Assembly: GCA_021161185.1 (NCBI GenBank)
Contig: JAGHBC010000073.1
Span: 1 to 39,096 of the forward strand
DNA: 39,096 bases
Direction of reading: 5' to 3'
Source: Fidelibacterota bacterium
GTDB lineage: Bacteria > Fidelibacterota > UBA2242
Each line of letters opens with the position of its first letter. Position 1 is the first letter of the stretch. This document shows positions 1 through 39,096 of the stretch, in pieces. The notes beneath the pieces are model-generated. The model did not search any database. It saw nothing but the letters and a program-made list of their open reading frames with translations, and was not told where the DNA came from. The position numbers were made by a program, and so were the translations under genes.

Positions 1-1
1 A

Positions 2-138
2 TGACGGTTTCGTAAAAAGTCTGGGGAGTGTCATTCTGAGTGATAACGAAGAATCTCTAATGCCTTTACGAACAATGTTATGGAGATTCTTCACTTCGTT
101 CAAGAATGACATATTTTCCCCTTTTTACGAAACCGTCA
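2..138. repeat. Nested palindromic element (MITE- or REP-like)
   Basis: Positions 2-19 are a perfect reverse complement of 121-138 (18 bp). Inside them 20-57 pairs imperfectly with 83-120, so almost the whole element can fold into one long hairpin with a loop at about 58-82. The inner arms carry the TCATTC...GAAGAATCTC type sequence that is common as an interspersed repeat in many bacterial genomes. It holds no gene. The element may continue left of the window. A non-autonomous mobile element is the likeliest explanation; transcript folding or termination downstream of rnhA is an alternative. Confidence 0.7.
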
Positions 139-248
139 AACATGATAGTTTGATAAAAACAAATGACGAAAGTTGTCGTATCATACAATCTTCAACTGGC
201 TCGTTGATAAAAGGCAATCTCTTCCTGTTAAAAAACAGTCAACTATTT

Positions 249-695
249 CTATTGAATAATTGACCAGGGAATTCGTGTTTTAATAAATCCGGTTGCTATT
301 CTATCACATTCGTCATTAAACCGATTGCCGGAATGACCGGCGACATAATGCCACCGGATGCCGGGATGATTTAAAGAATCCAATAATCGCCAAAGGTCTT
401 GATTTTTTACCGGCTTCTTGGCTGCGGTTTTCCAGTCCCGGGTTTTCCAGTTCCGAAGCCATTCGGTGATGCCCTTTTTTACATATTGGCTGTCGGTATA
501 GACGAGAGCTGCTTCATTCGGTTCAAGCAGCTTTAAAGCCTCAATAACGGCGGTTAACTCCATGCGGTTGTTGGTGGTATTTTCCTCAAAACCGCCCCAT
601 TTGCGCTGAATTTTATTGTCGATTACCATAATAGTTCCCCAGCCTCCGGGACCGGGATTGCCGGAGCATGCCCCGTCAGTGTAGAAGATTTTCAT
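249..695 (-). CDS. rnhA: Ribonuclease HI
   Basis: Type 1 RNase H of 148 aa, the normal family length. It cleaves the RNA strand of RNA-DNA hybrids (primers, R-loops) in the cytoplasm. The catalytic set is complete: D7 in FYTDGACSGNPGPGGWG, E46 in NNRMELTAVIEAL, D68 in YTDSQYV, H121 and D131 in GHSGNRFNDECDRIA. The frame stays open about 60 codons upstream, but the ATG at 695 is preferred because AAGGAAACC sits just before it and the protein then begins exactly as family members do (MKIFYTDG). It is divergent from the DUF4159 gene. The palindromic element at 2-138 lies about 110 bp beyond its stop. Confidence 0.95.
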   Translation of the reverse strand: MKIFYTDGACSGNPGPGGWGTIMVIDNKIQRKWGGFEENTTNNRMELTAVIEALKLLEPNEAALVYTDSQYVKKGITEWLRNWKTRDWKTAAKKPVKNQDLWRLLDSLNHPGIRWHYVAGHSGNRFNDECDRIATGFIKTRIPWSIIQ

Positions 696-849
696 TTGGT
701 TTCCTTTTTCATTGTCTAAAAATAAAAAGTCTTGAGGTGAAAAGTAAGCAAAAATTACGTTAAAATTATGTAAATTAAATTGCCGCGGGGCGCAAATGGA
801 GAAGGGCCGGTTGTCGAAACTTTTATATACTATTCCGGTTAAAGCAATT

Positions 850-1542
850 ATGAATCGCAAGAATGTCAATAAAATCAAACTTAATTTAATCCTTGTCGGG
901 ATTATTTCCCTTATTTTAAATATTAATGGTTTCGGATCAGATCATTTTGGAAAATTTACGATTGCCCGGCTGAAATACGATGGCGGTGGGGACTGGTATA
1001 GCGATCCCAGCTCGTTACCGAATCTTCTTGAATTTGTGAAATCGAACGCTCCTGTTGATGTTTATCCGGAAGAAATCAGGATATCAATTATGGATAAGAA
1101 ACTCTTCTCTTATCCTTATCTGTATATGACTGGTCATGGGAATATCCGCTTTACCGATGATGAAGTCCTGCGGTTGCGGAAATATTTACAATCCGGAGGT
1201 TTTCTGCATGCCGATGATAATTACGGCATGGACGCATCGTTTCGAAGAGAAATGAAACGTGTATTTCCAAATAATGATTTTGTTGAGTTGCCCTTCAGTC
1301 ACAGGATTTATCACTGTTTTTACGATTTTCCGGGTGGATTGCCCAAAATTCATGAACATGACGGAAAACCGCCTCAGGGACTGGGCATTTTCTACAAAGG
1401 TCGTCTGGTGGTTTTTTACAGCTATGAAACTGATCTTGGAGATGGCTGGGAGAATCCGGAGGTCCATGGCGATACGGAAGAAAAGCATATCAAAGCCTTA
1501 AAAATGGGCACAAATATTATAATCTATTCACTGACCCAATGA
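850..1542 (+). CDS. DUF4159 family secreted protein
   Basis: About 230 aa with an N-terminal hydrophobic signal segment (about residues 9-28, NKIKLNLILVGIISLIL). The mature part matches DUF4159 as I recall the family: FTIARLKYDGGGDWYSDP near the start, then YMTGHG, LRKYLQSGGFLHADD and a late HIYHC-like block (FSHRIYHCFYDFPGG). The family has a GATase1-like fold, its function is not established, and it often sits in MoxR/DUF58/BatA-type gene clusters. The frame is open from 796, but the ATG at 850 gives a clean signal peptide; neither start has a good ribosome binding site. Its stop overlaps the next gene start (ATGA at 1539), so the two are very probably translationally coupled. Confidence 0.8.
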   Translation: MNRKNVNKIKLNLILVGIISLILNINGFGSDHFGKFTIARLKYDGGGDWYSDPSSLPNLLEFVKSNAPVDVYPEEIRISIMDKKLFSYPYLYMTGHGNIRFTDDEVLRLRKYLQSGGFLHADDNYGMDASFRREMKRVFPNNDFVELPFSHRIYHCFYDFPGGLPKIHEHDGKPPQGLGIFYKGRLVVFYSYETDLGDGWENPEVHGDTEEKHIKALKMGTNIIIYSLTQ

Positions 1543-4500
1543 GTAATCAATTTCCGGACGATTTCAGATATATTGCCGATAAACTCGATAAACTGCGTCG
1601 AGGGTGGAGCCGGTTTATTCTGATAAAAGGGCTTGTCAGAGCCATTACTTTAATAATGGTTATCCTGTTTTTTTTATTGGCACTTGAAGGAGTGCGGTAT
1701 TTTAATACTTCCGTTCGCCGGGATATGCTTGTTTGCTTGGCAGGATTTGGCGGGATATTTTTTCTGACACCTGTTATAATGTCCGTAATGGTGCGCTTAA
1801 ATCGGGTCGTTTCATATTCTGATTTTCACTTAGCCAAACTTATCGGAAAAGCTTATCCTGAAATAAGGGATAAGCTGTTAAATGTACTGCAGCTGCATAA
1901 GATGAGTGAAAAAAACGCCACCGGATATTCCCAAGAACTGGCAAATTATTCAATTCACTCTTTCGCCGAATCTATTCAATTGTATCAATTCGGTGATATT
2001 ATTCCATGGCAAAAATTTAAGAAATCCCTGTGGCGGTATTCATTGATTCTCGGTGCTGTATTTATAATATTTTTTAGTCGATATACATTTTTTAAAGATT
2101 CATTTATCAGACTAAGCCATCCGAATATTGAATATAGCGCTCCCACTCCTTTTTTCATTCAGTCTCTGAACGGATCCTTTGGCGTTTTTGGCGGTGATTC
2201 GGTAGAGGTGGCTTTTCAATGTCATGGAGAATATCCCGGCAAAATTTACTTTCGCGCCATTTATCCGGATTTTACTCTGGATGAAACCGCAACTGTCAAC
2301 GATAGCGGCAGAGCGACTGTTCAACTGGGTTCGGTTCGAAATACAATTTACTACGAGGCTTATGTTCAGAATAGTTCGCCCTTTAAACCCTGGCGGCGTA
2401 TTTCAAGCGGAACAGATACTGTTCTTGTGTCCAATCGTCCGGAAATCATTGATTTGAAAACCAGAATTGAATATCCGGCATATACGCAACTAAAGCCGAA
2501 AGAACAGGAGAGAAATGCCACTGAATTTACGGTTCTGCCCGGTAGCGATATGCAATTAAAATTGCTTGTGAATAAACCGGTAACTCAGGGTGAAATTCGA
2601 TTTACATCGGGAAAAACAATCAGCTTGAAGACAAACGTAGAAACTGCAACCGGGCAATTTACGGCATTGGATAATGATGAATTCCGGATTATCGTTGCCG
2701 ACGAAAACAATGTCCAAAATTCCGATCCGATCCGGTATCGTATCCGCCTGATTCCGGATGCCTATCCTGGTTGTCAATTAATTTCGCCGAATAGCGATAT
2801 TGAATTAACCGAGGCTCTTGAAATCCCGTTGGGTATTCGCATCAGTGATGACTTTGGATTTGCAAAAGCCCTGATAGGCTATCATTTGATAAAAAGATAC
2901 AGCCCGGATGAGCATATTCAGGATACTGTCGAATTCCCACTGACTAATAAACGGTTAACGCTTCAGGAATTATATTATGTCTGGGATGTCGGCGATTTAC
3001 ACCTTTCTCCGGAAGATGTAATAGAATTTAACGTAACCGTCTATGATAACGATCCGATCAACGGGCCTAAGAGTACAACTTCCCAGACCTTGAGAGCCCG
3101 GTTTCCGTCTTTAAACGATCTGTTTTCGGAAATCCATGAAGATCATGATCTGATAACGGAAGAGAGCGAAGATGTTCTTAAAAACCTTGAGAGTACCAGG
3201 GAAATTATAGATGAAATTTCCAGGGAGCTGCTGAAGAATTCGAAAATGAACTGGGAACAGAAGCAGCAGCTGGAAAAAGAGGTGCAAAAGACGAGGGAAG
3301 CCGGTGAAAAGCTATCCAAAATGGCTGACCGGTTGGATGAAGTGATTCAAAAAAGCCGCGATAATCAGCTGTTTGATGAGGAGACACTTAACAAATATGC
3401 CAAATTACAGGAAGCCTTTCAGGAGATAATGACGCCGGAACTTCGGGCAGCCATGGAAAAGTTGCAGAAGGCGCTTGATGATATGGATCCTCAGGAAATC
3501 CAAAAATCCCTGAAACAGTTTAGAAGCACCCGGGAGCAGTTTGCAAAAGAGCTTGATCGAATGATCAGACTTCTGGAACGGGTCAAGATTGAACAGTCGG
3601 TCAGCGAAATCGTGCGCCGCTTTGAAGATTTGCTCAAGCGCCAGGAGAGTGTCAACAGCGAGTTGGAAAAGCCCGAACCGGGCGAAACCGCAAAATTTAA
3701 ACAACTCGCCGGAGAGGAAAAATCAATTGAAAGAGATACTAAAATTGCCCATGATTTGATGAAGCGCACCAGCGAGGATATGCAGAATTTTCCCCTGATG
3801 CCGTCGAAACAGTTGGAAAATCTGATCAGTGAGTTTGAAAAATCATCTTTGATGGACGAAATCAGGCAGGCGCAGAAAATGATGAACAGCGCCAAAAAGC
3901 AGCAAGCCCGGCAATCTGCGAATTCCGCGCAGAAACAGCTGCAAAAATTCCATGATAAAATGAAACAGTTTCAAGCCGATTTTAATAAGAAGAATATGGC
4001 AGAGGTAATGAATGATTTCAGCAATGTGATTTATAAAACCCTGCAGCTGTCTCAAAATCAGGAGCGACTGAGTGAAGAAATCAGACAAACGCCCCGTCAA
4101 AGTGAGCGCCTGATGGATGTCGCCGTCAATCAACAACAACTTCGACAAAATCTGGTGAAATTAATTGATGATTTAATTTCTTTATCGAACAAAACCTTTG
4201 GATTGTCTACCCGCGTTGGTAAAGGATTCGGGCGGGCGTCTGCGGCGATGAATAACGCCGTTCAGCAGATGGAAGAACGTAATCCCGGAGCTGCGTCCAA
4301 GTCGGCGCAAAAGGCTACGGCGGCATTGAATCAATCAGTCCTCGAATTGATCAATTCGATGCAAAATCTGCAATCCAGTGGCTCGGCTTCAGGGTTTGAA
4401 AATTATCTGCAACAATTGCAGAATATGGCTGGTCAGCAACAGGGAATCAATGAAGAGACTCAGAAGCTTGGTATCGGCAAAGCCGGACAACAGGCGGCTA

Positions 4501-4928
4501 TGCAGAGAATGGCAGCTCGGCAACAGCAGCTTCGAAAATCCCTTGAACAACTTCAGAATGAGATCGGCGAAAGCTCTCAAAAAAGCGGTGATTTGGGCGG
4601 GATCGCCAAAGATATGGACGAGGTCATTAAGGATTTGCAGCAAAACCGTATTCTTCGTAAGACCCTTGAGCGGCAGCAGCGGATACTTTCCCGGCTACTG
4701 GATGCTCAGAAATCCTTACGAACACAGGATTTTAAAAAAGAACGAAAGAGTAAAACAGCCGATGATTTTATCAGGGAATCGCCCGATCAGTTGCCGGAAC
4801 ATTTGGGCGAAAAACGATCATTATTGCAGGAAAATCTGGAAAAAGCGCTCAAAGAGGGATATACCCGGGAATACGAGGAACTTATCCGGCAATATTTTGA
4901 ATTATTATCAAAAGAGGCGGATTATTAA
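1539..4928 (+). CDS. DUF4175-like membrane protein with long coiled coil
   Basis: 1129 aa. Two hydrophobic segments near residues 28-50 and 62-85 and a third near 166-182 anchor it in the inner membrane. Residues of about 190-530 look beta-rich and extracytoplasmic. From about 540 to the end the protein is a charged, Gln-rich helical region (many EEI/QQL/KQLQ heptads, a stretch of QQQ runs) that should form long coiled coils. This architecture is the DUF4175-like type found beside DUF4159 in FCB genomes; function unknown. It overlaps the DUF4159 gene by 4 bp and is followed within 1 bp by the TPR gene. A structural or scaffold role at the envelope is inference only. Confidence 0.75.
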   Translation: MSNQFPDDFRYIADKLDKLRRGWSRFILIKGLVRAITLIMVILFFLLALEGVRYFNTSVRRDMLVCLAGFGGIFFLTPVIMSVMVRLNRVVSYSDFHLAKLIGKAYPEIRDKLLNVLQLHKMSEKNATGYSQELANYSIHSFAESIQLYQFGDIIPWQKFKKSLWRYSLILGAVFIIFFSRYTFFKDSFIRLSHPNIEYSAPTPFFIQSLNGSFGVFGGDSVEVAFQCHGEYPGKIYFRAIYPDFTLDETATVNDSGRATVQLGSVRNTIYYEAYVQNSSPFKPWRRISSGTDTVLVSNRPEIIDLKTRIEYPAYTQLKPKEQERNATEFTVLPGSDMQLKLLVNKPVTQGEIRFTSGKTISLKTNVETATGQFTALDNDEFRIIVADENNVQNSDPIRYRIRLIPDAYPGCQLISPNSDIELTEALEIPLGIRISDDFGFAKALIGYHLIKRYSPDEHIQDTVEFPLTNKRLTLQELYYVWDVGDLHLSPEDVIEFNVTVYDNDPINGPKSTTSQTLRARFPSLNDLFSEIHEDHDLITEESEDVLKNLESTREIIDEISRELLKNSKMNWEQKQQLEKEVQKTREAGEKLSKMADRLDEVIQKSRDNQLFDEETLNKYAKLQEAFQEIMTPELRAAMEKLQKALDDMDPQEIQKSLKQFRSTREQFAKELDRMIRLLERVKIEQSVSEIVRRFEDLLKRQESVNSELEKPEPGETAKFKQLAGEEKSIERDTKIAHDLMKRTSEDMQNFPLMPSKQLENLISEFEKSSLMDEIRQAQKMMNSAKKQQARQSANSAQKQLQKFHDKMKQFQADFNKKNMAEVMNDFSNVIYKTLQLSQNQERLSEEIRQTPRQSERLMDVAVNQQQLRQNLVKLIDDLISLSNKTFGLSTRVGKGFGRASAAMNNAVQQMEERNPGAASKSAQKATAALNQSVLELINSMQNLQSSGSASGFENYLQQLQNMAGQQQGINEETQKLGIGKAGQQAAMQRMAARQQQLRKSLEQLQNEIGESSQKSGDLGGIAKDMDEVIKDLQQNRILRKTLERQQRILSRLLDAQKSLRTQDFKKERKSKTADDFIRESPDQLPEHLGEKRSLLQENLEKALKEGYTREYEELIRQYFELLSKEADY

Positions 4929-4929
4929 A

Positions 4930-6936
4930 TTGAAACTAAAAGATATAGTGACAGTGATCGGTTATCATAGAATATATCGTTCATATTTTAGTGGACGGAA
5001 ACCTATTATCTTCCTTTTGGTAATATTCGCCATGTCGATCCTTTCCTTTGAGTGTTTCGGTCAGCAACACTGGCAATCTCCTGAGGTTGTAAAGAGAGAA
5101 TTGAAGACTAAATTCCGAATTGCGCAACGATTTGAAGCACAAGGGCAAATTGACCGGGCTCTTGAAATCTATAAATACCTTGTCGATAAAGATCCCCAAA
5201 ATTACAGCTATTATCAGCGCTATACCTACCATCTCTTCAGTTTGAAAAATTATGCTGAATTGCAAAGGGTTATCCAGCGGTATTTACAGTACAATCCCAA
5301 CGCTGAAAGTGCAATTGTCGATCTCGGAAAACTCTATTTCAGCCGCGGTGACACAACCCTTGCCGAGGAATACTGGCAATCGGAGCTGCGGCGTTTAAAA
5401 TATTCACAATCCTTTTTTCGCTCATTATATAATGGTTTGATTTCGCTAAGGGAATTTGACCGCGCCGATAAGTTGATTAAACAAGCCCGTGGTTATTATG
5501 GGAAAGCTGACCTGTTTGCTCTTGAAGTGGCGAATATTCAGATGATGAGAGGAAATTATCTGGAAAGCGCTCGGGAATATTTTATCTGGGGCAGAAACAA
5601 TCCCAGAAATTACCGGCAGATCAGCAGTCGGATATTACGTTTCCCCACCGACAGCAGCCTGTATGCGGGACTTGATTCGCTGATTCAACAAGAGCTGAGC
5701 AGAGAAAATACTCCCTGTGAAATCCACAAATTACGAGCGGATATTATGTTTAAATTTCATCATTATACGGACGCTGTAAATGAGATTATGCTTTTTGAAT
5801 CATTGAATCAGTATAAGGGCAATGAAATCCTTGATCTTGCTATGGACCTGGCAAAAGAGGGCGAATACCGACTTGCCGAGGAAACCTATACGCGAATTAT
5901 TGCAAACAATCAATTTCGAAACATTTTACCAAATGCGCTGCTTGGACTTGCCGACGCCTTTGAAAAAGAGATGTTTGCGAAACGGGAATTGTCACCCTTT
6001 GATTATTTTTATAAAGGTAATTTCTTTTTCACTTCCGATTATATTACCGGGATCGATGTGGAAGAACACCAGATTAAAAAAGCCTTTGCTATTTACGATT
6101 CGGTTATCACTAATTTGCCCAGAACATTATTCACCGCTCAGGCTCTTTACCGACTGGCGGAACTCAGGTATCGCGTATTGCAGGATTTTGACGGCGCCGG
6201 GAGATTGTATCAGGCTGCAATTCAAAACGGATCAGATTGGGAAATTCGCAGCCGATGTATCTTAAGGCTGATTGATCTGATGATTGCCAAAGGCGAGTCT
6301 GCTGATGCAATTAAATATATTAAGGAAACTTTGCCGGCGTACAGCGGTTCTCCGGTAGAGAAGGCGCTGACCGTTAGATTAATGTTGGCGGAATTTTACT
6401 CCGGTGAAATCGATTCGGTCGTTTCGCGGAAAAATGATTTGCTGGGGCTGCTTGGAATTAATGATCATCTATTCAATGATGTTATTGAATTTACCAGTTT
6501 TATTGAGAAATATCAGTCGGCAGAAGGGACGTCATCGCCGGAAGCTCTGAATGATTTTATTAAGAGCGAACAGTATTTGCGTCAAAATAAACTATCCGAA
6601 GCAAAGGAAGTGTTGAACTATATCCTGATCAATTATCCCTCGGAGAATATATCGATTCCCGTTCGCTTTCGTTTAATTCAGATCGACCTGTTTTTCCGTC
6701 AATTTGAGCAGGCGGAGCAGAATCTTGACCAGTTGCTAATTGCGGAAAATGTCTATGCGGACGGCGCCCTGTTTATGATGGGGGAGATTGCTCAATTTCG
6801 CGACGCCAATCCCGAATATGCGGCAAAGTGGTATGAAATTATCCTGCGGCGTTATCCAAATTCACTCTATACCGATAGGGCTCGAAAACGATTGCGTGAG
6901 CTGCAAAACGTGCTATTGCCGAGAAATAATCTGTAA
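4930..6936 (+). CDS. Secreted or periplasmic TPR-repeat protein
   Basis: About 668 aa, starting with TTG at 4930, one base after the DUF4175-like stop; AGAGGCGG lies 9-16 bp upstream. This start is chosen because the hydrophobic export segment (about residues 22-38, PIIFLLVIFAMSILSFECFG) begins before the first in-frame ATG at 5032, and the long open frame farther upstream only shadows the previous gene. The rest is helical repeats: RFEAQGQIDRALEIYKYL, then repeated A..LY..G....A...Y patterns, ending in AAKWYEIILRRYPNSLY, a typical TPR of tol-pal/YbgF-like style. Probably a protein-interaction platform working with its two upstream neighbours. No enzyme motif seen. Confidence 0.8.
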   Translation: MKLKDIVTVIGYHRIYRSYFSGRKPIIFLLVIFAMSILSFECFGQQHWQSPEVVKRELKTKFRIAQRFEAQGQIDRALEIYKYLVDKDPQNYSYYQRYTYHLFSLKNYAELQRVIQRYLQYNPNAESAIVDLGKLYFSRGDTTLAEEYWQSELRRLKYSQSFFRSLYNGLISLREFDRADKLIKQARGYYGKADLFALEVANIQMMRGNYLESAREYFIWGRNNPRNYRQISSRILRFPTDSSLYAGLDSLIQQELSRENTPCEIHKLRADIMFKFHHYTDAVNEIMLFESLNQYKGNEILDLAMDLAKEGEYRLAEETYTRIIANNQFRNILPNALLGLADAFEKEMFAKRELSPFDYFYKGNFFFTSDYITGIDVEEHQIKKAFAIYDSVITNLPRTLFTAQALYRLAELRYRVLQDFDGAGRLYQAAIQNGSDWEIRSRCILRLIDLMIAKGESADAIKYIKETLPAYSGSPVEKALTVRLMLAEFYSGEIDSVVSRKNDLLGLLGINDHLFNDVIEFTSFIEKYQSAEGTSSPEALNDFIKSEQYLRQNKLSEAKEVLNYILINYPSENISIPVRFRLIQIDLFFRQFEQAEQNLDQLLIAENVYADGALFMMGEIAQFRDANPEYAAKWYEIILRRYPNSLYTDRARKRLRELQNVLLPRNNL

Positions 6937-6963
6937 TAGTTTTAAATTACCGGAAACCGAAAA

Positions 6964-8241
6964 ATGAAGAAATTACGATTCAATAAAGTTCTTATTATAT
7001 TACTGATAATACTTGGTGTCGATACTTCAGCCCCGGCGCAACGCTTGCTGATTCCAATGGATCAGACCCAAACGGATCACTTAAAGGCTTATGGTCTGAC
7101 TTATTGGGTACTGAAGCAGCAAATTACGGTGGAATGGCTGCTGAATTACCGGGGCGGATCTTTTTTGATGGATAGCTATCCGGGAATTATCAAAGAACTT
7201 CGTTTGCGAGGTGTACGCTATGAAGAGCTCTCTTCACCGGAAATCCTGCAAATATATTCGACCATTGACGAAAGTAATATGGATGTCGTAATGCTCGAAA
7301 AGGCGGCCAGGATTGCGATTTATTCGCCTCCCAATAAGCAGCCCTGGGATGACGCGGTTACCCTGGCATTAACCTATGCTGAAATTGACTATGATGTTAT
7401 TTGGGATGATGAAGTTCTCAATGGGAAACTGGCTGATTATGATTGGTTGCATCTGCATCATGAGGATTTTACAGGTCAATACGGAAAGTTCTATGCCAAC
7501 TATCGGAACCAGGAATGGTATCAAAACCAGCAGACGGAATTTGAGGCAACAGCCAGACGTCTCGGATTTCAGAAAGTATCGGAAGAAAAGAAAGCGGTTG
7601 CCAGAAGGATACGGGACTACGTGGGCAAGGGCGGTTTTCTGTTTGCAATGTGTTCCGCAACCGACGCTCTCGATATTGCTTTATCTGCCGAAGGGGTTGA
7701 TATTGTAGCGTCGGTATTTGATGGAGATCCGGTAGATCCCAATGCTCAGGCAAAGCTGGATTTTAGCAAGACTTTTGCTTTTGAAAATTTCAAACTATAT
7801 TTTGACCCGATGATTTATGAATATTCCGATATTGATTACCCGCCCAGCTTTCAGGCTATCGCTCCCGGCGCCGAAGCGGACTACTTCACACTTTTTGAGT
7901 TTTCCGCAAAATACGATCCGGTGCCGTCGATGCTGACGCAAAATCACGTAAGAGTTATTAAAGGATTTATGGGGCAAACGACAGGTTTTAAACGCGATAA
8001 AGTCAAGAAGTCTGTGGTGATTATGGGTGAAGTGGAAGGCGGAGAACAGATCAAATACATCCACGGTAATTTTGGGAATGGAACGTTTACCTTTTTAGGC
8101 GGGCATGATCCCGAAGATTATCGGCATTTTGTAGGCGATCCGCCGACGAAACTTGAATTGCATAAGAATTCGCCGGGTTATCGCTTGATCTTGAACAATG
8201 TTCTGTTTCCATCGGCGCGGAAAAAGGAACGAAAAACTTAA
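6964..8241 (+). CDS. Secreted protein of the family often labelled 'asparagine synthetase B'
   Basis: 425 aa with a signal peptide (about residues 8-26, ending SAPAQ). The mature start RLLIPMDQTQTDHLKAYGL and the block WLHLHHEDFTGQYGKF match, from memory, a family of about 420-aa exported proteins in FCB bacteria that databases call asparagine synthetase B. I see no AsnB synthetase or N-terminal nucleophile domain, so that name looks wrong. GKGGFLFAMCSATDALDIAL resembles the strand-nucleophile turn of GATase1-like folds, with a possible catalytic Cys; HGNFGNGTFTFLGGHDPEDY near the C-terminus is a second conserved-looking block. It follows the TPR gene by 27 bp and is probably the last gene of that operon. 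Enzymatic activity is unproven. Confidence 0.7.
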   Translation: MKKLRFNKVLIILLIILGVDTSAPAQRLLIPMDQTQTDHLKAYGLTYWVLKQQITVEWLLNYRGGSFLMDSYPGIIKELRLRGVRYEELSSPEILQIYSTIDESNMDVVMLEKAARIAIYSPPNKQPWDDAVTLALTYAEIDYDVIWDDEVLNGKLADYDWLHLHHEDFTGQYGKFYANYRNQEWYQNQQTEFEATARRLGFQKVSEEKKAVARRIRDYVGKGGFLFAMCSATDALDIALSAEGVDIVASVFDGDPVDPNAQAKLDFSKTFAFENFKLYFDPMIYEYSDIDYPPSFQAIAPGAEADYFTLFEFSAKYDPVPSMLTQNHVRVIKGFMGQTTGFKRDKVKKSVVIMGEVEGGEQIKYIHGNFGNGTFTFLGGHDPEDYRHFVGDPPTKLELHKNSPGYRLILNNVLFPSARKKERKT

Positions 8242-8377
8242 GTTATACTGTTTCAATGATTTATATCTATTAAAAATTTTATGGAAATTTAATTAAGATT
8301 ATTACGATAAAATGTTGTAAATTTCCAAAAGTGAAGTAAAAAAGAAACAATCATTAACATTTGGGGAGGGTCGTGAA

Positions 8378-8584
8378 ATGAAAAAGTTTTTGATGGTTTT
8401 AGTTGTGTTGGGCTTGCTTGTTTTTGGAGTAGATTGCCAGAAAAAGGCTAAAGAAGCAAAGGTAGAAACAAAAGTTGAGGAACAAGTTCCAGCTGAGACG
8501 TTGGAGACACAGGAAGCCGCTCCAGCTGAGACGACAGAAGTACAGGAAACAGCTCCAGCTGATACGGTTCCGGCTCAGCCATAA
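8378..8584 (+). CDS. Small Ala/Glu/Pro-rich lipoprotein-like protein
   Basis: 68 aa. GGGGAGGG about 8 bp upstream is a strong ribosome binding site, so this small gene is probably real. Residues 4-19 are hydrophobic and end in VFGVDC; Cys20 could be lipidated, but Asp at -1 is a poor lipobox. The remainder is low complexity: KKAKEAKVETKVEEQ, then imperfect repeats of the unit PAETLETQEAA / PAETTEVQETA / PADTVPAQP. Such tails act as disordered spacers. No family recognised. A hairpin at 8651-8676 could end its transcript. Confidence 0.6.
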   Translation: MKKFLMVLVVLGLLVFGVDCQKKAKEAKVETKVEEQVPAETLETQEAAPAETTEVQETAPADTVPAQP

Positions 8585-8650
8585 GGTATTGGGAGAATTA
8601 CGGTATAAAATATCTGGCTTATTTGCTCTTTTGAAAACTGTAGGAGAGGA

Positions 8651-8684
8651 TGGAGCGCCATATTTATGGGGCTCCATTGTTTTA
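8651..8684 (+). terminator. Probable intrinsic terminator
   Basis: TGGAGC (8651-8656) pairs with GCTCCA (8671-8676), and the helix continues after one G-G mismatch with CCAT/ATGG. A TTGTTTTA tract follows. It separates the small lipoprotein from yjbQ. Confidence 0.6.
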
Positions 8685-8720
8685 AATAATTAAGTATTAC
8701 GAATTTTTTTCAGAGGAAAA

Positions 8721-9110
8721 ATGGAAGAAATATCTGTAAAAACCAGTTCGCGAATAGAGATGCTTGACATAACATCGCAGATAAGAAGCGCCATTAGTAA
8801 AAGTGATCTACAAGAAGGTGTTTGTACGGTCTATTGTCCTCATACGACTGCGGCAATTACGATTAATGAAAATGCCGATCCTGATGTTACTGCCGATATC
8901 ATGCAGAAATTGAGTAAAATGATACCGCTACATGAAAATTATCGCCATATGGAAGGTAATTCAGACGCTCATATTAAATCGTCACTTATTGGCAATAGTG
9001 TTCAGATCATCGTAAGTGGGGGACAACTGAAACTGGGGACCTGGCAGGGAATCTATTTCTGTGAATTTGACGGACCACGCACAAGACATGTCTGGGTGTC
9101 AATAAAATAA
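8721..9110 (+). CDS. yjbQ: YjbQ / UPF0047 family protein (secondary thiamine-phosphate synthase type)
   Basis: 129 aa, normal for the family. Recognisable blocks are EGVCTVYCPHTTAAITINEN, then D-P-D-V, HMEGNSDAHIKSSLIG, and the C-terminal LGTWQGIYFCEFDGPRTRHV. The conserved histidines and acidic residues fit the reported metal/phosphate-binding pocket. Family members were reported to have weak thiamine-phosphate synthase activity; the true physiological role is unsettled. AGAGGAAAA precedes the ATG closely. A perfect hairpin follows the stop immediately, so it is probably monocistronic, facing the 59-aa gene. Confidence 0.92.
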   Translation: MEEISVKTSSRIEMLDITSQIRSAISKSDLQEGVCTVYCPHTTAAITINENADPDVTADIMQKLSKMIPLHENYRHMEGNSDAHIKSSLIGNSVQIIVSGGQLKLGTWQGIYFCEFDGPRTRHVWVSIK

Positions 9111-9142
9111 GGACAGGAATTTAATCAAAAACCTGTCCTTTA
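9109..9142. terminator. Bidirectional terminator between yjbQ and the 59-aa gene
   Basis: AAGGACAGG (9109-9117) pairs perfectly with CCTGTCCTT (9132-9140) around a 14-nt loop. It overlaps the yjbQ stop and lies 20-odd bp beyond the stop of the facing small gene, so it can serve both. The T-tract is weak on either strand. Confidence 0.6.
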
Positions 9143-9163
9143 GAAATCTGCCTGGAATACCGG

Positions 9164-9343
9164 CTACTTCTTATTCAAATGTTCCAGAACGCCGGCTCCG
9201 ATTGACAATAACACAAGAGTTTGGGCGAAACCGTTCCATCCCGCTGCAGTAATAATTACCGCATGACCAATGAGCTGGGTGATAATGCCTAACACTAAAG
9301 CAAAAGCTCCTGCTAAAAGCATAAGAAGACTAAAATTTTTCAT
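9164..9343 (-). CDS. 59-aa hydrophobic small membrane protein
   Basis: Read directly on the minus strand: ATG at 9343, TAG at 9164-9166. The protein begins MKNFSLLMLLAGAFALVLG and ends GAGVLEHLNKK. Two hydrophobic helices (about residues 4-24 and 40-52) are separated by a short turn with W36, giving a hairpin topology with a basic C-terminal tip. TAGGAGGG placed 6-7 bp before the ATG is one of the best ribosome binding sites in the window, which is the main reason to call it. It converges on yjbQ with a shared hairpin terminator. No family recognised; possibilities include a small membrane regulator or a type I toxin-like peptide, neither supported directly. Confidence 0.7.
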   Translation of the reverse strand: MKNFSLLMLLAGAFALVLGIITQLIGHAVIITAAGWNGFAQTLVLLSIGAGVLEHLNKK

Positions 9344-9737
9344 AATCCCTCCTAAGTTTAAAGTTATTTAATTCATATTTGCATTTTAATAGATATATAA
9401 CTAATTGTCAATGGAAAATATTGATCACATTATCTTAATGCTTTTAATTTCCAGACATTTGTCGATGTTCGGATCATATCCAGGATGCGGTCAACTGCTA
9501 GCTACACATGTTTCATGTTAATTCCGTGGGCTGAAAAACTTTTTGACATTATTTATCTAAATACTTATCATATCCGGCACAGCAAGTAAAGGCAGGCTGA
9601 AGTCTGTTCAGGCTATTTATCTCATATTAACAGGTGAATTATTTACAGAAATATGCCGAAATGGTTCATCAAGGGTGAAAAATGATATATCAAGCGTCCG
9701 AAATGGCTCATTAACATTATAAAATGAGGAGAATAAA
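9344..9737. other. Intergenic stretch without an intact gene
   Basis: AT-rich, with no convincing coding region on either strand. An imperfect 17-bp direct repeat of the form CCGAAATGGYTCATYAA occurs at 9656-9672 and 9698-9714, shortly before the first antitoxin stump. It may be what is left of an operator region. Confidence 0.5.
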
Positions 9738-9785
9738 ATAAAAGCGTCGGTAGTTGATCTTAACAATGAATCTGTCACTTTATAA
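9738..9785 (+). pseudogene. 5' stump of a Phd/YefM-type antitoxin gene (first copy)
   Basis: A ribosome binding site (GAGGAG at 9726-9731) precedes codons reading KASVVDL, the typical opening of one class of Phd-like antitoxins (MKASVVDL...). The start codon position carries ATA rather than ATG, and after VVDL the frame runs NNESVTL and stops. Everything downstream of the first eight codons or so is lost. Identification rests on a very short match. Confidence 0.4.
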
Positions 9786-9823
9786 CATTTTTAAATAAAT
9801 CTATTGCACTATTTATCGATTAA

Positions 9824-9845
9824 GTTTACATTGAAAAGTGTAAAC
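9824..9845. promoter_or_regulatory. Candidate antitoxin operator (inverted repeat)
   Basis: GTTTACA (9824-9830) and TGTAAAC (9839-9845) form a perfect 7-bp inverted repeat with an 8-bp spacer, ending 19 bp before the ATG of the antitoxin stump at 9865. Autoregulated antitoxins commonly bind such sites, so this probably survives from the original toxin-antitoxin promoter. Confidence 0.5.
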
Positions 9846-9864
9846 ATTGATTGAGGAGTAAAAT

Positions 9865-9998
9865 ATGATAGCAACGGCAAAAGATTTAAGATTTCACTCC
9901 AAAGAACTTTTGTAAACGGAATGCCACTTTGTACGGCGAATAATAAACATTATAAAATAATAAGTCAATTGGATATTAATAAATTCAGTCCGGAATAA
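9865..9998 (+). pseudogene. Collapsed Phd-PIN toxin-antitoxin module
   Basis: GAGGAG then ATG at 9865 encodes MIATAKDLRFHSKELL and stops at 9913-9915; this is the usual opening of Phd/YefM antitoxins. In another frame, 9915-9995 encodes NGMPLCTANNKHY followed by KIISQLDINKFSPE and a stop at 9996-9998, which reads like the last strand and helix of a VapC/PIN-domain toxin (PLCTANxKHY). The simplest reading is one internal deletion that removed most of the antitoxin and most of the toxin and joined their outer ends out of frame. Both products are dead. A 14-bp inverted repeat operator candidate lies just upstream. Confidence 0.6.
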
Positions 9999-10048
9999 AT
10001 GTTAATAAGTTACAAGTAAATGAGCAGATCTTTTGCTATCTTTAATTC

Positions 10049-10246
10049 ATGAAACTGAACAGAATCATTACCGGGAAATACTCTTCAAGTGAATCCATAA
10101 TAGAAAAGCCGGCGCAAATTTCAGCAAGTGAATCAATCTCTTTTGTTTGGGATTTAACCAAAGAAGTATTTTCATTAACGAAGAAATACGATGTTGAATC
10201 AAGACTACAAAGAAATGTTATCAACATTATTAGAAGAAAAAGTTAA
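10049..10246 (+). CDS. Small partner protein of the nucleotidyltransferase
   Basis: 65 aa: MKLNRIITGKYSSSES, a middle part SFVWDLTKEVFSLTKKYDVE and a basic end RLQRNVINIIRRKS. No membrane segment. The C-terminal 56 bases overlap the start of the nucleotidyltransferase gene in another frame, an arrangement typical of two-gene toxin-antitoxin or accessory modules. I recall similar short proteins with a basic tail preceding such nucleotidyltransferases but cannot name a family. No clear ribosome binding site upstream, which lowers confidence. Confidence 0.55.
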   Translation: MKLNRIITGKYSSSESIIEKPAQISASESISFVWDLTKEVFSLTKKYDVESRLQRNVINIIRRKS

Positions 10247-10634
10247 TTTTCTTATTGTTGGTGCATATGCCATGGCGGCACACGGATATCCTCGAGCAAC
10301 AGGAGATATCGACATTTTTATTCAGCCGAATGAAACTAATGCCGAAAAAGTCTATAATGCATTGATCAAATTTGGAGCGCCATTAAAGAACGTTTCCACT
10401 GAAGATTTTTCAACCCCAGGCATGATTTTTCAAATCGGAGTTACACCAAGAAGAATTGTCATAATCAACTCAATAGACGGCGTGTCATTTGAAGATGCTT
10501 ACTCAGACAGAATAATCGTTGAAATCGAATCCCTTCCCGTTCCCGTTATCTCCAAAGAGAATATCATCAAAAATAAAGAGGCGACAGGCAGACCAAGAGA
10601 TAAGCTTGACGCCGACAACCTGAAGAATTCCTGA
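10191..10634 (+). CDS. Nucleotidyltransferase (DUF6036 / AbiEii-like)
   Basis: 147 aa. VNFLIVGAYAMAAHGYPRATGDIDIFI is the signature region: a G(A/G)-x-A(M) helix then TGDIDI with the two Asp residues that bind metal in Pol-beta-type nucleotidyltransferases. The end IIKNKEATGRPRDKLDADNL is the usual C-terminal helix region of this family (typically NKxATGRxxDxxD). The length is normal for stand-alone members. Such proteins occur as toxins in type IV-like systems, as mobile-element cargo, or as solitary enzymes; substrate unknown. It starts inside the preceding small gene. The neighbourhood of decayed toxin-antitoxin genes supports an accessory role. Confidence 0.75.
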   Translation: MLNQDYKEMLSTLLEEKVNFLIVGAYAMAAHGYPRATGDIDIFIQPNETNAEKVYNALIKFGAPLKNVSTEDFSTPGMIFQIGVTPRRIVIINSIDGVSFEDAYSDRIIVEIESLPVPVISKENIIKNKEATGRPRDKLDADNLKNS

Positions 10635-10803
10635 CAATTGCTTCCAAACGACGGCTGGGAACCGCGCCTAAAGCAGACGTTATTCCTAAAGAATGTCTAA
10701 TCGAAAATCTTATAAACCGGATATGCGAGAAACAATAAAAACTACTTTGACATATAACATGGTTTTAAATTTTGTATCTATTAAAAATATTATAGGAAAG
10801 CGT

Positions 10804-12126
10804 ATGAACAAATCTATCAAATATTTCGCCCTGATTTTTCTGTTTTTAGTCGGCGTCGGCAATTTTACGTCGGCTGCACCCAACCGCACCACCGCCGCCC
10901 ACGATCCATTCCCGACTCCAATTCCGGATCACATTATTCTGACCTGGAGTGATGATCCGGCAAGCACCCAATCAGTAACATGGCGGACCGATACAAGTAT
11001 TGTGGAATCCTATGGAGAAATCGCCCGTGCTGACGCTTCGCCAAATTTTATATTTTACACTGAAAAGAAAAAAGCGCAAACCGAACCACTTCTGACAAAA
11101 GAATACGGCGCTCATTATCATTCGGTTATTTTTTCAGACTTGCAGCCCAATATGCTGTATATTTACCGCGTCGGATCTGAAGATAACTGGAGCGAATGGT
11201 TTCAGTTCCGCACCGCCTGCGAAAAACCTGAGCCGTTTTCGTTTATCTATTTAGGCGATGGACAAAATGCCCTGCTTTCTCTCTGGTCCCGCGCTATCCG
11301 TGGAGCATACAGCGCCGCGCCGGACGCCCGCTTCATTATTCATGCCGGGGACCTGGTCGCCAATGCGGATTCTTATCTTCAGTGGAGTAAATGGTTCGAA
11401 GCCGCTGGCTGGATAAATGGCATAATCCCCTCTATTCCGATCGCCGGGAATCACGAATATTACCACGGTTCCGGGAAAAAACGCTATTTGACTGACTACT
11501 GGCGACCGCAATTTACACTTCCGGAAAACGGTATTAATTCACTTCCTGAAAGTAATTATTACATCGATTATCAGGGCTTACGGATACTGGCATTGAATTC
11601 AAATGAGCAGATTGAAGAACAGGCAAAATGGATGGAAACTGTCCTGAAAGACAATCCGAATCGCTGGACAATTGCTACATTTCATCATACGATTTACGCC
11701 GCCACTGTTAATCGGGATCATAAAAAGCTCCGTGAAACCTGGAAACCGCTATTCGATAAATACCATGTCGATCTCGTCCTTGCCGGTCATGATCACGCCT
11801 ACTCACGGGGACATAATATCGATCCAAACATCGGAATTTCCGACCCGCAAACAGGAACGGTTTACGTTGTGTCGGTTAGCGGACCAAAACTGTATGATCT
11901 CACAGAAAACCGCTGGATGGATCGAGCCGCGGAAAATACGCAGCTGTACCAGGTGATCTCAGTTGATCAGAAGACACTCAGTTATCGTTCATATACTGTA
12001 ACCGGTGAATTATACGATGCTTTTCAGATTGTGAAAAAAAGAAAGTGGCCTAACAAATTTATTGATAAACAGTCTAAAGATTTCCCGGAACGCCGCTTTG
12101 ATAATACGTTATCAATTCCGAAATAG
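10804..12126 (+). CDS. Secreted purple-acid-phosphatase-like metallophosphoesterase
   Basis: About 440 aa. Start at 10804 chosen over the upstream ATG at 10693 because AGGAAAG lies just before it and the signal peptide (KYFALIFLFLVGVGNFTSAA) then sits at the N-terminus. A FN3-like purple acid phosphatase N-domain (HIILTWSDDPASTQSVTW) is followed by a complete calcineurin-type metal site: YLGDGQ, IHAGDLV, AGNHEYY, TFHHT, and LAGHDHAYSRG. Predicted to hydrolyse phosphomonoesters outside the cytoplasm. The secreted DNase-like lipoprotein follows 24 bp after its stop, so they may act together on extracellular nucleic acid phosphate. Confidence 0.87.
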   Translation: MNKSIKYFALIFLFLVGVGNFTSAAPNRTTAAHDPFPTPIPDHIILTWSDDPASTQSVTWRTDTSIVESYGEIARADASPNFIFYTEKKKAQTEPLLTKEYGAHYHSVIFSDLQPNMLYIYRVGSEDNWSEWFQFRTACEKPEPFSFIYLGDGQNALLSLWSRAIRGAYSAAPDARFIIHAGDLVANADSYLQWSKWFEAAGWINGIIPSIPIAGNHEYYHGSGKKRYLTDYWRPQFTLPENGINSLPESNYYIDYQGLRILALNSNEQIEEQAKWMETVLKDNPNRWTIATFHHTIYAATVNRDHKKLRETWKPLFDKYHVDLVLAGHDHAYSRGHNIDPNIGISDPQTGTVYVVSVSGPKLYDLTENRWMDRAAENTQLYQVISVDQKTLSYRSYTVTGELYDAFQIVKKRKWPNKFIDKQSKDFPERRFDNTLSIPK

Positions 12127-12150
12127 AACAAAAATTTGTATAATTGGCAG

Positions 12151-13632
12151 ATGAAAAATATTTTACGCCATATTTATCTCGTTTCTTGCGTCTTGTACCT
12201 TGTGTCTTTGACCTCCTGTCCGGAAAAATCCACAGGCCCGGACGGAGTAGCGGTTCCGACCAATATCACCATTGAATTAGTTTCCGGAAATACAATCCGA
12301 CTCACCTGGAATTGTGACTCAGACGATATATCGGCTTTTCATATTGAACGTCGCGTTGGCGAAAATCCCTGGCAATTCAATTATGCTGCCGTTGATCCTG
12401 ATAGCTACTCATTTTCCGAACCATTCAATCCGAATTCCGACACATTAATAGCCTACCGCGTGCGCACTATTATAGATAGCGATTCGTCGCTTGAATCCGC
12501 CGCCTGTGTCTTGTTTTCCTCAAAGACCACCCCCAACAATCTTAGTATCAAACAAATCGATCTGCAAAACTTCCGACTGCATTGGCAGGACAACAGTATC
12601 GGCGAAGATTACTTTGCGATTGATAAGAAAACCGGTTCCGGCGACTGGCGATTCAATTATATTTTACTTAGTGGGAATTCTACCGAATATATCGACAAAG
12701 CCGGTTCAAGTTCGGATACCGTATATTATCGTTTATCGGCTATCGCAGGAATCAGCCAGTCCGAAACCAGCTCGGAGGTCAGCCAAAAATTGTCCGTACT
12801 TTCTCTTGAGAATCTTTATTTCGGTACAGACAATTCTCTTGAAGTGATGACCTGGAATCTCCAGAATTTTCCACGCAATAATGATATCACCATCTCCAGT
12901 GTCGCCCGGGCTATCCGGGCACTGGATATTGACATTATCGCATTGCAGGAGATAGAGGGCACGACCGGATTTTACTCATTAGTCGATTCTCTTGATCATT
13001 ATCAGGGAATTCGGGCTACTTCAGCCTATTCGGGCATTAATCTTGCTTTTTTATACAATACAAACTCGATTACAATCGATTCAGGCTATGAAATCCTTGA
13101 AAATGAACGGCGCGCTCTGCCGCGTTCACCGCTTGTTCTGAAAGGCGCCTGGTATGGAATACCTTTTATTGTCATCAATAATCATTACAAATGCTGTGGT
13201 GACGGTGTAATTGAGCACGGCAATGCCGGTGACGAAGAATACCGCCGTTTCCGTGCCAGCGAGTTGCTGGAAAATTACATCCAATCTCACTTTGACGATC
13301 AAAATGTCATCGTAGTCGGCGATTTTAATGATGAGATTATCGATCATCAAAACAATAATGTTTTCCAACCCTTTATCAATCAACCCGATGCATATCTGTT
13401 TACCGATATGGATATCGCAACCGGCAGCAGCACCCTGTGGTCCTATCCCACCTGGCCCAGTCATATCGATCATATTTTGATCAGCAATGAACTTTTTGAC
13501 GAATTTAATGATACTGGCAGTGATATTCAGACGATCGTTATCGATAATTATTTGTCCGGCGGTTGGAACGAGTATGCTGTAAAGATTTCCGATCACCGTC
13601 CGGTTGCGTTAAAGATATATTTTTCGGAATAA
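12151..13632 (+). CDS. Lipoprotein with FN3 domains and DNase I-like (EEP) domain
   Basis: About 493 aa. A signal peptide ends in the lipobox SLTSC (Cys23). Two FN3-like domains follow (about 35-115 with TIRLTWNCDSDDISAF; about 122-215 with FRLHWQDNS). The C-terminal half is an endonuclease/exonuclease/phosphatase domain with the expected landmarks: EVMTWNLQNF, IIALQEIEG (catalytic Glu), VVGDFNDE, SHIDHILIS and a final SDHRPVALKI. Probably a surface-anchored nuclease or phosphodiesterase. The part of the gene coding the signal peptide is made of heptamer repeats (12183-12210). A TTG at 12136 is a possible earlier start but has no advantage. Confidence 0.85.
   Translation: MKNILRHIYLVSCVLYLVSLTSCPEKSTGPDGVAVPTNITIELVSGNTIRLTWNCDSDDISAFHIERRVGENPWQFNYAAVDPDSYSFSEPFNPNSDTLIAYRVRTIIDSDSSLESAACVLFSSKTTPNNLSIKQIDLQNFRLHWQDNSIGEDYFAIDKKTGSGDWRFNYILLSGNSTEYIDKAGSSSDTVYYRLSAIAGISQSETSSEVSQKLSVLSLENLYFGTDNSLEVMTWNLQNFPRNNDITISSVARAIRALDIDIIALQEIEGTTGFYSLVDSLDHYQGIRATSAYSGINLAFLYNTNSITIDSGYEILENERRALPRSPLVLKGAWYGIPFIVINNHYKCCGDGVIEHGNAGDEEYRRFRASELLENYIQSHFDDQNVIVVGDFNDEIIDHQNNNVFQPFINQPDAYLFTDMDIATGSSTLWSYPTWPSHIDHILISNELFDEFNDTGSDIQTIVIDNYLSGGWNEYAVKISDHRPVALKIYFSE
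12183..12210 (+). repeat. Heptamer tandem repeat (4 units) inside a signal peptide
   Basis: Four consecutive 7-mers, TTCTTGC, GTCTTGT, ACCTTGT and GTCTTTG, approximate the consensus GTCTTGT. They code for most of the hydrophobic core of the lipoprotein signal sequence (VSCVLYLVSL). Confidence 0.6.
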
Positions 13633-13659
13633 TAACAATTTATCACTATTGTCCGGTTA

Positions 13660-14030
13660 TTAGTTAAATAAATTCAATTGATTACAAGAATGGCTGTGCT
13701 GGATTTTGTATTCACTATTTGTAACTATTTGTAAAATAGCTTCTTTCTCAAACACGCTCACGCTAATAATCTGTAAAAAAGCGTAGAGGGTGATGCCCAA
13801 ATTGAGACGCTTTTTAACGATTGCAATCAAAACATAAATACAGATAGCGATCCAAATTTGAGTCTTTACTGTGTTTTCAGAGTTACCATAAAAAGATTTA
13901 ATTCTGAGGTGTTGTTTAATCCATTTGAAAAACAACTCTATTTGCCATCGGCATTTGTAAAGATGAGTAATTGTAAATGCAGGAAGCGTTAAGTTATCTA
14001 GTATTCTGGAGCATTCAGACCAGTAAGTAC
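13660..14030 (-). pseudogene. C-terminal fragment of an IS4-family (DUF4372 group) transposase
   Basis: On the minus strand the frame reads LTLPAFTITHLYKCRWQIE, then LFFKWIKQHLRIKSFYG, SENTVKTQIWIAICIYVLIA and an end CNQLNLFN plus stop. This is the last third of an IS4-type DDE transposase with the catalytic Glu in the YKCRWQIELFFKWIKQ block. The natural C-terminus is intact; the N-terminal two thirds are missing, and the match fades before about 14030, where a different, oppositely oriented transposase fragment begins. Confidence 0.75.
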
Positions 14031-14293
14031 GATTGTTTGATCACATTTTAGACCTGTTGATTTATCGACTGGATGTGAATACAGTCTTCGGAATTTCAGA
14101 TTTAAAACTAGATCCTACACCGGCGGCAATTCATATAAGTGTTGATGAGGTTAGTTATCGTAAATACTATCGGTACTTAACAAACGTGATTGATACAGAT
14201 AAAAGGTTAGTAATATGAAATAATAAAGGTAGAAAAAAAGAAGTATTGGATAGGTATTATGAATCAATAGAGGCTTTATTCTCCAATATGTGT
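14030..14293 (+). pseudogene. Fragment of an ISL3-like transposase with an in-frame stop
   Basis: Reads LKLDPTPAAIHISVDEVSYR, KYYRYLTNVIDTDKRLVI, then TGA at 14216-14218 where family members usually have Trp, then continues in the same frame with NNKGRKKEVLDRYYESIEAL up to a stop at 14294. VDEVSYRKxxRYLT is the DDE-domain opening of ISL3-type transposases (first catalytic Asp in VDE). Both ends are missing, so this is a dead internal piece. Confidence 0.6.
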
Positions 14294-14295
14294 TA

Positions 14296-14952
14296 ACAGA
14301 CAGCTGGTTTTTTACAAAAGAGTTCATCCGGAAGATTCGATCTTTCTGAAGTGGAAGCATTGATTTTTTAGGACAAATGAGATTAGATAACCTGCCCGAA
14401 GGTCAGGCGGGGAGAAAATATTTGTATCATGGGTTTGAGTATACGGGAAAAGAGCTGAGACATCATTTGAAAGGAAGAATGAAACGCTCAAAGGTGCACA
14501 AGGCATATTATATCGAAGCGGTCGTCTTCTATGCTGGAGTTGGGGAGATTAAACTGTTCTTCAGCCGCTTTTCCAAAAGAAGTAAATGGCATTTATTAGT
14601 AACGACTGATTTGATATTGAACTATAATAAAGCATTGAAACTTTATAATAATCGTTGGACGATAGAGGTGATGTTCAAAGAATTAAAACAATATTTGAAC
14701 TTCGGAAAGTGCCAATCCAACGATTTTGACGCCCAGATAGCCGATACGACCATCAGTTTAATTACATACACCATTTTAAGCTTGCATAAACAAGTAGTCG
14801 AATACATACCCTTGGGACAGGTGTTCGGAAAATGGAAAGATCAACTGTTGGAATCTACATTGGCTGAACGCCTATGGCGATTTTTTGTGGGATTAATTCT
14901 CTCTTTTATACAAATCTTTGAATTGGATATGGGAATTGTTAAGTTCTCCTGA
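14296..14952 (+). pseudogene. C-terminal half of a second IS4-type transposase, disrupted
   Basis: Begins abruptly at TDSWFFTKEFIRKIRSF, with a TGA at 14347-14349, and then runs open to 14952: SGSIDFLGQMRLDN, KELRHHLKGRMKRSK, LFFSRFSKRSKWHLLVTTD, and the catalytic-Glu block YNNRWTIEVMFKELKQYLNF followed by CQSNDFDAQIADTTIS. These are the D..W, YREK-like and C1 regions of an IS4-type DDE transposase. A short palindromic insert adds six residues (LPEGQAG region, 14391-14412). The 5' half is absent and the fragment abuts the ISL3-like piece directly. Confidence 0.7.
14391..14412. repeat. Short REP-like palindrome inserted in frame
   Basis: CCTGCC and GG(T)CAGG flank a CGAA loop, followed by CGGGG; GC content is far above the surrounding gene. 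It lies inside the transposase remnant and is translated as roughly LPEGQAG without shifting the frame. Confidence 0.5.
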
Positions 14953-15000
14953 ATAAATTCAGGTGTTATTCCAATATCTTGATAATATAGTAGTTGAGAC

Positions 15001-15027
15001 ACCATCCCGAGAAGTCGGGATTATGGT
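15001..15027. repeat. Short palindrome (REP-like) after the IS remnants
   Basis: ACCATCCCGA, a GAAG loop, TCGGGA and TTATGGT form a stable hairpin. TCCCGAGAAGTCGGGA type palindromes are widespread dispersed repeats. Confidence 0.5.
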
Positions 15028-15052
15028 GATAAAATAATTCTTTGCGTGAAAT

Positions 15053-15068
15053 AACCACTTCAGTGGTT
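15053..15068. repeat. Short perfect palindrome
   Basis: AACCACT (15053-15059) and AGTGGTT (15062-15068) around TC. It may mark the end of the degenerate mobile-element zone; no T-tract follows, so it is not called a terminator. Confidence 0.4.
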
Positions 15069-15196
15069 TATACTTTGTGGATGATCTCTAATTAATATAT
15101 AAAATACTTTCATCTTTTCCTTAAATATTTAGTGTAAAATTTGTAGTTTTACCTGCTTTTAAAAATATAATTTGTGATTAAAGAGGCTGTTGAATT

Positions 15197-16054
15197 ATGA
15201 AACATAAATTAAAAAATATTGTATTTGAGTACATGGGACTTGCCGTAGGATCGGTTATTATGTCTCTGGGGCTTGTACTGTTTTTAATCCCCGGGAAAAT
15301 CGCGCCGGGAGGTGTCAGCGGGATCGGAATTGTTTTACATTATCTTTTCAATCTGCCTGTTGGTATGGTGATGCTTATTTTTAATATTCCGCTGTTTATC
15401 TTCGGTATCAAGGTACTGGGCACGCAATTTGGGCCGCGTACACTATTTTCATTTATTGCGGTTTCTGTTACGACCGATATTTTTGATAGAGTCCTTCATC
15501 TTGGCGCAGCTACGGATAATCTGCTGCTGACTTCCATATTTGGCGGGATTTTGCTGGGAATCGGTCTCGGTATTGTTTTTCGGTTTAAAGGAACGACCGG
15601 CGGTTCGGATATTCTCGGGCAAATTATTCATAAATACAGTAATGTTTCGATTGGCACAGGAATTCTAATCGTCGATTTTTTTGTGATTAGTTTTGCCGGG
15701 CTTGCCTTTCATGACGTTAACCTGGCATTGTATGGATTTATCAGTCTCTATTTTTCCAGTAAAGTGCTCGATCTTATACTGGACGGCATCGATTATGCGC
15801 GTTCCTTTTACATCGTCAGCGAAAAACGGGATGACATTATCGCTGCTATTACAAAGGATATGGGCAGGGGTGGCACTGAGATCAGCGGAAAGGGCTTTTA
15901 TACCCGCAAAGAACGGAATATATTATATACGGTCGTTGCAAGGAAGGAAGTGGCTACGCTGCGCCAATTAATCCAGAAGATTGATCCGGACGCCTTTGTA
16001 ATTATTGCCAATGTTCATGAGGTTATTGGTGAAGGTTTTCGTCCCCGGGTGTGA
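15197..16054 (+). CDS. YitT family membrane protein (DUF161 + DUF2179)
   Basis: 285 aa. The N-terminal 200 residues carry five or so transmembrane helices with the glycine-rich YitT landmarks GLVLFLIPGKIAPGGVSGIG and FRFKGTTGGSDILGQIIHKY. The C-terminal part (about 205-285) is a soluble DUF2179 domain: YIVSEKRDDIIAAITKDMGR, GGTEISGKGFYTRKERNILY and IDPDAFVIIANVHEVIGEGF. The family is an inner-membrane transporter-like protein of unknown substrate. AGAGGCTG lies 12 bp upstream of the ATG. It stands alone, 75 bp before the dehydrogenase gene. Confidence 0.9.
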   Translation: MKHKLKNIVFEYMGLAVGSVIMSLGLVLFLIPGKIAPGGVSGIGIVLHYLFNLPVGMVMLIFNIPLFIFGIKVLGTQFGPRTLFSFIAVSVTTDIFDRVLHLGAATDNLLLTSIFGGILLGIGLGIVFRFKGTTGGSDILGQIIHKYSNVSIGTGILIVDFFVISFAGLAFHDVNLALYGFISLYFSSKVLDLILDGIDYARSFYIVSEKRDDIIAAITKDMGRGGTEISGKGFYTRKERNILYTVVARKEVATLRQLIQKIDPDAFVIIANVHEVIGEGFRPRV

Positions 16055-16129
16055 TATAAGCCATGACAAAATTCTGTCTGTTTACGTAGTTGATTCCTTA
16101 CAAGTAGGTCTAGCGATTATGGAGTATTA

Positions 16130-17218
16130 ATGGAAGCAAGAGTCGTCGTCAAAGTCAGTGAATTGAAAACCTTTGTCATTGATGTTTTAGTCAATACGGG
16201 ATTGCCTCGTGAGGATGCTGAAATTACCGCCGATGTGTTGATTTCGGCAGACCGTCGAAATATTGAATCGCACGGCGTTGCCCGTCTCAAACGTTATGTC
16301 GATGGAATTAAATCGGGAATTATTATTCCTGACGCCCGAATGAGCATTATTAAGGAGACGCCGGTGTCATTGGTTATCAACGGCAATGGCGGAATGGGAC
16401 AACCGATTGCTTACAATACGATGAAAATGTGCATTGAAAAAGCGAAAAAAGGGTTTATTTGTTTCGCGTCGGTGCGGAATTCCAATCATTACGGCATTGC
16501 TGGTTACTATACGATGATGGCGTTGAAAGAAAAAATGATCGGGCTGTCTTTGACAAATTCAGCGCCATTGGTAGTGCCAACATTAGGGAAGGACGCGACA
16601 ATCGGGACAAACCCTATCTCCATCGGTTTTCCGACAAAAAATGAGAAGCCCTTTCTTCTCGATATGGCGACAGCTACAGTGCCGCGAGGCAAATTGGAAG
16701 TCTATTCCCGAAGAGGTCAATCAATTCCGGATTCGTGGGTATGCGATGAATTCGGTAATCCGTCAACCGATGCGGGGCAGGTGCTGGAAAACGTAGCCAG
16801 GCGGAAAGGCGGCGGACTATTACCACTGGGTGGTGGTCTTGAGTTGACCGGCGGTCACAAAGGCTACGGGCTTAGCGTGGTTGTCGATATTTTATCAGGG
16901 ATATTATCTTCCGGAGCCGTGGGATTGGATGTATATGGGAAGCAAGGTGCCCCGGCGGAGGTGTGTCATTTTCTCGGAGCAATTAATCCGGAAGCCTTTA
17001 TGGGCCTGGAAGAGATTCAGGGAAACATGGATTCATATATTCAGATGTTGAAGAACACTGAAAAAGCTGCCGGGCAGAATCGGATATATGTTGCCGGGGA
17101 GAAGGAATACGAAGCGGAAGAAAAAAACAAAGTCACTGTCACTCTGCAGGATAAGGTCTTTAACACTCTGAATGACATTGGAAAAGAATTTGGTATGAAA
17201 ATTAATAAATCCGAATAA
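16130..17218 (+). CDS. Malate/L-lactate dehydrogenase family (Ldh2) oxidoreductase
   Basis: 362 aa, typical length. Family blocks: SADRRNIESHGVARLKRYVD near residue 43, NGNGGMGQPIAYNTM, VRNSNHYGIAGYYTMMA, the nicotinamide-binding GTNPISIGFP, LLDMATATVPRGKLEVY, and GGHKGYGLSVVVDILSG. These NAD(P)-dependent enzymes act on 2-oxo/2-hydroxy acids such as malate, lactate, ureidoglycolate or sulfolactate; the substrate cannot be chosen from sequence. Start ATG follows TATGGAG. Transketolase lies 42 bp downstream in the same direction, so cotranscription is possible. Confidence 0.92.
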   Translation: MEARVVVKVSELKTFVIDVLVNTGLPREDAEITADVLISADRRNIESHGVARLKRYVDGIKSGIIIPDARMSIIKETPVSLVINGNGGMGQPIAYNTMKMCIEKAKKGFICFASVRNSNHYGIAGYYTMMALKEKMIGLSLTNSAPLVVPTLGKDATIGTNPISIGFPTKNEKPFLLDMATATVPRGKLEVYSRRGQSIPDSWVCDEFGNPSTDAGQVLENVARRKGGGLLPLGGGLELTGGHKGYGLSVVVDILSGILSSGAVGLDVYGKQGAPAEVCHFLGAINPEAFMGLEEIQGNMDSYIQMLKNTEKAAGQNRIYVAGEKEYEAEEKNKVTVTLQDKVFNTLNDIGKEFGMKINKSE

Positions 17219-17260
17219 AATAAAACGTATCTGTAAAGAATAATAAATCAGAGGTGCCAA

Positions 17261-19285
17261 TTGAATACTAATTACAATAATTCAGAAATTGATAATCTTG
17301 CTGCGAATACTATTCGGTTTCTCGCAGCCGATGCTGTTGAAAAAGCTAATTCAGGTCATCCGGGGTTGCCTATGGGGATGGCTGACTGTGCGTTTGTACT
17401 CTGGAGCCGGTTTTTACGGTTCAATCCGAAAGATCCGGAATGGGCTGGTCGGGATCGGTTTATCCTGTCGCCCGGGCATGGTTCAACATTGCTCTATGCC
17501 ATGCTGCATTTAAGCGGATACGATGTTTCCCTCGATGATCTTAAAAACTTCCGTCAATGGGGTTCAAAAACTCCCGGTCATCCGGAATATGGATGCATTC
17601 CGGGTGTTGAAATGACAACCGGACCGTTAGGGCAAGGTTTTGCCACCGGCGTGGGAATGGCGATCGCCGCGAAGATGACAGCTGCCCGGCTAAACAGAGA
17701 AACGTCACTATTTGGAGCGCACCGGATTTTTGGAATCGTTAGTGACGGCGATCTGATGGAAGGGGTGTCTTCCGAAACTGCCTCGCTGGCAGGTCACCTG
17801 AAATTGGGTAATATTGTCTATATTTATGATGATAACAGAATATCCATAGAAGGCAGTACCGACCTGACTTTTTCAGAGTCCGTGGCTGAACGATTTAAAG
17901 CCTATGGTTGGCAGGTTATCCAAATTGATGGACACAATCATCGGGAGATTGCAGATGCCTTAGAGAAAGGAATTTCAAATACAGATAGACCGACATTGAT
18001 CAAGGCGCGAACCCATATTGGATTCGGTGCGCCAAACAAACAGGGTACAGCCGGTGTGCATGGCGCTCCCTTAGGAGAAGATGAGCTCAAGGCTGCAAAG
18101 GAAAATCTGGGATGGCCTTCCGATAGATCATTCTATATTCCCCAAGAGGTGGCGGAGCTGTTTGCCCGACGCATCATTGACTTGAAAGGTGGATATGATG
18201 AATGGATGCGACTGTTTGAGCAATGGCAGAAGTCGTATCCCGATTTAAAAAAACAAACGGAGGCACAGTGGATAGAAAGACAGATTAATCGGCTTGAAGA
18301 AGATTTGATTAAAAATTTCTCACCCGACTCGGCTGCGACGCGGAAATTATCAGGTGATGTAATGCAGAAAATAGCCGATTATTTGTCGGGCTTCTGTGGC
18401 GGTTCAGCGGATCTTGCGCCGTCAACCAATACCTACCTGAAGGCGTATGATTCAATCCAGGCTGATAAATTTTCTGGACGAAATCTGCATTTCGGAATCC
18501 GGGAACACGGTATGGGCGCAATCCTGAACGGAATGGCATTGTACGGCGGATTGATTCCCTTTGGCGCTACCTTTTTACAGTTTGCCGATTATATGCGACC
18601 GGCTATTCGGCTGGCTGCAATGATGAAACTGCCGGTCATATATATTTTCACCCATGATAGTATCTTCCTCGGAGAAGATGGACCGACCCATCAACCTGTT
18701 GAACACATTGCATCTCTTCGAACTATTCCAAACCTGACCGTGATTCGCCCTGCCGACGGCATTGAAGTTGCCATGGGATGGATCAATGCTTTGAGAAATC
18801 ACCATGGACCGACTGCGTTGATTCTGACCCGCCAGGGTGTGCCGAAGATAGATCGATTAGCATCATTCACTCCGGATAAAGTACACAAAGGAGCCTATAT
18901 ACTGTCTGAAAGCAGCGATAAATATCCCGAGCTTGTTTTGATTGCTAGCGGTTCCGAGCTTCACCTTGCTGCGAATGCCGGCAAAAAATTATCCGATGAA
19001 GGGTACGGAATTAGAGTGTTATCGGTGCCGTCTGTCGAGATTTTTATGCAGCAGTCAGCAGAGTATCGGAATTCAATACTGCCACAAAAAAACGCCAAAG
19101 TGGTTGTTATTGAAGCTGCTGGTTTAATGGGGTGGGGAGATATAATCAGGAATCCGCTGTTGAAAATTGGGATTGAAGAATTTGGAAAGTCGGCGCCTAA
19201 TAATATTTTGGCGGAGAAATACGGCTTTACCGTTGAGCATATTATTGTAAAGATCAAAAGTTGGCTCGATAAGTTGGATTCGTAG
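17261..19285 (+). CDS. tkt: Transketolase
   Basis: 674 aa, full length. It transfers two-carbon ketol units in the non-oxidative pentose phosphate pathway, using thiamine diphosphate and a divalent metal. Visible blocks: ANSGHPGLPMG, LSPGHGSTLLYAMLH, the ThDP motif SDGDLMEGVSSE...DDNRISIEG, then FGIREHGMGAILNGMALYGG and THDSIFLGEDGPTHQPVEH of the pyrimidine domain with the catalytic Glu in FGIREH, and a C-terminal domain. Translation starts with TTG after GAGGTG; no ATG is available at the right place. A strong terminator follows at 19419. Confidence 0.97.
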   Translation: MNTNYNNSEIDNLAANTIRFLAADAVEKANSGHPGLPMGMADCAFVLWSRFLRFNPKDPEWAGRDRFILSPGHGSTLLYAMLHLSGYDVSLDDLKNFRQWGSKTPGHPEYGCIPGVEMTTGPLGQGFATGVGMAIAAKMTAARLNRETSLFGAHRIFGIVSDGDLMEGVSSETASLAGHLKLGNIVYIYDDNRISIEGSTDLTFSESVAERFKAYGWQVIQIDGHNHREIADALEKGISNTDRPTLIKARTHIGFGAPNKQGTAGVHGAPLGEDELKAAKENLGWPSDRSFYIPQEVAELFARRIIDLKGGYDEWMRLFEQWQKSYPDLKKQTEAQWIERQINRLEEDLIKNFSPDSAATRKLSGDVMQKIADYLSGFCGGSADLAPSTNTYLKAYDSIQADKFSGRNLHFGIREHGMGAILNGMALYGGLIPFGATFLQFADYMRPAIRLAAMMKLPVIYIFTHDSIFLGEDGPTHQPVEHIASLRTIPNLTVIRPADGIEVAMGWINALRNHHGPTALILTRQGVPKIDRLASFTPDKVHKGAYILSESSDKYPELVLIASGSELHLAANAGKKLSDEGYGIRVLSVPSVEIFMQQSAEYRNSILPQKNAKVVVIEAAGLMGWGDIIRNPLLKIGIEEFGKSAPNNILAEKYGFTVEHIIVKIKSWLDKLDS

Positions 19286-19418
19286 CAAACTGAGCTACAA
19301 AAAAAGATCGGGTCTATTTCAAATTGTACTGATGAGTATTTATTATGCGAAGGCACCCAATATTTTAGAAAAGTTTCAGGCAATAGTTCTCAATAGATCC
19401 CAAAAAGATCAAAAAAAA

Positions 19419-19449
19419 ACCTTCGCTTATTGCAAGCGAAGGTTTTTTA
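19419..19449. terminator. Bidirectional intrinsic terminator between tkt and rpsU
   Basis: ACCTTCGCTT pairs with AAGCGAAGGT across a short loop, with A-rich DNA on the left and a T6 run on the right, so it can terminate transcripts arriving from both directions: tkt on plus and rpoD-rpsU on minus. Confidence 0.85.
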
Positions 19450-19483
19450 TCATTTCTTATATTAAGGAAGGAGGAAAATATTC

Positions 19484-19672
19484 TTACTTAGGTCCAAACC
19501 TGTGTATACGTTTGGCAGCTTTAGCGCGACGCATTCGTCTTTCAGCGCTTGGCTTTATGTAATAAGAATTCTTTTTAAAATCTTTCAAAATACCGGCTTT
19601 TTCAAACTTTTTCTTAAATCGTCGGAGTGCTTTTTCGAGATGTTCATTATCGTGGACGACTATTTGTACCAT
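19484..19672 (-). CDS. rpsU: 30S ribosomal protein S21
   Basis: 62 aa, a normal bS21 length for this group. Begins MVQIVVHDNEHLEKALRRFK, has the basic middle KKFEKAGILKDFKK and a basic C-terminal tail ERRMRRAKAAKRIHRFG. It binds the 30S platform near the anti-Shine-Dalgarno end of 16S rRNA. GGGAGGTG about 10 bp upstream is a strong ribosome binding site. It lies 23 bp behind the sigma-factor gene, so the two are probably cotranscribed. Confidence 0.96.
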   Translation of the reverse strand: MVQIVVHDNEHLEKALRRFKKKFEKAGILKDFKKNSYYIKPSAERRMRRAKAAKRIHRFGPK

Positions 19673-19695
19673 AGAGCTGTTTCACCTCCCTTCGC

Positions 19696-20556
19696 TCACT
19701 GTCCCAGATAGGATCGTAATTTTTTACTTCGTGATTTATGACTAAGGCGGCGAATCGCATTTTCCTTGATCTGACGGATTCGTTCGCGAGTCAGGTTAAA
19801 TTCTTCACCAATTTCATTTAGCGTTAGCGCGTATTCCCGGTCAATTCCAAAATACATTTTGATGACGTCTCGTTCGCGCGGTTTAAGCGTATCCAGAGCG
19901 TCGCGTACCTCTTGACGAAGTGAATCTAGCATCAGGGAACTATCCGGTGTGGGTTGGGCGTCATCTTGAATTACATCGATGAGAGAATTTTTCTCACCAT
20001 CACGAAAAGGTGCATTCAAAGATTGATGCTTTCTGGAAATACGGATTGCATCAGAAACTTCACCGGTCTTCAGATCAAGACCACGGGCAATTTCAGCCTG
20101 ACTGGGTGTTCGTTCGTATTGCTGTTCAAGAGTTTCAGCTTCTTTAGTGATCTTTGTAATTGTACCTACCCGATTAAGCGGCAGCCGAACGATACGGGAA
20201 TGTTCTGCCAGGGCTTGAAGAATTGACTGGCGAATCCACCAGACGGCGTATGAAATAAATTTGAACCCCCTGGTCTCATCAAAGCGTTTTGCGGCTTTTA
20301 TCAGACCAAGATTTCCTTCGTTTATTAAATCAGTTAAGGGTAACCCCTGTCCCTGATAATCTTTGGCGACGCTTACGACGAAGCGTAAATTGGCTTCGGT
20401 AAGTTTTGTCAACGCCATCATGTCGCCTGCCCTGAGTCTTTGCGCAAGTTCAATCTCTTTGTCCGGGGAAAGTGGTTCAAACTTGCCAATTTCTTCCAGA
20501 TACTTGCTTAGAGCGCGATTTGAATCAGATGATGATTTTTTTGTTTTAGTGGCCAT
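19696..20556 (-). CDS. rpoD: Primary RNA polymerase sigma factor (RpoD/SigA type)
   Basis: 286 aa. Lacks region 1.1 and the long non-conserved insert, as in Bacteroidota and relatives. Region 1.2 [20 protein letters not shown]; region 2 [39 protein letters not shown] and [19 protein letters not shown]; region 3 LPLNRVGTI...PSQAEIA; region 4 [14 protein letters not shown] and the helix-turn-helix [20 protein letters not shown]. Start at 20556 chosen over the ATG six codons upstream because AGGAG is placed correctly before it. Promoter candidate at 20599-20627. Heads an operon with rpsU. Confidence 0.95.
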
Positions 20557-20598
20557 ACACAACTCCTGCCCCAATCAATCGGTTAAAAAAATCCTGAT

Positions 20599-20627
20599 AA
20601 TATACATTGGATTATTAACATAGTCAA
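20599..20627 (-). promoter_or_regulatory. Promoter of the sigma factor-rpsU operon
   Basis: On the minus strand TTGACT (20627-20622), a 17-nt spacer, then TATATT (20604-20599) closely match the sigma70 consensus. It lies 43 bp upstream of the sigma-factor ATG at 20556. Confidence 0.65.
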
Positions 20628-20753
20628 TGTGTTTGGTGATTTTGCATGAGTAGAGATCAATAGTTTAGAATAGCTGTTTTAGTCTCAAAGTTAATATTTT
20701 GCTGTTTTGCAAAGAAAATGATCATTGTTAAATCTATTCACAAATCACAAAAG

Positions 20754-20781
20754 ATGCCGGATACTGGCTGCTGGGTGCTGG
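20754..20781 (+). repeat. Heptamer tandem repeat (4 units), noncoding
   Basis: Consecutive 7-mers ATGCCGG, ATACTGG, CTGCTGG and GTGCTGG approximate RTGCTGG. They lie in the 339-bp gap between the sigma factor and the ABC-F gene; apart from the two promoters nothing else was seen in that gap. Confidence 0.6.
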
Positions 20782-20830
20782 ATATTCTTCCTGAATTAAC
20801 TTTTCATCGAGGGGGGAAATACGTTCTGTC

Positions 20831-20859
20831 TTGACAATGTGCTCTAAACTTATTACACT
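20831..20859 (+). promoter_or_regulatory. Promoter of the ABC-F gene
   Basis: TTGACA (20831-20836), a 17-nt spacer and TACACT (20854-20859), 36 bp before the ATG. A TAAATTTG element of Bacteroidota -7 style also occurs between it and the start. Confidence 0.55.
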
Positions 20860-20895
20860 CACCGGATTTTTTTAGTAAATTTGTAGCAGAGAATC

Positions 20896-22857
20896 ATGAT
20901 CCAATTAGATAAAATCGGTATTCAATTCGGTGAAAAGGTACTTTTTGAAGATGTTTCCATTACCTTAGCAACTGGCAACCGATATGGTGTAGTCGGAGCG
21001 AATGGCAGCGGCAAAACGACATTTCTTAAATTATTATCCGGAGAACTTTTGCCTACAGCCGGCGAGATACGCAAACCTTCGGCATTGAAAATCGGTGTTT
21101 TAAAACAAAACCAGTACGAATATGAAAACAATTCTATTCTTGATGTCGTCTTGATGGGTAAACCCCAATTGTGGTCGCTGCTTCAGGAAAAACATAAACT
21201 CGATCAAAAATCACATCTAACGATGGAAGAGGGACAACACCTGGCGGAATTAGAACATAAATTTGGTGAATTAAACGGATATAATGTCGAGGGCAGAGCG
21301 GCGATTATTTTGAATGGCTTAGGTATTCGTCAGGAGCAGATCCGGAATCCTATGTCCACTCTGTCCGGCGGATATAAGTTGAGAGTGTTATTGGGACAAT
21401 GTTTATTTGGCGAACCGGATATCTTAATCCTCGATGAGCCGAATAATCACCTTGATCTCTATTCGATTGCCTGGCTGGCAGAATACTTGAAAGAATTTAA
21501 AGGTATTGTCGTTGTCGTATCCCATGACCAATATTTTTTAAATCAAATTTCGACCCATATTCTCGATATTGATTATGAAACAATAAAACTCTACAAAGGC
21601 GATTGTAACCGGTTTTTGACCGATAAACAGCTGGAATCGGCCCGGAAAAAGGTCGAAATCGAGCGGCTTGAAAAAAAACAACAAGAGTTGCAGGCTTTTT
21701 ATGAACGTTTCCGGGCGAAAGCAACGAAAGCCCGACAGGCGGTCAGCCGTAAGAAACAGATTGACAGGATGGACGAAATTGTTATAATAAGGTCGTCACG
21801 GAAAATACCGAAATTTCAGTTTGTTCAGCAAAGAACATCAGGTCAGCAGGTCCTGGAAATTAAAGGAATATCAAAAAGCTTTGGTGAACTTGGGGTGTTG
21901 AAAAATATTAGTTTTAATGTTGAACGGGGCGACCGGGTGGCTGTCATTGGTCCTAATGGCGTCGGAAAATCAACTTTAATCAAGATTCTCGCCGGTTTGC
22001 TTCCTGCAGATGAAGGATATTTGAATTGGGGCTATGAGTGTCACGTAGGCTATTTTGCCCAGAATCACAAGGACCTGATTCCCGCAGGCACGACCGTTTA
22101 TGACTGGTTATATTCTTTTACACCCAATGAAAAGGTGACAACTATCCGGTCAATACTTGGACAGGTTTTGTTCAGTGGCGACGATAGTTTAAAAAATACA
22201 GATATCCTGAGCGGCGGTGAAGGGGCCCGACTGATTCTTGCCCGGTTAATGATTGAGCAACATAACATTTTACTGCTCGATGAGCCGACAAATCACCTCG
22301 ATCTCGAAGCCATTGAAGCCCTTGAAAAGGGGCTTAAACAATTTCCCGGCACTGTCATTTTTGTTAGTCATAACCGTCATTTTGTAAATAATATTGCAAC
22401 GGCAATACTCGAATTGACTTTTGATGGATTTACCTTTTATCCCGGGAATTATGTTGATTACCTTGCCCGTGAACAGCAGGATTATTTAAACCGGGACATT
22501 CAAGTCAGAGTAAAACAATCACAGACGGGTAAGCGATCCAATGCCGGAAATAATCAAAAACAATTAATTAGTGAAAGACGGAATATATTCAGGGAATTAT
22601 CCCGTCTGCAAAAGAAAATTGACCGGAGTGAGTTGTCAATTTCTGAAATAGAAAATAAAATTAAAGATATTGAAAATAAATTTTCCGATCCGGCAATTTT
22701 TAATGAAGTCCGGCAAAAGGAATTCCAGGAATTATACCGGGAACAACAGAAGCTCCGGAATACACTTCAGCAAGGCTATGAATTATGGGAAAATGACCAT
22801 TATCGGCTGGAGGAGTTGCAGCAAAGGATCCGGGAAATCGACCAGCCGGGCAGATAA
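20896..22857 (+). CDS. ABC-F family ATPase
   Basis: 653 aa with two complete ABC cassettes and no membrane helices, so a soluble ABC-F protein, likely acting on the ribosome. Cassette 1: Walker A GANGSGKTT (residue 34 on), signature LSGGYKLR, Walker B ILILDEPNNHLD. The interdomain linker (about 250-310) is charged and helical (RLEKKQQELQAFYERFRAKA), as expected for the P-site tRNA interaction motif. Cassette 2: GPNGVGKST, LSGGEGARL, LLLDEPTNHLD. A C-terminal coiled coil (about 540-650, RLQKKIDRSELSISEIENKI) resembles the Uup/YdiF type. Translation quality control or antibiotic protection cannot be told apart here. Confidence 0.93.
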   Translation: MIQLDKIGIQFGEKVLFEDVSITLATGNRYGVVGANGSGKTTFLKLLSGELLPTAGEIRKPSALKIGVLKQNQYEYENNSILDVVLMGKPQLWSLLQEKHKLDQKSHLTMEEGQHLAELEHKFGELNGYNVEGRAAIILNGLGIRQEQIRNPMSTLSGGYKLRVLLGQCLFGEPDILILDEPNNHLDLYSIAWLAEYLKEFKGIVVVVSHDQYFLNQISTHILDIDYETIKLYKGDCNRFLTDKQLESARKKVEIERLEKKQQELQAFYERFRAKATKARQAVSRKKQIDRMDEIVIIRSSRKIPKFQFVQQRTSGQQVLEIKGISKSFGELGVLKNISFNVERGDRVAVIGPNGVGKSTLIKILAGLLPADEGYLNWGYECHVGYFAQNHKDLIPAGTTVYDWLYSFTPNEKVTTIRSILGQVLFSGDDSLKNTDILSGGEGARLILARLMIEQHNILLLDEPTNHLDLEAIEALEKGLKQFPGTVIFVSHNRHFVNNIATAILELTFDGFTFYPGNYVDYLAREQQDYLNRDIQVRVKQSQTGKRSNAGNNQKQLISERRNIFRELSRLQKKIDRSELSISEIENKIKDIENKFSDPAIFNEVRQKEFQELYREQQKLRNTLQQGYELWENDHYRLEELQQRIREIDQPGR

Positions 22858-23022
22858 TTGGTATCCGACAGGTTGAATATCGTATAAACTGCTGAAACTA
22901 AGTTGATTTTATGGGCGAACACTGATTATATTGCGCCTTAGAAGATTTGGATATCGACATCGGAAAGCAAACCGATCAGAACTATCGTTTGAAAAAGCCG
23001 GTTTTTATATGATAAAAAAATC

Positions 23023-23685
23023 ATGTTACGATCACCTGAGATGATGCGTCGATTTATTCTTGGTAGTGTGTTAGCGCTTGCCGTGAGCGTCGTAGTTCAG
23101 GCAGGACAGCTGCAAACCGGCTTTTTTAAGAATATAGATGCAGGCGCAATGGGTGGCTTGTCGATGAGCCGGATGTGGGGTCTGGAAGCGAAAGATAAAC
23201 TTTGGAAACCGGGCGGTTGGCTGGGCGCTTATATACTGTTTCCGGTTGCGGATAACCTGTATTTGCGCCCGGAAGTGAACTTCACGATGCGGGGCTATCG
23301 TTATAGTTATACCAATGAATCCGATCTCCACAATGATAGAAGCAACGCCAGTCTTGATCTCAATTACCTGGATTTTCCGCTGTTGCTGCAATTTGCGGTT
23401 CCAATCGATGAGAAGCTGACTCCGGAAATATTTCTGGGACCCGTCGTGAGTCGGAATATTTCGGCGGTCGCCCGGACTAAAGTCGGCGAAACCCTAACGA
23501 GTAATGAAGCCGATAATATCCGGAAAATCGATCTCGGCATTGTTGCCGGAGTAAGAATACCTTACCGTGGACGATTCTACATCAACCTGCGGGGCGGTTT
23601 CGGGATATTGTCAGTCATCGATGTGGAACACCCGCCGGAAAAGCGTAATCTATGGCTGATTGCGGGTGGTGAATATTGCTTTTAG
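23023..23685 (+). CDS. Outer-membrane beta-barrel protein (porin/OMP_b-brl type)
   Basis: About 220 aa. Signal peptide RRFILGSVLALAVSVVVQAG; the mature protein starts with a glycine-rich MGGLSMS and alternates hydrophobic/aromatic strands: GGWLGAYILFPVADNLYLRP, SLDLNYLDFPLLLQFAVP, KIDLGIVAGVRIPYRGRFYI, ending in WLIAGGEYCF with terminal Phe, the classic BAM recognition end. This matches small outer-membrane-beta-barrel proteins of FCB bacteria. Starts at 23041 or 23044 (MMRR) are equally possible; none has a good ribosome binding site. Confidence 0.75.
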   Translation: MLRSPEMMRRFILGSVLALAVSVVVQAGQLQTGFFKNIDAGAMGGLSMSRMWGLEAKDKLWKPGGWLGAYILFPVADNLYLRPEVNFTMRGYRYSYTNESDLHNDRSNASLDLNYLDFPLLLQFAVPIDEKLTPEIFLGPVVSRNISAVARTKVGETLTSNEADNIRKIDLGIVAGVRIPYRGRFYINLRGGFGILSVIDVEHPPEKRNLWLIAGGEYCF

Positions 23686-23825
23686 CTACACTGCATAGAT
23701 GCTTATCAGTGTTGTGTTTCAGTCGTTGTGGCACTGTGAGGTTCACAGGGAATTGACGGAGCGCACAGGGATAATTACAGCATCGCGTGAAATATTTCCG
23801 GCTTTAATGAATAATAATTGCCTTT

Positions 23826-23948
23826 AATATTCCGGTTCACTATTTTTGTCATAGTACCCGGACAGGGTGAAAAAATGAGGAATATTACCGGACTTATTGT
23901 TACCTACTTTTTCTGATACAAAACAGTAAACATATTAAATATTTGCTG
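23826..23948 (+). promoter_or_regulatory. Structured glmS leader region (candidate)
   Basis: AATATTCC (23826-23833) pairs with GGAATATT (23879-23886) and, inside, TTCAC (23836-23840) with GTGAA (23867-23871). Alternatively TCCGG (23831-23835) can pair with CCGGA (23858-23862), excluding the first helix. A further hairpin joins CAGTAAA (23924-23930) and TTTGCTG (23942-23948). No known riboswitch class or glmS ribozyme core recognised. It could be chance in a 298-bp gap. Confidence 0.3.
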
Positions 23949-23983
23949 ACCGTAAAATCATTTTTGCTGAAGGAGAAGAGTTT

Positions 23984-25798
23984 ATGTGTGGAATTTTTGC
24001 ATATGCCGGCAAGGATAATTGTGCGCAAATCATTATTGACGGCTTGCGCTCGTTGGAGTACCGGGGCTATGATTCCTGGGGAATCGCACTTAAATCGGAG
24101 GATTCAATTACTCTCCGGAAAAATGTGGGTAAAGTATCTGAGATAGGTGAATTGGAGTCTGTTGAGGCTTCCATGGGAATAGGACATACTCGTTGGGCGA
24201 CCCATGGCAACGTGACAATTGAAAATTCTCATCCTCATTACGATTCGGAAAAACGGGTCTATGTTGTTCATAACGGCATTATTGAAAATGTCGAAGAACT
24301 CACCGAATATGTGCAAGGCGATGTGTTTTATTCACAGACCGACACGGAAATTATTCCCAAACTGATTGCCCGGTTTTTACAGGAAGTCGCTTTTCCCGAC
24401 GCTGTGAAAAAGGTAGTGCGACTGTTAAAAGGAAATTTTGCCTTTGTTGCCATTGCGGCGGACAGCGATTATTTGATCGCCGCCAGGAATGGCAGCCCGA
24501 TTGTAGCCGCCCGACAAGCCGGACAATTCTACATATCGTCGGATCTTCAATCGCTGACGCACTATTCAAAGAAAGCCTATTTCATTAATGATGGTGAATT
24601 GCTGATATATAATCATCGAACCGATGTAATCGATTTTTATGATTTTTATAATGAGCGATATATTTCGAAAGATCTCCAGGAATTTGATCTTGGCGCTACG
24701 GATTGTGAGATTGGATCATATAAACATTTCATGCTGAAAGAAATATTTGAACAACCGGAAAAACTAAAAGCGACTTTAGACGCCAATATTGAAAGGGGGG
24801 CTATCCGTTTCGGAAATGTTATCGATTTTTCACAATTTCAGGAAATTCAGCGCATTGTCATTATTGCGTGCGGTACGTCCTGGCATGCTGGATTGGTGGC
24901 GGAGTATTGGCTGGAGTCTTTGGTTAGAATTCCGGTGGAGGTGGAATATGCTTCTGAATTCCGCTACCGGAATCCGGTTATCGACCGCAACACATTGGTG
25001 ATTGCCATTAGCCAGAGTGGCGAGACTGCCGATACAATCGCCGGAATTAAGGAGGCTAAAAACGACGGCGCAATGGTTTTTTCAATCTGTAATGTACCCG
25101 GCAGTACAATTGTGCGCATTAGCGACAGCGTAATCTTTACTCAGGCGGGTCCTGAAATAGGCGTGGCTTCCACAAAAGCCTTCACAACACAGCTGGAAGT
25201 ACTTTTTTTATTAGCATTGTCAATCGCATATCAACGGCAGCAACTTGATAAAATTGAAATAAAACGATACCTGAAACGTCTTGCGGAGATTCCAGAAAAA
25301 ATGAGAAGAGTGCTTGCTAATAAAGAACAGATTATCTCGATTATGCAGGCTCATTATACCGTATCAAATGCCCTTTTCCTAGGGCGGGGCGTCAATTATC
25401 CCATTGCTTTGGAAGGCGCTTTAAAATTAAAGGAAATCAGTTATATTCATGCCGAAGGATATCCGGCGGCGGAGATGAAACATGGACCGATTGCGCTGAT
25501 CGACCGGAATATGCCGACCGTGTTTATCTGTATTAAAGACCATTCCTATGACAAGGTGCTTTCCAATATTCAGGAAGTAAAAGCCCGTGACGGCATTGTT
25601 ATTGCCGTCGCCACCGAAGATGATCAAAGGATCGGGAAATTGGCGGACCACGTTGTTTTTATTCCTGAAACAATTAATGAATTAAGCCCTTTTTTAACGG
25701 TCGTACCCTTGCAACTGTTAGCCTATCATATCGCCGATAGACGGGGCTGTGATATTGATAAACCAAGAAACCTGGCAAAGTCCGTAACTGTGGAGTAA
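23984..25798 (+). CDS. glmS: Glutamine-fructose-6-phosphate aminotransferase
   Basis: 604 aa, full length. Makes glucosamine-6-phosphate from fructose-6-phosphate and glutamine, the committed step to UDP-GlcNAc for peptidoglycan and LPS. N-terminal glutaminase domain starts MCGIFAYAG with nucleophile Cys2, then LEYRGYDSWGIAL, GHTRWATHG and VVHNGIIEN. Two SIS domains carry IIACGTSWHAGLVAEYWLE, ISQSGETADT and GRGVNYPIALEGALKLKEIS, and the conserved end DKPRNLAKSVTVE. AGGAGAAGAG precedes the ATG. The alternative glmU starts 2 bp after its stop. Confidence 0.97.
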   Translation: MCGIFAYAGKDNCAQIIIDGLRSLEYRGYDSWGIALKSEDSITLRKNVGKVSEIGELESVEASMGIGHTRWATHGNVTIENSHPHYDSEKRVYVVHNGIIENVEELTEYVQGDVFYSQTDTEIIPKLIARFLQEVAFPDAVKKVVRLLKGNFAFVAIAADSDYLIAARNGSPIVAARQAGQFYISSDLQSLTHYSKKAYFINDGELLIYNHRTDVIDFYDFYNERYISKDLQEFDLGATDCEIGSYKHFMLKEIFEQPEKLKATLDANIERGAIRFGNVIDFSQFQEIQRIVIIACGTSWHAGLVAEYWLESLVRIPVEVEYASEFRYRNPVIDRNTLVIAISQSGETADTIAGIKEAKNDGAMVFSICNVPGSTIVRISDSVIFTQAGPEIGVASTKAFTTQLEVLFLLALSIAYQRQQLDKIEIKRYLKRLAEIPEKMRRVLANKEQIISIMQAHYTVSNALFLGRGVNYPIALEGALKLKEISYIHAEGYPAAEMKHGPIALIDRNMPTVFICIKDHSYDKVLSNIQEVKARDGIVIAVATEDDQRIGKLADHVVFIPETINELSPFLTVVPLQLLAYHIADRRGCDIDKPRNLAKSVTVE

Positions 25799-25800
25799 TT

Positions 25801-26895
25801 ATGATTATTGTATTGTTTGAAGATGAGTTTGTAAAGGATCTGTACCCAATTACACTGACTCGACCGGCTTTTGAAATTCCGGTAGGTGGTCTTACGCTTA
25901 TCCAGCTGCTAAAGAGAAAATTTCCGGAGGCGCAACTTTGTTTTAAAGTCAGACCCGAGATAGAGCGGTTTTATGATTATGAAAAGTATAATCTTGATTT
26001 AGCGCAGGGGGACGTCGTTTATTTAAATGCCAGAGCCGTTCCTTCGTTGAAAAATATGGAAAACCTAAGGGTGCGGAATGAAAATCTTGATTTATTAACC
26101 TATCCCCATGAAACGATCATCTGGCATAAGCGCGTCTGTAAAGAAAATATCAATTTTCTGGCGGAGGATTCCCGTTGGACAGAGATAAAAAAGGGGCTGT
26201 TTGTCGGAAAAGATGTGCATATCGCTCCTGATGTCAAATTTAATACCGAACCCGGGAAAATTCTGATTAACGATCACACAAGTATCGGCGCCTTCAGTCT
26301 CATTGAAGGCCCGGTGCTCATCGGGATGAATTGCCGTATCCGTGAACATTCTGATATCAAAGACCGGGTGACCATTGGAGATGTGTGCAAGATCAGGGGC
26401 GAGGTCACCGAAACAGTTTTTATGAATTACTCGAATAAACAGCACTATGGTTTTATCGGCAATGCCTTTGTCGGCGAATGGGTGAACCTTGGCGCCGGAA
26501 CTTGTAATTCCGATTTAAAAAATACCTACGGCGAGATTCGTGTTCGGAAGGGGAAGGACAAGATCAACACAGGCGAGCAATTTTTGGGATGCGTCATCGG
26601 TGATTTTTCAAAGTTGGCGATTAATACGAGTATTTTTACCGGTAAAACAATTGGCGTCAGCAGCTATTTATACGGATTTATTGATGAGGATGTGCCTTCT
26701 TTTGTTAATTTTATGAAATATTTTGAATGCGGTTGCAGCACATTTTTTATTGAAAAAGCAATTGAAACCCAGGCGCGGATGTTTAAACGGCGGAATATTC
26801 AGCAGACTCAGGAAAACATTGATTCTTTACGTTGGATATACGCAGAAACAAAAGAGGAACGGGAAGAGTTTTTGAGTAGTAAAAAATCCATATAA
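25801..26895 (+). CDS. Alternative bacterial GlmU-like (sugar-phosphate nucleotidyl/acetyltransferase)
   Basis: 364 aa. Unlike classic GlmU (about 455 aa), it begins IIVLFEDEFVKDLYPITLTR and GGLTLIQLLKRKFPEA, the hallmark of the Bacteroidota-type 'alternative GlmU' family. The C-terminal half is a left-handed beta-helix of hexapeptides (VHIAPDVKF, ILINDHTSIGAFSLIEGPVL, IREHSDIKDRVTIGDV) with the GlmU-like block FVGEWVNLGAGTCNSDLKNT. Expected to convert GlcN-1-P to UDP-GlcNAc. Two bases separate it from glmS, so coupling is likely. No glmM is in the window. Confidence 0.85.
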   Translation: MIIVLFEDEFVKDLYPITLTRPAFEIPVGGLTLIQLLKRKFPEAQLCFKVRPEIERFYDYEKYNLDLAQGDVVYLNARAVPSLKNMENLRVRNENLDLLTYPHETIIWHKRVCKENINFLAEDSRWTEIKKGLFVGKDVHIAPDVKFNTEPGKILINDHTSIGAFSLIEGPVLIGMNCRIREHSDIKDRVTIGDVCKIRGEVTETVFMNYSNKQHYGFIGNAFVGEWVNLGAGTCNSDLKNTYGEIRVRKGKDKINTGEQFLGCVIGDFSKLAINTSIFTGKTIGVSSYLYGFIDEDVPSFVNFMKYFECGCSTFFIEKAIETQARMFKRRNIQQTQENIDSLRWIYAETKEEREEFLSSKKSI

Positions 26896-26912
26896 ATAAA
26901 TCCTGTTTATAG

Positions 26913-26990
26913 TTTCGTCAGGCCCTCAGATCAGACGAAATGCTCAGGATTTGTGATAAAAACGTCCGGAGTGAGCTCCTGACGTAACAG
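26913..26990. repeat. 78-bp dispersed repeat, copy 1
   Basis: Differs from the copy at 27398-27475 at three positions of 78. The ends are an imperfect 13-bp inverted repeat: CGTCAGGCCCTCA (26916-26928) and TGAGCTCCTGACG (26973-26985). Two internal hairpins are also possible (TTTCGTC/GACGAAA and GGAG/CTCC). It lies directly behind the alternative glmU gene. Confidence 0.8.
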
Positions 26991-27076
26991 TTCTCGAAGT
27001 TTTACACATTCTCAATAATAACGTTTAATTGTTGGTAATACTGGAGTAAGTCTAAAATATAATGTATTTTCTCCGA

Positions 27077-27275
27077 CCTTAAGAAATCTCCGGCTGAAGA
27101 AATCCCTCAGTGGAGCGGGTGAATGAAATTTTCAGCGCCACCGGATAATTTTTATGAATACATTGAGATAATTGGATTTTCACTGGATCATTTGTTTGTA
27201 GGAGATAATAGCGCCTTAAATTTCATCCGTGGAACGGAGGGATTTCCCGGGGATTTCTTTCAGTCGGTGTCTTTT
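27077..27275. repeat. Long imperfect palindrome between the 78-bp repeats
   Basis: ATGAAATTTTCAGCGCC (27123-27139) is inverted at 27211-27226 (GCGCCTTAAATTTCAT), and the outer arms GAAATCCCTC...GAGGGATTTC extend the symmetry to roughly 27077 and 27275. A 66-codon open frame at 27123 lies inside the arms and is not believed. After it, AACTTTTTTC and GGAAAAAAGT form another hairpin near 27284-27306. Confidence 0.6.
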
Positions 27276-27397
27276 TTGTTAACTTTTTTCGACAAGGAAA
27301 AAAGTAATGGAAATGGCAACTGAATTTGTCTAAAATTAATATTTAATGGAATCGTAAAAAGTGATTATATGTATCACCTGATGACAGTTTTTTATTA

Positions 27398-27475
27398 TTT
27401 CGTCAGGTCCTCAGATCAGACGAAATGCTTAGGAGTTGTGATAAAAACGTCCGGAGTGAGCTCCTGACGTAACAG
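27398..27475. repeat. 78-bp dispersed repeat, copy 2
   Basis: Same orientation and length as copy 1. It ends 8 bp from the stop of the thioredoxin-like gene on the opposite strand. The pair encloses 407 bp of otherwise noncoding DNA. Confidence 0.8.
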
Positions 27476-27483
27476 AAAATAAA

Positions 27484-27963
27484 TCAATCCTGTTTAGCGC
27501 TGCTTTCATAAATCAACAATACCGAATCCATCACGGCAGACAAATGCGCAGCATTGTGAAATCCGATGACGTGTTTGATTTTTTCATTGCGGGGGTTCAA
27601 AAAGAGTAAATTCGGAATCCCGACTCCGCCATACTTGCGCGCATTGCCCCCATATTGAATCGCGATATCGCGTTGTTTATCGACATCGATCCGAACAGTA
27701 ATAAAATCCGCGGATTTTTCAATGATCTTTTGATTATTGAACGTGGAATCTTCCATAGCCCGACAGGGCGGACACCACTCCGCCATAAAATCAATCATAA
27801 TTGGTTTTTGGGTTTGTTCGGACAACACGAGAGCGGAATCGACAGAATAAATCCACTGAATTTTGGCGGAATCCGGCGGCGGTTGATTCTTTTTGCAATT
27901 TACAATAAGTACCAAGAAAAGGATCGTTGAGATTGTTAATAAACATTTCTTTTCATTTTTCAT
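27484..27963 (-). CDS. Thioredoxin-like lipoprotein
   Basis: 159 aa. The signal sequence ends LIVNC with Cys23 as the probable lipid-anchored residue (Asn at -1 is atypical). A thioredoxin fold follows: PIMIDFMAEWCPPCRAMEDS with redox Cys64 and Cys67, TVRIDVDKQRDIA, and cis-Pro117 in GGVGIPNLLFLNPRNEKI. The longer, DsbD-C-terminal-like form suggests a periplasmic thiol reductase or oxidase, possibly cytochrome c maturation or general reduction; no partner is in the window. It stands alone between a repeat cluster and the glycosyltransferase. Confidence 0.87.
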   Translation of the reverse strand: MKNEKKCLLTISTILFLVLIVNCKKNQPPPDSAKIQWIYSVDSALVLSEQTQKPIMIDFMAEWCPPCRAMEDSTFNNQKIIEKSADFITVRIDVDKQRDIAIQYGGNARKYGGVGIPNLLFLNPRNEKIKHVIGFHNAAHLSAVMDSVLLIYESSAKQD

Positions 27964-28241
27964 GATGCAAAACCTTTTCTGATAGTTTCATAAGCCGTCT
28001 TTTAAATCTATTGAAGATAAACCGACGCATTATATTATCAAAGGGATTTGGCAGGCCCAAGTTTTTCTACTGTACATTTTTTATGTTATTGATTAAATTA
28101 AAAGTTTACTTTAGATATTTGAGATTAAGTCGGTTGTTGATGTTTAAGGAAGTACAGTGTTTCTTCTTAACATCGAATCACGGCAGATACCGAAAATATC
28201 CGTAATATTTTGGGCAAAACCAATTTTAGAAGGAACATAAA

Positions 28242-29888
28242 ATGAAAGCGGCTTTATTCTTTATCACCGGCAATGACAATCCCAACGGATTGGACAAACT
28301 ACGCCAGGTTATTGTTAAAACAGTGGAAAATACCGATGACGATACTCATATTATCATCGGATCTGAAGGAAATACCGATTTAATATCGGATTTTCCCGAT
28401 GCTTTTATGAGCCGAATTCATAAATCTCACGGCGATTATAAAAATTTATCCGACGCAATTTTGAGAGCGGATGAAGAGCTTCAGCTGAACTACGATCTGT
28501 TGTTCTTACATACTCCCGGAGATGATATTGATATCAATCGCGATTGTATTGATACTTTTGTCAGGTATCATGAATTGACGAAAGCCGGCTTTATAATTAG
28601 CGATCACTGGGAATATATTGACGATGAACCCGCCGCCAAACCGGTTTTACAAAAATTGAAACCTGGTTATGATCCGTCAAATATCATTATTCCCGGCAGA
28701 ATGAATAATCCGGCTCTTTTCTGCCACGGTTCCTTAATTGCCGTCGGGAAAGAGTATCTTAATTCCCGTGTTTTTGACAGGGAAGTTAATTACGGAACGG
28801 ACTATGCTATTCGGATGGGTGTTCTTGCTCAGAATGGTACAATCTTTACTATTCCGCAACCGCTTTATACATTTCGTCGGGGCGTGCCCTATTATCCGGG
28901 AGTAGGGCTGCAGAAGCAGTTTGAAGCCGCCAGCCATATTAAAACCAGCGGGCACTTTTCTTATACGCAAGATTTGGCTCGTTTTGAGTGGGGTCCGATA
29001 AGTTTCCAAAAATATTTAAAGGATATCGGCGCATTCTTGCCGGACTCCTATTTTACCCGCAAGGTTCCGGTTGACCCGACCCTGGGGAACGGAATCTCAT
29101 TTGTGCTACCCTCGTATAATCGCGCCGGTTTGATTCATTATGCGATTGAATCGATAATCGAAATCCGGAAAAAGGTCGATACGTTTATCCCAATTGAATT
29201 AATTATCGTCGATAACGGCAACGATAACACACCCAATATTGTGGCGCCCTACGTCCAGCAGTATCCGGACTTGGTGAAATTTTATAAAGTGTTCGGAATG
29301 ACCCTGGGCGGAGCCCGCAATTTTGGCGTGCATCGCGCCCGGAACCGAATTATCGGTCAATTAGACTCAGATGATGTACTGATTGGCGACCCGGTTACCA
29401 ATATTCTCAGGCAATTTGATCGCAGTGGTGCGGCTGTGATTATCGGTATTTATCAGACAGCAGCCCGAAATTCCGATACCGGCGAACTTACGCTTGATAA
29501 CCAGATTATTACGCATGACGAATATTTATGTAATCAAAAGAATCCTTTACTGCAAATGTGCATTCCCGGGCCAGGTGCTCCGAGATATTATCGTAAAGAA
29601 GCCATATTGGCGTCCGGCGGTTTTCCTGATCTTTTATACGGTGAAGATGCGGCGCTTTCGGACCAGATGTTGAAACAGGGCTTCATCATTGAACGCAACC
29701 TTGAGGAAGCAAATTATATCGCTGTCCGGCACAGCGCTAACACGGATAGTGAAGAACTGGGTTCCGATATTCTCTTACGGAAAAATTTCTCGAAATATTC
29801 CTTTAAGATATCAATTATCGAGGAATTAAAGCATTTGGTTTTGAGCAATACATACTATCACAAATACAATAACCGGGTTGGATTTTAA
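28242..29888 (+). CDS. Tandem-domain family 2-type glycosyltransferase
   Basis: 548 aa, no membrane helix. The C-terminal half is a clear GT-A/GT2 domain: GISFVLPSYNRAGLIHYAIE, IELIIVDNGNDNTPNI, MTLGGARNFGVHRARNRIIG, then QLDSDDVL as the DxD-like metal site and GGFPDLLYGEDAALSDQML as the acceptor/catalytic block. The N-terminal half looks like a second, diverged GT-A unit: LLFLHTPGDDIDINRDCIDT and VNYGTDYAIRMGV in equivalent positions. GAAGGAAC lies just before the ATG. The HIT-type gene follows 31 bp downstream. Sugar donor and acceptor unknown. Confidence 0.82.
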   Translation: MKAALFFITGNDNPNGLDKLRQVIVKTVENTDDDTHIIIGSEGNTDLISDFPDAFMSRIHKSHGDYKNLSDAILRADEELQLNYDLLFLHTPGDDIDINRDCIDTFVRYHELTKAGFIISDHWEYIDDEPAAKPVLQKLKPGYDPSNIIIPGRMNNPALFCHGSLIAVGKEYLNSRVFDREVNYGTDYAIRMGVLAQNGTIFTIPQPLYTFRRGVPYYPGVGLQKQFEAASHIKTSGHFSYTQDLARFEWGPISFQKYLKDIGAFLPDSYFTRKVPVDPTLGNGISFVLPSYNRAGLIHYAIESIIEIRKKVDTFIPIELIIVDNGNDNTPNIVAPYVQQYPDLVKFYKVFGMTLGGARNFGVHRARNRIIGQLDSDDVLIGDPVTNILRQFDRSGAAVIIGIYQTAARNSDTGELTLDNQIITHDEYLCNQKNPLLQMCIPGPGAPRYYRKEAILASGGFPDLLYGEDAALSDQMLKQGFIIERNLEEANYIAVRHSANTDSEELGSDILLRKNFSKYSFKISIIEELKHLVLSNTYYHKYNNRVGF

Positions 29889-29919
29889 TTAGCAACCATC
29901 AACCGGATTTGATTTTACA

Positions 29920-31041
29920 ATGGCGTTAACCGATTACCAATTAGAAGATTCCGATCTGTTACCTTTTATTGATCATTCCCTCAGGGATATTCCTGACGAT
30001 AATATACGCGCCGGAGCGTTACTAAAGCATCAGCTGGATCCGGACATCGGTTGGCCGCGGTTGATTGATAATATGAGGGCATTTTCTCAGATCGAGAATA
30101 CGATCGTAAATGTTGCCGGAATTCCAATTAATATTAGTCTGAATATTACCCGTACACCCAGCCTGACCGCCAATACTTTTGAAAAGAGTAAAGATCGACC
30201 TTTTGCGCCAAACTGTTTTTTATGTAATCTGGATAAAAAGCAGAGGGGAGTGCTTACCCTTGACGATAGATATTTGATCCTGGCCAATCCGGGCGTTACA
30301 ATACCCGGAGACCTCACGATTGCCTCGGTCAGTCATGAAAAACAGCTGATAGCCGGTCATTTTAGTGATATGATTAAATTGGCGGAGAAATTATACGGTT
30401 ATTCTATCTTTTTCAATGGCGCCCTGGCGGGGGCATCCAGTCCGCATTTTCACTTTCAAGCCGGTGTAAAAGACAGCTTGATTGGTGAAGGGCAACTCGA
30501 TTCGATATTAAGAGGGAACATGCCCGGCGATGTACAATTGATAAAATTGACAGATAGAGATGATCCGGCTGTTTTCCTGATTGAAAATTTTCTCAGACCG
30601 TGTTTCATTTGCGATGCAAAAAAAGCGGAATCATTAGGACATTTTTTTGACTTTTTTCAGGATATTCTGCTCCAATCCAATAAAAAGATAGCCGGAATAC
30701 CAAATGTCCCGGATTTCGGACAGCATATTGATTCGTTGGATATGATCGAATCGGAACCGAGGATGAATATCTTATTAAAATATTACCCTGAATCAGGATT
30801 ATATCGGGCCGCATTATTTCCAAAAGTGTATAATCGCCCGTCTTTTTACTTTAATGCCGGTGCTAATCAAATTATCCTTGGAATGGCGATCAAAGAAGCC
30901 TTGGGACACCTCATCACCTGTCGTAAGGGCGATTATGATAAACTGACCCAACGCCCCGAATTGGTCAAGCGAGCCTACGCCGATACTTCTCTGCGGTACG
31001 ATGAGATACTTTTTATAAGTAATTTAATAAAACGGTTTTAA
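29920..31041 (+). CDS. HIT-superfamily DUF4922-like protein (GalT/phosphorylase type)
   Basis: 373 aa. GASSPHFHFQAG carries the H-x-H-x-Q triad seen in the GalT / GDP-galactose phosphorylase branch of the HIT superfamily, where the middle His is the nucleotidylated residue. A second hallmark is FAPNCFLCNLDKKQRG, a CxxC that may bind zinc, and RYLILANPGVTIPGDLTIAS plays the role of the HIT core strand. I recall this architecture as DUF4922, found near glycosyltransferases in Bacteroidota. It could form or phosphorolyse a nucleotide sugar used by the upstream enzyme; that is inference. No ribosome binding site stands out. Confidence 0.7.
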   Translation: MALTDYQLEDSDLLPFIDHSLRDIPDDNIRAGALLKHQLDPDIGWPRLIDNMRAFSQIENTIVNVAGIPINISLNITRTPSLTANTFEKSKDRPFAPNCFLCNLDKKQRGVLTLDDRYLILANPGVTIPGDLTIASVSHEKQLIAGHFSDMIKLAEKLYGYSIFFNGALAGASSPHFHFQAGVKDSLIGEGQLDSILRGNMPGDVQLIKLTDRDDPAVFLIENFLRPCFICDAKKAESLGHFFDFFQDILLQSNKKIAGIPNVPDFGQHIDSLDMIESEPRMNILLKYYPESGLYRAALFPKVYNRPSFYFNAGANQIILGMAIKEALGHLITCRKGDYDKLTQRPELVKRAYADTSLRYDEILFISNLIKRF

Positions 31042-31266
31042 CACATTTTTTTTAGCTCCTGTAAAATGAGTAGATTACATTCTCATTACTCCCGTACTAT
31101 TCATTTTTCACTTTTAACTCTTTTCCTCTTTGGTTCCGGTTTATTCAGGTTAGAGAGTTACATGTAACGGTTATTTTTGATAATGTTTTTGTGATTATTT
31201 GTCTCCGCCTACCTAAATATCTGACGAGCTGTAAAAATTGCCAAAACAACAGCATGAGAATATTTC

Positions 31267-31296
31267 TTGCATTTTAACGCTTAAAAGAGATAAACT
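31267..31296 (+). promoter_or_regulatory. Candidate tRNA promoter
   Basis: TTGCAT (31267-31272), an 18-nt spacer and TAAACT (31291-31296), 16 bp before the tRNA 5' end. Confidence 0.4.
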
Positions 31297-31311
31297 TAAA
31301 GGCTATTTTGA

Positions 31312-31387
31312 GCCCTTGTAGTTCAAGCGGATAGAACAAAGGATTCCTAATCCTTAGATCTGGGTTCGAGTCCCGGCGAGGGTACCA
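31312..31387 (+). tRNA. tRNA-Arg (anticodon CCU)
   Basis: Folds by eye as a full cloverleaf: acceptor GCCCTTG/CGAGGGT (with G-U pairs at the ends), D-stem GTTC/GAAC, anticodon stem AAGGA/TCCTT with loop TTCCTAA giving anticodon CCT, T-arm CTGGG-TTCGAGT-CCCGG, discriminator A and an encoded CCA (31385-31387). Reads AGG codons. A TPR-protein gene starts 28 bp downstream, so it might be read through. Confidence 0.93.
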
Positions 31388-31414
31388 GGATGAAAAGAAA
31401 AGGAGATGAGATAC

Positions 31415-32098
31415 ATGTTAAAGCCGAAAAAGAAGATCAGTCGCAAAGAGATTAAAAAAGATCCGGTATTGGAAAAAATATCACAGATTGAGCATCTTGT
31501 TCGTGAAAAAAGCAAAGTAATTCTATATGTTGTTGTTGCTGTTGTTATTCTTTTGGTATTGAGTTTTGCTATGATTCGTTCAAAGCAGAATGCCAACAGG
31601 CAAGCGTCCGGTGAATTGGGGATGGCGGAATTAGCGCTGGCATCCGGCGATATCGATAATGCTATTGTTCAATTTGAAGCCATTGTTGAAAAAAATCCCA
31701 ATACTGAGACAGCCGGTATGGCAACCATAATCCTTGGGCAGGCCTATATCTTGAAAGATGATTACGAAAAAGCAGAGACCTATTTCTGGTCATATATTAA
31801 GGATTACAAAGATGATAATTTGTTGACTGCCGCCGCTTACAACGGTCTGGGAGCCTGTAATGAAAGGGCTGAGGATTTTAAACAGGCTGCCGTAAATTTT
31901 GAAAAGGGCGGAAATATATCTTCCTATAAATTTTTGAAAAATGAATGCTACATTAATGCCATTCGCGCCAATATAAAAATACGAAATGTTGAAAACGCCG
32001 ATCGGTTACTGAAGTTGATTTCCGCCGAAGACCTTGATTATCGGCTGAAAACCCAGTTCGACATCTTAAAGGCGTCCCTTGAGGTTTTAAAGGGCTAA
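31415..32098 (+). CDS. Membrane-anchored TPR protein (YfgM/BamD-like helical repeats)
   Basis: 227 aa. Start at 31415 preferred over the ATG at 31406, because AGGAG directly abuts the latter but stands 9 bp before the former. A basic cytoplasmic N-tail (MLKPKKKISRKEIKKDP) precedes one transmembrane helix (about 34-54, KVILYVVVAVVILLVLSFAM). The rest is three or four TPRs: GELGMAELALASGDIDNAIV, ATIILGQAYILKDDYEKAET, AAAYNGLGACNERAEDFKQA. The topology is like YfgM, which links SecYEG to periplasmic chaperones, but sequence similarity cannot be judged here. A terminator follows. Confidence 0.78.
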   Translation: MLKPKKKISRKEIKKDPVLEKISQIEHLVREKSKVILYVVVAVVILLVLSFAMIRSKQNANRQASGELGMAELALASGDIDNAIVQFEAIVEKNPNTETAGMATIILGQAYILKDDYEKAETYFWSYIKDYKDDNLLTAAAYNGLGACNERAEDFKQAAVNFEKGGNISSYKFLKNECYINAIRANIKIRNVENADRLLKLISAEDLDYRLKTQFDILKASLEVLKG

Positions 32099-32150
32099 TA
32101 ATTATTTGGGTTGCATTAATTGTTTTATTATCGTATATTTTATCCATTAA

Positions 32151-32176
32151 AAGTGGGTTGACAAACCCACTTTTTT
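32151..32176 (+). terminator. Intrinsic terminator before the rimP operon
   Basis: AAGTGGGTT (32151-32159), loop GACA, AACCCACTT (32164-32172), then a T-run to 32176. It ends just 17 bp before rimP, so either the rimP operon promoter lies upstream and this acts as an attenuator, or transcription restarts very close to rimP. Confidence 0.85.
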
Positions 32177-32192
32177 CATTTGGAGAATTAAG

Positions 32193-32645
32193 ATGGAAAA
32201 CGTGAAAAAGGACTTAGAAAAGATTATCGAGGGAATCGTAGCTGAAGCCGGTTGCTATACTGTGGGATTTAACGTCAATTTGCAGGGTAGCCGGACCTTT
32301 GTGCGGCTTATTGTGGAATCGATCAGTGGCATTACATTGGATGAAATTACGGATATTACCCGTAAGATAAACGAAAACGCCGAGATTGACCAGATAATGG
32401 CGGATGGCTACCAGCTGGAAGTTACTTCTCCCGGCGCTGAGCATCCCTTAAAAGAGTATCGTGATTTTCCGCGGAATCTTGGTCGGAAAATAAAAGTATT
32501 TCATACGAGTAAGGCAATGAAATCTCCGCTAAAGGGGGATTTGATAGATGTACAAGAAGATAAAATTGTAATAAGCATTAATGGAGTTGCGCAGGAGATT
32601 TTCTTCACTGAACTTGATTATGCGAAAGTTGTGTTAAAATGGTAA
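32193..32645 (+). CDS. rimP: Ribosome maturation factor RimP
   Basis: 150 aa, normal length. Needed for 30S subunit maturation. The N-domain has the family block GFNVNLQGSRTFVRLIVESI and ITLDEITDITRKINE; YQLEVTSPGAEHPLKEYRDF (usually EVSSPGLDRPL) is the RimP signature; the C-domain is SH3-like (GRKIKVFHTSKAMKSPLKGD). TTTGGAGAA precedes the ATG. First gene of the translation operon, 23 bp before nusA. Confidence 0.95.
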   Translation: MENVKKDLEKIIEGIVAEAGCYTVGFNVNLQGSRTFVRLIVESISGITLDEITDITRKINENAEIDQIMADGYQLEVTSPGAEHPLKEYRDFPRNLGRKIKVFHTSKAMKSPLKGDLIDVQEDKIVISINGVAQEIFFTELDYAKVVLKW

Positions 32646-32668
32646 TCAAAAGATAGAGGAGTTATCAA

Positions 32669-34048
32669 TTGATAAACCGTGAAATTATTGAAGCATTTTC
32701 CCAGATTGCCAGAGAGAAAAATGTCGACCGGAGCGAGTTGGGTGAAATTATTGAAAAAGTATTTCTTACGCTTATTGAGAAAAAGTATGAGAGTACTGAT
32801 AATTTTGATGTCATTGTAAACATGGACAAGGGCGAGATTGAAATCTACCAACATAAAGTGATTGTTAAAGAGGTAGCCGATCCGCTGCATGAAATAGGTC
32901 TCGAAGAGGCTCGGATTATGGATCCTGATCTGGCAATCGGCGATCCCTATGTTGAAATCATCGATCCGACCAGTTTTGGCAGACGCTTAATTTCCCATGC
33001 CAAACAGATTTTAAACCAGCAAATTATGCGGGTTGAAAAGAATGTTATTTACGATGAATATTCCAAAAAGATCGGTCAGATCATTATTGGAGATGTCCAT
33101 CAGATTCGCCGGGACGCTATTTTTATTAATATCGGAAAAGCCGAATTGAAAATGCCGCGGGAAGAACAGATCCCCGGTGAACGTTACCGGAGGGGCGAGA
33201 GTCTCAAATCGATTCTTAAGGAAGCGATTCTGGGAGCAACAGGTCCCGAAATCATTGTTTCCCGGGCAGATCCCAGCTTTCTTATTAAGTTATTCGAAAA
33301 TGAAGTTCCGGAAATCTATGACAAAACTATAGAGATAAAAAAAGTTGCCCGCCACGCCGGAGACCGGAGTAAAGTGATTGTCGAATCAAATGATAGGCGG
33401 ATTGATGCTGTCGGCGCCTGTGTGGGTATAAAAGGGAGCCGAATTCAGGCAATTGTCCGGGAACTGAATAATGAAAAAATTGATATTATAAATAACAGTA
33501 GTGAACCGGAAATTTTAATCACGCGCGCATTGTCTCCGGCAAAACCCTATATGCTGGAAATTGATGAAGAAAAGAAAACGGCTCTGGCAATTTTTGATGA
33601 TAGTGAAATTTCCGTGGCTATCGGTAAAATGGGTCAGAATATCCGCCTGGCTTCCGAAGTGACCGGATATACAATTGATGCGATCAAGAAGTCTGACTAT
33701 GAGGTGTCGGAAACGGAAACCTTCTATCTTGAAGATATTGAGGGATTGACAGAACACAATTGGAAATTGCTCTACTCGGTTGGAATCGAAACAGCCGACG
33801 AATTGCTCAATGCTCCTCAGGAAGATCTGGTTAGTATAAAAGGCCTAGGTGAAAAAACGGTTGAGAAGATTATTGCCGTTGTTGAAGAAGCCGTTGAAAA
33901 AAGAAGAGCTGAATTGGAAGCTGCCCGGGAAGCCGCTCAGGCCGAAGCAGCGAGTTCGGATGATTTTGACGAAGACGAAGACCTGGAAACTGGTGAGGAT
34001 GTTGAATTCTCCGGTGATGATACCACTGCTGATATTGTCCAGGAGTAA
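32669..34048 (+). CDS. nusA: Transcription termination/antitermination factor NusA
   Basis: 459 aa. Starts with TTG after GAGGAG. N-terminal RNA polymerase-binding domain (REIIEAFSQIAREKNVDRSE), S1 domain (about 135-200, GQIIIGDVHQIRRDAIFINI), two KH domains (GDRSKVIVESNDRR, DAVGACVGIKGSRIQAIVRE and SVAIGKMGQNIRLASEVTG), a helix-hairpin-helix region (about 355-405, IEGLTEHNWKLLYSVGIETA, IKGLGEKTVEKI) and an acidic tail (DDFDEDEDLETGEDVE). Regulates pausing, termination and rRNA antitermination. Confidence 0.97.
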   Translation: MINREIIEAFSQIAREKNVDRSELGEIIEKVFLTLIEKKYESTDNFDVIVNMDKGEIEIYQHKVIVKEVADPLHEIGLEEARIMDPDLAIGDPYVEIIDPTSFGRRLISHAKQILNQQIMRVEKNVIYDEYSKKIGQIIIGDVHQIRRDAIFINIGKAELKMPREEQIPGERYRRGESLKSILKEAILGATGPEIIVSRADPSFLIKLFENEVPEIYDKTIEIKKVARHAGDRSKVIVESNDRRIDAVGACVGIKGSRIQAIVRELNNEKIDIINNSSEPEILITRALSPAKPYMLEIDEEKKTALAIFDDSEISVAIGKMGQNIRLASEVTGYTIDAIKKSDYEVSETETFYLEDIEGLTEHNWKLLYSVGIETADELLNAPQEDLVSIKGLGEKTVEKIIAVVEEAVEKRRAELEAAREAAQAEAASSDDFDEDEDLETGEDVEFSGDDTTADIVQE

Positions 34049-34082
34049 TTAGTTTAATTGGCTGAAGAATTGAGAGAGATCT

Positions 34083-36599
34083 ATGCCTGGTGAAGTGAAA
34101 ATAAGACAAAAACGGATTTTCGAAATTGCCAAGGAATTAAACATTTCGCATATCGAAATTATGGAATTTCTGGAAAAGGAAAATATCCCATGTAGAAGCA
34201 TTATGACACCTGTTGATGAATCGATCTATCTGAAAATCCTCGAGGAGTTTGCTCGTGAAAAAGATGTGGTGGAGCGATTTAGAAAAGAAAGAGCCCGCCG
34301 GGAGGCTGAAGCCAAACGAAAAGCAGAGGAAGTAGCCCGTAAAAGCGCTGAAATTGAACGGAAGAAAATTGAAGACGAGGTTTATCATCACGCTCTTCCG
34401 CTTATCGATTTTGCCATAAAGTTAAGTTATGATTTTAGTTCCAGGATTCTCAACCTTTTAATTAAAAATGTCAAAGAAGCTGCAAAAGTCACTGATGTAA
34501 CCCCCGAAGTTGTTCGGAAAAAAAGCGCGCCGAAAACTCTTGGGAAAAAACCGGTTTTAGAAGACGACAAAACAACGCCAAAGAAGAAAAAAGATAAGCG
34601 TAAACTGCGCCGGGTCGCAATATCCGAAATTGAATCGAGACTCGATCAAAAAAGTGGTAAACGTCAGCCCGCAAAGGAAGAAGGTAAAAGACGTGGAAAA
34701 CGAGGCAAACGACATGCTGAAATAGATGCTAAAAAAGTTGATGAATCCATTCGCCGGACAATGGCTAAAATGGATGAGAAATCTACCAAGAAAAAATATA
34801 AAAAGCAGGATTCCACACTGCCGGAAGAATTAGAAGAAACCAAAAAGATTAAGATTAGCGAATTTGCTACGGTGGAAACGCTGGCAAATATGTTGGATGT
34901 CGATCCCGCCGATGTTATTCAGAAATGTATTCAATTGGGTATGTTTGTCACCATTAACCAGAGGCTGGATTTTGATGCGATAGCTCTCATCGCCGATGAA
35001 TTTGAGTTTGAGGTTGAACCGGTTGAACAGTATGGCGAAGAAATCCTAAAGATTGAGGATACTGAGGAAGATCTATTAAACGCAACCAGCCGACCTCCGA
35101 TAGTTGCAATTATGGGACACGTCGATCACGGGAAAACATCGCTATTGGATTATATTCGCCAGACCAATGTTGTCGCAGGTGAATCCGGCGGCATTACCCA
35201 ACATATCGGTGCATACAAAGTCCTTTTAAAAAACCAAAAACAGATCACCTTTTTAGATACACCCGGTCATGAAGCATTTACTGCAATGCGGGCTCGTGGT
35301 GCTCAGGTAACGGACATCGTTGTGTTGATTGTGGCAGCCGATGACGGTGTGATGCCACGAACTATTGAAGCAATTAATCATGCCAAAGCGGCGGATGTAC
35401 CTATTGTTGTTGCTATAAATAAAATTGATAAACCGGAAGCAGATATAGAAAAGGTCAAAAGAGGACTATCGGAGCACGGTATTCTTGTTGAGGATTGGGG
35501 CGGCTCCATACAGGTAGCGGAAATATCAGCCAAGACCGGAGTCGGAATTGATCATCTGCTTGACTTAATTTTACTTGAGGCTGAAATGTTGGAATTAAAA
35601 GCCAACGCCAATACCGGGGCAAAAGGTACGGTAATCGAAGCAAAACTCGACAAACAACACGGCCCCACGGCGACAGTTCTGATTCAAAAAGGTAAAGCCA
35701 CCATCGGCAAGCCCTTTGTTTGCGGCGTCTCTTCCGGTCGAATCCGGGCTCTCTATGATGAACGTGGACACCGTTTAAAGGAAGTCGGCCCGTCTGATCC
35801 GGTTATGGTCGTAGGTTTTGATGTATTGCCCAATTTAGCGGATATTTTTGCAATTGTTGAAGATGAGAAAGAAGCAAAAAAAATTGCCGCGGAACGGCAA
35901 ATAATCCAGAGGGAGCAGAAATTTCACCACGCCAAAGAGTGGACTTTGGATACAATATCTCAACAGATTGCCGAAGGGATGGTTAAACAATTGAACGTTG
36001 TTCTCAAGTGTGATGTTGATGGCTCAGTAGAAGCTGTCAGTGAAACAATTAAAAATCTTGGTAATAAAGAGGTTGCCGTTAGTGTTAAACATAAAGCCGC
36101 CGGTAATATTACGGAAACGGATATAATGTTAGCGAAAGCATCAGAAGCGATAATTGTTGGATTCAATGTTTCTGCCAATCCGAAAGTCAGGGATGTGGCG
36201 AAGAAAGAGAACGTTGAAATTCGGCATTATAGTGTAATTTACGAGTTGGTAGATGATATTAAAGCCGCTCTCGAAGGGTTGCTCAGCCCGGAAAAAATTG
36301 AAGAGCTTTTAGGTTTGGTTGAAGTGCGTGAAGTTTTTAAAATTCCAAAAATCGGTCTTATCGCCGGCGCCTATGTCAAGGAAGGCAAAGTGACCCGAAA
36401 TGCCAAGGCGCGAATTAAGCGGGGCGATGAAATCATCCATGAGGCGGCAATTGGTTCTTTAAGGCGTTTTAAGGATGATGTTCGCGAGGTTCAGGAAGGC
36501 TATGAATGTGGTATTGTAGTCGATGGCTTTACTCAATACGAAACAGGTGACCTGATTGAAGTATTTGAAGTGAAATCCGTAAAACGGAAACTGGAATAA
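34083..36599 (+). CDS. infB: Translation initiation factor IF-2
   Basis: 838 aa. N-terminal IF2_N-like helices (RIFEIAKELNISHIEIMEFL), a long charged linker (about 55-255), a second IF2_N unit (KISEFATVETLANMLDVDPA) and the G domain from about 335: G1 GHVDHGKT, G3 DTPGHEAF, G4 NKID, then domains II-IV (AKLDKQHGPTATVLIQKGKA; C-terminal initiator tRNA-binding AKARIKRGDEIIHEAAIGSL). Delivers fMet-tRNA to the 30S P site with GTP. The linker contains an unusual non-charged helical stretch at about residues 100-136. No ylxR gene lies between nusA and infB, unlike in many bacteria. Confidence 0.97.
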   Translation: MPGEVKIRQKRIFEIAKELNISHIEIMEFLEKENIPCRSIMTPVDESIYLKILEEFAREKDVVERFRKERARREAEAKRKAEEVARKSAEIERKKIEDEVYHHALPLIDFAIKLSYDFSSRILNLLIKNVKEAAKVTDVTPEVVRKKSAPKTLGKKPVLEDDKTTPKKKKDKRKLRRVAISEIESRLDQKSGKRQPAKEEGKRRGKRGKRHAEIDAKKVDESIRRTMAKMDEKSTKKKYKKQDSTLPEELEETKKIKISEFATVETLANMLDVDPADVIQKCIQLGMFVTINQRLDFDAIALIADEFEFEVEPVEQYGEEILKIEDTEEDLLNATSRPPIVAIMGHVDHGKTSLLDYIRQTNVVAGESGGITQHIGAYKVLLKNQKQITFLDTPGHEAFTAMRARGAQVTDIVVLIVAADDGVMPRTIEAINHAKAADVPIVVAINKIDKPEADIEKVKRGLSEHGILVEDWGGSIQVAEISAKTGVGIDHLLDLILLEAEMLELKANANTGAKGTVIEAKLDKQHGPTATVLIQKGKATIGKPFVCGVSSGRIRALYDERGHRLKEVGPSDPVMVVGFDVLPNLADIFAIVEDEKEAKKIAAERQIIQREQKFHHAKEWTLDTISQQIAEGMVKQLNVVLKCDVDGSVEAVSETIKNLGNKEVAVSVKHKAAGNITETDIMLAKASEAIIVGFNVSANPKVRDVAKKENVEIRHYSVIYELVDDIKAALEGLLSPEKIEELLGLVEVREVFKIPKIGLIAGAYVKEGKVTRNAKARIKRGDEIIHEAAIGSLRRFKDDVREVQEGYECGIVVDGFTQYETGDLIEVFEVKSVKRKLE

Positions 36600-36613
36600 A
36601 ATAGCGGTTTTTA

Positions 36614-36895
36614 ATGACAATTGGATTACTGCAAGTGGAAATGCTATTATTGGAAACACGCTCTTTAAAAGATAAACGGTCTGTGCTAAGTCGTATAAAA
36701 AACCTGATCCGTAAGAAATTTAATGTCGCTGTGGCTGAATTGAAATATGGTGACCAATGGGGCCGGACTTTGCTGGGTTTTATTACAATCAATAGTGACA
36801 GCAAAATTGTCCATCAGACTTTAGGTAGAGCCGAAGAACTTTTAGAGGGACAAATTGGAATCCAAATTATTAATAGGAAGGTTGAACTTTTTTAA
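36614..36895 (+). CDS. ylxP: DUF503 / YlxP family protein
   Basis: 93 aa. MTIGLLQVEMLLLETRSLKD, then KRSVLSRIKNLIRKKFNVAV and AELKYGDQWGRTLLGFITIN are the whole-family pattern (L..K.KRS...I...R..FNV...E). Its place between infB and rbfA is conserved in many genomes; a role in ribosome biogenesis is suspected from context. Its TAA overlaps the rbfA ATG by one base. Confidence 0.9.
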   Translation: MTIGLLQVEMLLLETRSLKDKRSVLSRIKNLIRKKFNVAVAELKYGDQWGRTLLGFITINSDSKIVHQTLGRAEELLEGQIGIQIINRKVELF

Positions 36896-37269
36896 TGGTT
36901 GATTTTCGGAAGCAACGGGTTTCTGATGAAATCAAACGAATCATCGGGGAAATATTTATAAAAGATTTGCCCAGCTATAAAACCGGTCTGATTACCGTGA
37001 CCAATGTTCAATGCACCAATGATTTACGAATTGCAAAAATATATATAAGTATCTATAATGAAAATGCGGAGCAGCGTCAGAAAACTTTTAAAAATATCAT
37101 CAAACAGGCTTCCTACATCAGAGGATTATTGGGAAATAGGATTTCCCTGAGATATGTTCCCAAACTGGTTTTTTATGAAGATGATACTATGCAATATGCA
37201 GATACTATCGAGCGCTTGATTCAGACAATTCATAAACCTGAGGAAGATGACGATTCAGAAGCCAAATGA
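36895..37269 (+). CDS. rbfA: Ribosome-binding factor A
   Basis: 124 aa. RKQRVSDEIKRIIGEIF is the start pattern of RbfA; the KH-like core follows: LITVTNVQCTNDLRIAKIYI and SYIRGLLGNRISLRYVPKL with FYEDDTMQYADTIERLI at the end. It assists late 30S maturation and cold adaptation. It begins in a TAATG overlap with ylxP, and its last 23 bases overlap truB. Confidence 0.95.
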   Translation: MVDFRKQRVSDEIKRIIGEIFIKDLPSYKTGLITVTNVQCTNDLRIAKIYISIYNENAEQRQKTFKNIIKQASYIRGLLGNRISLRYVPKLVFYEDDTMQYADTIERLIQTIHKPEEDDDSEAK

Positions 37270-37942
37270 ATATATCCTAAATGTCTATAAGCCGGTGAAT
37301 AAAAGCTCCTATGATATAGTTAGAATTGTCAAAAGGATGCTGCCGGACATGAAGATCGGACATGGCGGCACCCTGGATCCCTTTGCGGAAGGTGTGCTTT
37401 TAATTCTAATTGGAAAAGCCACAAAGCGAATGAATGAGTTGTTGAAACTACGGAAAAGTTATGAAGCAATTTTACGGCTTGGAAAAGCAACCGCTTCCGG
37501 AGACAATACGACCGAAACTACGGAGATTATGGGAATTCCGGCAATAAATGACGCTATGTTGCAGAATGTTGCTATGCGATTCACGGGAGAAATTGAGCAG
37601 ACGCCGCCGGCTTATTCCGCCAAAAAAATAAATGGGAAACCGGCTTACAAATATGCTCGTAAAGGGTTAAGTGTTGATTTAAATCCGGTTAAGATTACAA
37701 TAGATAATTTAAAATTACAGATTATCGACGGAGAGACGATTAGAATGAGCGTTACCTGCTCGAGTGGAACCTATATACGGGTATTGGGAGAGGAAATTGC
37801 CCGGGCGCTGGGAACGTGCGGTCATTTAATCTCATTAAAGAGGACCCGAATTGGAGACTATGACTATACGAATGCGGTCGCTCTTAATCAGATTAAGGAT
37901 GCATTAAGCGGCGTTTTGGAAACAGGAGAGCGATCTTTATAG
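37247..37942 (+). CDS. truB: tRNA pseudouridine-55 synthase
   Basis: 231 aa, on the short side for TruB (often 240-310), probably lacking most of the C-terminal PUA extension. Makes pseudouridine 55 in the T-loop of tRNAs. Motifs: VYKPVNKSSYDIVRIVKRM, KIGHGGTLDPFAEGVLLILI with catalytic Asp44, EQTPPAYSAKKINGKPAYKY, and CSSGTYIRVLGEEIARALGT. The start lies within rbfA, with GAGGAAG only 1-2 bases before the ATG, so translation by coupling is likely. Confidence 0.95.
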   Translation: MTIQKPNEYILNVYKPVNKSSYDIVRIVKRMLPDMKIGHGGTLDPFAEGVLLILIGKATKRMNELLKLRKSYEAILRLGKATASGDNTTETTEIMGIPAINDAMLQNVAMRFTGEIEQTPPAYSAKKINGKPAYKYARKGLSVDLNPVKITIDNLKLQIIDGETIRMSVTCSSGTYIRVLGEEIARALGTCGHLISLKRTRIGDYDYTNAVALNQIKDALSGVLETGERSL

Positions 37943-37945
37943 ATT

Positions 37946-38911
37946 ATGCAAGTATTTTATGGACTTGAGGCATTACCGGAAAATTTCAAGAGTGCTGTTG
38001 TGACATTGGGTGTCTTTGATGGTCTTCATCGTGCTCATATGGCGATAATTCAAAAGGTTATCGACAGCGCGAAAGCGGCTCATAGTTATTCAATGCTGGT
38101 TACTTTTGATCCTCATCCGCGAAAATATTTAAACAGTTCGATAGGCGATACGGTACTGTTATTAACACCCCCGGAAGAAAAAGTACATCTTTTGGAAGGC
38201 ACCGCACTCGATGCAGTCCTTTTTCTGAAAACCGATAAAACCCTGATGGACATGGGCAGTGAAGAATTTGTCGGGAAAATATTGGTTAATCAAATTGGTG
38301 TTAAAAAAATTATTGTCGGTTATGATTATCACTTTGGTAAACAGAGGGAGGGGCGCGCCGAACATCTGGTTGATCTGGGCCGACGCTATGGTTTTTCAGT
38401 AGAGATAATTGCGCCCATCCAATTTGAGAACGAGGCGGTCCGCTCGTCGGTAATACGTTCGCTGTTAAGTGAAGGAAAAGTAAAAAAAGCGGCGAACCTG
38501 ATTGGCAGAAATTACAGCGTATCCGGGGCTGTTGCGCATGGTGCCGGCAGAGGTATGGTGCTTGATTTTCCCACTGCTAATATTGAAATTAATAATCGCG
38601 ACAAGATGCTACCCAAGGATGGGGTTTATTTAACTAAAGTAAAGGTAAATGGAAAACGCTATTTTGGGATTTGTAATATTGGAGTTCGGAAGACTTTTGA
38701 CGAGCATGATAGAATTGTTGAGGTGCATATATTGAATGTGCCGGATATTGATTTATATGGCGCTGTAGTTGAAATTGATTTTCTGGAACGTCTGAGAGAT
38801 GAGCTAAAGTTTGAGACCGTTGAATCATTAAAACATCAAATGATCAACGATGAAAAAGTATGTTTAGAAAAGATTAAAGAATACAATCTATTAAAAGGAG
38901 GATTGACGTAA
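37946..38911 (+). CDS. ribF: Bifunctional riboflavin kinase / FAD synthetase
   Basis: 321 aa, normal length. The N-terminal FMN adenylyltransferase domain has [18 protein letters not shown]; the nucleotidyltransferase motif is normally HxGH, here [15 protein letters not shown] and [13 protein letters not shown] follow. The C-terminal flavokinase domain has [28 protein letters not shown] (the PTAN metal site) and [20 protein letters not shown], with VEVHILN...LYG. Converts riboflavin to FMN and FAD. It overlaps rpsO by one base (TAATG). Confidence 0.95.
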
Positions 38912-39096
38912 TGTCATTGACAAAAGAAATTAAACAGGAATTGATTGAAAAATATGGTAAAGATGCTAACGATACAGGCTCGGTAGAATCTCAAATTGCC
39001 TTGCTTACCGTCCGAATTAAACAATTAAATGCGCATTTTTTAGAGCACAAGAAGGATCATAATTCCCGTCGGGGGCTGTTGAAACTTGTCAGCCGC
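38911..39096 (+). CDS. rpsO: 30S ribosomal protein S15 (truncated by window end)
   Basis: The first 62 codons of a protein normally about 89 aa. [40 protein letters not shown] and [17 protein letters not shown] are the uS15 signature, including the 16S-binding HxxDHxSRRGL block. AAAGGAGG lies just upstream, inside ribF. This gene commonly closes the operon, usually followed by pnp, which would lie beyond the window. Confidence 0.96.

Follow-up and report, generated by a model that had tools for sequence, protein, structure and literature searches.

Two ends of a toxin–antitoxin module within 175 nt

The window, by which we mean the whole stretch of 39,096 nt that was analysed, comes from a Neomarinimicrobiota genome. 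Over about 175 nt of its forward strand lie an operator-like repeat, a ribosome binding site, the beginning of an antitoxin gene and the end of a toxin gene, in the following order:

9824–9845, + strand: operator-like inverted repeat GTTTACATTGAAAAGTGTAAAC, with arms of 7 + 7 nt and an 8-nt centre; consensus kept across intact modules
9853–9858, + strand: ribosome binding site GAGGAG, read directly, 6 nt ahead of the ATG
9865–9912, + strand: codons 1–16 of a Phd antitoxin, MIATAKDLRFHSKELL; 16/16 residues identical to the L014 antitoxin
9909–9912, + strand: proposed deletion joint, in which TTG (9910–9912) suits both antitoxin codon 16 and the toxin's Leu/Ile-Val codon pair
9912–9998, + strand: C-terminal 28 codons and stop of a VapC (PIN) toxin, VNGMPLCTANNKHYKIISQLDINKFSPE; 61% identity to the VapC of genome G019 (E = 1.1e-7)

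The inverted repeat reads GTTTACA-8nt-TGTAAAC, and its arms are perfect. Its consensus, GTTTAYATTNNNNWRTRTAAAY, is a pattern drawn from eight sequences, with 6 of the 65 scored modules among them; within 75 nt upstream of the antitoxin start it occurs with at most two mismatches in 59 of 65 intact modules, drawn from many phyla, and with at most four in all 65, against 0% and 0.8% of shuffles. Exact matches on the strand as written, sought in eight genomes, are limited to the window remnant and three intact modules of the family. Where operator position 6 is C, the opposite arm tends to have the matching G, and where it is T, the matching A (TTTACA..TGTAAA or TTTATA..TATAAA), a symmetry to be expected of a dyad that a dimer reads. 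The repeat at 9824–9845 is the predicted autoregulatory operator of the module. An operator of the form GTTTAYATT-N4-WRTRTAAAY is common to subgroup modules L010, L014–L016 and L077–L156 from several phyla, which suggests that it travels with the module.

Downstream of this repeat, the Phd N-terminus is present with its ribosome binding site and start codon: by direct reading, the antitoxin frame opens at ATG (9865–9867) and closes at a TAA stop (9913–9915). Most other modules differ from the head at one to three positions. Intact homologous antitoxins match PF02604 (PhdYeFM_antitox) and TIGR01552 in profile searches.

The +2 frame from 9909 encodes FVNGMPLCTANNKHYKIISQLDINKFSPE and ends at the stop 9996–9998. 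In whole-genome searches of 199 relatives, the 29-aa tail matched, far more closely than chance allows, seven VapC C-termini (E about 1e-7 to 4e-5), all of which sit in open frames of 127–144 aa; upstream of each of these toxins is a 79-aa Phd, or a slightly longer frame, with MxATAKDLRFHSKELL or a near variant at its start. The 28 tail codons are 50–61% identical to intact VapC C-termini, and alignment shows that the invariant G, T, N, K, H and F positions are all retained. Intact PIN toxins match PF01850 directly. The tail peptide, scanned alone or as head plus tail, is too short and gave no Pfam match, which does not refute the assignment because its 29 residues lie almost wholly beyond the stretch of the intact toxin best matched by PF01850 (residues 1–114 of 126). 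The earlier note, made from the letters alone, had recognized antitoxin codons 1–16, an operator-like inverted repeat and ribosome binding site preserved upstream, and the C-terminus of a PIN toxin downstream. All of these hold, the last through the seven VapC matches with a Phd ahead of each; profile searches agree for the intact antitoxin and toxin but not for the tail peptide by itself.

Intact modules and the length of the deletion

A scan of named genomes yielded 80 module loci, mainly in Neomarinimicrobiota, Calditrichota, Ignavibacteria and Desulfobacterota-type genomes. Distribution in the window's own phylum is patchy, 8 of 245 genomes carrying the module. One distant match (40%) lies on a plasmid, and no viral contig was found to carry the module. 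The Phd/YefM–VapC 'ATAKDLRFHSKELL' subgroup (L010–L016 and L077–L156) has the same head, tail, operator, gene order and phase as the window, which, unlike it, is without antitoxin residues 17–79 and toxin residues 1–97. What is shown directly is homology at both ends, together with the order, strand, phase and spacing of the parts and the operator. Weak, short toxin-tail matches at L019, L020, L023 and L026 were considered as further fossils and look like chance. At about 1501–1566 of L018 (genome G037), a toxin tail of a second module type is frameshifted, with no complete toxin ahead, and looks like another VapC remnant.

Between antitoxin codon 16 and the opening codon of the tail, intact modules have 477–487 nt and the window −1. 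In thirteen of them, among which are the closest (L084, L080, L010 and L081), the figure is 485 nt and the phase +2; the window's phase is also +2. A figure of 485 nt against −1 means that 486 nt (3 × 162, or 162 codons) are missing. The removed part takes in the PIN active-site acids. Because the deletion is a multiple of three, the native phase is retained: of a PIN toxin on the same strand with an overlapping start, the C-terminus alone is left, in the expected +2 phase. The description of the two pieces as 'out of frame' was correct in that this is the native offset of two overlapping genes.

The joint can be placed closely. In related modules with Val at the tail opening, the preceding residue is Leu, Met or Ile and not Phe. 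The T at 9909 therefore fits best on the antitoxin side, which puts the joint at 9909–9912; an earlier placing at 9909–9917 had the position right and the extent too wide. The TTG at the joint is a possible microhomology, whose length would be 1–6 nt, depending on the ancestral codon ahead of the toxin Val, with 3 nt (TTG) most likely. A search for direct repeats at the joint found no long one flanking it within the remnant, leaving TTG as a possible short one. Shared ends of a few bases are usual in RecA-independent deletions. We infer a single event at a microhomology, with little or no selection on the loss: a deletion of about 486 nt would have fused antitoxin codon 16 to the toxin's 98th–99th codons, probably through slippage or end-joining across a short shared sequence, TTG or somewhat more. 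Left behind would be the promoter/operator and ribosome binding site, together with an open frame of 16 codons and the final 28 codons of the toxin.

A spacer of broken-down genes

Two further scraps lie upstream of the remnant:

9450–9501, − strand: 52 nt from the 3′ part of a dicarboxylate/glutamate-type symporter gene, LAVDRILDMIRTSTNVW; 88–90% identical to the intact gene in G001 and G006
9727–9761, + strand: second fossil, the ribosome binding site and codons 1–8 of an unrelated antitoxin; 89% identical over 37 nt to module starts in G006

The window has a UPF0047 gene (8721–9110) in common with G001, G006 and G010; in those genomes it is followed, on the opposite strand, by an intact symporter gene, of which the window retains just 52 nt (9450–9501). 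In G001, a genome of the same genus, the intact symporter rather than a module stands beside the UPF0047 gene. We found no relative with an intact module at exactly this position, and the sequence of the ancestral module itself is one that we infer. The second fossil, 104 nt upstream of the Phd head, runs ATA AAA GCG TCG GTA GTT GAT CTT (I/M-KASVVDL) with ATA as its start codon. Antitoxins of this KASVVDL type are intact in a sister genus: G006 holds intact counterparts, as the antitoxin of a VapC module, and similar matches, also intact, occur in G010 and G013. The toxin that belonged to it is gone from the window, and the best alignments for its tail in 9764–9822 were no better than shuffles (P = 0.09–0.76). 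Between the scraps, at 9656–9727, a 30-nt unit, CCGAAATGGTTCATCAAGGGTGAAAAATGA, occurs as three degenerate copies 21 nt apart, with two similar copies in contig 124 of G010 (L063, 3081–3112 and 3385–3416).

From these comparisons, the spacer consists of scraps joined together, first the symporter, then the second antitoxin head and then the Phd–VapC remnant, and has undergone deletion repeatedly. The Phd–VapC module was probably lost last, because it is the least damaged of the scraps. The neighbouring remnants, as signs of repeated deletion here, also fit a loss in two or more successive events, such as a smaller toxin deletion followed by one of the antitoxin, and the end product would be identical. 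We regard such a history as very unlikely: the 175 nt bear no other damage, with operator and ribosome binding site kept, the antitoxin head matching at 16/16 residues and every invariant tail residue in place, and one cut accounts for both length and phase. A fossil formed by one internal deletion, as the earlier note proposed, is supported by the comparison with more than 80 intact modules, and by the conserved operator, the 485-nt spacing and the phase.

The remnant and the genes downstream

The antitoxin frame stops after codon 16, leaving no complete toxin-binding antitoxin, and the catalytic acids of the PIN domain (DTD near the start, E37 and D90) went with toxin residues 1–97. With these and antitoxin residues 17–79 missing, the remnant can encode neither protein. 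Of 199 relatives searched genome-wide, none has the short head-plus-tail arrangement as a gene. Within the window's own genome, we found no significant further copy of the remnant, no cognate copy able to act with its operator and no other intact antitoxin of its type; one Phd/YefM antitoxin is present, but of another type. No PIN-domain toxin was found there either, a provisional absence because the genome is about 91% complete. Lacking both a PIN toxin and another antitoxin of this type in the genome, the operator is left without a known ligand.

Downstream lies a pair of genes in the same orientation as the remnant:

10049–10634, + strand: 65-aa ORF overlapping a DUF2204/DUF6036-like nucleotidyltransferase gene; dN/dS of 0.26–0.40 against the window

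The segment 10029–10749, which holds this pair, is 92–93% identical in G006 and G010, across genera. Different toxin–antitoxin modules come ahead of it: G006 has MazEF and a further VapC module there, G010 has BrnT as well as a PIN/ribbon-helix-helix pair; the 65-aa ORF and nucleotidyltransferase may themselves be toxin–antitoxin-like. One could suppose that the operator-promoter and the 16-codon frame still have a role, and that the promoter, derepressed once the antitoxin was lost, transcribes this pair. The orientation agrees, the remnant's stop is 50 nt from the ORF, a pattern scan found no + strand terminator-like site between them, the dN/dS values indicate purifying selection in comparisons with the window, and in G006 and G010 the pair also lies 3′ of a toxin–antitoxin module. 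However, relatives carry the pair behind quite different upstream sequence, and we consider such transcription very unlikely. It is scarcely to be expected that the leftover promoter/operator was co-opted as a constitutive promoter of the pair, the remnant persisting because it is useful.

The draft assembly is fragmented (160 contigs) and the same-phylum matches are metagenome-assembled genomes too. An assembly artefact or a minority strain variant of this metagenome-assembled genome is nevertheless a most doubtful source of the 486-nt gap, given a clean joint, a remnant without a long repeat to mislead the assembler and two more deletions less than 450 nt away that are consistent with real erosion. 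Taken together, the data indicate that the 175 nt are very probably a non-functional remnant of a chromosomal Phd–VapC type II toxin–antitoxin module, left by a single deletion of about 486 nt.

Loss of the module

The idea in the earlier note that an addiction module can safely be lost by deleting toxin and antitoxin together found no support. In post-segregational killing, the existing toxin outlives the labile antitoxin once both genes go, and joint removal is therefore the very thing that is punished. Chromosomal modules, by comparison, are often non-addictive and can be deleted without harm (PMC2654758, PMC7280312), and reviews describe such modules as decaying through deletions and nonsense mutations (PMC7167474, PMC2654758, PMC7280312). 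Neutral loss is enough and is the most likely account of the remnant: the module would have gone with selection weak or absent, in a spacer with other broken-down genes, and the two neighbouring remnants show general deletion at this site.

A decaying chromosomal toxin–antitoxin locus is on record in Escherichia coli, ccdO157 (Mine et al. 2009, as summarized in PMC2654758 and PMC7167474). On that summary, it too is a chromosomal module lost by deletion or mutation; the window differs in family and in having both outer ends flank one cut inside both genes. Our search of the literature on VapC toxin–antitoxin systems in Marinimicrobia found, among the papers covered, none that combines these subjects.

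Decay of toxin–antitoxin modules through deletion is already known, and the remnant is a new instance of it: an unusually clean case of ordinary gene decay, tidy enough for teaching. Usually, the loss of a chromosomal module is deduced from its absence; in this remnant the cut can be read to about 4 bases, the length of the deletion is fixed by phase and the state before it is supplied by intact modules with the same operator. The remnant leaves what is known of addiction unchanged. It shows that a spacer holding different toxin–antitoxin modules in sister genomes also sheds such modules.
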